Below are positions 1 to 64,000 of a stretch of 64,000 bases of DNA, one piece after another. The DNA lies in contig WGOA01000038.1 of the NCBI GenBank assembly GCA_016124275.1, positions 1-64,000 on the forward strand, in the 5' to 3' direction. The DNA is from Bacteroidota bacterium. GTDB taxonomy: Bacteria; Bacteroidota; Bacteroidia; Chitinophagales; BACL12. Position numbers and translations under genes: made by a program. The notes beneath the pieces are model-generated. The model was not told where the DNA came from. It worked only from the letters and a program-made list of their open reading frames with translations, and ran no database searches. Within the stretch, counting starts at the first letter, position 1, and each line of letters begins with the position of its first letter.

Positions 1-44
1 ATCTTGCCATCACAATCCAACTAAGGACCTAAAACTTCGGCAAT

Positions 45-485
45 ATGGTAGGTACATTGACTTCTGACGGCAAAATGACTAAGGTGGACTTGTTTCCGAT
101 GTTCAAAAAGGGAGTTTCCCGCCAGTATCCCGAATCTGAGGGCTGGAAAGTCTATAATCGTTTCAATTGGGTGAGCTATTTGCACGATTTTGTTTTGCAA
201 AGGGAGCATCAAGGCAGCACAGAACGTGTTGTTGTTGAGATCGTTACGGATAAAAGAATTCGTGAAGAGCATGTGATTCAGCTGCGTGATATTGCAGGCC
301 GTCTTGAGCACGACGGAACAAGGGTGAGCAAGAAAATATTGGTGGTGGCCGATGGTGCGGATGTGTCAGGCATCCCTACCGACATTGATGTGTTCTTCCT
401 TGCCGATTTTTTGAAGAATGGCCTGGCTACACAAGTGGCTGCAGCCCGAAAGGATAAGCAGGGCCAAGGTAAGATGGTAGCCTAG
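45..485 (+). CDS. Small protein of unknown function, possibly nuclease-fold
   Basis: A 146-residue soluble protein with no signal peptide or membrane segment. I do not recognise the family. An in-frame stop lies just upstream, so translation starts at 45 or at the next ATG at 75. The middle holds a hydrophobic strand ending in E-x-V-x-D-K (VVVEIVTDK), then a basic helix and a second strand (KILVVADGADV). That order loosely recalls PD-(D/E)xK or Mrr-like nuclease cores, but this is inference from a few residues and no full catalytic triad is evident. It converges with ribBA across an 82-bp gap and shares no operon with other genes in view. Confidence 0.6.
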   Translation: MVGTLTSDGKMTKVDLFPMFKKGVSRQYPESEGWKVYNRFNWVSYLHDFVLQREHQGSTERVVVEIVTDKRIREEHVIQLRDIAGRLEHDGTRVSKKILVVADGADVSGIPTDIDVFFLADFLKNGLATQVAAARKDKQGQGKMVA

Positions 486-567
486 GTCAGTTAGAAGGAT
501 CCCTTAGGCTATAGTTACTCGTATAGGTTGACCAAGGCAACCACGGGTACAAAATCCCTACTCAGTT

Positions 568-1788
568 TTATTTCTCGATTTTCAGGATTTCGTGGCCCAT
601 TTTGTCTCGCTTGGTTTGGAGATAGACTTGGTTGAAAGGGTTTGGGACCACTTCAATAGGTATATTTTCAACGATCTCCAAGCCGTAGCCGATCAAGCCA
701 ATTCGCTTTTTAGGATTGTTCGTCATCAAGCGTAACTTGCTGATATTCAAGTCCCTCAATATTTGGGCACCAATTCCATAGTCGCGCTGGTCCATGGCAA
801 AACCCAGCTCCAGATTGGCTTCTACAGTGTCTTTGCCTTCTTCCTGAAGTTTGTAGGCTTGCAGTTTGCTCAAAAGCCCGATTCCCCTGCCCTCTTGTTG
901 CATATAGAGCAACACGCCCTTCCCTTCTTTTTCGATGCGCTCAAGCGCTTTTTGCAATTGATCCCCGCAGTCGCAGCGCAAGGACCCGAGGATATCACCG
1001 GTTGCACATGAAGAATGGACCCGCACTAAAACGGGCTCCCCTTCCTCCCAGGTTCCTTTTGCCAAAGCCATATGGATTTCACCCGTAGTGACTTGGGTAT
1101 AGGCGTGCAATTGAAAATCGCCAAACTTGGTTGGCATATTTAAGGAAACCTCCTTCTTTATAAGCGACTCTTTTTCAAGGCGATAAGCCACTAAATCATC
1201 GATACTGATGATTTTTAGGTCGAATCGCTCTGCGATTTTGAGCAAGTCCGGCAGGCGGGCCATGGTGCCGTCTTCGTTCATGATCTCCACAAGCACTCCG
1301 GCTGGCTCAAAGCCCGCTAACCGAGCCAGGTCTATGGTCGCTTCGGTATGGCCAGTACGGCGCAAAACACCGCCCCGGCGGGCCCGCAGCGGGAAAATAT
1401 GACCAGGGCGGCCAAAATCTTCTGCAGTCATTTCGGGGTTGATCAAGGCTTGCACCGTCAATGCGCGGTCTGTGGCAGAAATACCCGTGCTGCAACCATG
1501 ACCGATTAAATCGACGGAGACGGTGAAGGGTGTGCTGTGCAACGCCGTGTTTTCAGAGACCATCAAGGGCAAACGAAGCTCCTCTGCGCGGTCTTCAATG
1601 AGGGGGGCACAGATCAATCCCCGGCCGTGGGTAGCCATGAAATTGATGATTTCTGGCGTCACGTTTCGTGCAGCAGTGATAAAGTCTCCTTCGTTTTCCC
1701 GGTTTTCATCGTCCACCACAATGACCAATTTGCCAGCTTGTATATCGGCAATAGCCTCTTCGATGGAGTGTAGCTTAATCTCAGACAT
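568..1788 (-). CDS. ribBA: Bifunctional 3,4-dihydroxy-2-butanone-4-phosphate synthase / GTP cyclohydrolase II
   Basis: Makes both riboflavin precursors: RibB converts ribulose 5-phosphate to dihydroxybutanone phosphate, and RibA opens GTP. The 406 residues hold a RibB domain (about 1-205) with the acidic [10 protein letters not shown] motif at 27-36, [11 protein letters not shown] at 98-108 and [11 protein letters not shown] at 127-137. The RibA domain (about 215-406) has zinc cysteines C261, C272 and C274 and QQEGRGIG near 297-304. I chose the ATG at 1788 because the family starts with [12 protein letters not shown]; the longer reading frame adds 27 unlike residues. The start overlaps the end of the upstream glycosyltransferase by 8 nt, so the two are probably translationally coupled. 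Confidence 0.96.
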
Positions 1789-2953
1789 TGGAGGAATTTC
1801 TAGCGGTAGGTTGCCAAGCGGAATTTTGAACGCCCTGCAGATACTTAAAGAACCCCACAAGCAGCGCAAGGTTCATGGTGTAAAAATACCCGATTAAGCG
1901 CAAGGCTCCCACGCGAATGTGCAGCATGCTTAGGCCTTGGTCCAGCAGCGAACCAAGCATCAACAGCGATTGCAAGAAGAACAATCCAAGGTACAGTCCT
2001 CCTTGAAGCGCTAAAAGACCAGAAGCCAACCAGCACGCCAACAAAAGGAAGGGGCCCATCCACCGGATAATTTTATGCGAGAGGAACGTGAAACTGACCG
2101 CAGAAGGTGGCCACAACACGCCCTTCCACGCCACCAGGTTCTGAAAGTTGCCCGTTGAAATGCGCACCTTCCTCCGAAACTCTTGTTGCATGGATCCTGG
2201 CAAGTCTTCAAAACTGCGGGCAGATGGCTCAGAAACAGCCTGAAACCCTTTCTGGAGCACGTGCATCGTCACGTAGAAATCTTCCATCAAAAAATTGGAA
2301 GGCAGCCGGGGAAACAACTCACGGCGAATGGCATAACAAGCGCCAAAAGCACCCATCATGGCGCCCCATAGCTCCCCTTCCTGATGCTTGATGGTGTTTT
2401 CGCGGGTAATGTATTGGCTTTCTTGCACGGCAATCCCTCCGTGGTCCAACTCCAGGTGCAAAACAAAAGCGCTGACAATCCCTACGCGCTCCTGCTGCAA
2501 TCGCGGAATGAGGGCTTGCAACAGCTTCTCGTCAAACAGCACATTAGCATCCGTTAAAAGCAAGACTTCGCCTAAATCGGGAAGGTCGCGAAGGGCATTG
2601 AGCACCGATGCTTTGCCATTTCTTCCCTCTAGCCGCAAAAAACGGACAGGTAAACCCGCTGCCACGGCTTGCTCCAACAAGGCATCAGTACCATCCATGG
2701 AGCCGTCCGAACCCACCACCAATTCCAACTTTTCGCGCGGGTAGTCCATCGCAAAAATCGAATCCAGCTTTGCAGGCAAAACACGCTCCTCGTTGTAAGC
2801 AGCCATAAGAATAGACACCTTGGGCCATGTAACGGGGGAAGGGGCTGGCGCAGCAGCGCGACGAAGTTTCGTTAACCAAGCTAACATCAAGGGATAAACG
2901 ACATAGCTGTACACCAGCAACCCGGCAGCCATCCAAAAAATCCAGGCAGCCAT
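1781..2953 (-). CDS. Membrane glycosyltransferase, family 2
   Basis: A 390-residue processive-type GT2 enzyme. An N-terminal membrane helix (about 5-25) is followed by the GT-A core: ILMAAYNEE (48-56), [10 protein letters not shown] (81-90), the metal/nucleotide motif TDAN with D135, and the catalytic ED pair at 224-225 in FLMEDF. An RRKVR segment follows at 260-264 and three or four hydrophobic helices fill 280-370. The family adds sugars to lipid-linked or exported polysaccharide at the inner membrane; the sugar cannot be read from sequence. Its ATG shares a base with the stop of the upstream GT4 gene (TGATG), and its 3' end overlaps ribBA. Confidence 0.9.
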
Positions 2954-4155
2954 CAGACAAAAAACTGCTGGTTGTAAAAGTCGAGTAACTTGTATACGAT
3001 TTTCTCCTGATCATAAACTTCCCGGACCATTCGCTGGCCCTCCCTACCCTGCCGGCGCGCCTCATCCGGTTGGCGCAAAAAGTGCAAAATGGCCTGGTTA
3101 AACAAAGCAGCACTATCGGCTAAAACCCCGTGCGTGCCGGAGACAAGATCCACGCCCTCCGCCGCTTGGCTTGTAGCCACCACAGGCTTGCCCAAGGCCA
3201 ATGCCTCGAGCAACTTTATGCGCATCCCACTTCCGCTGAGCAGCGGCAATACCACCACTTCCACCGAATTTAAGAAGGCAGCCGCGTGCTCTACTTCGCC
3301 CAAAAACTCCACGCCAGGAAAGGTTCGCCCAGGCCAGTTTAATGGCGCATTCCGGCCTGCAATCAAAAACCTTAACTCGGGACGTTCCGCTTTCAGCCCA
3401 GGCCAGCACTGGTCCAAAAACCAATCCAGCCCTTCGCGGTTTGCCGCCCAATCCAAAGCACCGAGATAGCCCAATGTATTTGGCGAAGGGGCATTCGTCG
3501 GTTCTGCGAAATCAGGTGGATGAATGCCTGCAGGGCTGGTGTGAATCGGCAAATTGGCACCCAGTTGGCGGAAGCGCTTCTCGTCTATGGGCGAAATTGG
3601 CACCAGCGCCGAGAACGCGCCCAGCGAACTGGTCTCGAATTTGCGCAACCGTCTGGCCAGTAAATTCAGGTACCAACGTCGCCAGGCGCGGCGTTCCCCT
3701 TTCGCCAGCTTCTCCCAGATTTCAAACTCCACGTTGTGGGCGCGCATGACAACCGGCGCATGGGTGGCCAGCCGGATGGTCTGGAAGTAAGGCCCCAGGT
3801 ACAAGCCTTCCAGTTGAATCAAATCAAACTTGTTGGACCGAATCAAGCCGTGCAACCCTTCTTTGAAGTCGCGCGAAAAAAAGCGCTCCAGGTTGTAGGA
3901 TTGATTCGTGAACAAGTTGAGAAGCGCCGGCAACGCCCGCACCTCCGTGTCCACGTCAATGGCGTAAAATTGCGCCACCTGCCGCACCGAATCCGGCAAA
4001 AAACCGGGATCAAAACGGTGCTTTGGCGTATTCATGGCCAGCACCGTAACCTCGTGCCCTGCCTGGGCGAATCCCCGGGTCAGGTTGTAAATGGCGATGG
4101 ATTCACCGTCCCGCGCAGGCCACGGAAACTTCTTACAAACCTGGAGGATCTTCAT
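2953..4155 (-). CDS. Glycosyltransferase, GT4 (group 1) type
   Basis: A 400-residue cytosolic GT-B glycosyltransferase. The N-terminal half opens with MKILQVCKKFPWPARDGES, typical of the acceptor-side Rossmann domain with its Gly-rich loop, and includes VMRAHNVEFEIWE. The C-terminal half carries the E-x7-E-like donor motif GSGMRIKLLEALALGKPVVAT. It probably transfers a nucleotide sugar in exopolysaccharide or lipopolysaccharide synthesis. It is the first gene of a minus-strand unit GT4-GT2-ribBA with overlapping ends. A promoter of Bacteroidota type sits directly in front (4163-4191). Confidence 0.9.
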   Translation of the reverse strand: MKILQVCKKFPWPARDGESIAIYNLTRGFAQAGHEVTVLAMNTPKHRFDPGFLPDSVRQVAQFYAIDVDTEVRALPALLNLFTNQSYNLERFFSRDFKEGLHGLIRSNKFDLIQLEGLYLGPYFQTIRLATHAPVVMRAHNVEFEIWEKLAKGERRAWRRWYLNLLARRLRKFETSSLGAFSALVPISPIDEKRFRQLGANLPIHTSPAGIHPPDFAEPTNAPSPNTLGYLGALDWAANREGLDWFLDQCWPGLKAERPELRFLIAGRNAPLNWPGRTFPGVEFLGEVEHAAAFLNSVEVVVLPLLSGSGMRIKLLEALALGKPVVATSQAAEGVDLVSGTHGVLADSAALFNQAILHFLRQPDEARRQGREGQRMVREVYDQEKIVYKLLDFYNQQFFV

Positions 4156-4162
4156 GAAGGCC

Positions 4163-4191
4163 CAAAATTAACCCGCAATGGCTATAACCAA
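4163..4191 (-). promoter_or_regulatory. Promoter with leaderless geometry for the GT4 gene
   Basis: On the minus strand a TTG (4191-4189) is followed after 18 bp by TAATTTTG (4170-4163), matching the Bacteroidota consensus TTG-N17..23-TAnnTTTG. Only 7 nt separate the -7 box from the ATG at 4155, so the transcript would begin at or next to the start codon. Confidence 0.55.
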
Positions 4192-4219
4192 CGCTTTTCA
4201 AGGCAGACGCCAGAACACT

Positions 4220-4227
4220 TAGCTTTG
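4220..4227 (+). promoter_or_regulatory. -7 promoter box of the family 2 glycosyltransferase
   Basis: TAGCTTTG matches TAnnTTTG and lies 17 nt before the ATG at 4245. A TTTT at 4195-4198 could be the -33 element with 21 bp spacing. It is back to back with the divergent GT4 promoter. Confidence 0.45.
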
Positions 4228-4244
4228 CCCCACTTTTAAGAGCG

Positions 4245-5009
4245 ATGTTTCAACACAAAAAAGTTGTCGTGGTTTTACCTGCCTATAACGCAGGCAAAAC
4301 GCTGGAGACCACCTACCGCGAAATCCCCTTCGATCTCGTTGATGAAGTCGTGCTGGTTGACGACGCCAGCCGCGACGACACCGTTGAAGTAGCCAATAGA
4401 CTCGGCATCCGCCACGTCATCCGTCACGAGCGCAACAAAGGCTATGGGGGCAACCAGAAATCCTGTTACCGCAAAGCGCTCGACCTCGGTGCCGATGTGG
4501 TCATTATGCTCCATCCTGACTACCAGTACACCCCCAAACTCATCCCGGCCATGGTCAGCCTGATTGCCGCAGACCTCTACCCCGTGGTGTTGGGCAGCCG
4601 TATTCTGGGGAAGGGCGCTCTTGCAGGGGGCATGCCTCGCTACAAGTACGTGGCCAACAGGCTTCTCACGCTCGTGCAAAACTGGCTGGTGGGCGAAAAG
4701 CTTTCGGAATACCACACGGGTTACCGCGCATTCTCGCGGCAAGTGCTGGAAGCCCTTCCCCTGGAGGGTAATTCAGACGATTTTGTCTTCGACAACCAGA
4801 TGCTCAGCCAAATCATCTATGCGGGCTACACCATCGGCGAAATCACTTGCCCTACCCGCTACTTTGAAGAAGCATCTTCCATCAATTTTCAGCGCAGCGT
4901 AACCTACGGCTTAGGGGTTTTAGGCGTTTCTGTGCGCCATTTTTTGCAGCGAAAAGGCCTGGCGCGCTTTGCTATTTACGCCGACATTAAGCCGAAGCAG
5001 GCTATTTGA
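4245..5009 (+). CDS. Glycosyltransferase family 2, dolichyl-phosphate mannose synthase-like
   Basis: A 254-residue cytosolic GT-A enzyme without membrane helices. Seen in it: [14 protein letters not shown] (7-20), LVDDAS with D39-D40, the G-rich [13 protein letters not shown] stretch (61-73) and HPDYQY (90-95) at the metal-binding position. This set is typical of the DPM1/DPG-synthase branch, which loads a sugar onto a polyprenyl phosphate. The likely role is to supply lipid-linked sugar for envelope glycans; the exact sugar is unknown. It diverges from the GT4 gene and its 3' end overlaps the convergent PAP2 gene by 8 bp. Confidence 0.9.
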
Positions 5010-5646
5010 CCGGCCCTTTTGATGCAAGCAGCGCGTGCTTTCCGCGCCACAACAAAAGCACCGCGCTGGCCATGCACACGCCGAGCAACGCGCCGGCATA
5101 AACATCAAGAAAGAAGTGCTGCACCAGGTAAATGCGCGAAAATCCCGCAATTGCCGCCAGGACAAAGCAGCAAAAGCCTGCCCAGGGCTTTCCTGACCAA
5201 ACAGCCAACAGAAAGAACCCGGTAAAGGCGGCCCCGGTGTGTCCACTGGGAAAACTCATAAACCCATAGACATCCACACCCTGTACAAAGGCCAGGTCGT
5301 ACTCGGCCAGCACTCGGCTGGGCCGCTCCATGCGGAAAACGTTCTTCAAACCCTGCACGAGCAAGGCGGAAAAAAAGCCTGCTGCAGCAGCCTGAAGCCC
5401 ATAGCGCCACCGCCAAAGGGTCAACAAGACAAAGGCCACAAGCCAAAACAGTCCGTCCCCCAGCCAGGTGGCGTAGCGGAAGAAAAGGTCTGCTGTGGGC
5501 TGATGCCAGCCGTTCACCAGCAGCACCACATCACCGCGCTCAATCAGGCTCAAAAGAATACCGCCAAACAGCGCAAATACAGACAGGGGCAGTAAAAAGC
5601 CCCAGCCGCGCTGCAGCAGTATGGTTAGTTTTTGCTGGAAGGTCAT
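5002..5646 (-). CDS. PAP2-family membrane phosphatase
   Basis: A 214-residue membrane protein with about five or six hydrophobic helices. The complete PAP2 signature is present: K101-x6-R108-P109, PSGH at 133-136, and S170-R171-x5-H177-x3-D181. The family dephosphorylates lipid phosphates on the outer face of the inner membrane, for example undecaprenyl pyrophosphate or phosphatidate; the substrate here is open. It overlaps the upstream LptF/LptG gene by 4 nt (ATGA) and is probably co-translated with it, which suggests a role in lipid-carrier recycling. Confidence 0.9.
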
Positions 5647-7070
5647 GGTGCAGGTTTCACTCGTTTACGGCGCAAACGCCCCACGACTTCGCGCCAGGCC
5701 TCTGCGTTGAGCAACGGGCTGTCGTTCATGGCTTTCCGCGTAAGCCATAAACTGAAAGGAAAAATCGTCAGATTGGAAAACCACATCCCAAAGGCCGTAC
5801 CCCAGACGCCCTGGTCGGCAAACTTTTCGCCCGTAATGTATAATACGTAGAATATTACAAATATAAGTACCGAGGTGATAACAGGCATCCCAAACCCGCC
5901 TTTTCGAATAATGGCACCTAGCGGTGCACCAACAAACAAAAACACAAAGCAGGCAGCAGACAGGCTCATTTTCCGGTGCCATTCTATGCGGTGTTGGCGA
6001 ATGCGCTCTTCGGCATAGCGCGTATTGTCTTGTATTTGCCGCAAAAAACTGTTGACGTTTCGGGCAGACACCAGGGCACGGCTCACCGCTCCAGGTTTAT
6101 GCCGCGCGGGAATAGAGTCGAGCACGCCGGCGCCTTCTACGGGTTCCAGCGAAGCAAAGCCCTTGGCGTTCCGCTCAAACCAGAAATAGCTGCCAATGAC
6201 CGGCGCCAGCGTTCCAAAACGGCGCAGTGTTTGCCGCCGAATAGAATCCGTAGCCTGCGACAATTGTTGCTGCGTCAGCATCCGGTAGTGGTTCTGGTAG
6301 GTTTCCTCATTGGAACTGCCCAACTCCAACCCGCTGAGATCCAACGCTTTTTCCCACTGGCCAAACTCCATGCGCATGTACTCCTGGCCGCTTGCGCCAG
6401 GCTCGCCCGTTGCTTTCAGGTGCTGGTATTGCTTGCCATTAAACAGCCGCATGACCAGCGCATTGTCATCCTGATCGGCGTACATCTGCGCTTTCTCCGC
6501 AATGAGCAAATTGTCTGCGCTGCCGTTGCCCGTCTTGTCGTAGATGGTCACGTCGTGCACGTAGATGTTGTCGTCGTCTTTGCGCAGCACCAGGATGGAA
6601 TACTGGTCAATGTCGTGGTAAAAGACATTGGGCTTGATGTTCAGGGCGGGCTTTTTCTGGGTAATATCAATGAGCCGGGTCCAGAATTTCAGCGAGGCCT
6701 TGGGCATTACGTAGTTCGAAAAGCCATAGGCCCCGAGCGAAATGACCGCAGAAAGCAAAATGGCACTTCGCATGAAACGGAACATCGAAATGCCCGATGA
6801 CTTAAGCGCAGCCAACTCAAAACGCTCGCCCAAATTGCCAAAAGTCATCAGCGAAGCCAACAGCACAGCGAGCGGCAAAGCCAGCGGAACCATGGTGGCC
6901 GACGCGTAAAACATCAATTCGCCCACGACATACCAATCCAGCCCTTTGCCGACCAAATCGTCGATGTACTTCCAGAGGAATTGCATCAACAGAATGAAGA
7001 GTGTTATAAAGAACGTCAGCACAAAAGGGCCGGCAAAAGAGGCCAGAATGTACCGGTCAAGTTTATTCAT
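5643..7070 (-). CDS. LptF/LptG-family permease
   Basis: A 475-residue protein of the YjgP/YjgQ family. LptF and LptG form the membrane part of the ABC transporter that extracts lipopolysaccharide from the inner membrane. Three N-terminal helices (starting MNKLDRYILASFAGPFVLTFF) are followed by a large periplasmic beta domain (about 100-370) and three C-terminal helices (about 370-455). It is longer than the roughly 360 residues of E. coli LptF, the extra length being in the periplasmic part, as is common in Bacteroidota. I chose the ATG at 7070 because a longer frame adds an unlike, Cys-rich 19 residues. Confidence 0.9.
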   Translation of the reverse strand: MNKLDRYILASFAGPFVLTFFITLFILLMQFLWKYIDDLVGKGLDWYVVGELMFYASATMVPLALPLAVLLASLMTFGNLGERFELAALKSSGISMFRFMRSAILLSAVISLGAYGFSNYVMPKASLKFWTRLIDITQKKPALNIKPNVFYHDIDQYSILVLRKDDDNIYVHDVTIYDKTGNGSADNLLIAEKAQMYADQDDNALVMRLFNGKQYQHLKATGEPGASGQEYMRMEFGQWEKALDLSGLELGSSNEETYQNHYRMLTQQQLSQATDSIRRQTLRRFGTLAPVIGSYFWFERNAKGFASLEPVEGAGVLDSIPARHKPGAVSRALVSARNVNSFLRQIQDNTRYAEERIRQHRIEWHRKMSLSAACFVFLFVGAPLGAIIRKGGFGMPVITSVLIFVIFYVLYITGEKFADQGVWGTAFGMWFSNLTIFPFSLWLTRKAMNDSPLLNAEAWREVVGRLRRKRVKPAP

Positions 7071-7094
7071 CGGGCAAGCAGAGGCTGCAAAAGC

Positions 7095-7102
7095 CAAAAA
7101 TA
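7095..7102 (-). promoter_or_regulatory. Possible -7 box of the LptF/LptG-PAP2 unit
   Basis: TATTTTTG on the minus strand fits TAnnTTTG and ends 24 nt before the ATG at 7070. No convincing -33 element is present at the usual spacing, so this is tentative. Confidence 0.35.
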
Positions 7103-7145
7103 CGTCTGGGCAGCGGCGGTAGGGCATTATCGGCCCGGATCAATC

Positions 7146-7529
7146 TTAAGCGCCCCCGAGCCGCTTTTTCAGGTTGGCAATCTGGCTGTCCCAGAGAATC
7201 TCCTGATCCCGGCGGTCAGATTCTTCTGCAAAATCCGTGATGTACAGGATGGTGTCTCCTGTAACCTCCGAAAGCTCAATGCTGAATTCGAAATACTCGT
7301 GTTCATCGGCGTATTCCCAGCGGAAACGCACCAATTCATTTTCAATGTCCTCAAGCAATTCAGCCTCTTCAGAAACCCCATTCCAGACGAAGGTGTAAAT
7401 ATCGCCGTTGATGTCAACCGAATCGGCGAACCATTGACTGAGTCCGGCCGGGGTGGTGAGGAAGCTGTAAAGGATCGTAGGGGAACTCTTGATAATATAT
7501 TCCAGCTTGAAGGGCTTGGAATTCGACAT
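7146..7529 (-). CDS. START-like / SRPBCC domain protein
   Basis: A 127-residue protein consistent with the AHSA1/START-like helix-grip fold: FKLEYIIKSSPTILYSFLTTPAGLSQWFAD at the N-terminus, then alternating strands (YTFVWNG, VRFRWEY, YFEFSIEL) and a C-terminal helix with the tryptophan of ILWDSQI. Such domains bind a hydrophobic ligand or a partner protein; the function is unknown. The ATG at 7529 gives the family's usual start, while a longer frame adds 43 unlike residues. It lies 75 bp upstream of the LptF/LptG gene on the same strand. Confidence 0.85.
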   Translation of the reverse strand: MSNSKPFKLEYIIKSSPTILYSFLTTPAGLSQWFADSVDINGDIYTFVWNGVSEEAELLEDIENELVRFRWEYADEHEYFEFSIELSEVTGDTILYITDFAEESDRRDQEILWDSQIANLKKRLGGA

Positions 7530-7691
7530 GGGATAGGGATTAAAGAGGGCTATTTGCTGTTCGCCTGCAAGTATAGTATAATTCTTGAGGAAACAAAACA
7601 CGTAATGCCCGTTCTGTGTTAAGGTTATGTATCCTTTGCATAAACCATTTGTAACCAAGGGTTAAGGATAGGTTACTTCGTGAAAAAAACG

Positions 7692-7722
7692 TTGAAAATG
7701 CGTTCAGCAGGGTTTACTTTTA
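7692..7722 (+). promoter_or_regulatory. Possible promoter of the first sigma factor gene
   Basis: TTG at 7692-7694 and TACTTTTA at 7715-7722 are 20 bp apart, close to TTG-N19-TAnnTTTG but with A for the last G. The leader to the ATG at 7781 would be about 55 nt. Confidence 0.35.
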
Positions 7723-7780
7723 CTTAGATCGGCCAGCGGTATGCGGCCAAACTTCACGAATCAGGCAAAGAACCAACAAC

Positions 7781-8647
7781 ATGCGGCAACTAAAAATTAC
7801 AAAGTCCATTACCAACCGGGAAAGCCAATCGCTGGAAAAGTACCTCCAGGAGATTGGCAAAGTGGAGCTCCTCTCAGCAGATGATGAGGTGCAACTGGCC
7901 CGGCGCATTAAAGAAGGCGACCAGGCAGCCCTGGAAAGACTCACCAAAGCCAACTTGCGCTTTGTGGTGTCGGTAGCCAAACAATACCAGAATCAAGGTC
8001 TTTCGCTGAGCGATCTAATCAACGAAGGCAACCTGGGCCTGATCAAAGCCGCACAGCGCTTCGACGAAACCCGGGGCTTTAAATTCATCTCCTACGCGGT
8101 ATGGTGGATCCGCCAAAGCATCCTCCAGAGCTTGGCCGAGCAGAGTCGAATTGTGCGCCTGCCCCTGAACAAGGTAGGGTCGCTCAACAAGATCAACCGC
8201 GCCTTTTCCGAACTGGAACAGAAGTTTGAGCGAGAGCCCAGCGCGGATGAACTCGCCGATGCCCTGGACCTGGGCCAGGAAGAGGTGCGCACGACTATGG
8301 GCGTGGCCGCCCGCCACATCTCCGTTGATGCCCCGTTTGAAGACGGAGAAGACAACTCGCTGCTGGACGTGCTGACCAACGACGACAACCGCACGGACAA
8401 CAACCTGGCTTACAGTGCCAGCTTGTCCAAAGAGGTGGAGCGCTCCTTAGGCACCCTCACCGAGCGCCAGCGCGACGTCATCGTGCTCTACTTCGGCATC
8501 GGCATCGACCAGTGCATGTCGCTTGAAGACATCGGCGATCGCTTTCACCTGACCCGCGAACGCGTCCGCCAGATCAAGGACAAGGCCATCAACAAGCTCA
8601 GGGCCAACAGCCGCAGCAAGTTGCTGAAGTCGTACCTGGGCAATTAA
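7781..8647 (+). CDS. rpoD: RNA polymerase sigma factor, RpoD/SigA family (housekeeping type)
   Basis: A 288-residue group 1/2 sigma-70 factor lacking region 1.1, the form found in Bacteroidota. Region 1.2 ([27 protein letters not shown]), region 2 with [10 protein letters not shown], region 3 and region 4.2 with the helix-turn-helix ([27 protein letters not shown]) are all intact. It directs the polymerase to promoters. A paralogue of 287 residues lies at 21410-22273. This copy, with [17 protein letters not shown] and the shorter spacer, looks like the usual housekeeping form. The ATG is set by the conserved MRQLKIT start. Confidence 0.95.
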
Positions 8648-8725
8648 GCCCTTCGCCCTAAAATTCATGCAGAAAATTCGGCAGAATAGGCGGCATTCAG
8701 GCTCCAGGCCTTGGCCGGTATAGCC

Positions 8726-8733
8726 TATTTTTG
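8726..8733 (+). promoter_or_regulatory. -7 box directly before ffh
   Basis: TATTTTTG fits TAnnTTTG and is only 4 nt (CCCC) from the ATG at 8738. That start is fixed by the conserved Ffh N-terminus, so a message made from this box would be leaderless. No clear -33 element is seen at normal spacing. Confidence 0.45.
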
Positions 8734-8737
8734 CCCC

Positions 8738-10078
8738 ATGTTCGAAAATCTGCAGGAACGGCTGGAACGGTCGTTCAAGAACCTTAAGGGTCAGGGCGCC
8801 ATTACGGAGCTCAACATCGCTACGACGGTCAAAGAGATCCGCCGCGCTCTCGTGGATGCGGACGTGAACTACAAGATTGCCAAGGATCTTACAGACAGAA
8901 TCAAGGACAAGGCGCTCGGTCAGGAAGTATTGACTTCGGTTACACCGGGCCAGTTGATGATCAAAATTGTCTCCGATGAGCTGACTGAGCTCATGGGTGG
9001 CCAGGCCGAAGAGGTCAACATCAAGGGCACGCCAGCGGTGGTGCTGATTGCCGGTCTTCAGGGCTCTGGTAAAACCACGTTTTCAGCCAAGTTTGCCTAT
9101 TGGGTTAAGAGCAAAAACGGCAGGCAGCCGCTGTTAGTGGCCTGTGACGTCTATCGCCCGGCCGCCATCGACCAGCTCAAGGTGTTGGGCGAGCAAATTG
9201 GGGTGACGGTGTATTCCGAGCCGGGCAACAACCAACCGGTGCAAATTGCCAGCAATGCGGTGGCCTATGCCAAAAGCAACGGGTACAACGTGGTCATTGT
9301 GGATACGGCTGGCCGCCTGGCTGTTGACGAGGCCATGATGGTGGAAATTGCCGCGGTAAAAGCGGCGATCAAGCCGCAGGAAACCCTGTTTGTGGTGGAT
9401 TCCATGACCGGCCAGGATGCGGTGAACACTGCCAAAGCGTTCAATGATCGGCTGAATTTTGACGGAGTTGTGCTGACCAAGTTGGACGGCGATACCCGCG
9501 GTGGTGCCGCGCTGACCATTCGTTCGGTGGTGGAAAAACCGATCAAGTTTGTCAGCCGGGGCGAAAAGACCGATACGCTGGATGTTTTCCACCCGGACCG
9601 GATGGCCCGGCGCATCTTGGGCATGGGCGACATCGTCAGCCTGGTGGAAAAAGCGCAGGAGCAATACGATGAAGTCGAAGCGCAGAAGCTCCAGCGCAAA
9701 ATGCGCAAAAACCAATTCGACTTTGATGACTTTTTGAGTCAATTGGCCCAAGTGCGCAAAATGGGCAATGTCAAAGACCTGCTCAGCATGATTCCCGGAG
9801 TTGGAAAGCAACTCAAGGATTTAGACATTGACGAGTCGCATTTTAAGCGGATCGAGAGCATGATCCAAAGCATGACGCCCGAAGAGCGAGCCAATCCGGA
9901 CCTGATCAACAGCAGCCGTCGCCAGCGGATCGCCAAAGGCAGTGGGCACGATATCCAGGCGGTGAATCAGTTCATCAAGCAATTTGAAGAAATGCGCAAG
10001 ATGATGAAAAGCATGAACAAGATGAGTGCCGCCGGCAAAGGAATGAGTGCCCTGAATGCGATCAAAGGCAGGCGTTAA
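8738..10078 (+). CDS. ffh: Signal recognition particle protein Ffh
   Basis: The 446-residue SRP54 GTPase that binds signal sequences and 4.5S RNA and delivers ribosomes to FtsY and SecYEG. The N domain (1-90) starts MFENLQERLERSFKNLKG. The G domain follows with GLQGSGKTT at 106-114, DTAGR and TKLDGDTRGGAAL. The Met-rich M domain (about 320-446) includes MIPGVGKQL and ends in a KMMKSMNKMSAAGKGM tail. The length is normal. I chose the ATG at 8738; a longer frame would add nine unlike residues. No SRP RNA gene is apparent nearby. Confidence 0.97.
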   Translation: MFENLQERLERSFKNLKGQGAITELNIATTVKEIRRALVDADVNYKIAKDLTDRIKDKALGQEVLTSVTPGQLMIKIVSDELTELMGGQAEEVNIKGTPAVVLIAGLQGSGKTTFSAKFAYWVKSKNGRQPLLVACDVYRPAAIDQLKVLGEQIGVTVYSEPGNNQPVQIASNAVAYAKSNGYNVVIVDTAGRLAVDEAMMVEIAAVKAAIKPQETLFVVDSMTGQDAVNTAKAFNDRLNFDGVVLTKLDGDTRGGAALTIRSVVEKPIKFVSRGEKTDTLDVFHPDRMARRILGMGDIVSLVEKAQEQYDEVEAQKLQRKMRKNQFDFDDFLSQLAQVRKMGNVKDLLSMIPGVGKQLKDLDIDESHFKRIESMIQSMTPEERANPDLINSSRRQRIAKGSGHDIQAVNQFIKQFEEMRKMMKSMNKMSAAGKGMSALNAIKGRR

Positions 10079-10135
10079 TCCGTTGGCTTTAACTTGTTTT
10101 TTCAGTTTAAGCTACTTGCTACAATTTGTTGATTT

Positions 10136-12190
10136 CTAGGGACTTGATCGAACAAAAGTGCCCGAAAAAGCAGGAGTTCCTTCTTGCAGGATTTGGTAGT
10201 AATACAAACCTTCCGGCCAATCTGATATAGCCACGGTTAACGCGCTGTCTTGGGTTGTTTGGCGCAAAACCACCCGGCCTGAAGCATCCGCAATCCTCAC
10301 CAGGCTTTCCATGCCAACTCGTGGATGGGCCCATTCCAAACGTATTTCGTCCGAGGAAGGGTTGGGAAATGCCTGGCTCAATGCCTGGCCTTCAACGGGG
10401 GCAACTTCTTCAAATTCCAGCGAAAACTCCTTGAGTGCTGTTCCCCGTCGGATTAGGCCAACGACCCAATCCTGGCTATCCGGCAAGCTATCGATCAGGT
10501 AAAATCCCGTTGAGGTAATGTCAATGGTCCGCACAGCCTGCATGGGCCCTCCAAGTCGCGGGTCATAAAAGCCCAGCGTCCAAAGACCCGGATCATCCAG
10601 TTGAATCTGCACGGGCAGTCCGTCTGAAATATAGACTAGGTGGAATTTGCCTTCGAGCGTCATGCAGTATGCGCCGGTTCTGTCAAGCCTGTCGTGGTCG
10701 GGTTGAAGCCGCACCGCAGGCACTCTGTCAAAAAATGCCTTGGCAACAGCCGTCTGAATAAACATGTTCTCGCGGCTTCTGAAATCCTCACAGTTGATAT
10801 CCGTGTGATCGTAGAGGTAACCAAAGTACCACTCCGGGCCTGAACCACCGTTCATCAAGTGGGGCCAAAGGAATTCTCTTCGGACCGAATTGTGTTCGGG
10901 ATCCTCGCTGTCCGGCAGAACGCCATCGGTGGCCGGACCAATCTCAGAAAGAAAGCAAACCCATTGCCGTCCGGCATCAAAAGACCGCTGCAACCATTCT
11001 TCGGTATCATCATGCCCGTCATCGCCATCGGATGCCTGGAGCGCCGCACCTTCAAAATCTTCAAATCCAAGCAATGGCGCATAGACCAACTCCTTTTGCC
11101 AGGGGTAGGTGTGGGACAAAATAGGATGGTTGTAAACATCCAGCGCCCTCAGGTAGCTGGCATGTTCTGTGCGCTCAGCATGGGTATTGGTGTTTTCTTC
11201 GCCCAGGTTCCAGATGAGGCCATTGAGGTGCCCAAAGCGGGCTACCATTTCGCGGTAATAGACTTTTCGGGAAGCCCCCATAGCCCCGCCGTGCAATAAT
11301 TGGTCGTTCTCTTGTTCTTGGAGCAGCAAGTGTTTGACCATTCCTTTTCGATCCATGTGTTCAAAGACCAGCAACCACTGATCCATTTTGGATACATCCA
11401 TCCGGTCGAAATGGTAAGGGTCCGTGAACGGCCATACGTCGTCCCCATCGCCATCTACATTAAAGGTTAACATGTATTGACTGGTGACGCCAACCGATGA
11501 CAAGTAGTTAACGGCACCAATGATGCCTTTTCCAGCACTGCCATGCCATGTTGGATCAACAGGATTCCAATCGGGAACATGGTTTGCGTAAGCCTTTATG
11601 TAATCAGGACCTCCATTATTGGTGGTTCCGTCAAAACCTTGATAGGCCAAAAAGTTCTCCGGGCTGCCCGATCCTGAGGCAATGTAATACCGGTTGCTGC
11701 CTGCAAACCGCAGGTAGCGCTCTCCCACATAATCCAACCGCCCTTGCGCTCTAAAATCCTTGCCACCCTTATTTGATGGCGCTATGGTAAGCGATCCGGA
11801 GTTGCCGTGAAAAAATACTGCGGACCCTGTGCCCGCTCCAGTGACCACACCGGGGCCTTCGTAAAACTCAGCCGTCCAGTTCCAGGTACCTGGATTTGGC
11901 GGGCTGAAATGAACGCGCCATTTATTGCCACAAGTGGCTCCGCTTTCCGCAGCGCTTCCGTCTGCAGCAAAGTACCCCGGAACGCTGTAGGAGGCTGTCC
12001 CGTTGCTGAAAGTGACCAACATGGCGAAGTGCAAAAACGGGTTCTCCGAATCATCTTCGCAGACGTTTGGGCCGTCAAAGGTCAGAGAAACAGGATGCCA
12101 TTGCCGCAAGTCACCGTTTACCGCAGCGGCTTGTGAAATAGCGTAAAATTGGGCAAACAGGGCAAAGTACATAAAGAAAAACCACCTCAT
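10136..12190 (-). CDS. Secreted DUF5060 / glycoside hydrolase-like protein with T9SS sorting domain
   Basis: A 684-residue secreted protein. A signal peptide (1-22) precedes a DUF5060 beta domain (about 28-110) with KWRVHFSPPNPGTWNWTAEF. The central part resembles (beta/alpha)8 glycosidases of the DUF4038 type, with YLRFAGSNRYYIASGSGSPENFLAY and the likely acid/base segment LIWNLGEENTNT. A small beta domain like the putative collagen-binding domain follows (GKFHLVYISDGLPVQIQL...YDPRLGG). The last 80 residues are a type A T9SS sorting domain starting at FPNPSSDE. It probably acts on an extracellular polysaccharide; the substrate is unknown. It converges with ffh. The ATG at 12190 gives a normal signal peptide. 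Confidence 0.85.
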   Translation of the reverse strand: MRWFFFMYFALFAQFYAISQAAAVNGDLRQWHPVSLTFDGPNVCEDDSENPFLHFAMLVTFSNGTASYSVPGYFAADGSAAESGATCGNKWRVHFSPPNPGTWNWTAEFYEGPGVVTGAGTGSAVFFHGNSGSLTIAPSNKGGKDFRAQGRLDYVGERYLRFAGSNRYYIASGSGSPENFLAYQGFDGTTNNGGPDYIKAYANHVPDWNPVDPTWHGSAGKGIIGAVNYLSSVGVTSQYMLTFNVDGDGDDVWPFTDPYHFDRMDVSKMDQWLLVFEHMDRKGMVKHLLLQEQENDQLLHGGAMGASRKVYYREMVARFGHLNGLIWNLGEENTNTHAERTEHASYLRALDVYNHPILSHTYPWQKELVYAPLLGFEDFEGAALQASDGDDGHDDTEEWLQRSFDAGRQWVCFLSEIGPATDGVLPDSEDPEHNSVRREFLWPHLMNGGSGPEWYFGYLYDHTDINCEDFRSRENMFIQTAVAKAFFDRVPAVRLQPDHDRLDRTGAYCMTLEGKFHLVYISDGLPVQIQLDDPGLWTLGFYDPRLGGPMQAVRTIDITSTGFYLIDSLPDSQDWVVGLIRRGTALKEFSLEFEEVAPVEGQALSQAFPNPSSDEIRLEWAHPRVGMESLVRIADASGRVVLRQTTQDSALTVAISDWPEGLYYYQILQEGTPAFSGTFVRSSP

Positions 12191-12494
12191 AGACCTTCGA
12201 TTCAACGTGAAAAAAAATGTCGGCGTTCTTAATAGCCTAACCTCTATTATACGGCGCAACATTGATTAATTTACCCTTGTGCCATACATATGTGATAACA
12301 TACATTGATAATAAATGCCATGCTTAATTCGAAAAAACAGTTCAAATGTGACTGCGCAAATTCACGTATCGCACATTAATTTCTCCGCATGGCAAACCCG
12401 TCCAAAGAATTATCTTTGTGGTCCGATTCTACGCTCCGAAAGTCTTTGACAGACTCATGGAGCCATAGTTAACTCTAAAAACGCGTTTTCACGC
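12191..12494. other. Intergenic region between divergent GH-like gene and rpsP
   Basis: This 304-bp gap is AT-rich in its first 150 bp and contains no credible open reading frame, tRNA or hairpin. The only signal I support is the -7 box at 12411-12418 for the rpsP cluster. Confidence 0.5.
12411..12418 (+). promoter_or_regulatory. -7 box of the rpsP-rimM-trmD cluster
   Basis: TATCTTTG is a perfect TAnnTTTG match in an otherwise empty intergenic region, giving a leader of about 70 nt before the rpsP ATG. No clear -33 element is visible. Confidence 0.45.
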
Positions 12495-13091
12495 ATGGCT
12501 ACTAAACTTAGACTTCAGCGACACGGCCGCAAACGCAGGCCTTTTTACTACATCGTAGTCGCCGATGCCCGTTCGCCCCGCGACGGTCGTTTCATTGAGC
12601 GGATTGGCACCTATGATCCTGTGCACGTTCCCGCCCAAATTGACCTGGATGTCAACAAATCCATTGAGTGGCTCAACAAAGGAGCTCAGCCCACCAAAAC
12701 GGTGCGCGCTATCCTGAAGTACAAAGGGGCCATGTACATGAAGCACCTGCTTCGCGGCGTAAGCAAAGGGGCTTTCGCTATGGAAGAAGCAGAGCGCTTG
12801 TTCCAGGAATGGACCGTTGACCACGAGAGCAAAATTTCAGATGCTGGACGCAAGGCAAAGAACAGCCAGGCCAATGCTCGCGAAGCTCAGATCCAGAAAG
12901 TAAAGGAAGAGCGCGAAGCCGCAGCAAAAGCTGCTGCACAGGCTGAAGCTGAAGCCAAAGCTGCCCAGGAGGCCGCCGAAGCTGCTGCCAAAGTTGAAGC
13001 GGAAGCACCCGCAGCTGCTGCCGCAGCCGAAGAAAGCCCTGTGGCCGAAGCTGACTCAAATCCAGCTGCGGAACCTACCGAAGAAGCCTGA
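12495..13091 (+). CDS. rpsP: 30S ribosomal protein S16 with long Ala/Glu-rich tail
   Basis: A 198-residue S16. The first 80 residues are the conserved domain ([34 protein letters not shown]), which binds 16S rRNA during 30S assembly. The remaining 110 residues form a helical charged linker and an Ala/Glu-rich low-complexity tail ([19 protein letters not shown]). E. coli S16 has 82 residues; extended S16 proteins are usual in Bacteroidota. It heads the cluster rpsP-rimM-trmD-rplS, a classic ribosome-maturation order. Confidence 0.97.
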
Positions 13092-13188
13092 ATCAGGACC
13101 TTCCGTTTAGGTTTACCGGGCTGTTAGCTGAGAAAAATCCTCGCTTTTGTGACATAGGCTTGCACGCCTTTGGGCTTAACCGTTGACC

Positions 13189-13701
13189 ATGGCAGAACTT
13201 TTGAAAATAAAGCTCGGGGTCCTGATCAAACCAGTTGGTCTTGAAGGCGATGTAAGACTGGCTCCGGAAGAGGGTATCGCGGGGCTTGTTAACCCAGACG
13301 TGCTTTTTGAGTTGCGTGGCGATCGCTATTTTCCCTGGTTCCTGCAATCCTGGAGAGCGCTAGAGGATGGCCATCTTTTGGTCAGGCTCGAAGAATTGGA
13401 CAGCCCGGAGAAAGCCAAATCCCTTTGCGGCAAAACCCTTTGGATTCGCGAAGACCAGGTAGAATGGTCGGAAGAAGCTGACGGAAGGGATGACCTGATC
13501 GGTTATGAAGTCCGCGATGCAGAAGGCACAAAAATTGGGGTTTGCGAGGATATTGTGGATAACTCCGGTCAATGGCTTGCCGTGGTGACCTTTCAAAACC
13601 GGGAGGTTTTCATTCCACTTGCTGAAGAAAACATTCTTGCCGTCCATGACCAGGAGCGCTACCTGATGGTGGAAATCCCCGATGGGCTGCTTGATTTATA
13701 A
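13189..13701 (+). CDS. rimM: Ribosome maturation factor RimM
   Basis: A 170-residue 16S rRNA-processing protein that binds S19 and helps mature the 30S head. The N-terminal beta-barrel begins KIKLGVLIKPVGLEGDVRLAPE. The PRC-barrel-like C-terminal domain contains DLIGYEVRDAEGTKIGVCEDI and the final VEIPDGLLDL, which is diagnostic for RimM. I set the start at the ATG at 13189; an in-frame TTG two codons earlier (13183) is possible. Its position between rpsP and trmD is conserved across bacteria. Confidence 0.95.
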   Translation: MAELLKIKLGVLIKPVGLEGDVRLAPEEGIAGLVNPDVLFELRGDRYFPWFLQSWRALEDGHLLVRLEELDSPEKAKSLCGKTLWIREDQVEWSEEADGRDDLIGYEVRDAEGTKIGVCEDIVDNSGQWLAVVTFQNREVFIPLAEENILAVHDQERYLMVEIPDGLLDL

Positions 13702-13765
13702 TCTTTTTTCGCTGTAAAACTTCCGGGGAGCCCGGCACAAATCAGCCTCTACCCTGCCCAGTCCA

Positions 13766-14458
13766 ATGCGCATAGACATCATCACCGTGCTGCCGGGACT
13801 GTTGCAAGGCCCCTTCGACCATTCCATGCTCAAGCGAGCGCGGGACCGCGGCTTGCTGGAGGTCGTGGTGCATGACTTGCGGGAATACAGCACGGATACG
13901 AGGCATCGTCAAGTAGATGATTATGCCTACGGTGGCGGCGCGGGTATGGTCATGATGATCGAACCGATTGACCGCATTTTGAAGGTGCTTCGAAGCCAAA
14001 GGCAGTATGACGAAGTCATTTACATGAGCCCGGATGGATTGCTGCTCAATCAGCCGCTGGCCAATCGGTTGAGTTTGACCAAAAACCTGGTCATGCTCTG
14101 CGGGCATTACAAGGGTGTGGATGAGCGGGTTCGCGAACACCTGGTTACCATGGAAGTGAGCATTGGCGATTATGTCCTTTCAGGTGGTGAATTAGCGGCT
14201 GCTGTGCTGACCGACGCCATTGGACGGCTACTGCCTGGCGTGTTGAACGATGAAACTTCAGCGCTCTCGGACTCCTTCCAGGACAATCTCCTGGCCCCAC
14301 CTGTCTACACGCGTCCCGTTGATTACAACGGTTGGTTGGTTCCCCCCGTCCTGCTTACAGGAGATCACGGCAAAATTGACCATTGGCGGATGGACCAAAG
14401 CCGGCTTAGAACCCAACAACGCCGCCCCGAACTGCTTCAAAACAATCCTGACGAATAA
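13766..14458 (+). CDS. trmD: tRNA (guanine-37-N1)-methyltransferase
   Basis: A 230-residue SPOUT-family enzyme that methylates G37 of tRNAs using S-adenosylmethionine and so prevents +1 frameshifting. Seen are the start [11 protein letters not shown], the [13 protein letters not shown] loop, the knotted cofactor site ([12 protein letters not shown] and [14 protein letters not shown]) and the C-terminal helices with the tail RRPELL. The length is normal. It follows rimM after 64 bp. Confidence 0.97.
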
Positions 14459-14460
14459 CC

Positions 14461-14491
14461 TTGTGGTGGTGCTAAAGTTTAGTTACCTTTG
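14461..14491 (+). promoter_or_regulatory. Promoter of rplS
   Basis: TTG at 14461-14463 and TACCTTTG at 14484-14491 are 20 bp apart, a full match to the Bacteroidota sigma-A consensus. It lies just after the trmD stop and gives a 27-33 nt leader, so rplS can be expressed independently of rpsP-rimM-trmD. Confidence 0.65.
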
Positions 14492-14524
14492 CCCGGCTAT
14501 AGCCTACCCGATCAACAGCTCGAC

Positions 14525-14872
14525 ATGGAACTGATCAAAGAACTCGAAAAATCCCTGGTTACCGACCGCCAGATTCCCGTATTTAAAGCCGGTGACAACG
14601 TAACGGTTTACTACCGCATTGTTGAAGGCAACAAATCGCGGACCCAGCCCTTTCGGGGCGATGTCATCCAGCGCAAGGGGGCAGGACGCACGCAAACCTT
14701 TACGGTTCGCAAGATCAGCAACGGCACAGGCGTAGAGCGCATTTTTCCACTTTACTCCCCTAACATCGAGAAAATCGAAGTGCACAAGGTGGGTAAAGTT
14801 CGTCGCGCGCGAATTTTCTACCTGCGCAAGCTTTCCGGCAAGTCCGCTCGTATCAAGGAGCGCCGTCGCTAA
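14525..14872 (+). CDS. rplS: 50S ribosomal protein L19
   Basis: A 115-residue L19, located at the 30S-50S interface. Seen are the typical [27 protein letters not shown] core and the C-terminal [21 protein letters not shown]. The ATG at 14525 yields [12 protein letters not shown], the usual start; an upstream in-frame ATG at 14489 falls inside the promoter box and is not credible. Confidence 0.97.
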
Positions 14873-14994
14873 AAGCGATTGCCTTTTTGCCGTTGGACGC
14901 CAAGTGCGATCAATTTTTTGTCCCGCGATTTTATGACGTTGCGCTGAACAAGCGTGCTTTCCGTCAATTAATGCCTGCCTGACAAACCTTTCGG

Positions 14995-15717
14995 TCAGAA
15001 AAGGTCCAGGATTGACTTTACCCCGGCAACTTTGCGGGTTGTAAAACCTTCGCCGTAGGCAAACCCAGCCATTCGACCCATTTCACGGGCTCTTGAATAG
15101 ATTCCTTCCAGGAATTCCGGGGAACTGATGTATGTATTCGGGGCTTCCGCTGCAGGATCGTAGAATTGCGTTCCAAAAGCGAGGATGCTTTGCATCCGCT
15201 GGTCCATGACGGAAGTAATGTCCACAACAAAATCGGGCTTCAGCAATCGATCCTGAATGTACTGGTGCAGCGACCGCGGTCGCCAGGGCTGTTGCGGCCC
15301 TTCGCCCGGCTGCCAATAGGTTTCTATTCGGGCTAACCCGGCCAGGAAACACGCCTCGGTAACCAGATTGCCAGCCCTGCCATGATCCGGATGCCGGTCT
15401 TCCAGGGCAGGCGCTAAGACAACATCGGGCCTGAACTGCCGCAAAATGCGGATGACCGCCAAAATGGAGGGACGATCCGCCTGGATAAATCCGTCCGGCA
15501 GTTCCAGATTGATTCTAACCGACAGTCCTAATATGACGGAAGATTTCTCCGCTTCAGCGCGCCGGGTCTCCACGTCGCCGCGGGTGCCTAACTCGCCGAG
15601 CGTCAAGTCAACAATGCCGACGCTATGCCCGCGCTTTTGCTCCAACAACAGCGTACCAGAGCAGCTTAACTCCACATCGTCAGGGTGAGCGCCAAACGCT
15701 AAAACGTCCAGTTTCAT
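14995..15717 (-). CDS. bshB1: Bacillithiol biosynthesis deacetylase BshB1
   Basis: A 240-residue PIG-L/LmbE zinc deacetylase that removes acetate from GlcNAc-malate in bacillithiol synthesis. The zinc site is visible: AHPDD (H11, D14) and H112 in DRHPDHGRAG. The GELGTRG stretch (41-47) and the C-terminal GEGFTTRKVAGVKSILDLF are typical of BshB1 in Bacteroidota. It follows gpx with a 4-nt ATGA overlap, linking a low-molecular-weight thiol enzyme to a peroxidase. bshA and bshC are not in this window. Confidence 0.92.
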   Translation of the reverse strand: MKLDVLAFGAHPDDVELSCSGTLLLEQKRGHSVGIVDLTLGELGTRGDVETRRAEAEKSSVILGLSVRINLELPDGFIQADRPSILAVIRILRQFRPDVVLAPALEDRHPDHGRAGNLVTEACFLAGLARIETYWQPGEGPQQPWRPRSLHQYIQDRLLKPDFVVDITSVMDQRMQSILAFGTQFYDPAAEAPNTYISSPEFLEGIYSRAREMGRMAGFAYGEGFTTRKVAGVKSILDLF

Positions 15718-16238
15718 GCAGGGTTTTCAGCGGTATGGTCGGGCGCTTCCAGCAGCTTTTCAATGGCATTCTGGACTCGCTTGGCTTCGGGTTTAGTAAA
15801 AGGAAGGAAAAAATCCACAACACGACCCTCGCGATCAATCAGGTATTTGTGAAAATTCCAGCGAGGCCTTGAGCTGACTGTGCCATTCTGTTCACGCTCG
15901 CTCAGAAACTGAAAAAGCGGATCAGCCTCTGGTCCTTTCACTTTCATCTTTTGGAAGATCGGGAAATTAACCCCGTAATTGACCTTGCAGAACTCTTGAA
16001 TTTCCCCGTCTTTTCGCGGCTCTTGGTCCGCAAACTGGTTAGAAGGAAAGCCGAGCACCAAAAAGTCGCGGTCGCGGTATGTTTCGTAAAGGGTCTCCAA
16101 GCCCTCCAGCTGCGGCGTAAAGCCGCATTCGGTTGCGGTGTTGACGATCATCAAAACCTTGCCTCGGTATTCGCTCAAGGAGTGCTCTTTGCCTGCCGCA
16201 TCGCGAACAGTAAACGAGTAAACAGTCGGTTTGTCCAT
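15714..16238 (-). CDS. Glutathione peroxidase family protein
   Basis: A 174-residue thioredoxin-fold peroxidase. It has the peroxidatic Cys C38 in NTATECGFTPQ, Q68 in GFPSNQF and W127-N128 in WNFHKYLIDREG, the conserved catalytic tetrad. Cys replaces selenocysteine, as in most bacterial members, which are usually recycled by thioredoxin and not glutathione. The 4-nt overlap with bshB1 and the nearby trxB suggest a thiol-peroxidase function tied to bacillithiol or thioredoxin; this is inferred from position. A second Cys (C84) could be resolving. Confidence 0.92.
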   Translation of the reverse strand: MDKPTVYSFTVRDAAGKEHSLSEYRGKVLMIVNTATECGFTPQLEGLETLYETYRDRDFLVLGFPSNQFADQEPRKDGEIQEFCKVNYGVNFPIFQKMKVKGPEADPLFQFLSEREQNGTVSSRPRWNFHKYLIDREGRVVDFFLPFTKPEAKRVQNAIEKLLEAPDHTAENPA

Positions 16239-16303
16239 AACAACTGCAAAGAAACGGCCTAATTGGGTTTCATGGCTTCCTTCAGCCTGCCCACAGCGGT
16301 GGA

Positions 16304-16954
16304 TTAGTAGGGTTTTGGTCGAAGGATCCGCTCTATTTCACGATCCACGCCCGCTGGATCATAGACGGACTTTAAGCTGATTCCACCGGTTTTAGCCATG
16401 TTCTGCCAATAAAAAGCAGCTGTTTTGCCCTTGATGGTCTGCATCCATTCGTGCACTGTGCGGTCCGTTTCCCGGTGAATAAGTTTAACCATGATCTCGC
16501 CTTGTTGTCGGGTTAACTGCTGCAACCGGGCTTCCAACTTCAGCTGAATCTGGCCTTCGCGTTCTTTAATCAGGGCTTGTCGCTCCCGCTTGCCTTCCAA
16601 AGCGTCCAGATCGGCATTAAGGCTTTGGAGCAAAGCAGCCGCTTCTTCGGCATACGGCCTGACCCGCTCCACATCACGCCGCAGGGTAACAATGCGGTAG
16701 TATTCCGCGCGGACCACCTCATCGTCAAAAGGAATTTCCGCGCGAATGGTCACGGAGGACAAACCGGATCTAACCAAGGTATCTCCTTCAGGCGTTTCGA
16801 TGGCTTTGACCCAGTTTTGCGCGTTTGCTATGGAAACACCCAAGATCAGCACAAAGAGGGGCAAAAGACCGGCCACAGCGTGTTTAACCGCTGCCGCGTG
16901 CAACAACAAAGCAGGTTTCGGAGCAGGTTTCGGGCGAAGGGGGACGTTTACCAT
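16304..16954 (-). CDS. DUF4294 domain-containing exported protein
   Basis: A 216-residue protein with a cleavable signal or membrane anchor at about 24-46 (HAVAGLLPLFVLILGVSIANAQ). The DUF4294 region follows: IPFDDEVVRAEYYRIVTLRRDVERVRPYAEEAAALL, then a charged coiled coil (about 105-160) and GEIMVKLIHRETDRTVHEWMQTIKGKTAAFYWQNMAK. The family is confined to Bacteroidota and has no known function. The N-terminal region before the anchor is unusually long and Pro/Lys-rich (RPKPAPKPA). It sits between trxB and gpx on the same strand. Confidence 0.85.
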   Translation of the reverse strand: MVNVPLRPKPAPKPALLLHAAAVKHAVAGLLPLFVLILGVSIANAQNWVKAIETPEGDTLVRSGLSSVTIRAEIPFDDEVVRAEYYRIVTLRRDVERVRPYAEEAAALLQSLNADLDALEGKRERQALIKEREGQIQLKLEARLQQLTRQQGEIMVKLIHRETDRTVHEWMQTIKGKTAAFYWQNMAKTGGISLKSVYDPAGVDREIERILRPKPY

Positions 16955-17058
16955 AGCAACTTTATTGGCTCAATAAGCCCTTGGTACCAAGAAACGCGCC
17001 AATTTGCCAAAGGGTTGCAAGAATCCACCGCCTGGTTTTGAAGCATGCTGATCCGGGC

Positions 17059-18000
17059 TCAGGCAATCCCTTTTTCAGCCAGGTATCGCTCGGCATCCAG
17101 CGCGGCCATGCAACCGGTCCCCGCCGCGGTAACGGCCTGCCGGTAAATCTTATCCTGTACATCGCCGGCGGCAAAGACCCCTGCGACCCGGGTTCTGGTG
17201 CTGCCGGGCTGAGTGATCAGGTAGCCCTGGGCGTCCATGTCCAGCTTATCGACGAACAGATCGGTGTTGGGCTTGTGGCCAATCGCTACAAAGAAACCCT
17301 GCACAGCCAACTGGCTTTCTTTGCCGGAAAGCGCATCGCGAATAAGCACGCCTTCTACTACCTCCTCACCCACTACATCCAGGGTTTCGGTGTTCCAATG
17401 CACGGTAATGTTAGCAGCCCCCAAAACGCGCTCCTGCATGATTTTACTGGCCCGCATTTGGTCGCGGCGCACGAGCACATGCACATGCTTGCAGAGTTTG
17501 CTGAGGTACAGCGATTCCTCGGCGGCAGTATCCCCACCGCCCACGACAGCAACGTCCATGCCGCGGTAAAAGAAACCGTCGCACACGGCACAAGCACTGA
17601 CGCCGTGACCGTTAAGGCGCTTTTCGCCGGGCAGCCCCAGCCACTTGGCGGTGGCTCCCGTGGCAATGATCACCGTATGCGCCAATTCCGTGTGTTGACC
17701 GTCAATGACAACCCGATGTGGACCCTCTTCTGAAAACTCAACAGCCGTAGCCATGCCAAACCGCACTTCGGTACCCACGCGCTCTGCCTGTTGCTTGAAT
17801 TCTTCCATCATGGCCGGGCCCATGATGCCGGTTGGATATCCTGGAAAGTTCTCTACATCGGTAGTTTGCATAAGTTGCCCACCAGGTTCCATGCCGGTGT
17901 ACATGAGCGGATGAAGGTTAGCGCGGGCTGCGTAAATGGCAGCAGTATAGCCCGCCGGTCCGGAACCGACGATCAGGCACTTTTGGATGGTTTCCTGCAT
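17059..18000 (-). CDS. trxB: Thioredoxin-disulfide reductase
   Basis: A 313-residue FAD flavoprotein that reduces thioredoxin with NADPH. Seen are the FAD site GSGPAG (12-17), GGQLMQTTDVENFPG, the redox pair CAVC (137-140), the NADPH-binding VVGGGDTAAEE and the C-terminal FAD motif GVFAAGDVQDKIYRQAVTAAGTGCMAAL. The length is normal. A few bases separate it from an upstream region with no strong promoter. The neighbours gpx and bshB1 suggest a redox-homeostasis group. Confidence 0.96.
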   Translation of the reverse strand: MQETIQKCLIVGSGPAGYTAAIYAARANLHPLMYTGMEPGGQLMQTTDVENFPGYPTGIMGPAMMEEFKQQAERVGTEVRFGMATAVEFSEEGPHRVVIDGQHTELAHTVIIATGATAKWLGLPGEKRLNGHGVSACAVCDGFFYRGMDVAVVGGGDTAAEESLYLSKLCKHVHVLVRRDQMRASKIMQERVLGAANITVHWNTETLDVVGEEVVEGVLIRDALSGKESQLAVQGFFVAIGHKPNTDLFVDKLDMDAQGYLITQPGSTRTRVAGVFAAGDVQDKIYRQAVTAAGTGCMAALDAERYLAEKGIA

Positions 18001-18113
18001 GGAGAGCGAGCGTATTTTCCAGGCGCACGAAACGCCGGCGGTGGGTAGAAAATCAGGATTTCAAAGGGCGAAATTAGGCCCATTCCGCCAGACAAGGCGT
18101 GACCTGAGGCACG

Positions 18114-20579
18114 TCAAATGTCCACAATGATCCGGGCGTTCAGGAGCCGGCTTGTCAAAAAGTTAGGAAAGGCGTAAACCACATCGGCATTGTCCTTGAC
18201 CCAGAGGTATGACACCGTGTTGGAAATGCCCAACAGGTTGAAAACTTCCAGGCTGGCCCACACCGATTCCAAGTGCCGGAACATGTTGGTGCGCTCGTCC
18301 TTCTGCTTCAACAACAGCGCGCTAAATCCAATGTCAACGCGGCGGTAAGGGGGAATGCGAAAGCGGTTGCGGAGCAACAGGTTTTCCGGCTGTCCAAAGG
18401 GCAACCCGCTGCCAAAAAGAAAGTTGAGGTGAACCTTAAAGTTCTTGTTATCCAGGGCATAGTCCTGAAAGTACATGCCAAAATTGATCCGCTGATCCGT
18501 GGGACGGGGCGTCAGCCCGCGGTCCACCAGTTCTCCATTCTCATCTACTGCGCCGAAAATATCCGTGAGCTTGCTCTCGTCAATGTTTTCCCGGGCCTGC
18601 ATGATGGTAACAGAGATCCAGGAATCAGCATCCTCCACCAACTCGCCGTGCAGGCGTAAATCAATGCCCGCTACGTAGCCTGTCCCAGCGTTTTGGCCGT
18701 AATAGCGAACCTGCACATTGTCCAGCTCATAGGGAACAATATCCCATAAATACTTATAATAAATTTCAGATACAAATTTGAAGTCGCGATCAAACGCTCG
18801 GAAGTTCCAGTCGCCGGACAGCACCAGGTGCATGCTTTTCTGCGCCTTGATGTCGGTGTTCAGGTCAAAGGTCAGGTCGCGGAGTTCGCGGTAGTAAGCC
18901 GGTTGTGCATAGAGTCCGGCAGCGGCCTTGATGACCACGTCGCGCGGCACCGAATCCCTTCGAACCCAATCGGGCTTAAAGGCAGCCTGAACCCGCGGAG
19001 TAACTAAAAACTCATTGTTCATGTCCCAATACAAGGCCCGTACTCCAGCCGTCAGGCTCCAGTCAAGCGCGCTTTCATAGGGGGTCCAGGTATCTTGCAC
19101 ATAGGCTGTGGTGCGGGTGGAGCGCAACACCGTGCTTGCTTTCAACACGCGGTCCAGCAATACCTGCTCCCCGGTGTAGGGCAGCGAATATCCGGCAGAG
19201 TCCAGACGGGTCCAATCGTTGATCCGGTCTTCGATGCGTTCGTATTGAAAGCGCCCGCCCCATTCCACAAAATGCTCTCCCCGGTCCAAATAGCCGATGT
19301 GACCAACGTTGCTGACCCAGGAGTCAATGCGGTTGCGGGCATAGTTTTGAAAAGTGCCTACCCCGAGACCAAAGGCCACCTGGCCAAAATCTTCTTCCCC
19401 CAGGTTGCTCTCCACCTCACCCAGGAAGTAATCGCCAATAATGTCGAAATTCTCATCTTCCAGAGCGCGATAGGTTGAAGCCATCCACTTCAGGCCCAAG
19501 TCTTTGTTGGGTTTATGCAGCAAGGAAACGCCACCCATGGAGGTGAGGAATTCGTCCACTTCCTGCCCGTCAAAAAAGACGTCCAGGCGCACCACGTTAT
19601 TGACCAGACCCGTGCTCGTGGAGCGATCCTGCGGTTGGAAATTGAAGCGGTTTTGCGACATGTTGCCAAGGAATTCCAACTCAAGTTTTTTACTCAAGTC
19701 AAGGTGGATCAACCCTTGAACATCCGTAAATGAAGGCCGGTATTCGCCGGTAGTTTCTAACGAGTTGAGCAGGTAAGCGTTGTTTTTGTGCCGGACACCC
19801 AACAAAAAGCCAGCGGTCTTTTTGGCATTTGCAGCTTCCACGTGAAAATTTCCCCCGAGCAAACTAAGGCTCACCGAAGCGGCAAACTCCTTTGGTTTTT
19901 TGTAGCGGATATCCAACACGCTGGAAAGTTTGTCGCCGTAGCGCGCTTCAAAGCCGCCGGCTGAAAAGGCAATGCGATCCGTGAGCGTGTAGTTGGGAAA
20001 AGGAAAGCCTTCCTGTTGGCCGGAGCGCACAATGAGTGGCCGGTAAATCTCAAAATCATTGACATACACCAGATTCTCGTCGTAGTTGCCGCCCCGCACC
20101 GCATACTGCGTGCTCAATTCATTGTTGGAACCGGCGCCAAGTTGCTTCAGCGCGGCCACAATTGGGTCACCACTTGGATCGGGGATGTACGAGATGGATT
20201 CTACCGGAATGGTCTGAATGAACTCTTGCCGCTCGCGGTCGTCCTGGATAGTCACTTCCTGAAGCGCCCGCTCAATCAACACCGGGTCGTAGCGGTAATA
20301 GCGGTCTGGATCTAAAAAAACCTTCTTGTAATCTTCCTGGTAGCTTACGTGCGTGAACACCACCGTGATGGTCTTTCCGGCAGGCACTGACATGCTGTAC
20401 CGGCCAGCCTCGTCGGTAATGGTTCCAATTCCCGCTTCGCCCAGCAAAACCACATTCACCTCTTGGATGGGCTTTTTTTCCTCATCCAGGACCTGCCCAT
20501 AAAAAGTGGCTACCGCTTGTGCAGGCAACAGTGCAGGAATACCGGCAAGAATCAACAACAAGGGTAAAAAAGGGCGCAT
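18114..20579 (-). CDS. TonB-dependent outer-membrane receptor
   Basis: An 821-residue outer-membrane protein. The signal peptide (1-20, ending LLPAQA) is followed by a carboxypeptidase-regulatory-like beta domain (about 24-105: GQVLDEEKKPIQEVNVVLL), a plug domain (about 115-230, with QYAVRGGNYDENLVYVNDFEIY) and a 22-strand type barrel to the C-terminus. The substrate is unknown. There is no SusD partner, so it is not a classic SusCD polysaccharide pair; a siderophore, cofactor or peptide is possible. It starts 17 bp after rpe and probably shares its transcript. Confidence 0.9.
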   Translation of the reverse strand: MRPFLPLLLILAGIPALLPAQAVATFYGQVLDEEKKPIQEVNVVLLGEAGIGTITDEAGRYSMSVPAGKTITVVFTHVSYQEDYKKVFLDPDRYYRYDPVLIERALQEVTIQDDRERQEFIQTIPVESISYIPDPSGDPIVAALKQLGAGSNNELSTQYAVRGGNYDENLVYVNDFEIYRPLIVRSGQQEGFPFPNYTLTDRIAFSAGGFEARYGDKLSSVLDIRYKKPKEFAASVSLSLLGGNFHVEAANAKKTAGFLLGVRHKNNAYLLNSLETTGEYRPSFTDVQGLIHLDLSKKLELEFLGNMSQNRFNFQPQDRSTSTGLVNNVVRLDVFFDGQEVDEFLTSMGGVSLLHKPNKDLGLKWMASTYRALEDENFDIIGDYFLGEVESNLGEEDFGQVAFGLGVGTFQNYARNRIDSWVSNVGHIGYLDRGEHFVEWGGRFQYERIEDRINDWTRLDSAGYSLPYTGEQVLLDRVLKASTVLRSTRTTAYVQDTWTPYESALDWSLTAGVRALYWDMNNEFLVTPRVQAAFKPDWVRRDSVPRDVVIKAAAGLYAQPAYYRELRDLTFDLNTDIKAQKSMHLVLSGDWNFRAFDRDFKFVSEIYYKYLWDIVPYELDNVQVRYYGQNAGTGYVAGIDLRLHGELVEDADSWISVTIMQARENIDESKLTDIFGAVDENGELVDRGLTPRPTDQRINFGMYFQDYALDNKNFKVHLNFLFGSGLPFGQPENLLLRNRFRIPPYRRVDIGFSALLLKQKDERTNMFRHLESVWASLEVFNLLGISNTVSYLWVKDNADVVYAFPNFLTSRLLNARIIVDI

Positions 20580-20596
20580 GCTTTCCTAAACGGGGG

Positions 20597-21268
20597 TCAG
20601 GCCATTAAATTATTTGCCTTCAGCCCCTTGAGCAGGGCAATCTCGGCCGCCGGATCAGGGCTGGAAAACACACCGCTCCCGGATACCAGAACATCTGCTC
20701 CCGCACGGAGCACATCCAGGGCGTTGCCGGTCTTGATCCCCCCATCCACCTGCAAGAGCACAGTAGGGTTGATTCGGTCTATCAGGCGCCGCATCCGCTG
20801 AATGCGGTCCAGGCTTTGCGGAATAAAATGTTGACCACCAAAACCCGGATTCACCGTCATAATGAGCACTAAATCCAGGTCGGGTAAAATATCCTCCACT
20901 GCGGAAACAGGCGTAGCTGGATTGAGTGCAACCCCTGCCCGCATCCCCTCCGCTTTGATTTCCTGAATGCAGCGATGCAAATGCGTCACCACTTCCACAT
21001 GAACAGTGAGTCCATCTGCCCCTGCTTTCCGAAACGCCCGGATGAAACGCTCGGGGAGGCTGGTCATCAGGTGCACGTCCTTGAATTTGGACGACTCCCT
21101 GGCCACAACTTCTACAATGGGCAGGCCAAAACTGATGTTGGGCACAAAAACCCCGTCCATCACGTCAATGTGAAACCAATCTGCCTGGCTGCGGTGCAGC
21201 ATTTGGACATCTCTGGCCAGGTGGCCAAAATCAGCAGAAAGAATAGACGGAGCAACCAAATGGGCCAT
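20597..21268 (-). CDS. rpe: Ribulose-phosphate 3-epimerase
   Basis: A 223-residue TIM-barrel enzyme that interconverts ribulose 5-phosphate and xylulose 5-phosphate in the pentose phosphate pathway. Seen are PSILSADFGHL, the metal-binding WFHIDVMDGVFVPNISFG, MTVNPGFGGQHFI and QVDGGI near the phosphate site. The ATG at 21268 gives the family's MAHLVAPSIL start; an upstream alternative adds only five residues. A TATCTTTG box lies 12 nt upstream. Confidence 0.96.
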   Translation of the reverse strand: MAHLVAPSILSADFGHLARDVQMLHRSQADWFHIDVMDGVFVPNISFGLPIVEVVARESSKFKDVHLMTSLPERFIRAFRKAGADGLTVHVEVVTHLHRCIQEIKAEGMRAGVALNPATPVSAVEDILPDLDLVLIMTVNPGFGGQHFIPQSLDRIQRMRRLIDRINPTVLLQVDGGIKTGNALDVLRAGADVLVSGSGVFSSPDPAAEIALLKGLKANNLMA

Positions 21269-21280
21269 AACGGAAAGCCG

Positions 21281-21288
21281 CAAAGATA
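21281..21288 (-). promoter_or_regulatory. -7 box of rpe
   Basis: TATCTTTG on the minus strand is a perfect TAnnTTTG match ending 12 nt before the rpe ATG. A -33 element is not evident. Confidence 0.45.
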
Positions 21289-21409
21289 GGGAATCTCGTG
21301 CGGGATTGGCGGGAGCACCGTTGCCGGAAAGCGCGCTGCATCAACCGCTTCAGGCGTGTGCCGGCAACTTCAGGTCGAAGGGGGAGGTTGCATATGGCAA
21401 CCGCAAAGC

Positions 21410-22273
21410 TCAAAGATAATTGCGCAGCTCTTTGCTGGCCGTGGCGCGGCGCAGGCGCCGAATAGCCCGCTCCTTGATCTGACGAACCCGCTCCCGGGTC
21501 AGGTCAAACTTTGACCCTATCTCTTCGAGGGTGAACGGTGTTTCGCCATTCAGACCGTAATAACAGGACACGATAAGCGCCTCGCGCTCAGAGATAACGG
21601 AGAGCGCTTCCTTGATGTGCTGGCGCAGCGACACATCCATCAACTCAAAATCAGGCTCGTTGTCATCGCCACTTTTGATGAGGTCCAACATGGTACCTTC
21701 CTCATCCTCGCCACCAATAGGCGCATCAACACTCAGGTAGCGCGTGTTGTTTTTGAGGATTTCCCGCAAATCTTCCACAGTAATGCCCATGGCTACAGCC
21801 ACTTCATCTTGCGTAGCCTCTCGTCCCAACTCCTGCTCCAACTGGGCGCAGGTTCTGTGGTAGCGATTGAAAGACCCCACTTTGTTCAGCGGAAGTCGAA
21901 CCAAACGGCTTTGCTCCACAATGGCCTGCATGATCGATTGGCGAATCCACCAAACGGCGTAAGAGATAAACTTAAAGCCCTTGGTTTCATCGAAACGCTG
22001 TGCGGCCTTAATCAGGCCAAGATTGCCCTCGTTGATCAAATCGGCGAGCGAAAGACCCTGGTTTTGGTACTGTTTGGCAACCGAAACCACAAACCGCAGG
22101 TTAGCGCGGGTCAGTCTATCCAAGGCAGCCTGATCACCGTTTCGAATCTTCTTAGCCAGTTCAACTTCCTCTTCGGAATTGAGCAGGTCTATCTTTCCGA
22201 TCTCATAGAGGTATTTCTCCAGAGAATCGGAATTTCGATTCGTAATCTGATTCGTGATCTTGAGCTGACGCAT
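21410..22273 (-). CDS. RNA polymerase sigma factor, RpoD/SigA family (second paralogue)
   Basis: A 287-residue sigma-70 factor clearly homologous to the one at 7781-8647: both start MRQLKIT, share [10 protein letters not shown] and [10 protein letters not shown], and end in a TRERVRQIK helix-turn-helix. It differs in region 3 (FNRYHRTCAQLEQELGREATQDEV) and has a GGEDEEGTMLDLIKSGDDNEP linker, with CYYGLNGETPFTLEEIGSKF in region 4. Bacteroidota often carry several such factors; this is likely an alternative group 2 factor or a partly redundant copy. Which of the two is essential cannot be read from sequence. Confidence 0.93.
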   Translation of the reverse strand: MRQLKITNQITNRNSDSLEKYLYEIGKIDLLNSEEEVELAKKIRNGDQAALDRLTRANLRFVVSVAKQYQNQGLSLADLINEGNLGLIKAAQRFDETKGFKFISYAVWWIRQSIMQAIVEQSRLVRLPLNKVGSFNRYHRTCAQLEQELGREATQDEVAVAMGITVEDLREILKNNTRYLSVDAPIGGEDEEGTMLDLIKSGDDNEPDFELMDVSLRQHIKEALSVISEREALIVSCYYGLNGETPFTLEEIGSKFDLTRERVRQIKERAIRRLRRATASKELRNYL

Positions 22274-22566
22274 GTGAAAGTTGTGAGATTAGCCTTCCTG
22301 TTTACGCCCCCCTAACCAATTAGGTTGCAACCGGCCAACAAAGCTTTTCGATCAACTCTTAATCAGCTGATAATCAAATCATTATCATTAATTTTTTAAT
22401 GCCACGCAACAAGGCACTAACCCACTGGAACGCATCAAACCGGAGGCGCTTGTGACGGGTATTCCGGTGTGAAAAAACTACCCTTCTGGCAAAGAACAAG
22501 GCCGACCCTTGCAGGTCGGCCTTGGGATAGAAATCCATGTCCGCTAAAAAGGATGGTTCGAAGGGG
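22274..22566. other. Intergenic region between sigma paralogue and pnp, with inverted repeats
   Basis: No gene is visible. On the sigma-gene side there is a 10-bp palindrome (ATCAGCTGAT, 22362-22371), overlapping an inverted repeat GATAAT-6-ATTATC (22369-22386) in an AT-rich stretch. No consensus promoter box was found here. On the pnp side is the terminator at 22497-22524. Confidence 0.4.
22497..22524 (-). terminator. Rho-independent terminator of pnp
   Basis: An 11-bp perfect stem (22497-22507 with 22514-22524) around a 6-nt loop, 43 bp after the pnp stop. On the minus strand it is followed by TTCTTTG, a modest U tract. Confidence 0.6.
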
Positions 22567-24840
22567 TCAGACTTCGTTGGGGCGAGGTCTGCGCGGTCCG
22601 CGGTCGCGATCACCTCCGCGATCACCGCCACGACCTCCGCCGTAACCGCCACGGTCACCACCGCGATCGCCGCGGTCACCACCAAACCCGCCGCGATCAT
22701 CGCGGCCCTGGTCCTCGTAGCCTTCGGGGCGGGCTTCCAACACTTTACTGCTCAAGCGGAATTTGCCGGTGACTTTATCCACTTCCAGGAGCTTCACTTT
22801 GATCTTATCGCCGGGATTGTATAGGCCTTCCATGGTTTCCAACCGTTTCCAGGAAACTTCAGAAATGTGGAGCAAGCCTTCTTTGCCGGGGAGGAACTCC
22901 ACAAAAGCACCGTAGGGCTTGATGGACTTGATCACTGCTTCGTACACCTCGCCGACTTCAGCCGTTTGGGTGATGCCTTTAATCCGTGCAATGGCAGCAT
23001 CAATGGAGGCCTTGTTGTTGCCAATGATGTCAACAATGCCGTTGCGATCGTCTTCGGTAATCACAATCTGCGTACCTGTAACGGCCTGCATTTCCTGGAT
23101 GACTTTGCCTCCAGGGCCAATGATGGCGCCAATGTACTCTTTGGGGATGCGGATTTGAACGATCCGGGGAGCGTGGGGTTTGTAGTCCTCACGGGGGCTG
23201 TCCAGAATCTTGTTCATTTCGCCCAAAATATGCGCGCGACCGCGGCGGGCTTGCTCTAAGGCCTCTTCGAGCACCTGGTAAGACAACCCATCAATTTTAA
23301 TGTCCATCTGGCAGGCGGTGATACCGTCCTTGGTGCCCGTTACCTTAAAGTCCATATCCCCCAGGTGGTCTTCGTCGCCCAGGATGTCAGACAGCACGGC
23401 GTAATTGCCCGTTTTACCGTCATAGATCAATCCCATGGCAATGCCAGAGACGGGTTTGGGCATTTGGATGCCGGCATCCATCATGGCCAGCGAACCGGCG
23501 CAAACCGTTGCCATGGAAGAGGAGCCATTCGACTCGAGGATATCGGAGATGATGCGAATGGTGTAGGGACATTCCGCAGGCACCATGCGCTTCAATGCGC
23601 GGAGGGCAAGGTTGCCATGGCCAATTTCGCGGCGGCTCGTGGCGCGAATCGGACGGGACTCACCAGTTGAAAAACTGGGGAAATTGTAGTGGAGCATGAA
23701 TTTATCCGAGCCGGCGAACGTGGGCGTATCGATGGTCTGTTCATCCATTTTGGAACCCAGGGTCACCGAAGTAAGCGATTGGGTTTCACCGCGGGTAAAC
23801 AAAGACGAACCGTGCGTAGCTGGCAAAAGATCAACTTGGCCCCAAATGGGTCGGATCTCGTCCAGTTTCCGGCCATCCAGGCGGTAGCGCTCGTTGAGCA
23901 CCACGTTGCGCATGGCTTCCTTCTCTACCTTGTGGTAGTACTTGCTGATCAGGCTTTTCTTTTCAGCCAGCTCTTCTGCGCTGTACTTCTCGCAGTATTG
24001 ATCTTTTATGGCCGAAAAAGCCTCTGAGCGCTTTTTCTTGTTGGTGATGGCTTGCTTGACCACCTCATAAACCGCGTCATAGGTGTTGGCGCGCACATCC
24101 GCCTCCAAAGCGGCATCGTTTGTTTCGTGGTTGTATTCGCGCTTGGTCTTGTTGCCAGCATTGCGGGCCAGATCCAGCTGTGCCTGGCACTGCACTTTGA
24201 TGGCATCATGGGCAAACCGAATCACCTCCAGCATATCCCGCTCGGAGATTTCTGCCATTTCGCCCTCAATCATGAGGATATCACGGGCAGTTGCGGCAAT
24301 AATCATGTCGAGGTCTGACTGCGCCAACTGGGCATTGCTGGGATTCAGCACCAGGTTGCCCGCCACGCGGCCCACGCGAACTTCTGAAATGGGACCATCA
24401 AATGGAATATCGGAAACGGTCAGCGCAGCAGAGGCTGCCAAGCAGGCCAACGCATCGGGATTGACCTCCTCATCAGCCGAATACAAGGTAACCATGACCT
24501 GCGTATCCGCATGAAAGTCATCGGGAAACAGCGGGCGAATGGCGCGGTCAATCAAACGCGCAACCAGAATATGAGCATCTGGCGGACGAGCTTCGCGCTT
24601 AAAAAAACCGCCGGGGAATTTTCCGGCGGCGGAGAACTTTTCGCGGTATTCAACAGTCAGTGGGAGGAAATCTACACCCTCTTTGGCTTCTTCATTGGCC
24701 ACAACGGTGGCGAGAAGCATGGTTTTGCCCATGGTAAGCAAACAGCTTCCATGCGCCTGTTTTGCCAGCCTGCCTGTTTCCAGGGTCAGGGTCCGGCCGT
24801 CGCCCAGATCAATGGTCTGAACGGTTCCTAATGGCATCAT
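22567..24840 (-). CDS. pnp: Polyribonucleotide nucleotidyltransferase with RGG-like tail
   Basis: The 757-residue PNPase, a phosphorolytic 3'-5' exoribonuclease. Two RNase PH domains (about 1-230 and 320-550), a KH domain ([15 protein letters not shown]) and an S1 domain ([31 protein letters not shown]) are in order. After about residue 710 comes a Gly/Arg/Asp-rich tail of about 45 residues made of DRGG and GGRGG units, probably a flexible RNA-binding extension. It lies downstream of rpsO, the conserved rpsO-pnp order. The first two codons are both ATG (24840 and 24837). Confidence 0.96.
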
Positions 24841-24991
24841 CGGGTTGGGATTTTAAGATCAGCGAAGCTTGATGAACTCAAAGCGGGCAATGGTCGCCGG
24901 CCAAACATGTACAAAAGGCCACGCACCCAGAGAAACCCGGAAACGAATCCTTTGCCAGCAGGCCGACAACCCATAAGAAAAACGGAAAGGA

Positions 24992-25264
24992 TTAGCGGCG
25001 CAAACCCAACTTGGCAATCAGACTGCGGTACCCCTCGATGTCTTTTTTAGCCAAATAGTTAAGCAGACTGCGGCGATGGCCCACCAGCTTAAGCAGGGAG
25101 CGTTTGGTGCCGTAGTCCTTTTTGTGGGTGCGCAGATGCTCGGTCAAATGGTTGATGCGGGTGGTGCTCAACGCAATTTGGGCATCGACAGCGCCTGTAT
25201 TGGTGGCGGAGCCTCCAAATTCCTTAAACAGGTCGATCTTTTTCTCAGAAGTGAGGTAACTCAT
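24992..25264 (-). CDS. rpsO: 30S ribosomal protein S15
   Basis: A 90-residue S15, which binds the 16S central domain. Seen are the start SYLTSEKKIDLFKEFGGSATNTG, the RINHLTEHLRTHKKDYGTKRSLLKLVGHRRSLLNYL core and the ending YRSLIAKLGLRR. The start is the ATG at 25264. It precedes pnp by 151 bp on the same strand. Confidence 0.97.
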   Translation of the reverse strand: MSYLTSEKKIDLFKEFGGSATNTGAVDAQIALSTTRINHLTEHLRTHKKDYGTKRSLLKLVGHRRSLLNYLAKKDIEGYRSLIAKLGLRR

Positions 25265-25301
25265 CAAGCTTGCCTTTAACGTCAGAAGTTTACTTTTCTC
25301 T

Positions 25302-25325
25302 AATTCCGTGCAAAATTACGGAATT
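25302..25325 (-). promoter_or_regulatory. rpsO promoter box inside an inverted repeat
   Basis: TAATTTTG on the minus strand (25318-25311) fits TAnnTTTG and gives a leader of about 45 nt to the rpsO ATG. It sits within a perfect inverted repeat, AATTCCGT (25302-25309) and ACGGAATT (25318-25325), with an 8-nt spacer. This looks like an operator laid over the -7 box, or a cruciform; the binding factor is unknown. Confidence 0.5.
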
Positions 25326-25408
25326 CTTTGAGAACTCGAGTACAACATTGCGCTATTCTGCCCGGGCCATAGCAACGGCTTAGCTAGTTGATGTGGAAGC
25401 CTGGGAAC

Positions 25409-26263
25409 TCAGGACTTAAACAACACCAGAAGCTCCATCAGGCGCTGCCGCAAGAGCCTTCTGTCCACAATAAAGTCCAGAAAACCGCTTTCCAGCAGAA
25501 ACTCTGACCGCTGAAAACCCTTGGGCAGGTCCTTCTTGATGGTTTCTTTGATGACCCGGGGCCCTGCAAAGCCGATCAGAGCGCCTGGCTCCGCCATGTT
25601 AATGTCGCCCAACATGGCATAAGAGGCCGTAACACCGCCCGTGGTCGGGTCTGTCATTAGCGAGAAGTACGGCACCCCTTCCCTCGCTAACTGCGTGAGT
25701 TTGGCGGATGTCTTGGCCAATTGCATGAGGGAAATGCTGGATTCCATCATGCGGGCCCCACCCGATTTAGAAATAATGAGCAGTGCACTGCGCTGTTCAA
25801 GGGCGCGGTCAACAGCCCGGGCTATTTTCTCGCCAACAACGGATCCCATAGAGCCCCCGATGAATTCAAAGTCCATGCAAGCCACCACCAGCGGATGGCC
25901 ATCTACCGTGCCCTCTGCGACGGCCATGGCATCAGAAAGGCCCGTCTTTTCATACGCTTCATCCAGGCGAACCTGATAAGACTTGCTGTCCGTAAAGCCC
26001 AAAAAGTCAATGGAACGCAAGTCGGCGAAGAGAATTTTGTACTCACTTTCATCATAAATGATGTCGAAGTACTCTTCAGAATTGAGCCGGCTGTGATGGT
26101 CGCAATAGGGGCAAATCTTGAGGTTTTCAAGAAATTCCTTGTTGCGGTACGCTTTCTTACAGGAAGGACACTTGACCCAGACCCCATCGGGAGCTTCTTT
26201 TTTCTCCCGCGTGGAGGTGGTAATGCCTTCTTTCAGTCGTTTAAACCAGCTCACACGTTCCAT
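25409..26263 (-). CDS. accD: Acetyl-CoA carboxylase carboxyltransferase subunit beta
   Basis: A 284-residue AccD, which with AccA transfers carboxylate from biotin to acetyl-CoA to make malonyl-CoA for fatty acid synthesis. The N-terminal zinc ribbon has C32, C35, C51 and C54. The crotonase-fold core includes SKSGGARMMESSISLMQLAKTSA, MTDPTTGGVTASYAMLGDI and GFAGPRVIKETIKKDLPKGFQ. The length is normal. A TATCTTTA box lies 47 nt upstream. Confidence 0.96.
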   Translation of the reverse strand: MERVSWFKRLKEGITTSTREKKEAPDGVWVKCPSCKKAYRNKEFLENLKICPYCDHHSRLNSEEYFDIIYDESEYKILFADLRSIDFLGFTDSKSYQVRLDEAYEKTGLSDAMAVAEGTVDGHPLVVACMDFEFIGGSMGSVVGEKIARAVDRALEQRSALLIISKSGGARMMESSISLMQLAKTSAKLTQLAREGVPYFSLMTDPTTGGVTASYAMLGDINMAEPGALIGFAGPRVIKETIKKDLPKGFQRSEFLLESGFLDFIVDRRLLRQRLMELLVLFKS

Positions 26264-26310
26264 TTGTAGTTAGCCCCGAGGTCTACGCTGAAGCGAAGCC
26301 CCGCAACGGG

Positions 26311-26318
26311 TAAAGATA
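26311..26318 (-). promoter_or_regulatory. Possible -7 box of accD
   Basis: TATCTTTA on the minus strand, one base from TAnnTTTG, 47 nt before the accD ATG. No clear -33 element. Confidence 0.35.
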
Positions 26319-26347
26319 GCGCGGACCCCGGTAATCGATGCCTATGC

Positions 26348-27409
26348 TCAGGCAATCGTTACCTCAGGCGTCAGATAAACGTCCTGAATGGCCTGCAACA
26401 GACCGGCACCTTCTTTCATAGGACGCTGGAAGGCTTTGCGGCCAGCGATCAGGCCTGCTCCACCGGCGCGCTTGTTAATCACGGCGGTGACTACCGCTTC
26501 GGCCAGGTCGCTCGCTCCACTCGAGGCGCCACCGCTGTTAATCAGGCCTGCCCTGCCCATGTAGCAGTTGGCCACCTGGTAACGGCAGAGATCAATCGGG
26601 TGATCGCTGGAGAGCTCACTGTACATTTTCGGATGGCTCTTGGCGAAATTGATCGCAGTAAAGCCCCCGTTGTTTTCCGGGAGCTTTTGCTTGATGATGT
26701 CTGCCTGAATGGTCACCCCCAAATGGTTGGCCTGGCCCGTTAGGTCAGCGGCCACGTGGTAGTCCTTATCGCCCTTCACGTTAAAGGCATTGCTTCGGGT
26801 ATAGCACCACAGAATGGTAACCATGCCCAATTCATGGGCGTGCTGGAAGGCTTCGGCAATTTCTACTAACTGGCGGTTGGATTCAGGCGCTCCGAAGTAA
26901 ATGGTCGCTCCAACAGCAACCGCACCCATGTTCCAGGCCTCTTCAACAGAACCAAAAATCACCTGGTCGTATTTATTGGGATGGGTCATCAATTCGTTGT
27001 GGTTCAGCTTAACCACCAGCGGAATGCGGTGGGCGTACTTGCGCGCCACTGAACCCAGAACGCCAAAAGTTGACGCGACTGCGTTGCAACCTCCCTCAAT
27101 GGCCAATTCCACAATATTAGCCGGGTCAAAGTATATGGGGTTAGGCGCGAAAGAGGCGCCCGCCGTGTGCTCTATGCCCTGATCTACAGGCAAAATGGAC
27201 AGGTAACCTGTTCCGGCCAGGCGCCCGTGATTGTAAAGTGCCTGCATGTTGCGCAACACTTGCGGGCTGCGGTCTGAATCCATCCAAACCCGGCTTACAA
27301 AATCGGGGCCAGGCAAATGCAGCATCTCCTTTGAAATGGTTTTGCTTTTGTGGCCCAGGTAGTACTCAGCTTTGTCGCCGAGTTGTTTGGTAATGTTGGC
27401 GTAAGACAT
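26348..27409 (-). CDS. fbaB: Class I fructose-bisphosphate aldolase (FbaB/DhnA type)
   Basis: A 353-residue Schiff-base aldolase of the archaeal/DhnA type, cleaving fructose 1,6-bisphosphate in glycolysis and gluconeogenesis. Seen are [58 protein letters not shown] and the phosphate-binding ending [17 protein letters not shown] and [12 protein letters not shown]. These match the E. coli FbaB family. It stands alone upstream of accD on the same strand with an 84-bp gap. Confidence 0.93.
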
Positions 27410-27617
27410 GCGTTATCTCAAGTTGTGCAGCGTAAGGAAGAAAGCGCACCGGCAAGCCGGCATCGCGTCGTTTAATGCGCCAGATTTGGGCGAAGGGGGA
27501 TGCTACGCTCCACCACTCCTGCCCCATTGGCGGCTCAAAGTTCGGCATTCAGGCTCCAAATGCCAAAGCCCGAAGCAGAACAACAGAACGGCAGTGCAGC
27601 GATCTGGTAAGTCCGTT

Positions 27618-28973
27618 TCAGGACAATACCTGAATCAGATCGTACTTGGTGACGATATGCAAAACCCCGGCGGCGTCTTCAGTCAACAAGGCTGCGTTGG
27701 GTTTGCGGAGCAATTCCCCAAACTCCCTGACAGGCGCTGCTATGCCCACTTTGGGAAAGGGAGGATCCATGATCAGGCCAACGGCGCGTTCCCGCACCCC
27801 GGGATCAGCGAGCAAATGGTGTAAAATGGTGCTTTCCGTAACGCTGCCTAAGATTTTGCCATGCTCCCCTACCGGCATCTGCGAAATTTCTGCGCTTTTC
27901 ATTTGCTCCAACACAGACGAAACCGATTCCTCCGGGCTGACGCTGACCAATACCCGTTGCCGCTTGCGGTTGATGATCTCCTGCAACGTGACTTCGGAAT
28001 CTAAAAATCCGTGGTCGCGCATCCAGTCGTCATTAAACACCTTGCCTACGTAACGCGAGGCATGATCATGGCAGATGATGACCACCAGATCATTGGAGTT
28101 GAGTTTGTCTTTGAGCTGAATTAACCCGGCAACGGCCGAGCCAGCGCTGTTGCCCACAAGGATGCCTTCTTCGCGGGCCAGGCGGCGCGTCATCACCAAT
28201 CCGTCTTTGTCTGTTACTTTTTCAAACAGATCAATAACATCAAAGTCCACATTTTTTGGCAAGATATCTTCTCCTATGCCTTCGGTAATGTAAGGATAGA
28301 TTTCCTTATGGTCAAAGATCCCGGTTTCTTTGTACTTTTTAAAAACAGAACCATAGGTATCAATACCCCACACTTTAATATTCGGATTTTTCTCTTTGAG
28401 ATAGAGCCCTGCGCCTGAAATGGTTCCGCCAGTGCCGACACCCACGACCAAATGCGTAACTTTTCCTTCGGTTTGTTCCCAAATTTCCGGGCCCGTGCTT
28501 TCGTAATGGGCCAGACGGTTTGACAGGTTATCGTATTGATTCAGGTACACAGCGTTTGGCAATTCGCGGGCCAGCCGCGCAGCCACGGAATAGTACGAAC
28601 GCGGATCTTCCGGCTCCACATTGGTGGGACAGACAATGACTTCTGCGCCAACCGCCTTAAGCATATCCACCTTCTCGCGGCTTTGCTTATCCGTGGTGGT
28701 AAAAATGCAGCGGTATCCTTTCACGCAAGCTGCAATAGCCAGCCCCATACCGGTGTTTCCCGAAGTGCCTTCCACGATGGTGCCCCCGGGCTTAAGGCGG
28801 CCATCTGCCTCAGCGTCTTCAATCATCTTTAAAGCCATCCGGTCTTTAATGGAATTACCAGGATTAGTGGTCTCCACTTTAACGCAAATGGTGCCAGGCA
28901 CTCCCCGGGTTACTTTATTTAACCGAATAATTGGCGTGTTGCCAATCGTCTGCAGCACATCGCTGTAAATCAT
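27618..28973 (-). CDS. Cystathionine beta-synthase-type PLP enzyme with CBS domains
   Basis: A 451-residue fold-type II PLP enzyme. The catalytic Lys is K43 in NPGNSIKDRMALKM, the PLP-phosphate loop is GTSGNTGMGLA, and VVGVGTGGTISGAGLYLKEK binds cofactor. The last 125 residues hold a pair of CBS motifs (RVLVSVSPEESVSSVLEQM...ISQMPV, VREFGELL), as in eukaryotic-type cystathionine beta-synthase. It probably joins serine and homocysteine, or acts as an O-acetylserine sulfhydrylase. The heme domain of animal enzymes is absent. I use the ATG at 28973; a TATCTTTG box is 5 nt away. Confidence 0.9.
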   Translation of the reverse strand: MIYSDVLQTIGNTPIIRLNKVTRGVPGTICVKVETTNPGNSIKDRMALKMIEDAEADGRLKPGGTIVEGTSGNTGMGLAIAACVKGYRCIFTTTDKQSREKVDMLKAVGAEVIVCPTNVEPEDPRSYYSVAARLARELPNAVYLNQYDNLSNRLAHYESTGPEIWEQTEGKVTHLVVGVGTGGTISGAGLYLKEKNPNIKVWGIDTYGSVFKKYKETGIFDHKEIYPYITEGIGEDILPKNVDFDVIDLFEKVTDKDGLVMTRRLAREEGILVGNSAGSAVAGLIQLKDKLNSNDLVVIICHDHASRYVGKVFNDDWMRDHGFLDSEVTLQEIINRKRQRVLVSVSPEESVSSVLEQMKSAEISQMPVGEHGKILGSVTESTILHHLLADPGVRERAVGLIMDPPFPKVGIAAPVREFGELLRKPNAALLTEDAAGVLHIVTKYDLIQVLS

Positions 28974-28978
28974 GCCCA

Positions 28979-28986
28979 CAAAGATA
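28979..28986 (-). promoter_or_regulatory. -7 box with leaderless geometry before the cystathionine beta-synthase gene
   Basis: TATCTTTG on the minus strand, perfect to TAnnTTTG, ends 5 nt before the ATG at 28973. The predicted transcript would start at or within a few bases of the ATG. Confidence 0.45.
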
Positions 28987-29062
28987 CGGGTACTTCTAAT
29001 TACCCATCCCATGGCGCAAAGGGCAATGACGCAAAAGGCTATGGCGGGCGAAGGGCTTCCGC

Positions 29063-30628
29063 TTAAGGAGCTGTGGTGTAGATCACTTCAACCAGCACTT
29101 TGGGATCATGGGCCTGCAATTGCTTTGCCGCCCCTTGCGAAAGCTTGACAATAGCCCGGCTGTCGTCCAGGTTTTGAGGCAATCTGCCAACCACCTTGGC
29201 GCGGACGGTGCGGTTGTTCATCAAGTTGCGCACATCAATCCAAGAGCCTATCGGGGCTTCGTTGTGCAGCGCGAGCAAGGCACCGTTTTCGCTCTCAGGC
29301 GAAGTGGCGTCGATCCAGGTAGCAATACCCCGCGCTTTGGCACTGCTCCGAACCAGTGGCTCGGCGCTGGAGCTACTTGCTGAAAAATCGCGGGGGGAAG
29401 CGCTGGTCAGCATGCCTGCTTCTTCCATCCCGGAAGGCTCTGCGGGCAGGGATTGACCCTTCATGGTCATTGATGAAACCTCCGAAGATTTAGGCTCTGC
29501 CCACCCGACAATCAGGTTCTGGCCGCTGCGCAGGTTGTTGTCAGCAAGCCCGTTCCAAGACTGCAGCAATGCCGGTGTGGTTCCGGGGTATTGACGGGCG
29601 ATACCATACAGGGTTTCGCCTGCTGAAACGGTGTGGTAGCGCGCAGTCGGGTGGGAAGCCCCGGCAACGGCGACTGATCCGGAAGCAGCTTGAGGCGAAG
29701 CCTGGAGTTGAAGGGTTCGGGGCTCCGCCACTGGCGGGGCAACTGGTTGAGCCTTGCTCGGTTCTGCCGGTTCAGATCTGGGCGAAAAGGCGGGTTCAAC
29801 AGCCTGCGAAGCACTCGGAGCAGATGGCATATGCTCAGGATTTACCGCCGGGGTTGCAGCCGGCGCAACGGACGATGACATGGCTGCGGGAGGAGCTGCG
29901 GTTACTGGCACAGGCTTCGAAGGGGCAGGCTCCGCAGACCGGGAAGGGATGCGCAACCGGGTGAGTGCCTTGAGTTGTTGGGGCTCAATCTCCGGATTGG
30001 CCCGCAACAAATCCTGCAGGGGGATTTGGTAGCGCTGGCTCAGCGTAAACAGTGTTTCGTCTGGTTCTAAGACGTGCCAAAAGACGTCCGGCAACGTCGA
30101 TTCAACCGACTTGGCCACTTGAATAGGTTGGTTGGACTGGGCGGATTCGGGCATTGGGTTCTCCTTAACCACCTCCTGAACCGGCGCGCTGGCGGGGGCA
30201 ACCGCGCTGGTCGAGACCGGCGCGCTGGCGGGGGCAACCGCGCTGGTCGAGACCGGCGTACTGGCGGGGGCAACTGCGTTGGTTGAGACCGGCGCGCTGG
30301 CGGGGGCAACCGCGCTGGCGGGGGCGGGCTGAGCCTGAATCGTTTTTCGCATAGGAACCACCAGGATCTGCCCGATCTTAACACCAAGGTCGGCCGATTC
30401 CGGATTCATTGCCTGAAGATCCTGAACGCTGACCCCGTAACGCCGCGATAAGCCGTAAAGCGTTTCCCCCTGTTCTACCTGGTGCAGGACGCACCATTGC
30501 CCTTCGCGCTGCTCCGTTCGCAACGAGTCAGGCGCAAGGCCGGCAGAAACACTGAACGGGCAGAGGAACGCCAAGCCAAAGCAGGCTAAAAAGCGCCCGA
30601 ATACATGCATGAGTTTTATAGCAGCCAT
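29063..30628 (-). CDS. LysM-repeat envelope protein with RlpA-like C-terminus
   Basis: About 521 residues. A signal peptide (ACFGLAFLCPFSVSAG) is followed by three LysM peptidoglycan-binding domains: QVEQGETLYGLSRRYGVSVQDL, LEPDETLFTLSQRYQIPLQDL and HTVSAGETLYGIARQYPGTTPALL. The linkers are Pro/Ala/Ser-rich, one made of 12-residue repeats. The C-terminal 90 residues (ARGIATWIDAT...RTVRAKVVGRLPQNLDDSRAIVKLSQGAAKQL) resemble the double-psi barrel of RlpA. It probably binds and remodels peptidoglycan. The start is uncertain: 30628, 30610 and 30658 are all possible. It diverges from nfeD. Confidence 0.85.
   Translation of the reverse strand: MAAIKLMHVFGRFLACFGLAFLCPFSVSAGLAPDSLRTEQREGQWCVLHQVEQGETLYGLSRRYGVSVQDLQAMNPESADLGVKIGQILVVPMRKTIQAQPAPASAVAPASAPVSTNAVAPASTPVSTSAVAPASAPVSTSAVAPASAPVQEVVKENPMPESAQSNQPIQVAKSVESTLPDVFWHVLEPDETLFTLSQRYQIPLQDLLRANPEIEPQQLKALTRLRIPSRSAEPAPSKPVPVTAAPPAAMSSSVAPAATPAVNPEHMPSAPSASQAVEPAFSPRSEPAEPSKAQPVAPPVAEPRTLQLQASPQAASGSVAVAGASHPTARYHTVSAGETLYGIARQYPGTTPALLQSWNGLADNNLRSGQNLIVGWAEPKSSEVSSMTMKGQSLPAEPSGMEEAGMLTSASPRDFSASSSSAEPLVRSSAKARGIATWIDATSPESENGALLALHNEAPIGSWIDVRNLMNNRTVRAKVVGRLPQNLDDSRAIVKLSQGAAKQLQAHDPKVLVEVIYTTAP
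30180..30323. repeat. 36-bp tandem repeat inside the LysM protein gene
   Basis: Four in-frame units of 36 bp starting at 30180, 30216, 30252 and 30288, the last one partial. They encode AVAPASAPVSTS on the minus strand. The first two units are nearly identical and the third differs at several bases, consistent with slippage expansion of a linker. Confidence 0.85.
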
Positions 30629-30679
30629 AAATTCCGGTGGAATGGGGTAGTTTTCCATGCGAAATTACGCCTGTTCCCC

Positions 30680-32053
30680 ATGCCCACTGCGTCTTACCTG
30701 TCTAAGTTCCTCACAGGGTTGCTGTTTATAGCCCTTTGGTCCTTCCCGCCTGAGCTGGCTGGCCAAGCCCTTCCGGAAAAACCACTCGTTTTCCACGTGG
30801 AGCTTGCTGAAGACATCATGCCACCCGCCTGGCGCACCATGAAACGGGCTATGGAAGAAGCGGATGCCGCCGGCGCTGACGTTATCGTGCTCAGCCTGGA
30901 TACTTACGGCGGCATGGTCAACCTTGCGGATTCCATCAGCCAACGGCTGTTGCACAACAAGGCGCTAACCCTTGTTTATATTGTCAACAATGCCGCTTCA
31001 GCGGGTGCGCTGATTTCGCTCTCCTGCGACAGCATCTACATGGCCCCTTCGGCCCAAATCGGCGCTGCCACGGTGGTGGACGGCACATCTGGTGAGGCAA
31101 TGCCCGACAAGTACCAGGCTTATATGCGGGCAAAAATGAGGAGCATCGCTGAGGCTAACGGGCGCGATCCGGACATTGCACAGGCCATGGTGGACGAGGA
31201 TATCGAGATTCCAGGGCTTATTGAAGCGGGAAAAACGCTGGTCTTTACTTCTAACGAAGCCGTGACCAATGGCTATTGCGAAGGGATTGCGGACCGCTGG
31301 CAGGATATTCTCCCCATGGCGGGCATCTCGGACTATACGCTGGCCCAATACGAGCCGACTGCCGTTGATCGCATGATCAAATTCCTGGTCAATCCAGTGG
31401 TTTCGGGCATTCTGTTGATGCTCATTTTCCTGGGTATTTACGCAGAAATGCAGAGCCCTGGCATCGGGTTTGCCCTTCTGGCAGCCGCAGTTGGCGCCGT
31501 GCTTTACTTTGCCCCCCACTACCTGGATGGCCTGGCCGCAAATTGGGAAATTGCCCTGTTTATTACCGGATTAATCTTCATCGGGCTCGAAGTTTTCGTC
31601 TTTCCGGGCTTTGGAATTTCCGGGGTTGCCGGCATAAGCCTGGTGGTCACCAGCTTAGTGTTGTCTATGATTGGGAACGACTGGTTCGACTTTCAGTATG
31701 CTGCCGTACAGGACGTCATCCGATCGGTCTTGGTGGTGGTTATCGCGTTGCTGGGCTCGATTGGACTGGCCATTACCTTGCTCGGAAGCCTGACGGCGAG
31801 CCCGCTGCTCAACAAATTGGTTCTTTCTGAAAGCCAGGAGCGGGAACGCGGCTTCACAGTAGATTCCTTCCCATCCCGATCCGAATTGAGCGGCCGGCAG
31901 GGAATCGCCGCGACCGAACTTCGGCCTTCCGGAAAGGTAGATCTGGATCAGGCGCGCTATGATGCCATGACGCAAGGGGAGTTTATCGCTCGCGGCGCGG
32001 AAGTTGAGGTGGTGTCGGTCAAAGGCAATTATTTGCTGGTAAAAGCTGTTTGA
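30680..32053 (+). CDS. NfeD-family membrane serine protease (ClpP class)
   Basis: A 457-residue protein. A signal anchor (about 5-25) precedes a ClpP/SppA-like domain with ADVIVLSLDTYGGMVNLADSI and the likely nucleophile S108 in NNAASAGALISLSCD. About four membrane helices follow (about 240-375), and a C-terminal OB-fold NfeD domain begins near 390 (GRQGIAATELRPSGKVDLD). The family is linked to cleavage of membrane proteins such as stomatins and to envelope quality control. The ATG at 30680 gives a clean signal segment. kdsB follows after 12 bp. Confidence 0.92.
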   Translation: MPTASYLSKFLTGLLFIALWSFPPELAGQALPEKPLVFHVELAEDIMPPAWRTMKRAMEEADAAGADVIVLSLDTYGGMVNLADSISQRLLHNKALTLVYIVNNAASAGALISLSCDSIYMAPSAQIGAATVVDGTSGEAMPDKYQAYMRAKMRSIAEANGRDPDIAQAMVDEDIEIPGLIEAGKTLVFTSNEAVTNGYCEGIADRWQDILPMAGISDYTLAQYEPTAVDRMIKFLVNPVVSGILLMLIFLGIYAEMQSPGIGFALLAAAVGAVLYFAPHYLDGLAANWEIALFITGLIFIGLEVFVFPGFGISGVAGISLVVTSLVLSMIGNDWFDFQYAAVQDVIRSVLVVVIALLGSIGLAITLLGSLTASPLLNKLVLSESQERERGFTVDSFPSRSELSGRQGIAATELRPSGKVDLDQARYDAMTQGEFIARGAEVEVVSVKGNYLLVKAV

Positions 32054-32065
32054 GCCAATTCCATT

Positions 32066-32815
32066 ATGGCCACAATCGCCATCATTCCCGCCCGTTTCGC
32101 TTCCAGCCGTCTTCCCGGTAAACCACTAGCCGATATTGACGGCAAGCCGATGGTTGTGCGGGTTTGGGAGCGATGCCTGCAGGCTGGGGTTGATCGGGTT
32201 GTAGTGGCCACCGATGATGACCGGATTATGGCATGCCTGGAACGCTTGGGCGCAGAAACCGTGCTGACCCCGGAATCCTGCCGCTCCGGCACGGAGCGCT
32301 GCGCTGCCGCTTTGCAACAGCTGGAACACGATAACGCGGATGTCATCATCAACGTACAGGGTGATGAACCCTTCCTTCCCCCTTCCACCCTGGCCTTGTT
32401 ATCCGGGGCATTTCTGGAGCAAAACACCCAAGTAGCTACGCTGGCCGTACGCCTTCACGATAATGAACGTTTGTTCCATCCAAATACACCCAAGGTGTTG
32501 CTGAATGCCCGGAGTGAAGCGTTGTATTTCAGCCGACATCCGCTGCCCTACGTGCGGGATCATTCGCCTGACCAGTGGATTCATGAACACCCCTTTTACA
32601 AGCATATCGGTGTGTATGCCTACCGCGCTTCTACGTTGCGGCAAATTGCTGCCCTTTCACCGACAGCATTAGAAGTTGCCGAGAGTTTGGAACAGTTGCG
32701 CTGGCTTTATCACGGCTACACCATTAAAGTTTTGGAAGTGGCCGAAGACACCTTTACCGTAGATACCCCGGAAGACCTGGAACGGGCCCGCCTTCACGCA
32801 AAATCGCTGCGCTAG
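32066..32815 (+). CDS. kdsB: 3-deoxy-manno-octulosonate cytidylyltransferase
   Basis: A 249-residue enzyme that activates Kdo as CMP-Kdo for lipid A-core synthesis. Seen are IAIIPARFASSRLPGKPL at the nucleotide site, VVATDDDRI, SGTERCAAAL, the metal-binding NVQGDEP, PLPYVRD and HIGVYAYR. Length and motifs are normal. It is in one unit with nfeD (12-bp gap). Confidence 0.96.
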   Translation: MATIAIIPARFASSRLPGKPLADIDGKPMVVRVWERCLQAGVDRVVVATDDDRIMACLERLGAETVLTPESCRSGTERCAAALQQLEHDNADVIINVQGDEPFLPPSTLALLSGAFLEQNTQVATLAVRLHDNERLFHPNTPKVLLNARSEALYFSRHPLPYVRDHSPDQWIHEHPFYKHIGVYAYRASTLRQIAALSPTALEVAESLEQLRWLYHGYTIKVLEVAEDTFTVDTPEDLERARLHAKSLR

Positions 32816-32922
32816 GTAGGCCAGAGACCAGTTGAAATTGCGCTTAGGAAGGTAGTCCAAGGTCCGGTTGGAGGTGCGCTCAGGCAGGTAGTCCAAAGCC
32901 CGGTTGGAGGTGCGCTTAGGTT
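32815..32922. repeat. Intergenic 36-bp tandem repeat, three copies
   Basis: Three direct repeats of exactly 36 bp at 32815-32850, 32851-32886 and 32887-32922, beginning at the last base of the kdsB stop. Units 2 and 3 differ at only a few positions; unit 1 is more diverged. The core is GGTAGTCCAA...GGAGGTGCGCT. No gene covers it convincingly. Confidence 0.85.
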
Positions 32923-32935
32923 CTGAAACGTCCTT

Positions 32936-32973
32936 AAAAAAACAACCCGTCGGGGTTCGCCCGACGGGTTGTT
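32936..32973 (-). terminator. Rho-independent terminator of the SprB/FN3 T9SS gene
   Basis: A 14-bp perfect stem (32941-32954 with 32960-32973) and 5-nt loop. On the minus strand it is followed by a run of seven T that begins in the stem. It ends the gene at 33031-34935, and could also act on kdsB from the other side, without a U tract. Confidence 0.8.
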
Positions 32974-33030
32974 GTACAGCATTGGATGGCCTCAAAAAGC
33001 TTCTTGAAGTTGCTTTTGAGCAGCACTCCG

Positions 33031-34935
33031 TTATTCCACGATCACCTTGCGGATTTCGAGGCCTCGCTCTGTTTGTACATTAATCAGGTACAAGCCGGGA
33101 ACGAAGTTGCTGAAGTCCATTTCAAGGGTATTCAGACCAGTAAGGCGGGTCTGGGTGTTGGCATAAACAAGACGGCCCAGTTGATCGGCTACCGTTACCG
33201 TTACCTCCTGGTCGTTTCCTAAGCCAATCTCAACGACTGCGCGGTCCTGAATAGGGTTCGGGAAGACACTCACCGTAACCGGGGTGCTTTCTGCGCCTTC
33301 GCGGGCCGTTGGCATGGTGAAGTTCTGAATGGCAGAGTAAGCAGACAAATTGCCTGTTACCGAACACTTGGCGCGAACCCGGAACTGATAGGTGCGACCT
33401 GGCTCAAAAATACTGAGGAACAAGGACGGACCGGTAACCTTGCGGCTTACCCAGCCAATTTCGCCCAAGCGACGACCTTGAACCTGGTAGCCTTGAACGG
33501 GCTGCGACAGCGGATCCCAGCTCAACAAAGCCGAGGTAGGCCCAAAAATGAGTGAAGTCAACCCGGTCGGAGCCGGAGCACAAGGTACGTTGGCAGGTTC
33601 CCCTACCGAGAACGAAGCGGTCGTTGTGCAACCGTTAGCGTCTTCAATAAGGACATTGTAGGATCCTGCACCAACGCCGCTGATGTCTTGTGTCATGGCA
33701 CCGTTGCTCCAGAAATACGTGTAAGGCATGGTTCCGCCGCTGATGGTAATGTCAATGGCTCCGTTGGTACCGCCAATGGTTGTGGCGTCCGTAATGTCGG
33801 CCGACGGGCCAATAAACGGATTGCTAAAGGCAAAAAGTTCGGTAGCGTCGTTGTAGGTGTCGGCAAGTGTCGTGCCGATGGTTACTGTACCGGATGTGCC
33901 CCCGGCACCGCTGAACGCGTAAACACCAGGACCCGTTGGGTTGAAAGCAAATGTGCCGAGTGCATCCCATTGGCTAACTACATCTTCGTCTGTGAACTCA
34001 ATGCTGAACGAGGTGGGTACCGCTACATTCAAGCCTGTCCAGCTGGCGGACAAAACATCATCACGGGTGGCTGACGTATAAATCAGGTTGGAGCTGGCAT
34101 CCCTTACATCGAAGAAAGGGTCTGGGTCAGCCGTACAAATACCAAACAGGTAAGGTTCCTCCACGTCACCACACCAGTTGTCGTTCATGCTGTTCAGGTT
34201 GACCTGGGTAATTTTGTAATCAAAGACCTTGGTAGTGAGCGACACGGTATAAACACCAGGATTATAGACCACAGGAGCCGGGAACTGACCGGTAGCGGTT
34301 TGGCCGTTGCCAAAGTTCCAGTCCCAGGTGGTCAGGCGGGGCGATTCGTTTATTCCTGCTGCGAAGCTGGTCACGTATTGGTCGCCGCAGTTAGGAGCAC
34401 CACTGAACGTAAACGTTGTAGCACCACTTACCGGAGGCAGCAACTGAATAGATGCGTCAAAAGAGAGCGGCTGCGTTAGGGTAATTCCAAAAGCCACCAC
34501 CTGAGCGATGACGTCAACCCTGACGGTGTAGGTGCCCGGGGTTCCAAGCGGGGTACCGCAGATCTTTACGCAACCCAGCTCCGAGGCTGGTGGGCTGCTG
34601 GGTGGGGTATAGACGCAACCACTCAGGGCGTTGTTGCATTGCCAATCCAAGCCGAAAGGCAAGCCAGTAACTCCGGTAATGGTCACCTGAAGCACCGTTA
34701 CAGCAATCCCCGTGGAGGGATCCGTAGCATTTGTAGGAATATAAAAAGTTATGTTTTCGTCATAAGCCAGTCCCGCAGTTGCTGCCGGGATGACTTCAGG
34801 GCAAAGGCCACCTTCCGGAGCTGTTGTAGCACAGGCAGGATTGACGACGCAGCCCGGGCACTGAGCCTGGCTGGAAGCGGCTATGCCGATCAGCCCAAGG
34901 GTCAATGCCGAGGTGTAAAGGAAATTTCGAAACAT
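33031..34935 (-). CDS. Secreted multidomain protein: PKD, SprB repeat, FN3, T9SS sorting domain
   Basis: 634 residues with a signal peptide (1-24, ending SSQA) and a Cys-rich start. A PKD-like domain (about 195-250, TTWDWNFGNGQTATG), a SprB-type repeat (GGTMPYTYFWSNGAMTQDISGVGAGSYNVLIEDANGC), an FN3 domain (about 455-545) and a type A T9SS C-terminal domain (VFPNPIQDRAVVEI to the end) follow. SprB-like repeats occur in gliding adhesins, so a surface adhesin role is likely but unproven. It stands alone between kdsB and pyrG with its own terminator. Confidence 0.88.
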   Translation of the reverse strand: MFRNFLYTSALTLGLIGIAASSQAQCPGCVVNPACATTAPEGGLCPEVIPAATAGLAYDENITFYIPTNATDPSTGIAVTVLQVTITGVTGLPFGLDWQCNNALSGCVYTPPSSPPASELGCVKICGTPLGTPGTYTVRVDVIAQVVAFGITLTQPLSFDASIQLLPPVSGATTFTFSGAPNCGDQYVTSFAAGINESPRLTTWDWNFGNGQTATGQFPAPVVYNPGVYTVSLTTKVFDYKITQVNLNSMNDNWCGDVEEPYLFGICTADPDPFFDVRDASSNLIYTSATRDDVLSASWTGLNVAVPTSFSIEFTDEDVVSQWDALGTFAFNPTGPGVYAFSGAGGTSGTVTIGTTLADTYNDATELFAFSNPFIGPSADITDATTIGGTNGAIDITISGGTMPYTYFWSNGAMTQDISGVGAGSYNVLIEDANGCTTTASFSVGEPANVPCAPAPTGLTSLIFGPTSALLSWDPLSQPVQGYQVQGRRLGEIGWVSRKVTGPSLFLSIFEPGRTYQFRVRAKCSVTGNLSAYSAIQNFTMPTAREGAESTPVTVSVFPNPIQDRAVVEIGLGNDQEVTVTVADQLGRLVYANTQTRLTGLNTLEMDFSNFVPGLYLINVQTERGLEIRKVIVE

Positions 34936-35147
34936 AGAGTTGATGGTTTAGGGTGTGGAATGCCTTAAAAGGCAACCACAAGGTAAGGAACCGAAAGACT
35001 CGTTGAACCTGAATGTGGGGAAAAAAATAGAACTCAGAAATTCCGAACTCGTAAAACACTCACTATAAATAGATTACACTTGGAATATTCAAGGCATCAT
35101 TTTACTTCTGCACAATTGGCGCTGCGCTTCAGGTCTTTTATAAACCC

Positions 35148-35155
35148 TATCTTTA
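35148..35155 (+). promoter_or_regulatory. Possible -7 box of pyrG
   Basis: TATCTTTA, one base off TAnnTTTG, 44 nt before the pyrG ATG. No -33 element at the right spacing. Confidence 0.35.
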
Positions 35156-35181
35156 TGCCCCGTAACCAAGGCAGGGAGTAA

Positions 35182-36858
<1,677 letters not shown>

Positions 36859-36886
36859 GGCGGGGCTTTACGGCAGGTATGCGGGC

Positions 36887-36916
36887 TTTCCCGGCAGGGG
36901 GAAAACCCTATCTTTG
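36887..36916 (+). promoter_or_regulatory. Promoter of yidC
   Basis: TATCTTTG (36909-36916) is a perfect -7 box, with TTTC at 36887-36890 as a weak -33 element, 18 bp apart. The leader is about 40 nt. Confidence 0.45.
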
Positions 36917-36957
36917 CCCCCTCTTTTATTCCTTGTACCCAACCTGAATTTACCTCC

Positions 36958-38853
36958 TTGCAGGATTTTGATCGCTCCAGCATTATCGGTTTCGTCCTTT
37001 TGGGCGTGCTGATGATCGTGTACCTCAACTGGCAAAGCCGCACGAATCAGGCCCTTGTTGAGGCAGAGCAAGCCCGGATGGATTCCATTGCGGATGTGCA
37101 GTCGCGCTTGCGCCAGGACAGCTTGTTGCGCGTCAATGAGCGCGCAAATGAAGCTTTTATTACGGGCGAAGGGGCACCTGTACCCGCTACGACAGATTCG
37201 ACGGTCATCAACCAGCAACAACAGCGCCGAGCCACTCGCCTTGGCCTGTTTGCACCCCTGGTGGAAGGGCAGGAAACAGCTTACACCATTGAAGATGACC
37301 ATTTGCGGATCAGCTTCTCCAACCGGGGAGGCCGCATTACGCAGGTTGGGTTAAAGAAATACACGGACTACCTGGATCGCCCGCTGGAGTTGTTTTCAGA
37401 AGGGGAATTGACCTACCACTATTCGTTTTTCTACGAAGGCAACCGAAGAATCAACACCGATAGTCTGTTCGCGCAGGCGCTGCCGGATGCGGACGGCAAA
37501 GGAATCCGCTTCCGCTTCCAAACGGGTCCTGAGCAATGGTTTGATCAGGTGTATCGCCTTAGCGATACCGCGCATGTTCTGGATTACAAACTGGATTTTT
37601 CCAACTACCAGGAAGTCATTTCTCCCGCTCAGCCCTACCTCGAGCTTACCTGGAACGCCGACCTGAAGCGCCAGGAAGTCAACCAGAAATACGAGCGCCA
37701 GATGACCAAAGCCTATTTCCGCTATGCAGACGGGGAAACGGGCTACAAATCGCGAAATGGCAGTGAGCCTTTGGAAAGCAGGCTTTCCTGGATGAGCTAT
37801 GTGGATCAGTTTTTTAACGCCACCCTCATTGCGTCGAATGGTTTTGAACGAGGAGGTGAAGTATCCGTCAAGGCGTTCGAAGACGAGGACACCCTTCGAA
37901 CCAAAGCCATGCGCAGCCGCTTGTTTCTACAGGTGCCCCAGCAGGCTCAAAGTTCTGTGGATTTGCAATTTGTCTTTGCCCCGAACCACTACAACGGACT
38001 CAAAAAACTCGATCAGGACCTGGAGCGGGTAGTACCGGTGGGAACCAGCATTATTGGCTGGTGCAACAAGTTTGTGATCATCCCCATTTTCAACCTGCTA
38101 AACCGAAATATCGCCAATTACGGAATCATCATACTGATTTTGACGCTGCTCATCAAGGTGGCCTTCACGCCCTTAACTTACCGTTCCTATGTGAGCATGG
38201 TCAAGATGAGGTTGTTAAAGCCTGAAATGGACGCCATTAAAGAAAAGTACGGCGAGGATCAGCAGCGGATGAGCCAGGAAACCATGAAGCTCTACCAGAC
38301 AAGCGGGGTCAGTCCGCTTGGCGGTTGCCTGCCCCAATTGCTGCAGATGCCTATCCTTTTTGCCATGTACCGCTTCTTTCCCAACTCCATTGAGTTGCGG
38401 CATGAGCCGTTTTTATGGGCAACGGATTTAAGTTCGTATGATTCCATATTGGCGTTGCCTTTTACGATTCCGTTTTACGGAGCGCACGTAAGTCTCTTCA
38501 CGCTCCTGGCGGCAATTACCTCCATTGCCTACGCTCGGATGAACAGTCAAATGACGGGGGCTATGGGCGGCCAAATGGTCGTGATGCAGTACCTGTTCCC
38601 CGTGATGATGCTGTTCATTTTTAATAGTTTTTCCAGTGCCCTGACGTACTATTACCTCTTAACCAACATCATCACGTTTGGGCAACAATGGCTGATTAAA
38701 ACGTTCTTTGTAAACGAAGACGCATTGCACGCCCAAATTCAGGAGAACAAGGCCAAACCTCGAAAAAAGGGAGGCTGGCAGGAGCGTCTGGAAGCCTATA
38801 CCAAAGCGCAACAATCAAAGGTCAAGGCAGCCAAACCGGCTAAAAAGAAATGA
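36958..38853 (+). CDS. yidC: Membrane protein insertase YidC
   Basis: A 631-residue insertase for inner-membrane proteins. It has an N-terminal membrane helix (DRSSIIGFVLLGVLMIVYL), a large periplasmic beta domain (about 60-355) and the conserved five-helix core (about 360-600) with TPLTYRSYVSMVKMRLLKPEM and SPLGGCLPQLLQMPILFAMYRF. The tail is Lys-rich and ribosome-binding. No in-frame ATG precedes the first helix; the only start that keeps the helix is TTG at 36958 (giving MQDFDRSS). It overlaps the next gene by 4 nt. Confidence 0.95.
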   Translation: MQDFDRSSIIGFVLLGVLMIVYLNWQSRTNQALVEAEQARMDSIADVQSRLRQDSLLRVNERANEAFITGEGAPVPATTDSTVINQQQQRRATRLGLFAPLVEGQETAYTIEDDHLRISFSNRGGRITQVGLKKYTDYLDRPLELFSEGELTYHYSFFYEGNRRINTDSLFAQALPDADGKGIRFRFQTGPEQWFDQVYRLSDTAHVLDYKLDFSNYQEVISPAQPYLELTWNADLKRQEVNQKYERQMTKAYFRYADGETGYKSRNGSEPLESRLSWMSYVDQFFNATLIASNGFERGGEVSVKAFEDEDTLRTKAMRSRLFLQVPQQAQSSVDLQFVFAPNHYNGLKKLDQDLERVVPVGTSIIGWCNKFVIIPIFNLLNRNIANYGIIILILTLLIKVAFTPLTYRSYVSMVKMRLLKPEMDAIKEKYGEDQQRMSQETMKLYQTSGVSPLGGCLPQLLQMPILFAMYRFFPNSIELRHEPFLWATDLSSYDSILALPFTIPFYGAHVSLFTLLAAITSIAYARMNSQMTGAMGGQMVVMQYLFPVMMLFIFNSFSSALTYYYLLTNIITFGQQWLIKTFFVNEDALHAQIQENKAKPRKKGGWQERLEAYTKAQQSKVKAAKPAKKK

Positions 38854-39494
38854 GGATAACGCTTGTTTTCAGACCTTTTTTTTCAGCGGTATTTTGCCTT
38901 GCCTTTGCCTTGGCAAATCTTGCTGTGGGCTGCAAAACCACTGTTCCTTCTGATGCAGGTGTTCCTGAACCTACTGTTTTGCCAGCAGATGATGTCCAAA
39001 TGCCGGATTCCGAAACAACGGCTCCGAGCGATCCGACTCCTGCTCCTTTCCAATGGCCTTCGCAGGAAGAACAGGTCCTTTCGCTCCAAACTACCCCTTG
39101 CCTGGGCACATGCCCCGTTTACCAGCTTGAAGTTTACCGCGATGGAACCCTCCGCTACCAAGGCAGCCAGTTCACCGAACGCATCGGTACCTACCGGGGC
39201 AAGGTTGATTTGCCCAGGCTCAACGCCATTCTAAAGCAAGCAGAGGCTATGAATTTTGCCCAACTTGCAGATGTGTATCCTACAGGCAACATACGAATTA
39301 TGGATTTACCTTCCTCCATTTTATTCGTGCGCAGCGATACCTGGCAAAAACAGGTAGTCAGCAGGCGCTATGCCAATCCCGAAGTGGAAGGCGAACAGGC
39401 CATTGTGGATCAGCTAAAGGAACTGCAGGCTTCGATGGATGCGTTATTGGAAAACACCCCACTGCATTTGGTCGGGGAAGGGCGCCAGGACTAA
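38850..39494 (+). CDS. DUF6438 lipoprotein
   Basis: 214 residues. A lipoprotein signal peptide ends at the lipobox LAVGC (Cys near residue 28). A Pro/Thr/Ser-rich spacer follows to about residue 75, then a DUF6438 domain with the diagnostic TTPCLGTCPVYQLEVYRDGTLRYQG. The function is unknown. It starts inside the yidC stop (ATGA), so it is translationally coupled to the insertase. Confidence 0.85.
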   Translation: MRITLVFRPFFSAVFCLAFALANLAVGCKTTVPSDAGVPEPTVLPADDVQMPDSETTAPSDPTPAPFQWPSQEEQVLSLQTTPCLGTCPVYQLEVYRDGTLRYQGSQFTERIGTYRGKVDLPRLNAILKQAEAMNFAQLADVYPTGNIRIMDLPSSILFVRSDTWQKQVVSRRYANPEVEGEQAIVDQLKELQASMDALLENTPLHLVGEGRQD

Positions 39495-39708
39495 AGAATT
39501 CCATTCTAGAATCCTTAGCATGGGCAGATTTTGTTTTGAAGGCATTGCACCATAGAGTTGTCCACAATTTGGCACAGTAACCCACGTTTTCGTCCAAGAT
39601 TATTAACGTTGGTTGGCCTGTATGTTAAATAATGTTAACTTCAAACCAATACTGATTACTTTTAATCCCAACATTCAAGCACAAAAGATTCAAATCAAAC
39701 CTCTAATT

Positions 39709-41859
39709 ATGAAGAAAATTTCCTTGTACATCGCTGCCCTGCTGGTAACTTCAGGTGTCATGGCACAACGCGTCATGCACATTGATGATTACCGCCCTCG
39801 GCATGCGGCCATAGACCTTACTGACAATCATTTCATCAAAGGCTATGAGCCGCTGACCACGCTTGACGCCTCAGAGCGTTCAGGTGCGGTTTCTTTTGTT
39901 GAACTCGGTTCAGCATATAACATTTACACCATCCTGTTGGACGAGCAGAACCAGGTGGCCTACAACCCGGATCTGGATGCTGTGACCTTTATTCACCGCC
40001 AGAACGCGGGAACCGCCGGCGGTTCAGGGGGTATCGCTTTTGACCGCTCACTTGATGGCGGTGCAACGTGGACGGACAACTACATTATGACCCCTGATTT
40101 TAATGCAGGCTCGACACCGGTTGGCGGCAGTCGTTACCCCAGCATTGCTATTTGGAACCCTGCCGGGAATACCAATCCGGCAAACGCTTTTGCTATCGGT
40201 ACTGGTCCTACCCTTCAAGCTGGTGCAGCAGGTTGGGGTTGGATTTTTGCTACCAGTGCCCGGTTGAGCGATGGCACAACCATTGCTGAAGATTATTACC
40301 AGCAAACCCCAGGTGCAAACACCGATTTTCACCCTTACGGTCTGACGGTTAATCCAAACGGTGATATTTGGAGCATCTCCACGTATTATCCAGAGGACGT
40401 CATTAACGACTATAGCTTTTATTACATTAACAAAGGCGTCTACAATACCACGACCAGCCAGGTGGATTGGACCTTGTCCCAAACGTTTATTGATCCGGAC
40501 TATTCGATTGATCCAGCCGATGGATCCAATATTGGCGGGTTCGGTTGGAACATTGCCTTCAGCCCAGATGGCCAAACAGGGTATGCCGTGTTGCTCATTT
40601 CTGAAAACAGTTCCGTTTACATCGGCATTCAGCCAGTGGTGTACAAAACCACGAACGCGGGGAACACCTGGACACGTCTACCGGATTTTGACTTCCGCAC
40701 GCTCACCACGTTCCAGGATATCCTGATCGAAACCGCAGAAGGCGATAAGATTCCCTTCTTCACCTCTTTGGATGTTGCTGTTGATGCAAACGACAAACTC
40801 AACATTTTCAGCAATGTATTGTCCCGTTCCTCCAGCCTGGACGATCAGTACGGCTTTATCTGGACCGGCCCCGGAACAAGCAATTTGTTCCACCTCACCA
40901 CGTCAAGCGGATCGGACTGGACCTGTACGCTTGTGGATTCCATTGTCACGGAAGATGGCGCAGTTGGCGCTATTGGACACCCGACACGCACCAACATCAG
41001 TAGCAGTGCTGATGGCGAGAAAATCTTCTTTGTCTGGAATGATTCCGATGGATCCATCGTAAGCACCAACGATCTTCCCAACTTGAAGATTCGCGGCTAT
41101 GATGTCAGCAGCCAGCAATACACGTTCGTTCGCACACCTACCGCAGGTTCAGCTGTTGACGGCGTTATTTTCTTCCCTGTGGTCGCGCCTACTGTCATAG
41201 AAACGGGCGACGATTTTGATTTCGAAGTTCCCGTGGTCTTTGCCCAGCCAGGTGCCGATGACCTTTCGCCACCTACCTTTTTCTTCATCCGCGGTGCTGG
41301 TTTCAATGACGATGAATTTGGCCTGTCTGCGCCAAGTGCTACGGCTGACTTCAGCTTTGTGGTGTCAACCACTGGCTCAGGGGTTGTCAACTTTACCAAC
41401 CTGTCCATTGACGCTACCGAGTATGTCTGGGATTTTGGCGATAGCGGACCGCTCTCCGGTCTGACCAATCCAAGCAAAACCTACACTGCTTCCGGTGTGT
41501 ACAACGTTTGCCTCACGGCTAAAAACAGTGGCTCACCAGCCACCGATGACACGGAGTGCAAAGAAGTAGATGTCTTGGTTAACGGTCTCCAGGATGCCCT
41601 CCTCGCCGAAGCGCTTACGGTTTTCCCTAGCCCTACATCTGGTCAGGTGAACGTGACCATTAACGGTCAGGTTTCCGGCGAATTTACTGTTCAAGTTTAC
41701 AATTTGTTGGGTGAAGAAGTTACTGCCACCCAGCGCATTGTCGCTGGCAGCAATGCCTTGATCCAATTGGATTTGAGCGGTCTTGCCAATGGCCAATACC
41801 TGGTTAAGGTGCAGAACGCAGGCTCTGTTGCCATGCGCTCTGTTTCTGTTTCCCGATAA
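39709..41859 (+). CDS. Secreted Asp-box/PKD protein with T9SS sorting domain (copy 1)
   Basis: 716 residues. Signal peptide MKKISLYIAALLVTSGVMAQ. The main domain (about 50-560) carries Asp-box motifs (RSLDGGATWTDN; KTTNAGNTWTRL), which in known proteins lie at beta-propeller blade turns, as in sialidases and VPS10-type proteins. A PKD domain follows (TEYVWDFGDSGPLSGLTNPSKTYTASGVYNVCLTAKN), then a type A T9SS domain (VFPSPTSGQVNVTI to the end). It is a clear paralogue of the next gene. The role is unknown; no sialidase catalytic set was identified. The ATG at 39709 is chosen for the signal peptide. Confidence 0.85.
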   Translation: MKKISLYIAALLVTSGVMAQRVMHIDDYRPRHAAIDLTDNHFIKGYEPLTTLDASERSGAVSFVELGSAYNIYTILLDEQNQVAYNPDLDAVTFIHRQNAGTAGGSGGIAFDRSLDGGATWTDNYIMTPDFNAGSTPVGGSRYPSIAIWNPAGNTNPANAFAIGTGPTLQAGAAGWGWIFATSARLSDGTTIAEDYYQQTPGANTDFHPYGLTVNPNGDIWSISTYYPEDVINDYSFYYINKGVYNTTTSQVDWTLSQTFIDPDYSIDPADGSNIGGFGWNIAFSPDGQTGYAVLLISENSSVYIGIQPVVYKTTNAGNTWTRLPDFDFRTLTTFQDILIETAEGDKIPFFTSLDVAVDANDKLNIFSNVLSRSSSLDDQYGFIWTGPGTSNLFHLTTSSGSDWTCTLVDSIVTEDGAVGAIGHPTRTNISSSADGEKIFFVWNDSDGSIVSTNDLPNLKIRGYDVSSQQYTFVRTPTAGSAVDGVIFFPVVAPTVIETGDDFDFEVPVVFAQPGADDLSPPTFFFIRGAGFNDDEFGLSAPSATADFSFVVSTTGSGVVNFTNLSIDATEYVWDFGDSGPLSGLTNPSKTYTASGVYNVCLTAKNSGSPATDDTECKEVDVLVNGLQDALLAEALTVFPSPTSGQVNVTINGQVSGEFTVQVYNLLGEEVTATQRIVAGSNALIQLDLSGLANGQYLVKVQNAGSVAMRSVSVSR

Positions 41860-41891
41860 GGAGACCCTTTTCCAGTCGTTAACTCGTATTC

Positions 41892-41924
41892 AGGAGCCAC
41901 ACCATTCGGTGTGGCTCCTTTTTT
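41892..41924 (+). terminator. Rho-independent terminator after the first Asp-box gene
   Basis: A 12-bp perfect stem (41892-41903 with 41908-41919), 4-nt loop ATTC, followed by six T. It separates the two tandem paralogues into individual transcripts. Confidence 0.85.
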
Positions 41925-42084
41925 CATTATTACCCTTCATCTTTTCCTCTGATAGTTAAGGTTCGAACAGCTTTGCCTTTTCGTCACAACTTTGTCAATT
42001 AAGAATTTCTTAAGCACTCTTAACAGCGTTCTCCCTCGGATAAACCTTAGTTTTCCACTGCAGTTCAACGCAAACTTTCTTACC

Positions 42085-44280
42085 ATGTTAAAGACATTTC
42101 TATCTATATGTTGGATGGTGACCATGCTTCCTTTAGGCTTGACTGCCCAAGAAGCTTTTCTTCACAAGGCGCTCCACCACCAGGCGCTTCCATTTAATGA
42201 ACCCACACTTTCGGGATCGTTCGATGAACCTGGTCCCAGGCTATCCCCTATTCAGGAAGATTTGATCCGGGCCGGTTCAACTGGAAATTTCATTGCGATC
42301 GGTACCGCATACAACATCTTTACTATTCTGACGGAAGGCCAGAACCAGGTTAGCTGGGATGAGGAATTGGGGTCTGTGATTTTTGTGCACCGCCACAATG
42401 CCGGCACCCCTGGAGGCTCCGGAGGTTTATCGTTTGACCGATCCACCGATGGTGGCGAAACATGGACAACGAACACCGGATTTTCACCAGGTTACAATGC
42501 TGGTAGCTTTACCGGCAATCTGGGCAACCGCTACCCAAGTGCCGTTCTGTACAACCCAACAGGCAACACAAATCCAGATAACGCATATGTAGCCGCCGTA
42601 GGTCCTGCCTTAGATGCCTCGTCCCCGGATGGCAGTTGGGGGCTGGTGTTTAGAAATTCCTCGCAAGCTGAAGGTTCTAATGTCAGTGAATTCTACGGAA
42701 AAGACCCTGGCGACAGCGAATATTTTCCCTACGGCCTCAGCGAAACAGCTGATGGCAGCCTTTGGTACATTTCCACGGTCAGAAACGGTACAGGATCGGT
42801 TAGTGCTGACTCCTTAAATGGATCGAAGTTCAAATTGTGGAAAGGCACCTTCAATAGCAGCAGCAGCGAGTTTGACTGGAATCTTGTTGCTACCCTGCGA
42901 CCGGATTATTACACCTTCCTTGATGGCGGCTTCTTGAACAGATACAATACATTTACCTACAATTTGGCTTTCTCCCCGGATGGACAAACCGGATACGCCG
43001 TTATCATCGGAGGACTTTCTTCCGGAGTCACTACAGGACTCTCGCCCAAACCGATTGTATTCAAATCGACAGACGCTGGCAACAGCTGGAATCCGCTTCC
43101 CGATTTTGATTTCGCAACCTTGCCGGCCATGTCGGATTTCCTTATCGGAGCCAATCAGGGGGAGGGCCCGATTTTACCATACTTTACCACTTTAGATGCT
43201 ACCGTTGACGAGGAAGGAAGTTTGCATCTGGTCAGCGAGGTGAACAGCAGGTTTACCGCCAGTACAGACCCCGATTCCTTGTATTTTATCTACTTGGCAA
43301 ATGTCCAGCCTGTCAGTTGCATATACCACCTGATCACTTCTAATGGTAGCGACTGGACAGCGAGCGTAATCGATACGGTTCGGATGGTTGACGGTGCCCT
43401 GCTCAATCCTGGTTCTACAGACCTTTCGGTCGGTCCAAATCCCCAAATCAGCCGCAGTGTTGATGGTTCCAAAATCTTTTTTACCTGGGCCGCTTCTGAC
43501 ATCAGCATCCTGACAACCAATGATTTGCCCAATTTACTTGGAAGGGGCTACAACATTTCATCAGAAGAATATACATTCATTTCAAATTTTACAGAAGGGA
43601 CGGGGTTTGATGGCGTTGCATTCTTTCCAACCATGGCCCCAACGGTAATTTCAAGTGGCAGCGAGTTTGACTACGAGCTGCCAGTTGTATTCGCCATCCC
43701 GGGGGCCGATGCAGCTTCGACTGCCCAGTTTGTCTATGCCAATGGCATAGGTTTTAACGAAGCAGATTTCGGAGCGCTTGCGCCGGCACCAACTGCCGGA
43801 TTTACCTGGTCTTACATCGGATATGGCGGTAGCGTTAGCTTTTCCAATACCTCAATCAATGCTTCGTCTTACGTTTGGGATTTCGGCGATGGACTGCCAC
43901 TTAGCAGCCTGACTAACCCATCGCACCTGTTTCCGGAGAGTGGCGTGTTCAACGTTTGCTTGACCGCTAACAATGCAGGCGGATCCAATACGTTTTGCCA
44001 GGATGTTGATGTGGTCAATGTTGGACTTGGCGATGCATCGCTAACCAGCAGCTTACAGCTTGCGCCAAATCCCACTTCAGATTTGCTTCTGGTCAGTCTT
44101 GACGGAACAAATGAAGTCACCGTTCAAGTGTACGATGTCTCTGGGAGGCTTGTTCTGCCCATGCAATCCTTCCGAAGCCAAACAGCACTCGACCTATCCT
44201 CACTCCCAGCGGGAACGTATCAGGTTATGGTCAAAGAAGGGGAGCGGATTGCCACCCGGTCGATCCGTGTTGTGCGCTAA
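42085..44280 (+). CDS. Secreted Asp-box/PKD protein with T9SS sorting domain (copy 2)
   Basis: 731 residues, collinear with the preceding gene: AYNIFTILTEGQNQVSW, VHRHNAGTPGGSGGLSFDRSTDGGETW, FKSTDAGNSWNPLPDFDF, a PKD domain (SYVWDFGDGLPLSSLTNPSHLF) and a T9SS domain (LAPNPTSDLLLVSL to the end). The signal peptide is MLKTFLSICWMVTMLPLGLTAQ. The two proteins share order and spacing of all domains but many residues differ, so the duplication is not recent. A terminator lies before and after it. The function is unknown. Confidence 0.85.
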   Translation: MLKTFLSICWMVTMLPLGLTAQEAFLHKALHHQALPFNEPTLSGSFDEPGPRLSPIQEDLIRAGSTGNFIAIGTAYNIFTILTEGQNQVSWDEELGSVIFVHRHNAGTPGGSGGLSFDRSTDGGETWTTNTGFSPGYNAGSFTGNLGNRYPSAVLYNPTGNTNPDNAYVAAVGPALDASSPDGSWGLVFRNSSQAEGSNVSEFYGKDPGDSEYFPYGLSETADGSLWYISTVRNGTGSVSADSLNGSKFKLWKGTFNSSSSEFDWNLVATLRPDYYTFLDGGFLNRYNTFTYNLAFSPDGQTGYAVIIGGLSSGVTTGLSPKPIVFKSTDAGNSWNPLPDFDFATLPAMSDFLIGANQGEGPILPYFTTLDATVDEEGSLHLVSEVNSRFTASTDPDSLYFIYLANVQPVSCIYHLITSNGSDWTASVIDTVRMVDGALLNPGSTDLSVGPNPQISRSVDGSKIFFTWAASDISILTTNDLPNLLGRGYNISSEEYTFISNFTEGTGFDGVAFFPTMAPTVISSGSEFDYELPVVFAIPGADAASTAQFVYANGIGFNEADFGALAPAPTAGFTWSYIGYGGSVSFSNTSINASSYVWDFGDGLPLSSLTNPSHLFPESGVFNVCLTANNAGGSNTFCQDVDVVNVGLGDASLTSSLQLAPNPTSDLLLVSLDGTNEVTVQVYDVSGRLVLPMQSFRSQTALDLSSLPAGTYQVMVKEGERIATRSIRVVR

Positions 44281-44323
44281 AGGAAGCGCTTTCCTTCCTT
44301 TATAAAAGTTATCCACTCCACAT

Positions 44324-44356
44324 AAAGCCGGCTTCCAGTTTCTGGGGCCGGCTTTT
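44324..44356 (+). terminator. Likely terminator after the second Asp-box gene
   Basis: A 9-bp stem (AAAGCCGGC at 44324-44332 with GCCGGCTTT at 44347-44355) with further pairing in the loop (CAG/CTG), followed by only a short T run. It lies between the T9SS gene and comEC. Confidence 0.6.
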
Positions 44357-44386
44357 GCATGGGCGTAGTTTGGCGGTTAGTCTGCT

Positions 44387-46552
44387 ATGCAACGCTCCAC
44401 ACCTTCTGCTGCCAATTCGCAAAACACGGGTTGGCTTCGCGCGACACCCATGCTCCGGGTGCTCGTCCCTTTTGTTGTTGGATTAGCTGCTTGTCCGTTC
44501 ATCGCTGAGCATGACTATCCGGCAACTGCTTTCTCCTGGATAGCAGTGATCCTCTTTGCAGCTGGCACCAGGTGCGCTCCGCTTGTCAGGGCTTACCGAT
44601 TGCGCTGGTGGAGCGGACTATTGGCCGGTGTAGCCTGTTTGTCGTTGGGCATTGATGCGGGGATGCGGGAGCAATCCCTGCAAACCGATAGCTATGGTGC
44701 ATGGAATGCCGGTACGGAGGGCATCTTTTTGGTGCGGACGCTGCAAGCGCCCAACTTCTCAGGTAACAGCTCAGCTTGGGCCAGCGTCCAAGCTTGCATC
44801 CTGGTACAAGGCCCTTCGCCCGAAATTGATGGGAGCCGGAAGAATTTGCTGAACGGGCAAAAAATTGCCCTGAACATCAAAGGAATAGTGGCGCTACCTC
44901 CAGGCAGTTTGCTCCTCTGCGCACTTTCCGCAGAGAGACCCCCGGGAGCAATCCATCCGGTAGACTTCAATCAACGCGCCTATTTGGCCAGCCAGTCTGT
45001 GTATTGGCAGGCCCGAATGGACAGCAGCCAATACCGGATATTGGAGCAGGGGCACGGACTTCGCAGCGCAATAGAACGATTGCGGGGGCATAGCCTTGCA
45101 GCGCTGGAACGTTCTGTTTCGGATGCTCAAGCCGGAGCCGTGCTTTCTGCACTAAGCCTTGGTTGGAAAGAAGAACTGGATCGTGAAAGTCTGCTCGCAT
45201 TTTCAAAAGCCGGGACCTTGCACATTCTGGCCGTTTCAGGCATGCACGTGGGCTTGGTTTATGTGTTGCTCCAAAAGATCATCAGCGCACTGCTTATGCA
45301 TGTACGAAAACCCCTCTTGAAACGATGGGGCGAAGGACTTTTTGCTCTGGGTGGAGTGTGGTCATTCGTCTTACTCAGCGGTGCCCCTCCTTCAGCGATG
45401 CGTGCAGGACTGCTGTTCAGTCTCATGGCGCTGAGTCGGCTGGTTCACCGGAAGGGCGGAGGAAAGAACGCCTGGGCGAGCACCGCGTTATTGCTTCTGC
45501 TGGTGCAACCCTCCCTCTTGTATTCTGTTGGATTTCAACTCTCCTTTTCTGCGGTGGCCGGTATCCTTTGGACCTATCCCTGGTTCCGAAAGCGATTGGC
45601 TTTGAATGGTTGGTTGGGCAAGCATTTAGGAGATCTCGTAGCGCTTTCGCTTGCGGCTCAGCTTGGCTGTCTGTCTTTGTCCTGGTACTACTTTGGGCAG
45701 TTCCCGGTTTACTTTCTTTTGGGCAATCTGGTTGGCGTTCCTTTGGTGGGCTTCTTCCTGCTTTGCTCAGCCACACTCATCGTCCTGCCAGCTTGCTTCA
45801 TAACAGAAGCGTTAGGCCAAGTACTTTCCTCCTTCGTGCACGGGTGGATGGATGCCATGGAGCGTGTAGGCAACCTGCCAGGTGCCTTGTTGACGTTACC
45901 CCAACTTCCGGCGTTGGCGGCTCTGGCCATATTTCTCAGCATGCTTTGGTGGTTTAGCGATAGTCTGGACGGGAGGAAAACTCGATTGCACGTAAGAGGG
46001 GCTTCGCTGTTGCTCCTGGTAGCCGTGGTTTGGATGGCTTACCGGACAGAACAGCGAAACCGCGGCCAATGGCTTGTAGCCTCTTGCAGGGCGGATCAAT
46101 GCCGCCTTGAAGTTGTTGCCGGAGGCAAAGTTTTACCCGTGCTCGGACAAACCGGGCCGCCATCTAAAGCGGCCCGTTGGCGCGGAGCCAAGGTGCCTGC
46201 GTTCAATCAGGACCAAGCGCAAACTCGGGCCCCGGTCGTGTTTTACGGGCATCCGGAGCACGGACTATTGCCGTTGAAAATAGGACATTGCCCTATACAA
46301 CAGTATACGGGTCAGAACGAGCAGGCCTTTCCTGATAAAGGGATTGTGCTGGTGCAAGATGGTTGGCCACAGACATTCAAGAACCACTCAATACAACAAG
46401 ATTCCATATGGTATGGAGAATCTGTCCAACAAATCCTGCTTTCTCCTACCCTGACTAAACGCCAACGGCAGGTATGGCTAACGTGGAGCCGAACCTGCTC
46501 AGTGCCTTGTGAGGCACTGCCCCGATACGGCAGCCGGGAATGGCCCTTCTGA
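44387..46552 (+). CDS. comEC: ComEC/Rec2-family DNA uptake membrane protein
   Basis: A 721-residue polytopic membrane protein. Two N-terminal helices and a DUF4131 region precede the competence domain with the hallmark LHILAVSGMHVGLVY (about 278-292) and six or more helices (about 285-540). ComEC forms the inner-membrane channel for single-stranded DNA in natural transformation. The C-terminal part (about 545-721) does not show the metallo-beta-lactamase HxHxDH motif of the longer B. subtilis form, so this is a short form. No other competence genes are in view. Confidence 0.88.
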   Translation: MQRSTPSAANSQNTGWLRATPMLRVLVPFVVGLAACPFIAEHDYPATAFSWIAVILFAAGTRCAPLVRAYRLRWWSGLLAGVACLSLGIDAGMREQSLQTDSYGAWNAGTEGIFLVRTLQAPNFSGNSSAWASVQACILVQGPSPEIDGSRKNLLNGQKIALNIKGIVALPPGSLLLCALSAERPPGAIHPVDFNQRAYLASQSVYWQARMDSSQYRILEQGHGLRSAIERLRGHSLAALERSVSDAQAGAVLSALSLGWKEELDRESLLAFSKAGTLHILAVSGMHVGLVYVLLQKIISALLMHVRKPLLKRWGEGLFALGGVWSFVLLSGAPPSAMRAGLLFSLMALSRLVHRKGGGKNAWASTALLLLLVQPSLLYSVGFQLSFSAVAGILWTYPWFRKRLALNGWLGKHLGDLVALSLAAQLGCLSLSWYYFGQFPVYFLLGNLVGVPLVGFFLLCSATLIVLPACFITEALGQVLSSFVHGWMDAMERVGNLPGALLTLPQLPALAALAIFLSMLWWFSDSLDGRKTRLHVRGASLLLLVAVVWMAYRTEQRNRGQWLVASCRADQCRLEVVAGGKVLPVLGQTGPPSKAARWRGAKVPAFNQDQAQTRAPVVFYGHPEHGLLPLKIGHCPIQQYTGQNEQAFPDKGIVLVQDGWPQTFKNHSIQQDSIWYGESVQQILLSPTLTKRQRQVWLTWSRTCSVPCEALPRYGSREWPF

Positions 46553-46641
46553 CCCATGTCAAAACGCCTTGGTTAACATCCGTTAAATCCATCCACGGAA
46601 GCCTTCGTCTGAAGTAACTTGCAAGCTTAAATGTACTCGCC

Positions 46642-47328
46642 ATGCGCACTTACCCCCTCCTTTCGTTTCGGCAAATATTGATGACCTTGTTCTTTGTGTT
46701 GCCAGCAACACTGGTCCAGGCCGATCCCCCCGGAGCTAAACAGATAACTGAAGGACGTGTCAACTATAAGGTGGACGCTAAATCCCTGGATCCGGCCATT
46801 GCGCAGTTCCTACAAAATCTATCGATGGTGGTTTACTTTTCCGGTGATCAGCTTCGGGTTGACATGAATATGGGTTTACTTGGAACGACCACGACCATTG
46901 CCGATGCCAAGACGGGCAAGACCGTCACGCTCATGAACATGATGGGCAATAAACTGGCTGTCAATGAAATACCAGAAGAAGCCAAGGAATTGATCTGGAC
47001 TGCTGAGCCAACGGAAGTGGTCAAAACCATCGCCGGTTATGAATGCCGCAAAACTCTTGTCAAGTCCAGCCAGACTAGCATGGTCTATTGTGTTACCGAT
47101 AAAATAGCCGCCCCCAAGGTCCGGTCAGAGTTCCAATTAGACATCATCAATGGTTTTCCATTGGAGATCGACATGACTACCAATGGATTTGCATTCACCA
47201 TGATTGCTACGGGCGTTTTCCCGGAGCCTGTTCCAGCTTCGCGTTTTAGCCAGGTGATCCCCGATGGCTATGAACTGATGACCCCTGATGAAATGCTCCA
47301 GATGCTCGGCGGCATGATGGGCCAGTAA
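46642..47328 (+). CDS. Secreted DUF4412-like protein
   Basis: 228 residues with a signal peptide (about 1-27, ending LVQA). The remainder is a beta-rich domain (EGRVNYKVDAKSLDPAIAQFL...MVVYFSGDQLRVDMNMGLLGTTTTI...GYECRKTLVK) and ends in a Met-rich helix (PDEMLQMLGGMMGQ). It resembles DUF4412 or lipoprotein-sorting-like proteins that bind lipids in the periplasm, but I am unsure. It is transcribed alone between comEC and the convergent bioA. Confidence 0.75.
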   Translation: MRTYPLLSFRQILMTLFFVLPATLVQADPPGAKQITEGRVNYKVDAKSLDPAIAQFLQNLSMVVYFSGDQLRVDMNMGLLGTTTTIADAKTGKTVTLMNMMGNKLAVNEIPEEAKELIWTAEPTEVVKTIAGYECRKTLVKSSQTSMVYCVTDKIAAPKVRSEFQLDIINGFPLEIDMTTNGFAFTMIATGVFPEPVPASRFSQVIPDGYELMTPDEMLQMLGGMMGQ

Positions 47329-47395
47329 GCAGGTTAAGGTGAACCAAAAGAGACATGGAGGCAGTTCCCCTATTTTTCCACACGGGTAAACACCC

Positions 47396-48796
47396 TTATT
47401 CAAGCCAATGGGTGTTGTCCAGCAAATGCAGGACGGCATCTTGGATAGTTTCTATATGATCATCTTCAAAACAATACGGCGGCATCGTGTACACTGTATT
47501 TCCTAAGGGCCTCAGCAACAGTCCACAGTTCAAAAAATACCGGTACAGTTGATCACGAACAGGATGGAAATACGAAGATTCCTGATCACTTTGCCATTCA
47601 AACGCCCAAATGGTCCCTTGTGACCTGGCCTGGGAAACACGAGGGTGGTCGGCAATTCGTTGAACAAATGCGGATTGCTTTTGACTGATCCGCGCAACGG
47701 CCAGAGCTGTTTTTTCGGAAAGGGTCAAATCCAGGCTGGCCAGAGCCACCGCGCAGGCAAGCGGATTTGCCGTGTAGGAATGTCCGTGAAAAAAGGTCTG
47801 GCTTCGGTCTGTGCTGTAAAAAGCGTTAAACACGAAATCGCGGCAGGCCGTAACGCCCAGGGCCATCATGCCCCCGGTTAATCCTTTCGATAGTGCTATC
47901 AAATCCGGCCCCAGGTCTTCAGCGTTGGGCGGCGCCGTCTGAACATCTGAAGTGAATGGGGAGTCGAACGCACCAGAAGCAACAGATTCTGATCTGGATT
48001 GTTGTCCGGACGTTTCAGTAACCCATTCCGAAGCAAACAACCGACCCGTCCGGTAAAAACCCGTCATTACCTCATCGGCAAACACCAATGCCCCTGCGCT
48101 GCGCACCAAGCGAATCATGTTGGCTAATGCCTCCGGGGCGTGCATGCGCATCCCCCCTGACCCTTGAATAAGCGGCTCGTAGAGAAAAACCGCAACATCT
48201 CCCCCTTCCAAGGCGCGCTCCAAAGCCCGCAGGGCCGTTGCCTCCTGGCCTGGCAAAGGAGCAGGAATGAAATCCACTGGAAAGAGGTAAGGCGCAAAAG
48301 GTGCATTGAACGACCCGCGCTCTGATGCGGCCATAGCCCCGAATGTATCGCCGTGGTAAGCGCCTTCCAGAGCCAGAACACGCGTACGGGGAATGCCCTG
48401 ATTGTGCCAGAATTGCAAAGCCATTTTTATTCCTACTTCCACGGCCGTCGAGCCGTTGTCAGAATAAAATATCCGAGTTAAACCCGATGGAAGCACTTTT
48501 GCAAGGCGCGAGGCTAACTGAACTGCAGGTTCATGGGTAAAACCGGCAAAAATCACGTGTTCCAACACTTGAGCTTGGCGGTAAAGCGCCTGGGCCAATG
48601 CGGGATGGGCGTGTCCATGTAAATTGACCCACCAGGATGAAATGCCATCCAGGAATTGACGGCCGTCTTCAGTAAACAAGTAAGGGCCCTGGCCACGCAC
48701 AACAGCAAATGGAGAATCCGCCAGAGCGGCTTGCGTAAAAGGATGCCAGACATGTTGGGCGTCGAGATCGCAGAGACTGGAGGGGATAGGCTTCAT
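47396..48796 (-). CDS. bioA: Adenosylmethionine-8-amino-7-oxononanoate aminotransferase
   Basis: A 466-residue PLP enzyme of biotin synthesis that makes 7,8-diaminopelargonate with S-adenosylmethionine as amino donor. Seen are HVWHPFTQ, ISSWWVN, the cofactor-binding YHGDT (147-151), FADEVMTGF with D241, and the PLP lysine K304 in LSKGLTGG. Between D241 and K304 an extra Ser/Gln-rich stretch of about 35 residues (259-294) interrupts the family's usual short loop; it seems to be an inserted surface loop and the frame stays open. It overlaps bioD by one base (TAATG). Confidence 0.94.
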   Translation of the reverse strand: MKPIPSSLCDLDAQHVWHPFTQAALADSPFAVVRGQGPYLFTEDGRQFLDGISSWWVNLHGHAHPALAQALYRQAQVLEHVIFAGFTHEPAVQLASRLAKVLPSGLTRIFYSDNGSTAVEVGIKMALQFWHNQGIPRTRVLALEGAYHGDTFGAMAASERGSFNAPFAPYLFPVDFIPAPLPGQEATALRALERALEGGDVAVFLYEPLIQGSGGMRMHAPEALANMIRLVRSAGALVFADEVMTGFYRTGRLFASEWVTETSGQQSRSESVASGAFDSPFTSDVQTAPPNAEDLGPDLIALSKGLTGGMMALGVTACRDFVFNAFYSTDRSQTFFHGHSYTANPLACAVALASLDLTLSEKTALAVARISQKQSAFVQRIADHPRVSQARSQGTIWAFEWQSDQESSYFHPVRDQLYRYFLNCGLLLRPLGNTVYTMPPYCFEDDHIETIQDAVLHLLDNTHWLE

Positions 48797-49476
48797 TACA
48801 TCGGTTCAAAGGAAACACCATCCCCCACCCCCATCGAACCCTCGGGGTTCATGCGGAACCAGGAATCAAAAGCCGGTCTGATCAGCCGCGCCTGTTCATC
48901 AACAAAGGCTGCATCGGGCTTTGCAACCCAGGGAACCCGGGCCAACATAGGCAGTGAAGTGTACTCCAAAATGAAGCGTTCTGTAGCCGGAACTTCATCG
49001 CCGTTGAAGACAATGCCTAAAATATCCAAATGACGGTTCATCAATGCTTCAACAGACAACAACGTGTGGTTGATGCTTCCGAGCCTGTTCAGCGAAACCA
49101 AAACCACGGGCAAACCCTGTTGCTGCACCCAATCGGCAAACAACTCCTCATCGTTTAGGGGAACCAGAATCCCCCCCGCCCCCTCTACCACAAGTGGTCC
49201 TGCTGCAAGCGGTAAAACCAGGTCTGCTAATGCAATGCGCTTTGATTCGGCAGCCGCTGCTGCATGGGGCGAGGCAGGCATGTGCAAGCGATAGGCCTCC
49301 GGGAAGCAATGCGTCCCTTCCCCACACAAGGTCTGGACCAACGAAGTATCGGTGCCATCATCCAACCCGCTTTGAACAGGTTTCCAATACGACGCTGACA
49401 AAGCCTTGACCAAAATGGCCGACACCAGTGTTTTGCCTACGCCGGTATCCGTACCGGTAACAAACAGTGCATTCAC
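48796..49476 (-). CDS. bioD: Dethiobiotin synthase
   Basis: A 226-residue ATP-dependent carboxylase that closes the ureido ring of dethiobiotin. The P-loop TGTDTGVGKT is at 7-16, followed by YWKPVQSGLDDGTDTSLV, the substrate segment VVEGAGGILVPLND and VVLVSLNRLGSINHTLLS. The length is normal. It is the first gene of a bioD-bioA pair; bioB and bioF are not in the window. Confidence 0.95.
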   Translation of the reverse strand: MNALFVTGTDTGVGKTLVSAILVKALSASYWKPVQSGLDDGTDTSLVQTLCGEGTHCFPEAYRLHMPASPHAAAAAESKRIALADLVLPLAAGPLVVEGAGGILVPLNDEELFADWVQQQGLPVVLVSLNRLGSINHTLLSVEALMNRHLDILGIVFNGDEVPATERFILEYTSLPMLARVPWVAKPDAAFVDEQARLIRPAFDSWFRMNPEGSMGVGDGVSFEPM

Positions 49477-49535
49477 GTCAGAAAGTTAAGGCGTCCACTG
49501 CGATTGGGTGCTTGATTACAAGCTTGAAGGGGCAT

Positions 49536-49569
49536 AAAAAACAAGCGGCAGACTTCGGTCTGCCGCTTG
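49536..49569 (-). terminator. Rho-independent terminator with UUCG-type loop
   Basis: A 12-bp perfect stem (49542-49553 with 49558-49569) closed by the tetraloop TTCG (CGAA on the minus strand), with six T after it on the minus strand (49541-49536). It ends the T9SS gene at 49621-50976. Confidence 0.85.
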
Positions 49570-49620
49570 CCTTCCATTTCCAAAGGTTTTATAAAGGGCT
49601 AGTCTAAAAACCCCATATCC

Positions 49621-50976
49621 TTAACGGGTAATCAGCAATCGCTCTTGCTGAACAAAATCCCCGTTGTCTATCCTTACGGTGTATAGACCGGCTTCAAGAT
49701 CACTGAGCAAAAGGCGCTGCTTGGGCTGTGAAGCGGTCAACTGAATAACTTGGTCTAACACCAGGCGTCCGCTGAGGTCGAAGATGCTCACGGTACCCTT
49801 TACAGCATCACCCTGGCTTTCTACAATTAGTGCTTCTGATGCTGGATTTGGGTACAAAGACAACGCCATTGCGGATGCCGGAAGCTGTTCTTCCTCCAAA
49901 TCAGCCTGTGCAATCCGAACCTGGGTAGCCTGTGCTTCGGTTAACAAATTCATATCAATCTCACCGGGCTCGCAAATGGTTAACACAGCCCATTCCACCC
50001 GGGCACCTGCAGGGAAGAAATTTCGCGGAAAGGTGATGGATGTCGCCCCACCGTTGACTGGTCGCGTAATCCGGTAACGGGATGCTCCAGCTTGCTTAAA
50101 AGCAGCAATGTAGCCAAATGCGCCGGGAACTTCATCCCATCGGAAGGTCATGCCCGTGGTAGCATTGGAACCTGAGGTGCGAAGATTAGACGCTGCCGTG
50201 CAGGACGGTACATCTTCAATGCTTCCCGAACCAGAGACAATCCCACCGCCACAATTGCTTTGGTCGATGGTTCCTCCGTTGTTAATAATGTCGCCATCAT
50301 TCTCCAACATCCCGGCAAAGCAAGTCCAAATCACGGCTCCGTAATTGATGCTATCCGGACCGACACCAATGGTTGGTCCCCCGGTTCCGCCAAGGATAGT
50401 ACCTGGGTCTAAGACATAGCCCAGCAAGTCAGAACCAAAGTCGTATAAGTTAAAAACTTGCCCATTGTCGCCGCGCAGAATAAGGTCATCCATGGCATCT
50501 TTGAAGCCAAAATTTCGAAGGGTACCACCGCTGTTCACCAAAATATCCCGGTCATTGACCAATTCTGCGCCAATGTTCTCCAACAATCCGTTGATCACCA
50601 GATCACCCGTCTTATTGGTCAGGGTATTGACCTCGCCATTGATGCCAGGCAATATGCTCAACAAACCGTTGATAACAATAGTCCCTTTGTTTTCAAGCTC
50701 AATTCCGCCATTGGGGTTAAACAGAACGAGCGTGCCGTTGATCAATAGCGTTGCGCCATTCTTGACCCCCAGGCTGGTCATCAGGACAACTTCACTGCGA
50801 ATGATCACAGAGTCTTTGTTGCGGATGTCATCCGGGGGAACAATCCCATGGACCCACGCCGCAGGATCCTCCCAAGAGTATGTCCCGGTGGCCTGCGAGA
50901 TGTATTGCTCGGCCTGCACCTTGGAATGTGCCAGGGTAGTGAGCAAGATCCCGATGATCGCATAATTTTTGATCAT
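49621..50976 (-). CDS. Secreted beta-helix-like protein with T9SS sorting domain
   Basis: 451 residues. The signal peptide ends near ILLTTLAHSKVQA. The N-terminal 200 residues begin ATGTYSWEDPAAWVHG and carry repeated short strands with NGTL, NKGTIVINGLL and NTGDLVINGLLENIG turns, suggesting a right-handed beta-helix or G8-type scaffold. A fibronectin-like domain (about 255-350) follows, then a type A T9SS domain starting LSLYPNPASEALIV. No catalytic motif was found; an adhesin or matrix protein is possible. I use the ATG at 50976. Confidence 0.82.
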   Translation of the reverse strand: MIKNYAIIGILLTTLAHSKVQAEQYISQATGTYSWEDPAAWVHGIVPPDDIRNKDSVIIRSEVVLMTSLGVKNGATLLINGTLVLFNPNGGIELENKGTIVINGLLSILPGINGEVNTLTNKTGDLVINGLLENIGAELVNDRDILVNSGGTLRNFGFKDAMDDLILRGDNGQVFNLYDFGSDLLGYVLDPGTILGGTGGPTIGVGPDSINYGAVIWTCFAGMLENDGDIINNGGTIDQSNCGGGIVSGSGSIEDVPSCTAASNLRTSGSNATTGMTFRWDEVPGAFGYIAAFKQAGASRYRITRPVNGGATSITFPRNFFPAGARVEWAVLTICEPGEIDMNLLTEAQATQVRIAQADLEEEQLPASAMALSLYPNPASEALIVESQGDAVKGTVSIFDLSGRLVLDQVIQLTASQPKQRLLLSDLEAGLYTVRIDNGDFVQQERLLITR

Positions 50977-51414
50977 AATATTCTGATTTGAAACGATTGA
51001 GTACCCTGGCAAAGTAGGTGTGCCATGCAGTACTGTCAAGGGCTGTTGCCTTATGGTACAGCTTTGTATCCGCTGAAGTCTTGAGGGATTTTTCTCAAAT
51101 GGTTAAAGGAAAACATGGAAAATGTTTTGTCCCTTCGCGCCCTATCCAGCAGTATAAAAAGCTGGCCTCATGTATGCGCAAGCAGGACTTGGCCTACACA
51201 TGGCGCGCAAAAAAATCTCAACAAAACCTTTGAAAGCTGCCCAAAGAGCCGTATTGAATTGATAACAGCCACCAGGATTAGAACAAATCCACTAATTTTT
51301 TGGCAGGATTAGAATTTTTGTTCTAATTTTACCCTAACCAATTGGGCTTGTAGATCAAAGGCTACAAACCTTTTTGACCAAAAGCCACCAGCGTTAAATG
51401 CCAGTGCCACCAGG
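50977..51414. other. Divergent intergenic region with inverted repeats
   Basis: This 438-bp gap lies between a T9SS gene and the TetR gene. No convincing gene is present. It contains an inverted repeat AAAACAT/ATGTTTT (51110-51116 with 51122-51128), an 11-bp inverted repeat (51277-51287 with 51317-51327) and TTGTAG/CTACAA (51348-51353 with 51362-51367). A TACTTTG near the T9SS gene on the minus strand may be its -7 box. Confidence 0.5.
51277..51327. repeat. Inverted and direct GGATTAGAA repeats upstream of the TetR gene
   Basis: ATTAGAACAAA at 51277-51287 is exactly reverse-complementary to TTTGTTCTAAT at 51317-51327. A further copy, ATTAGAA at 51308-51314, forms a tighter inverted repeat with TTCTAAT (51321-51327) across 6 nt. 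Three copies of one half-site about 90-140 bp before a regulator gene suggest a protein-binding site, possibly autoregulatory. Confidence 0.5.
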
Positions 51415-52221
51415 TTGTCCCCACAATCTCACCTTGTGATCAGTACCAAAGACAAAATTCTTCTGGCCGCCGTTGACCTGTTCAATGATAAGGGCTTTGT
51501 CAATGTAACCTTGAGGGACATTGCCGCAGACTCTGGTATTTCGCCGGGCAACCTGGCCTACCATTTTCGCAACAAAGACGTGGTGCTTCTGGAAATCTAC
51601 GAGCGCATGGATCAGGAACTTGCCGAGCGCGTTTCCAATATTCGCCGGATCCCTTCCTTTGAAAACATCGACTACGAAATCACGCCCTTTTTAGAATTTC
51701 AACACAAGTATCGCTTTTTCTACCTCGATGCCCTGGAAGTCTGTCGGGCTTACCCGGAAATAGCGCTGCGCCATCGGGAACAAGGCCTTCAGCAAATTGC
51801 AGCCATCCGCGCGGTTATTCAGTACTCCATAGAGCGCGGCAACATGCTGCCGGAACGGGTATCCGGTACCTACGATCGATTGGCGCACACTGTTTGGATG
51901 CTTTACTCTTTCTGGCTCAGCCAGGCCCTGATCCTGCGGGCATCAGGAGGCGATCGATCCGAAAAACCGTTCAAAAAACCACAGCGACGAACGCAGCATA
52001 GCATGTTGGAGCGGGCAAGTGCAAAAAAAACTACCCGCCAGATGATGGAGGGCGAAGGTTCAATAGCCGCAGAGCAACAACCTGCGTATTCCCCCAACCT
52101 TGGCGCCCGGGAAGCCCGACGTACCCTGTGGACGATGGTACTTCCCTACCTCACCGCCAAGGGTAAAAACAATTTTGAAACCGTCGCGCAAATGCACGGA
52201 CTTAGCGAAGGGAACACCTAA
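51415..52221 (+). CDS. TetR/AcrR-family transcriptional regulator
   Basis: 268 residues. The N-terminal TetR helix-turn-helix is clear: KILLAAVDLFNDKGFVNVTLRDIAADSGISPGNLAYHFRNKDVVLLEIYERM. The helical ligand-binding half extends to the C-terminus, which is longer than usual and has a Lys/Gln-rich loop near 180-220. No in-frame ATG precedes the DNA-binding helices; starts are TTG at 51415 or GTG at 51436. It lies 14 bp upstream of the acyl-CoA dehydrogenase gene and probably controls this cluster in response to an acyl-CoA. Confidence 0.88.
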   Translation: MSPQSHLVISTKDKILLAAVDLFNDKGFVNVTLRDIAADSGISPGNLAYHFRNKDVVLLEIYERMDQELAERVSNIRRIPSFENIDYEITPFLEFQHKYRFFYLDALEVCRAYPEIALRHREQGLQQIAAIRAVIQYSIERGNMLPERVSGTYDRLAHTVWMLYSFWLSQALILRASGGDRSEKPFKKPQRRTQHSMLERASAKKTTRQMMEGEGSIAAEQQPAYSPNLGAREARRTLWTMVLPYLTAKGKNNFETVAQMHGLSEGNT

Positions 52222-52235
52222 CAAAACCAAGCCAC

Positions 52236-53429
52236 ATGAACTTTAATCCCTTTACGGATGAACACGAATTACTGGCGCAATCCGTGCGCGAATTTTTGAA
52301 CCGGGAAGTAATGCCTCACGCAGCCCGCTGGGAAAAAGAAGAGCACTGCCCGCGCGAGATTTTTCAGCGCATGGGCGAACTGGGATTTTTTGGTGTTACC
52401 TACCCGGAAGAAGTTGGCGGATCGGGTATGGATTTTTGGGCTGCCGTCACGGTAGCGCGAGAATTGTCCTACGCTAATGTTGGCGGTTTGGCGCTTTCAC
52501 TTTTTGCTCATGCGTATTTGCCCCCGCCATTGCTCAGTGCCATCGGCACGCCGGAACAAAAGGAAAACTATCTTTTGCCCGCATTGCGGGGCGAAAAAAT
52601 TGGTTCGCTGGCCATTTCGGAACCAGGAGCAGGATCCGATGTTGGCGGCATCCGTACGACAGCAGAAGACAAGGGCGATCATTACGTGATTAATGGCAGC
52701 AAGTGCTGGATTACCAATGGCACCATGGCCGACTTCCTGGTCCTGGCTACCCGTACCGGGGAGGGCCACAACCTCACGTTGTTTTGCTTTGACACAAAAA
52801 CCGAAGGATTCAGCAGCAGCAAAATCAAGGACAAACTGGGCATGCACAGTTCCGATACCGCGGAGTTGTTTTTTGACAATTGCAAAGTACCAAAATCAGC
52901 GGTGATTGGGCATCCGGGCATGGGCTTCTACTACATTATGAACAACTTTCAGGAAGAGCGCCTGATCGGGGCGGTTTCCGGGGTTTTTGCCGCTGAATAC
53001 GCGTACCGCAAGGCTGTCGAGTACTCCCGGCAGCGCGAGGCATTTGGCCGGCAGATTGGCAAATTCCAAGTCATCCGACACAAACTGGCCAGCATGGCTA
53101 CCCGCCTTGAAGCTTGCCGTTCTCTGGGTTACCGCGCGGTCTATGAATTCATTGAAACAGGTCCGGCAGCCGTAGGCACCATTTCCATGGCTAAGGCATT
53201 CATCGGTGAAGAAATCCAAGTCATCATCTACGATGCCATCCAAATTCTGGGCGGCGTAGGGTACACGGAAGAATACGGTGTAGCGCGCACGTATCGCGAC
53301 ATGCGACTGTTCACCATCGGAGGGGGTACTACAGAAATCATGTACGAAATCATCTCGCGTTTGGTGGTGGACCAAGCCCAGTACAGCAAACAAATGATGA
53401 CGAGTCGCGATCAGGCTGCTGTGTCTTGA
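52236..53429 (+). CDS. Acyl-CoA dehydrogenase
   Basis: A 397-residue FAD enzyme that introduces the alpha,beta double bond in acyl-CoAs and passes electrons to ETF. Seen are AISEPGAGSDVGGIRTTAE, CWITNGTMADFLVL, YSRQREAFGRQIGKFQVIRHKLASMATRLEA, ILGGVGYTEEYGVARTYRDMRLFTIGGGTTEIMYEII. Its neighbours make isovaleryl- or another branched acyl-CoA the likely substrate, but the sequence alone does not settle this. The stop codon falls inside a 20-bp palindrome. Confidence 0.94.
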   Translation: MNFNPFTDEHELLAQSVREFLNREVMPHAARWEKEEHCPREIFQRMGELGFFGVTYPEEVGGSGMDFWAAVTVARELSYANVGGLALSLFAHAYLPPPLLSAIGTPEQKENYLLPALRGEKIGSLAISEPGAGSDVGGIRTTAEDKGDHYVINGSKCWITNGTMADFLVLATRTGEGHNLTLFCFDTKTEGFSSSKIKDKLGMHSSDTAELFFDNCKVPKSAVIGHPGMGFYYIMNNFQEERLIGAVSGVFAAEYAYRKAVEYSRQREAFGRQIGKFQVIRHKLASMATRLEACRSLGYRAVYEFIETGPAAVGTISMAKAFIGEEIQVIIYDAIQILGGVGYTEEYGVARTYRDMRLFTIGGGTTEIMYEIISRLVVDQAQYSKQMMTSRDQAAVS

Positions 53430-53445
53430 ACGAACGTTCGTTCAA
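53426..53445. promoter_or_regulatory. Perfect 20-bp palindrome, candidate TetR operator
   Basis: TTGAACGAACGTTCGTTCAA is a perfect palindrome. It overlaps the TGA of the acyl-CoA dehydrogenase and lies in the 76-bp gap before the carboxylase beta gene. TetR-family operators are typically palindromes of this size, and a TetR gene is two genes upstream. A stem-loop (8 bp, 4-nt loop) is possible, but no T tract follows. Confidence 0.6.
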
Positions 53446-53505
53446 ATAGATAAAACACCCGCTCGTGCAACAGCAATTGCTTCCTGGTTCACACCGCTCC
53501 ACTCA

Positions 53506-55152
53506 ATGACCTATCCATCACGCCTGGACAACAACCCCGCTCCTGTGCTACCCTCTCCCAACCGGCCCATAAAAACCCGTGTCAACCCGCGCTCTGCGGA
53601 GTACCAGGCAAACCGCGAAGCCAACCTGGCCTTGTTGGCCATGTTGGATGAACACCTCAAATCCGCGCGATTTGAGGGCAAAGAACAACACCTGGCCAAG
53701 GCTCGCAAGCTCGGCAAGTTCACCGCCCGCGAGCGGATTGAACTGTTGCTTGATCCCGATACGCCCTTTCTGGAGTTGTTGCCGCTGGCCGGACTTGGTG
53801 GGGATGGGTTTGGGCCCGGGGGCACATCCGTCGGGGGAATGGGGTTGGTCTGCGGGCGACTGGTCATGGTCATTGCCAACGTAGGAACCCGCAAAGGCGG
53901 AGCCGTAGATTACGCAACGCTCCAAAAGGCTTTGCGCCTGAACGAGATTGCCATGGAAAACCAGTTGCCGGTGGTTAGCCTGGTAGAAAGCTCCGGCGCC
54001 AACCTGCCGGAGCAAGCTCGTATCTTTAATTATGGTGGAGCAAGCTTTCGCGACATCACCCGCCGATCCAAAGCAGGCCTTCCAAACATTGCCATCGTCT
54101 TTGGCAACAGCACGGCCGGAGGTGCCTATGTTCCGGGCATGTCGGATTATGCCATTTTCGTCGATGGCGGAGCCAAGGTTTTTTTGGCAGGACCACCGCT
54201 GGTCAAAATGGCCACCGGCGAAGACGTGGATGACGAAAGCCTTGGTGGGGCTGCCATGCACAGCCGGGTAAGTGGTGTCAGCGACTATCTGGCTCGCGAT
54301 GAACGAGACGCCATTCGCCTGGCGCGCGAAATTGTGGGGGGGCTGCCTTCGGGTGCAAGTCCGGTCAAATCCGCAGCAGAGGAACCCCTATACGCAGCGG
54401 AGGAATTGCTTGGTATTCTTTCGCCCGACTTGAAAAAGCCACTCGATATGCGCGAAGTCATTGCACGGGTATGCGATGGCTCCCGTTTCTCCGAATTCAA
54501 ACCGGAGTACGGCCCTACCCTCATCACCGGATTCGCGGAGCTCAACGGTTACCCAGTAGGAATTTTGGCCAACAACGGCGTGTTGTTTAGTGAAGCGGCC
54601 AACAAAGGCGCACACTTTATTCAACTCTGTAACCAGCGGAATCACCCTATCTTGTTTTTCCAAAACATAACAGGATTTATGGTTGGAAAGGATTATGAAG
54701 AAGGGGGAATTATCAAACACGGCGCCAAACTGATCAACGCCGTGAGCAACTCCGAAGTGCCTGCCATTACGCTGATGATGGGGGCTTCTTATGGGGCAGG
54801 CAATTACGCCATGGCCGGCCGCGCATACCAGCCTCGCTTTCTTTTTTCGTACCCCCATTCCCGCACGGCGGTCATGGGTCCCGAGCAGCTCTCCGGGGTC
54901 ATGCAAAGTATCCAACGCGAAGCCGCGCTCAAAGCGGGCATCCCCTACGATGAAGAGCAAGGCGCACAAATGCGAACCTACATGATGAAAGAAGTAGAAA
55001 AAAAATCCGACGCCTGGTACAGCACCGGTCAGTTGTGGGACGACGGCATCATAGACCCGCGACAAACCAGGAATTATCTCGGCTTTTGTTTAGAAGTCAT
55101 TAACCAGCACCCTTTTAAGGGAAGCAGTGGTTACGGCGTTTTCCGCATGTAA
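53506..55152 (+). CDS. Acyl-CoA carboxylase, carboxyltransferase subunit (methylcrotonyl-CoA type)
   Basis: 548 residues with the tandem crotonase folds of biotin-dependent carboxyltransferases. Seen are KFTARERIELLLDPDTPFLE, VSLVESSGANLPEQARIF, NSTAGGAYVPGMSDYAIFVDGGAKVFLAGPPLV and the C-terminal half with FFQNITGFMVGKDYEEGGIIKHGAKLINAVSNSEVPAITLMMGASYGAGNYAM. The spacing and these motifs fit the 3-methylcrotonyl-CoA/geranyl-CoA carboxylase beta branch and not propionyl-CoA carboxylase; I infer methylcrotonyl-CoA, an intermediate of leucine breakdown. The alpha subunit follows after about 26 bp. Confidence 0.92.
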   Translation: MTYPSRLDNNPAPVLPSPNRPIKTRVNPRSAEYQANREANLALLAMLDEHLKSARFEGKEQHLAKARKLGKFTARERIELLLDPDTPFLELLPLAGLGGDGFGPGGTSVGGMGLVCGRLVMVIANVGTRKGGAVDYATLQKALRLNEIAMENQLPVVSLVESSGANLPEQARIFNYGGASFRDITRRSKAGLPNIAIVFGNSTAGGAYVPGMSDYAIFVDGGAKVFLAGPPLVKMATGEDVDDESLGGAAMHSRVSGVSDYLARDERDAIRLAREIVGGLPSGASPVKSAAEEPLYAAEELLGILSPDLKKPLDMREVIARVCDGSRFSEFKPEYGPTLITGFAELNGYPVGILANNGVLFSEAANKGAHFIQLCNQRNHPILFFQNITGFMVGKDYEEGGIIKHGAKLINAVSNSEVPAITLMMGASYGAGNYAMAGRAYQPRFLFSYPHSRTAVMGPEQLSGVMQSIQREAALKAGIPYDEEQGAQMRTYMMKEVEKKSDAWYSTGQLWDDGIIDPRQTRNYLGFCLEVINQHPFKGSSGYGVFRM

Positions 55153-55178
55153 AGGAGCAATCGTTGTCCAACTCTGCC

Positions 55179-57284
55179 ATGAAACCAACCCTTCGACCCA
55201 TCCACACGCTGCTTATTGCCAACCGCGGGGAAATTGCCGTGCGCATAGCCAAAACCTGCCGGTCCATGGGCATTAAAAGTGTGGCTGTTTACAGCGATGC
55301 TGACCGCGATGCCCGGCACACCCGCAGCACGGACATAGCCATCCATATTGGTCCTGCCGCGGTGAGCGCCTCTTACCTGAACCAGCAGGCGCTCTTGGAA
55401 GCAGCCCGTCAAAGCGGTGCCGACGCCATTCACCCAGGCTATGGCTTTCTGAGCGAAAACGCAAGTTTTGCCCAAGCGGTGCTCGATGCCGGCTTGATTT
55501 GGGTAGGACCCCATCCGGAAGCCATCGCGCAAATGGGCTCCAAAGCAGGCGCTAAATCCATTATGCAAACCCACGGTGTGCCGGTCGTGCCTGGGTACAG
55601 CGGCGAGGACCAAAGTGACCAACGCTTTCTGGCAGAAGCGGCCGGCATTGAGTTCCCTCTACTGGTCAAAGCCAGCGCTGGAGGCGGGGGAAAAGGCATG
55701 GTTATTGTGCGCGACCTCGCCGCGCTTCCCGAAGCCCTGGGCCGTGCCCGGCGTGAAGCCCAGGCCGCTTTTGGCGATCAGCGGCTTATTCTGGAACGCT
55801 ACTGCGAGCGCGTGCGCCATGTTGAATTCCAGATTCTCGGCGACAAACACGGCAATGCCCTGCACTTGTTTGAACGGGAATGTTCGCTTCAGCGCCGCTA
55901 CCAAAAAATCCTTGAAGAGAGCCCCTCACCGGCACTCCATCCGCAGCTCCGCGAGCGCATGGGGCAGGCCGCTGTTGCGGCAGCAAAAGCCCTGGGATAC
56001 GACAATGCCGGAACCGTAGAATTTATTCTGCTTCCGGATGGCAGCTTTTACTTTCTGGAGGTCAACACACGCCTGCAAGTGGAGCACCCGGTTACGGAAA
56101 TGATTACAGGCCTTGACTTGGTAAAGGCACAGCTCGAAGTGGCCGAAGGGCAAGCCCTGACCTTGACCCAGGACCAGCTGCAACAGCGGGGTTATGCGCT
56201 GGAATTGCGCTTGTACGCCGAAGATCCGGCTGCGGGCTTTTTGCCGGCGTCGGGCCCGGTTTTGCGCTGGGAATTGCCGGAAATTGAAGGTTTTCGCTGC
56301 GATAGCGGCGTAGAAAGCGGCAGCGAAATTGGCACCCACTACGACCCGTTGCTTGCTAAACTTATCGCTTGGGGACAAGACCGCCGTATGGCCTTTCGGC
56401 GCATGCAGTTAGCGTTGGACCAGATGGCCTGCCTTGGTCTCATCACCAACCAACCCTTTCTAAGTGCCTTGGTTCGAAAGGATGACGTGCGCCAGGGCAA
56501 CTACCACACCCATTTTCTGGATGAACACCCTGAACTGGCTGCCGAAGCCCCTCTTTCGCCAGATGCCGTTCAGGAACTTTTCATGGCAATGACGCTTCGC
56601 CAGGCATGGCTCAATAGGCAGCAGCAATCCCTGCTGCGCGGGCTACCCCCAGGATGGCGCAATGTGCCGGCTCCCCTGCCGGAACTTCGTTGGGTGCTGC
56701 GTGGTGAGGTATGGCTCGTGCGTTATGAACATCTAACTGTGGCAGACCATGTCACGTCGGGTTCGGAGCCCAAATTGACCCTGAGCGTCCTGGAATGCCA
56801 CCTGGCTGAAGATGCGGAAACAAAAATAGAGCGCAGGGTAACCTGGGTATCCGGCGATGAGCACGCGGCCATATTGGACATTGACGGCAAACGCGCTCGT
56901 TGGGTTTTCGCCAGCCAGGACACCGATCGTGTGTGGGTGCAGCACCCTTCGTCGGGTCCGGTCTGTGTTGCCCTTCACCCGAAATTTCCAGAGGCGTTGT
57001 CCGATGTAAATGCAGGCGGTTACGCGGCGCCGATGCCCGCTGAAGTCACCGCAGTCCATGTGCTGGAAGGACAGGTAGTGGAAGCCGGACAACCCTTGGT
57101 TGTGTTGTATTCCATGAAAATGGAACACACTATTTCCGCTGACCACGCGGGTTATGTGTCCGTCTTAAACGTCCGCGCCGGCGACCGGGTAGAAACCGGA
57201 TCCGTGCTGCTCCAATTGGAAGCAAGGAAAGAGAACGATGCTATTGAAGCCGGTGGAACGGATGCAGAAAACGCCAAAACCTGA
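55179..57284 (+). CDS. Acyl-CoA carboxylase, biotin carboxylase/biotin carrier subunit
   Basis: About 701 residues. The biotin carboxylase part (1-450) has IANRGEIAVRIAKTCRSMGI, ASAGGGGKGMVIV, RYQKILEESPSP and EVNTRLQVEHPVTE. A linker domain and a C-terminal biotinyl domain follow, with the biotinylated Lys in YSMKMEH (about residue 646). It charges biotin with bicarbonate for the neighbouring beta subunit. The start is uncertain: an AAGGAG lies 6 nt before a TTG at 55164, while the first in-frame ATG is 55179. The stop at 57284 lies 94 bp before the next gene. Confidence 0.93.
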   Translation: MKPTLRPIHTLLIANRGEIAVRIAKTCRSMGIKSVAVYSDADRDARHTRSTDIAIHIGPAAVSASYLNQQALLEAARQSGADAIHPGYGFLSENASFAQAVLDAGLIWVGPHPEAIAQMGSKAGAKSIMQTHGVPVVPGYSGEDQSDQRFLAEAAGIEFPLLVKASAGGGGKGMVIVRDLAALPEALGRARREAQAAFGDQRLILERYCERVRHVEFQILGDKHGNALHLFERECSLQRRYQKILEESPSPALHPQLRERMGQAAVAAAKALGYDNAGTVEFILLPDGSFYFLEVNTRLQVEHPVTEMITGLDLVKAQLEVAEGQALTLTQDQLQQRGYALELRLYAEDPAAGFLPASGPVLRWELPEIEGFRCDSGVESGSEIGTHYDPLLAKLIAWGQDRRMAFRRMQLALDQMACLGLITNQPFLSALVRKDDVRQGNYHTHFLDEHPELAAEAPLSPDAVQELFMAMTLRQAWLNRQQQSLLRGLPPGWRNVPAPLPELRWVLRGEVWLVRYEHLTVADHVTSGSEPKLTLSVLECHLAEDAETKIERRVTWVSGDEHAAILDIDGKRARWVFASQDTDRVWVQHPSSGPVCVALHPKFPEALSDVNAGGYAAPMPAEVTAVHVLEGQVVEAGQPLVVLYSMKMEHTISADHAGYVSVLNVRAGDRVETGSVLLQLEARKENDAIEAGGTDAENAKT

Positions 57285-57378
57285 CCCTTGGCTCCAGGTT
57301 ATCCGCGCTGCAAATCCTCGCGAAACATCAAACATCTCCCAGCTTGACCGAACTTTGCCCAACCCCATTCCTGTTGCC

Positions 57379-58212
57379 ATGACTACGATGCCCTATACCG
57401 CGGAGCAATGTTCCGCTTTTCATACCACGCGTTTTGTGTACCTGGAACTAAAAGAGCGGGAACACTTTCTGGAAATCCGGCTCAACCGGCCCGAAAAGCG
57501 CAATGCCTTTGATCCGGTTATGGTGCGGGAATTGGCTTTTGCGATGAGTTACGCGCACCATGCTTCCGCAGTTTGGGCAGTGCTCCTTGCGGCAAACGGG
57601 CCTGTGTTTTGCGCCGGGGCTGATTTAAAGGCTTTTGCGGGCATGGCGCAGGAAGATCCTGGATCAGGGGTTCCTCTGGCTTCGGGCGAAATTGCTTTAG
57701 GCGATTTGTTTCGCCGGCTGCACAAGCCCTGCATTGCGCGCGTGCATGGCGATGTTCACGCTGGGGGATTCTTGCTGATTGGCGGCTGTACGCATGTTCT
57801 CGCGGCAAAGGGAACCCGTTTCAGTCTGCCCGAAGTGGAACGCGGCATCTGGCCAATGCAAGTCATGGCCACACTGGCCGACCTGATGCCAGCCCGGCAA
57901 TTGCTGGATTGGTGCATGCGCGGCTTGAGTCTCCAAGCAGAAGAGGCCCAACAACGGGGCTTGGTTACCCAAGTAGTAGAGCCAGATGAGCTGGATGCCG
58001 CTGTCGAAACCTTGCTCGGACAAATTCTATCGAAATCGCCATCAGCCATTCGCCTGGGACTGCAGGCTTGGGATGATCTACGCGCTGTGGCACCGCAGGA
58101 TCAACACGCGTTTCTTCAACAAATGCTGGCAAAAACGCTGCAAACCCGCGATGCCCGGGAAGGCTTGACAGCGTTCCGCGAAAAGCGCTTGCCGGTCTGG
58201 ACCGGAGAGTAA
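57379..58212 (+). CDS. Enoyl-CoA hydratase/isomerase family protein
   Basis: About 277 residues of crotonase fold. Seen are FLEIRLNRPEKRNAFDPVMV, the oxyanion-hole segment GPVFCAGADLKAFA, IARVHGDVHAGGFLLIGGCTHVLA and FSLPEVERGIWPMQVMATLADLMPARQLLDWCMRGLSLQAEEAQQRGLVTQVV. One of the two usual acidic catalytic residues seems replaced by Gly/Ala in the HAGG region. In this cluster it may be methylglutaconyl-CoA hydratase. The ATG at 57379 is preferred over an earlier ATG at 57238 that overlaps the carboxylase gene. Confidence 0.88.
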   Translation: MTTMPYTAEQCSAFHTTRFVYLELKEREHFLEIRLNRPEKRNAFDPVMVRELAFAMSYAHHASAVWAVLLAANGPVFCAGADLKAFAGMAQEDPGSGVPLASGEIALGDLFRRLHKPCIARVHGDVHAGGFLLIGGCTHVLAAKGTRFSLPEVERGIWPMQVMATLADLMPARQLLDWCMRGLSLQAEEAQQRGLVTQVVEPDELDAAVETLLGQILSKSPSAIRLGLQAWDDLRAVAPQDQHAFLQQMLAKTLQTRDAREGLTAFREKRLPVWTGE

Positions 58213-58260
58213 AGCTTTTTTTTCTATAACAACTAACTTTTCATACCAACCCCAACTACC

Positions 58261-58557
58261 ATGAGCATTGAAAATGCAACCACCCGCGTGAGCGCCCTTG
58301 CCGGAAAAACCGGCGGATTTGGCAGCACGCTCAAGTTTGTTTTTGACGAAGGCATCGTTTACCTGGACGGTACCGGAGAACAAACTGCCGTACACAACGA
58401 AGACAAAGCGGCGCAGTGCACCATCGGCATGAAGTTGAGCGATTTCAACGACCTGCTCGACGGGAGCCTGAAACCGATGACCGCTTTCATGACCGGCAAG
58501 TTCAAAATTGAAGGCGACATGGGCGTTGCCATGAAATTGCAATCGCTGTTTTCATAA
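58261..58557 (+). CDS. SCP2 sterol-binding domain protein
   Basis: A complete 98-residue SCP2-type lipid-binding protein. Seen are GSTLKFVFDEGIVYLDGTG, CTIGMKLSDFNDLLDGSLKPMTAFMTGKFKIEGDMGVAMKLQSLF, the near-full domain with its conserved KIEGD. Such stand-alone domains bind acyl-CoAs or lipids and often sit near beta-oxidation genes, as here. Confidence 0.93.
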   Translation: MSIENATTRVSALAGKTGGFGSTLKFVFDEGIVYLDGTGEQTAVHNEDKAAQCTIGMKLSDFNDLLDGSLKPMTAFMTGKFKIEGDMGVAMKLQSLFS

Positions 58558-58561
58558 TTCA

Positions 58562-58607
58562 GGAAGGAGTCGGTCAGGGTCTTGATGGACCCGCGCCGAC
58601 TCCTTCC
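58562..58607 (+). terminator. Probable terminator between SCP2 and SDR genes
   Basis: A 12-bp perfect stem (GGAAGGAGTCGG at 58562-58573 with CCGACTCCTTCC at 58596-58607), large loop of 22 nt, followed by ATAGTTTTC. The U tract is imperfect, so it may attenuate and not fully stop transcription. Confidence 0.6.
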
Positions 58608-58619
58608 ATAGTTTTCTTT

Positions 58620-59417
58620 ATGATGTACGCATCCGATTTGTTTGCTGGCCAGGTTTGCCTGGTGACCGGAGGGGGCTCTGGAATTGGCTATGCCATTGCA
58701 CAAGCCTATCTGCGCTGCGGAGCTACGGTGATTATTGCCTCGCGAAAGGCAGAGCGGCTGGAAGAGGCGCAAAAACAACTCGCTGAACTCGGTCCTGTGC
58801 ATGCCCGGGTGCTCGACATCCGAGAGCCCGAGCAGGGCGACGAGCTGGCCAGCTGGATCGGGCAAACCTTTGGCAAACTGGATGTTCTGGTGAACAATGC
58901 TGGTGGCCAGTTTCCCTCGGCTGCTGCAGACCTTTCCAGGAAGGGTTGGGACGCGGTGATTCGGAACAACTTGAACGGAACTTGGTACCTGACCCAAACC
59001 ATGGCCAAAGCATTCTTTCTTCCCCGTTGTGCTGGCAACATTGTCAATATCATTGCCAACATCTATCGCGGTTTCCCCGGCATGGCTCATACCGGAGCAG
59101 CGCGGGCCGGGGTGGAGAACTTAACAAAAAGCCTTGCGGTGGAATGGGCACCCTACCGCATACGGATTAACGCGGTGGCACCCGGCATTATCCAATCCAC
59201 AGGGCTGGATCAATACCCGCCTTCGCTGCTGGACGGCATCACCGCTAAAATTCCTATGAAACGGCTGGGCAGCACTGCCGAAGTAGCCGATTCTTGTTTG
59301 TTCCTGAGCTCGCCGCTCTCGGCTTACATGACAGGAGAAACCCTGTACCTGGACGGCGGAATGCGGCTCTGGGGGGATATTTGGGATGTCCCGTCTCTGC
59401 AAACACCAACCGTATAA
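58620..59417 (+). CDS. SDR-family oxidoreductase, enoyl/dienoyl-CoA reductase-like
   Basis: 265 residues of Rossmann fold with LVTGGGSGIGYAIA for cofactor binding and VNNAGGQFPSAA. The active-site helix reads GFPGMAHTGAARAGVENLTKSLAVEWAPYRIRINAVAPG: it has the Lys but lacks the canonical Tyr of YxxxK. The same pattern is found in mitochondrial/peroxisomal dienoyl- and trans-2-enoyl-CoA reductases, so an acyl-CoA reductase acting on unsaturated CoA esters is likely. Two ATG codons open the gene (58620 and 58623). Confidence 0.88.
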   Translation: MMYASDLFAGQVCLVTGGGSGIGYAIAQAYLRCGATVIIASRKAERLEEAQKQLAELGPVHARVLDIREPEQGDELASWIGQTFGKLDVLVNNAGGQFPSAAADLSRKGWDAVIRNNLNGTWYLTQTMAKAFFLPRCAGNIVNIIANIYRGFPGMAHTGAARAGVENLTKSLAVEWAPYRIRINAVAPGIIQSTGLDQYPPSLLDGITAKIPMKRLGSTAEVADSCLFLSSPLSAYMTGETLYLDGGMRLWGDIWDVPSLQTPTV

Positions 59418-59457
59418 CCGGCCCGAACACCTCACCAAGTCGCATGGCTAAAGGAAA

Positions 59458-59976
59458 ATGAAGCACCTTTTAAACACAACATTATTTTTACTATGCATAA
59501 CATTTGTTATGTCCTGCGATACAGGACCGGAAGGCTGGCGCAAGAAAGCTGACAAAGCATATGCTGACCAGCATTATCCCGAAGCAGCGCGCGCCTATTC
59601 CGAAGTTATTCGTCTGGATCCCAACCAAACCGAGGCCCGGTTTTTTCTTGCGGTCTGCCAACAGGTTCAGGGCCAGTACAAGGAAGCCATCGCCAACCTG
59701 AATCAGGTTCTCCTTGAAGAACCTGATGCCTATAAGGCTGCGTTGAATCGCGGCCACTGCCATTATGCCTTAAATGACTACGCAGCCGCCCAGCATGACT
59801 ATCAATTGGTTTTGGAGTTAGAGCCCGGTTATGGGCTGGCACTCAACCCACTGGCTCACATGCAATTTTACCAGGGTGATACCAGTGCAGCATGCCAGAC
59901 GCTTGTCCAGGCGGTCGAGGCAATGGCGGGGCGTGAAGTGGACACGGCCCTTCAAAAAGCGTGCGACGAGCGCTAA
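59458..59976 (+). CDS. TPR-repeat lipoprotein
   Basis: 172 residues. A lipoprotein signal ends at the lipobox FVMSC (Cys near residue 20). Four or so tetratricopeptide-type helical repeats follow: KADKAYADQHYPEAARAYSEVIRLDPNQTEARFFLAVCQQVQGQYKEAIANLNQVLLEEPDAYKAALNRGHCHYALNDYAAA. Such proteins are scaffolds. It lies 40 bp after the SDR gene. Confidence 0.85.
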   Translation: MKHLLNTTLFLLCITFVMSCDTGPEGWRKKADKAYADQHYPEAARAYSEVIRLDPNQTEARFFLAVCQQVQGQYKEAIANLNQVLLEEPDAYKAALNRGHCHYALNDYAAAQHDYQLVLELEPGYGLALNPLAHMQFYQGDTSAACQTLVQAVEAMAGREVDTALQKACDER

Positions 59977-60044
59977 CGCAGTAACCTTTCGCTTCGTTTG
60001 GGAGTATATGCCAATGGTTCAGTCCCTTTGGACAATCCTTGGTT

Positions 60045-61586
60045 ATGGACACCCCCGACCCGTTTTTTCAAGCATTTACCCCGGATTCCAGTAAGGGTTC
60101 CCGATCACCAGGTAAGCCTGGCAACGCCTCGTATTCAATCCGGAAAGCACCAAAGACTGAGGCAGCTGAAGAAAATACCGAGCAAGCGGTACAGCGCGCA
60201 GAGCGTTGGTTAGCCACTGGCGATTGGACCCGGGCATGGGAGGCAAGCGATCTGGCCGTCAGGCTGGCGACGGCCAACTCCATCAAGTGCCGCGAAGACC
60301 AATGCCTTCAAGCCCGAAGCTATGATGCGCTGGGACAAGCCCTTTTCGGACTCGGAAAATGGTCAGACAGTCAAACAGCCCTGGAGCGCGCTATTGCAGC
60401 TTGGGAAACGCTGGAGCGCGGGAGGGATTTGGCCAGGGCACTTCAAAGTCTCGCTCAATTGCACCTGTCTATTGGAAAAATGGACCATGCGTTGGGATTG
60501 CTCTGTCAAGCAGCCCATGTTTGGGAGCGCGAAGGTTGCATGGCAGAAGCTGGCTTAACCTGGCTTGAGTTGGCTACTTGTTTGGCTGATCTCGGCGAAA
60601 CAAATGCTGCTAAGCGCCATCTGCGTCAAGGCTTGCATCAGGTAGAAGCTTCCGGTGCGATTTCAGACCAGATTCGCGCTCGCAGATTGGCGGTTACCGC
60701 CTGTGCCCTGCTTGGTGATGGGGAGGCCCGGATTGAGCAACTGGAAGCCCTTTGCCGTTTGCAGGAAGCCTACATCGGCAAAATCGGCACAGAGGGCGCC
60801 ACTACTGACTCCGCAAGCGTTGATTCTGACCAACCTGGGCCATCCAAGGCTGCTGCTGCCCCGAGTGACCATCCGGATCAAAAGACCAGTTCAGACGCGG
60901 GATATTATGAGGCCATTCGAACATTTACCGGCAAAGCGGCCCACGACATGAAGGAGCCGCTCCGTATGATCGGCAGTTTTAGCGCGCTGCTCCGCCGCCA
61001 ATACGGAACATTGCTGGATGCAGAAGGCCATGAATACCTGGATATCGTTCTGGATGCCAATGATCGGATGAGCGAGCTGTTGAAAAAACTCCTGGATTTG
61101 ACCCGTTTGGGATCCACAGGAAAATCCTTTGCGGAAGTAGACCTGGCGGATGTGGCCTTTATAGCGGCCCATCGTTTGCGGAGTGAGGTGGAACAGCGCC
61201 AGGCTTTGATTGAAACACAAGCGATGCCGGTGATCTGCGGGCAACGCGAAGAGCTGGAATTGCTTGTTTTCCACTTGCTTGACAACGCCTTGAAGTTTAA
61301 CCGAAGCAAACGAGCACATATAGTGCTGCACGCCGAGCAGGAAAATGGTGCCATCATTTTGACCGTGCAAGACAATGGAATCGGCATTGACCCGAACAGC
61401 AGGGATGAGGTCTTTGACCTGTTCCGCCGCCTGCATCCCCGCACAGAATACCGTGGCTCTGGCATCGGCCTGTCCATCGTGGCAAGAGTGGCTGCCTTGC
61501 ACGGTGGAACGTGCTGGATCGAAAACGGGCGTTTGGGTGGCTGTGCTGTGTGCGTTCGTCTGCCTGTTCAGCAGCCACAGAGCTAA
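60045..61586 (+). CDS. Cytosolic TPR-containing sensor histidine kinase
   Basis: 513 residues with no membrane helices. The N-terminal half (about 45-240) is a series of TPR-like helices (ALFGLGKWSDSQTALERAIAAWETLERGRDLARALQSLAQLHLSIGKMDHA). A low-complexity linker (about 250-285) leads to the dimerisation helix with phospho-acceptor H300 in AAHDMKEPL, and an ATPase domain with N413 in HLLDNALKFN, DNGIGID (443-449) and GSGIGLS (471-477). All catalytic boxes look intact. The signal is unknown; TPR-fused kinases sense partner proteins. The start is the ATG at 60045. It faces the response regulator across a 169-bp gap with a 60-bp repeat. Confidence 0.9.
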   Translation: MDTPDPFFQAFTPDSSKGSRSPGKPGNASYSIRKAPKTEAAEENTEQAVQRAERWLATGDWTRAWEASDLAVRLATANSIKCREDQCLQARSYDALGQALFGLGKWSDSQTALERAIAAWETLERGRDLARALQSLAQLHLSIGKMDHALGLLCQAAHVWEREGCMAEAGLTWLELATCLADLGETNAAKRHLRQGLHQVEASGAISDQIRARRLAVTACALLGDGEARIEQLEALCRLQEAYIGKIGTEGATTDSASVDSDQPGPSKAAAAPSDHPDQKTSSDAGYYEAIRTFTGKAAHDMKEPLRMIGSFSALLRRQYGTLLDAEGHEYLDIVLDANDRMSELLKKLLDLTRLGSTGKSFAEVDLADVAFIAAHRLRSEVEQRQALIETQAMPVICGQREELELLVFHLLDNALKFNRSKRAHIVLHAEQENGAIILTVQDNGIGIDPNSRDEVFDLFRRLHPRTEYRGSGIGLSIVARVAALHGGTCWIENGRLGGCAVCVRLPVQQPQS

Positions 61587-61633
61587 TTCATCACGTTGGG
61601 AAGTCCTGTTTGAAGGCAAAAAAGTCCAAAGCA

Positions 61634-61753
61634 GGCCAGCGCGGGAAGAGGTAAGTAAGTGCGGGCGTGTACCGGGAGCGTTAACCCGGGGAGGGCCAGC
61701 GCGGGAAGAGGTAAGTAGGTGCGGGCGTGCACCGGGAGCGTTAACCCGGGGCG
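61634..61753. repeat. 60-bp tandem repeat, two copies
   Basis: Two direct copies of exactly 60 bp, 61634-61693 and 61694-61753, differing at only a few positions. They lie between the 3' ends of the kinase and the response regulator. The unit contains GGTAAGTA and ends GAGCGTTAACCCGGGG. The last bases include the 3' end region of the response regulator's frame neighbour, but no gene covers both copies. Confidence 0.85.
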
Positions 61754-61755
61754 GA

Positions 61756-62157
61756 TTAGCTTTTCTCCAGAATTGCCTGGGCAATCTCTTTGGAGAAGGG
61801 CTTCTCAAAAAAGCCAAAGACACTGGCGAACTCGCGGGCCTTGTTTTCATCCTCAAAACGCCGTGTCGTGCTCATAATGAACAACCGGGTTTCCGGATGG
61901 GCCGCTTTAAACCGCTGTTCGTAACGCTCCACAAACGTAAACCCATGAATCCTGGGCATGTTAAGGTCCAGGATGATAAAATCCGGGAAGCCTGCCTCCG
62001 CTGTTCCCTGATGGCATGCCTCCAGGTAATCCAGGGCTTCTTCAGGTTTGGTAAAGGAAACCGGAAGCAGCGGGAGGTTGTCCATTTCAATGACGATACG
62101 GCTGAACACATTGTTCGGCTTGTTGTCGTCGATGAAAAGTATCGTTTTTCGTTGCAC
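61756..62157 (-). CDS. Single-domain response regulator
   Basis: A CheY-like receiver of about 133 residues: ILFIDDN with D10-D11, phospho-acceptor D64 in FIILDLNMPRIHG, the switch Ser/Thr in IMSTT (96-98) and K119 in FFEKPF. There is no output domain. The start is uncertain: no ATG precedes the first strand; GTG at 62157 fits the fold, and a longer frame would start at 62295. It is convergent with the TPR kinase and is its likely partner. Confidence 0.88.
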   Translation of the reverse strand: MQRKTILFIDDNKPNNVFSRIVIEMDNLPLLPVSFTKPEEALDYLEACHQGTAEAGFPDFIILDLNMPRIHGFTFVERYEQRFKAAHPETRLFIMSTTRRFEDENKAREFASVFGFFEKPFSKEIAQAILEKS

Positions 62158-62309
62158 GGGCTCCTTGAAGGTATTGAGGGAACAGTTGCCCAGGAAAAAG
62201 TTGTCCCGGTGGAAAGGTTTACGCCCAAGGCACAAAAATGTTCCAATATTCCAAACAAAGCAGATTAAATGACACGAATGGAAACTCGCTGTCATGGCTC
62301 AAGCTGCTT

Positions 62310-62317
62310 TACCTTTG
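62310..62317 (+). promoter_or_regulatory. -7 box with near-leaderless geometry
   Basis: TACCTTTG fits TAnnTTTG and ends 7 nt before the ATG at 62325. No -33 element was found at usual spacing. Confidence 0.4.
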
Positions 62318-62324
62318 AAGGGCA

Positions 62325-62888
62325 ATGAATCCGCAGCCCAAAGATCAACCAGCCTCCTTTGTCTTTCAAGCAGCAAGCGCAGTCCTGACCCCTTGCCCAG
62401 CCGCCCAGCCTAACAGGATCTTCTTGCTCACTGCCTTAGCGCTCGGAATACTGTGGTCTTCATGCGGAAAAGTTTCAGGACCAAGAGGACTGAGACAATC
62501 GGAATGGGTGGCCTACTGCCTGGACAATCCTGGGCAATTGCTTTGCACAGAAGCCCCAATGGTCTGGGCTCCTGACTCGTTTTACATTGCTGCTTTAATT
62601 TTTGAGACCGATGCCATTAGAGAATACCGATGCGATACTGCGGCGGGTACCTTTATCTGCAGTTGGGTAAATCTGATCCCTGCGGGTGGCGAGCCTAAAA
62701 TTACGCGCGATTCCATCCTGCTCGAAACCGCCACCGCTGTAGTGCCGCTTTGCAGCTACGAACTGGACGACGGTGTTTTGACCATTACTGGCGTGAATTC
62801 AGGCTTAAGTCAATTGGTGCCGGGAACTGTGTTCACCAATGTTGAGCCCATTCCGGAAAACCATCCGGAGATTGTAGAAGGGCCATGA
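62325..62888 (+). CDS. Putative lipoprotein of unknown function
   Basis: 187 residues, family not recognised. A hydrophobic stretch (about 33-48) ends in a lipobox-like LWSSC, but it is preceded by an unusually long, non-hydrophobic 30 residues. The mature part has four more Cys and predicted beta strands (YIAALIFETDAIREYRCDTAAGTFICSWVNLIPAGG...CSYELDDGVLTITGV), resembling small lipocalin-like or DUF-type lipoproteins. Its end overlaps the next gene by 4 nt (ATGA). The start could be later, close to the hydrophobic region, but no ATG is present there. Confidence 0.7.
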   Translation: MNPQPKDQPASFVFQAASAVLTPCPAAQPNRIFLLTALALGILWSSCGKVSGPRGLRQSEWVAYCLDNPGQLLCTEAPMVWAPDSFYIAALIFETDAIREYRCDTAAGTFICSWVNLIPAGGEPKITRDSILLETATAVVPLCSYELDDGVLTITGVNSGLSQLVPGTVFTNVEPIPENHPEIVEGP

Positions 62889-63670
62889 ATCCAGATACTG
62901 CGCATGTTCTCTTTGCTCATGCAAATGGATTTACTGCACCAGTATATGAAAAATTTCTGAGCGCAACCGGCTTTAAGCATAACCACAGCCTTGAGCGTTT
63001 AGGCCATGGTCCATTGGGCATTGGTCCAAACTGGACCGGAATAGTGCTCGAGTTAACAGCGTTTGCCCAAACGCTTCCCGCGCCGCGCATCGGTATTGGC
63101 CATTCGCTTGGTGCCTTCTCCCTTTACCGGGCAGCACTGGCTAACCCAGGCTTGTTTGACGCTTTGGTCTTGATGGAACCGCCAATGTTTCGCCCCATGA
63201 AGCGGAGGCAAATCCAGGGCATCCGCATGTTGGGGTTCCTGGACCGCTTCCCGCCTGTTTCGCTGGCAAAAAAAAGGCGAAGGGTTTGGCCGGATTTGGC
63301 CCAAGCTCGTCATTATATGCTCCAAAGACCCTTTTACGCCAGCCTCGATCCGGCGGTCTTTAACGACTATCTGCGGTACGGTTTGGAACCATTGCCCACG
63401 GGGGAATTGGGATTGCGGTTTCTCGCAGAAGTAGAATATGAGATCTTCCGGCAGGGCCCCCCCCCGGTGGATCCCTTTACGAAGCGGTTTCCGCTCTTGT
63501 TTTTGTATGGCACCCATACCAAAGTGCTTCAGCCAGCAGATTTAGCTTATGTGCACCAGCAGTTGAAAGGAGCATCATTCCAGGCGGTTGACGGAGGACA
63601 TCTCTTTCCTCTGGAGCATCCCAAGGCGGCAGGACAGCTTGTGGGAGACTGGATCAGAAGTCTCGTTTAA
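62885..63670 (+). CDS. Alpha/beta-fold hydrolase
   Basis: 261 residues. FAHANGFTAPVYEKFL is the oxyanion-hole strand, IGHSLG (71-76) carries the nucleophile S74, LMEPPMF follows, and the catalytic His lies in VDGGHLFPLEHP near 240. It belongs to the large hydrolase 6-type group, which includes esterases and dehalogenases; the substrate is unknown. It is translationally coupled to the preceding lipoprotein and has no signal peptide. Confidence 0.88.
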   Translation: MNPDTAHVLFAHANGFTAPVYEKFLSATGFKHNHSLERLGHGPLGIGPNWTGIVLELTAFAQTLPAPRIGIGHSLGAFSLYRAALANPGLFDALVLMEPPMFRPMKRRQIQGIRMLGFLDRFPPVSLAKKRRRVWPDLAQARHYMLQRPFYASLDPAVFNDYLRYGLEPLPTGELGLRFLAEVEYEIFRQGPPPVDPFTKRFPLLFLYGTHTKVLQPADLAYVHQQLKGASFQAVDGGHLFPLEHPKAAGQLVGDWIRSLV

Positions 63671-63873
63671 CAGGACGCCAGAGGCAACTTCGCGCCTTTT
63701 TAAGGGCTAAGAGCGCCAAAAGCTCCCTTACAACAGTAACCAGTAACCTTCAGCAACAAGGCAGGCCACCTGTTAACACTAATGTTTATCCTTTTAAACA
63801 GGATATAAAAATGCGGCGTAACGCGGCATTCAGAAGGTTCAGAAGCACCCTAAACAGATTTGTAAGGGATAGT

Positions 63874-63881
63874 TACCTTTA
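63874..63881 (+). promoter_or_regulatory. Possible -7 box of mscL
   Basis: TACCTTTA, one base from TAnnTTTG, 35 nt before the mscL ATG. The remaining intergenic stretch (63671-63873) shows no gene or clear hairpin. Confidence 0.3.
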
Positions 63882-63916
63882 ACCTCACTTTCGTCACCCC
63901 ATTTAAGGACAACATA

Positions 63917-64000
63917 ATGAGCATTGGAAAAGAATTCAAAGAATTTGCGATCAAAGGCAACGTGGTCGATCTGGCTGTGGCCGTGATCATCGGCGGTGCC
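63917..64000 (+). CDS. mscL: Large-conductance mechanosensitive channel (partial, runs off the window)
   Basis: The first 28 codons read [14 protein letters not shown] then [14 protein letters not shown], the amphipathic N-terminal helix and first membrane helix of MscL, including the conserved [16 protein letters not shown] segment. MscL opens under high membrane tension to release solutes after osmotic downshock. The rest lies beyond the window end. Confidence 0.93.

Follow-up and report, generated by a model that had tools for sequence, protein, structure and literature searches.

We give about even chances to the reading that the gene cluster at 51415-59417 of the window (the whole stretch of 64,000 nucleotides that was analysed) is a branched- or isoprenoid-type acyl-CoA catabolic cluster under two layers of TetR control, the second of which acts in trans. 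In the first layer, the local TetR would act through TTAG-N10-CTAA sites at 51278-51326 to repress both the operon and its own gene. In the second, a perfect palindrome at 53426-53445 would be the operator for another TetR, most likely the FadR-like TetR-A encoded on contig C18 of the same genome (G000:C18, where G000 is the own genome and C numbers are its contigs). TetR-A would hold back transcription that runs into the carboxylase genes or begins there, in the latter case from a putative promoter within 53426-53505, and an acyl-CoA-type ligand would release it. The sites and their classes, the second TetR with its own operator-like site and the geranyl-CoA-type carboxylase can be read from the sequence itself. 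A survey of the literature at record level found no TetR regulon for acyl-CoA catabolism described for this bacterial group.

The gene cluster and its carboxylase

The gene order and single direction given by the sequence-only reading hold, with all genes on the forward strand. The local TetR (51415-52221; PF00440 and PF13972 domains), for which a GTG at 51436 is a better fit to the start of its orthologs, is followed by an acyl-CoA dehydrogenase (52236-53429), whose ortholog in G053 (61%) sits at the opposite end of its cluster. The carboxyltransferase beta subunit (53506-55152), the biotin carboxylase/BCCP alpha subunit (55164-57284), an enoyl-CoA hydratase (57379-58212, with a longer frame from 57238), an SCP2 sterol-transfer-like protein (58261-58557) and an SDR oxidoreductase (58620-59417) complete the cluster. 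The nearest NCBIfam model to the SDR is 2,4-dienoyl-CoA reductase, at a score below its cut-off. A very stable hairpin occupies the gap between the SCP2 and SDR genes (58562-58607, forward strand; -38.4 kcal/mol for 58550-58625, z -6.9) and is possibly a further boundary, either a terminator or a processing site.

The carboxylase had been described as methylcrotonyl-CoA-type (MCC), which is wrong by the published rule that separates MCC from geranyl-CoA carboxylase (GCC). Under that rule, GCC is without a 3-residue insertion before the active-site position and has Gly in place of MCC Phe191 (PMC4673880). The insertion is absent from the window beta and from 19 relatives in the order, and Gly replaces Phe191 in the window beta (Ala in G066), so that neither mark of MCC is present, while a canonical MCC beta paralog elsewhere in the genome (C78) has both the Phe and the insertion. 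By score, the window beta reaches 499.8 bits for MCC versus 491.3 for GCC, and the hydratase reaches 98.4 bits against the gamma-carboxygeranoyl-CoA hydratase equivalog, far below the cut-off of 426. By the published rule, the predicted active site is that of a geranyl-CoA-carboxylase-like enzyme and not of the canonical methylcrotonyl type.

Because the beta subunit is GCC-type by its active-site signature, the leucine frame first placed on the cluster is unsupported, and a strict leucine pathway is rejected on the same signature. With a geranyl-CoA-type carboxylase, the likelier substrates are branched or isoprenoid acids, and a likely mis-annotation of these carboxylases as canonical leucine-pathway enzymes is corrected. 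HMG-CoA lyase is indeed missing from the cluster, as had been noted, but the genome has an HMG-CoA-lyase-like gene at G000:C61:36115-36912 (197 bits to PRK05692, less than its 246-bit cut-off).

Operator-like sites before the regulator and inside the operon

Two tandem operator-like sites of the form TTAG-N10-CTAA precede the local TetR gene and are the only two in the window: TTAGAACAAATCCACTAA at 51278-51295, within the imperfect palindrome ATTAGAACAAATCCACTAAT (51277-51296), and TTAGAATTTTTGTTCTAA at 51309-51326, within the imperfect ATTAGAATTTTTGTTCTAAT (51308-51327). This class is conserved, being found in the 300 nt before the TetR gene for 9/13 local-TetR homologs, and in G022 it also stands in front of the carboxylase beta gene. 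Binding of the local TetR at 51278-51326 is therefore a candidate assignment that conservation makes plausible. These sites contradict the earlier view that no operator-like sequence precedes the regulator. The statement that the palindrome is the only perfect operator-like site is literally true, because the sites before TetR are imperfect, but it is misleading.

The 20-bp perfect palindrome TTGAACGAACGTTCGTTCAA is present at 53426-53445 as claimed, overlapping the dehydrogenase stop (TGA, 53427-53429) and ending 60 nt before the ATG of the carboxylase beta gene (53506). Of all perfect even palindromes in the 64-kb window it is the longest. Its perfection alone is modest evidence, since about 0.06 perfect 20-bp palindromes are expected by chance per 64 kb and about 3.4 per 3.42-Mb genome. 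It includes AACGAACGTTCGTT, an exact match to the operator consensus AACnAACGTTnGTT of the Thermus thermophilus TetR TTHA0973 (PMC6651687). The genome-wide search that had been recommended gave no second copy at up to 3 mismatches; a looser 16-mer search gave 14 places versus 9 in a reversed control, mostly within genes. Sites resembling TGAAC-N4-GTTCA also stand before genes for an M16 peptidase and a Na/H exchanger (L104, L109), seemingly by chance.

The idea that the palindrome marks a terminator or another RNA element was rejected (no Rfam match, no T-run, fold z -0.7). The separate carboxylase transcription unit suggested by the sequence-only reading is partly borne out: the carboxylase genes are possibly under separate control because an operator-like site directly precedes them, and a site of the same class precedes the orthologous beta in another family, but the dehydrogenase/carboxylase boundary showed neither a terminator nor a Bacteroidota -7 box. 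It is unlikely that the palindrome arose by chance or forms an mRNA hairpin without a regulatory protein. The number of such palindromes expected per genome and the ordinary RNA fold of the region would suit that explanation; against it, far fewer than one is expected per window, and the palindrome is intergenic, fits a known consensus and lies before the same gene that has class sites in another family.

The palindrome could also be a second operator of the local TetR, as was first proposed, given that both lie at the same locus in the same direction and that autoregulated TetRs commonly have several operators. We regard this as distinctly improbable, as the conserved operator of the local TetR lineage is unlike the palindrome, and the palindrome class precedes beta in 0/4 of the genomes in which this TetR gene stands directly before it (G006, G012, G066 and G041). 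In place of a single operator that serves the adjacent TetR there are thus two site classes, the palindrome's being linked to another TetR. A search of the genome contigs with the local TetR gave only 2 weak relatives.

TetR-A and the palindrome class across the order

Conservation of the palindrome is partial, in that the exact sequence occurs in no relative examined but sites of the same class recur in family f18. Scanning 400 nt upstream of beta (for many loci counted from the tblastn alignment start and not from a checked start codon) gave clear sites, defined as at least 18/20 matches to TTKAMYRAACGTTYRKTMAA, in 8/10 f18 genomes, weak sites in 2/10 and none in 15/15 other relatives; the ten were taken from 13 f18 genomes, leaving aside G069, G111 and G123. 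The site in G099 shares an identical 14-mer with the palindrome. No site of this class precedes beta in G066, the only congener examined, or in G006, the closest beta relative. The palindrome itself matches TTKAMYRAACGTTYRKTMAA with 0 mismatches upstream of an acyl-CoA gene, the pattern having been drawn to include it, and is the only site in its genome at up to 1 mismatch.

Order-wide, 25/63 pattern places stand in front of genes for acyl-CoA catabolism and 2 in front of TetR-A, with gene context covering 57 of the 63 (all but G156, G092, G089, G149, G137 and G041:C9). The genes behind these sites include FadB, ETF, acyl-CoA dehydrogenase, thiolase and the second TetR, TetR-A, whose ortholog in the own genome lies away from the cluster. 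The motif TTTACCAAAC-N0/4-GTTTGGTAAA was found at up to 4 mismatches upstream of 9/10 TetR-A orthologs versus 0/43 other TetRs; the TetR genes collected did not include those of G069, G111, G123, G045 and G032. The own TetR-A gene has an exact operator-like site of this form at C18:32671-32694, although its half-site differs from that of the palindrome at 3/10 positions. The own TetR-A shares the segment GLLKGSIYHYF with its counterpart in G058, a genome in which a 65% homolog of the SDR has its own palindrome-class site 20 nt upstream.

Base preferences lean slightly the other way. The palindrome scores 23.8 bits for the acyl-CoA class (training sites 23.9-35.8) versus 27.5 bits for the autoregulation class of C40-like TetRs (29.3-33.4), a difference of -3.7 bits towards the latter. 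A trans-acting TetR on contig C40 (G000:C40), which is 22-36% identical to eleven compared TetRs of that class and whose relatives bind TTGACYRAMCGKTYRGTCAA-type sites, might accordingly be the binding protein, and one half of a C40-class site in G160 is identical to the palindrome half. This assignment nevertheless seems quite unlikely, since 12/12 C40-class sites found directly precede their own TetR gene and 0 precede acyl-CoA genes, no site of this kind lies before the own C40 gene, and the recognition segment of the C40 TetR reads ISLGLLYTYF where the G160 member has ISKGLMYNYF.

With TetR-A as the preferred partner of the palindrome, a broader and more tentative proposal, leaning to the doubtful side, is that TetR-A would be an order-wide FadR-like master repressor of beta-oxidation with the operator TTTACCAAAC-(0 or 4)-GTTTGGTAAA. 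Geranyl-CoA-type carboxylase clusters would have been switched between TetR-A and a dedicated local TetR, and the window would be the one locus seen with both stacked in a single operon.

Comparison with known systems

TTHA0973, which we take to be PfmR/PaaR, resembles the proposed system in its consensus, contained exactly in the palindrome, and in having acyl-CoA-type catabolic targets (phenylacetate). The targets differ from those of TetR-A, and the match between PDB chain 3vpr, presumably TTHA0973, and the own TetR-A is confined to the DNA-binding domain. Similarly, TetR-type FadR regulators of beta-oxidation recall the TetR-A site class, which lies before FadB, ETF, acyl-CoA dehydrogenase and thiolase genes, while TetR-A reaches neither the FadR nor the PsrA model of NCBIfam. 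The T. thermophilus FadR consensus, TTRNACYNRGTNYAA, also differs (PMC5597230).

The Liu leucine/isovalerate cluster has the same enzyme classes as the window cluster, in which beta differs from the MCC type by having no Phe and no insertion, the canonical MCC beta being at C78. The Pseudomonas Atu acyclic-terpene cluster comprises AtuR, AtuD, the GCC AtuC/F and AtuE. It likewise combines a TetR, an acyl-CoA dehydrogenase, a GCC-type carboxylase, a hydratase and an SDR; unlike it, the window beta scores as near MCC as GCC and the hydratase falls short of the Atu-type model. Set beside these systems, the parts are of known kinds and their combination is mildly new, and it yields two testable candidate operator assignments for TetR regulators in this bacterial group.

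Cluster layout and the palindrome

All seven genes of the cluster lie on the forward strand, in agreement with the gene content and single direction proposed by the sequence-only reading: a TetR gene (51415 or 51436 to 52221), an acyl-CoA dehydrogenase (52236-53429), the carboxyltransferase beta (53506-55152) and biotin carboxylase alpha (55164-57284) subunits, an enoyl-CoA hydratase (57379-58212), an SCP2 protein (58261-58557) and an SDR (58620-59417). The perfect palindrome described there as overlapping the dehydrogenase stop before the carboxylase genes was recovered exactly at 53426-53445, with 60 nt from its end to the beta start. It is the longest perfect palindrome of the window and, with up to three mismatches allowed, nothing else in the 3.42-Mb genome matches it. 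By composition, 0.06 perfect palindromes of 20 bp are expected per window and 3.4 per genome, and the case therefore rests on comparison rather than perfection.

The position of the palindrome looks like a rearrangement junction, since the TetR gene is immediately 5' of beta in four relatives (G006, G012, G066 and G041) and a dehydrogenase between the two was seen in the window only, among the loci examined. The closest ortholog found for this dehydrogenase (61%, genome G053) belongs to a beta-alpha-hydratase-SDR cluster, at its far end, and no TetR of the local type was seen in that cluster. Compared with the six orthologs in alignment A1, the local TetR has ~50 inserted residues towards its C-terminal part (window 51950-52120).

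Terminator-like and promoter-like signals were looked for at the palindrome and none was found, and the RNA fold there is unremarkable. By comparison, a very stable hairpin in the SCP2-SDR gap (58562-58607; 20-nt arms, 85% complementary, 6-nt loop; region at -38.4 kcal/mol, z -6.9) is the likelier place for a transcript to end or be processed, and the SDR may be a separate unit.

Carboxylase specificity

By a published rule (PMC4673880), the beta subunit of 3-methylcrotonyl-CoA carboxylase (MCC) has a phenylalanine (Phe191) with a 3-residue insertion directly before it, and that of geranyl-CoA carboxylase (GCC) has glycine and no insertion. This insertion is missing from the window beta and from 19 relatives in the order, which have Gly at the Phe191 position, except for Ala in G066; both insertion and Phe are present in the G016 beta and in a canonical MCC-type paralog of the same genome as the window (G000:C78:7145-8755, L093; 43% identity to the window beta). 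By this rule the earlier methylcrotonyl-CoA-type assignment does not hold, and because of these residues the cluster carboxylase is GCC-like in its specificity pocket. A branched or isoprenoid acid seems a likelier substrate than leucine alone, but overall beta is about as similar to MCC as to GCC. An HMG-CoA-lyase-like gene lies elsewhere in the genome (contig C61). In two relatives, a beta-keto acid cleavage enzyme (PF05853) is encoded within the cluster, between hydratase/carboxylase and SDR (L063:4939-5808; L069:5358-6248).

Two classes of operator-like sites

The sequence-only reading put the only perfect operator-like site inside the operon and not in front of the regulator, but two tandem sites, TTAGAACAAATCCACTAA (51278-51295) and TTAGAATTTTTGTTCTAA (51309-51326), lie 5' of the TetR gene; the window has no other match to TTAG-N10-CTAA. 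The motif is found 41-106 nt 5' of the gene in 9 of 13 homologous TetRs of the order and was not found upstream in the other four (L065, L066, L067 and L070); in the genome of L070 (G022), the TetR gene follows alpha and the motif lies 49 nt 5' of the aligned beta start. Its 14 occurrences in 480 kb of loci include the nine TetR-upstream sites and the G022 beta site. Overlapping the second window site is TAATTTTA (51324), which differs at a single base from the Bacteroidota -7 element, TAnnTTTG. Autoregulation of the adjacent TetR from an operator of its own, different from the palindrome, is therefore most likely.

Near relatives do not share the palindrome at the corresponding place, since neither the one congener examined (G066) nor the closest beta relative (G006) has a site of its class before beta. 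In f18, another family of the order, 9 of 13 genomes have matches to TTGACCAAACGTTTGGTCAA (up to three mismatches), with sites preceding carboxylase beta, acyl-CoA dehydrogenases, a thiolase, divergent SCP2 genes and an SDR 65% identical to that of the window. Within 400 nt 5' of beta, the site is clear in 8 of 10 f18 genomes, weak in G045 and G032, and absent from all 15 relatives outside f18; upstream of beta in G099 the 14-mer is identical to the window's.

A degenerate pattern, drawn to include the window site and allowing up to one mismatch, was found at 63 places in 50 of the 198 genomes of the order searched, the palindrome being one. Acyl-CoA catabolism genes follow 25 places (beta 8, FadB-like 6, acyl-CoA dehydrogenase 3, FadE-like 3, ETF 3, SDR 1, thiolase 1), two precede the FadR-like TetR-A (G016, G053), 12 are directly 5' of another TetR class, and the remaining 23 are within genes, unlinked to such genes or (6) outside the 57 places whose gene context was examined. 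The window's own genome encodes TetR-A (G000:C18; 41-44% identity), as do G016 and all eight f18 genomes with TetR genes compared. Upstream of its gene, TTTACCAAAC-N0/4-GTTTGGTAAA (up to four mismatches) occurs in 9 of 10 orthologs versus 0 of 43 other TetRs, and the own-genome copy is exact, a perfect palindrome with 10-bp arms and a 4-nt spacer (G000:C18:32671-32694, L214). This 24-mer is identical in G058, from a different family. The only other own-genome match with a 4-nt spacer (G000:C79:32208-32231, L215; three mismatches) lies just 5' of a gene for a 4Fe-4S protein that may be an ETF-linked oxidoreductase. Since sites precede its own gene and acyl-CoA catabolism genes, TetR-A would resemble an autoregulated FadR-type regulator in behaviour.

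A distinct class of TetRs in this order has TTGACYRAMCGKTYRGTCAA sites directly 5' of its own gene (L006, L018, L134, L148, L150, L153, L197, L203, L204, L206, L207 and L208); at L006 and L018 it adjoins a secreted lipoprotein-sorting-like gene, as judged by eye. Base preference slightly favours another binder for the palindrome, the TetR on contig C40, which is the own-genome member nearest the TetR-autoregulation class: the palindrome ranks first in the window under both models, scoring 27.5 for that class (11 training sites, 29.3-33.4) against 23.8 for the acyl-CoA class (27 sites, 23.9-35.8), 3.7 bits nearer the former. Gene context, however, favours TetR-A, and the C40 TetR gene itself has no site of the TetR-autoregulation class. 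The palindrome is best read as a predicted site of TetR-A or a close relative, with the base preference and the lack of such sites in G066 and G006 counting against this.

Relation to known regulators

In open-access literature surveyed at listing level, no description was found of a Bacteroidetes TetR regulon for acyl-CoA catabolism or of a GCC-TetR link, and the exact palindrome 14-mer was not found in the open-access literature searched. The component parts are of known kinds; new to us are the proposed two-layer arrangement and the site class that extends across the order. The palindrome includes AACGAACGTTCGTT, an exact instance of AACnAACGTTnGTT, which PMC6651687 gives as the operator consensus selected for the TetR repressor TTHA0973 of Thermus thermophilus.
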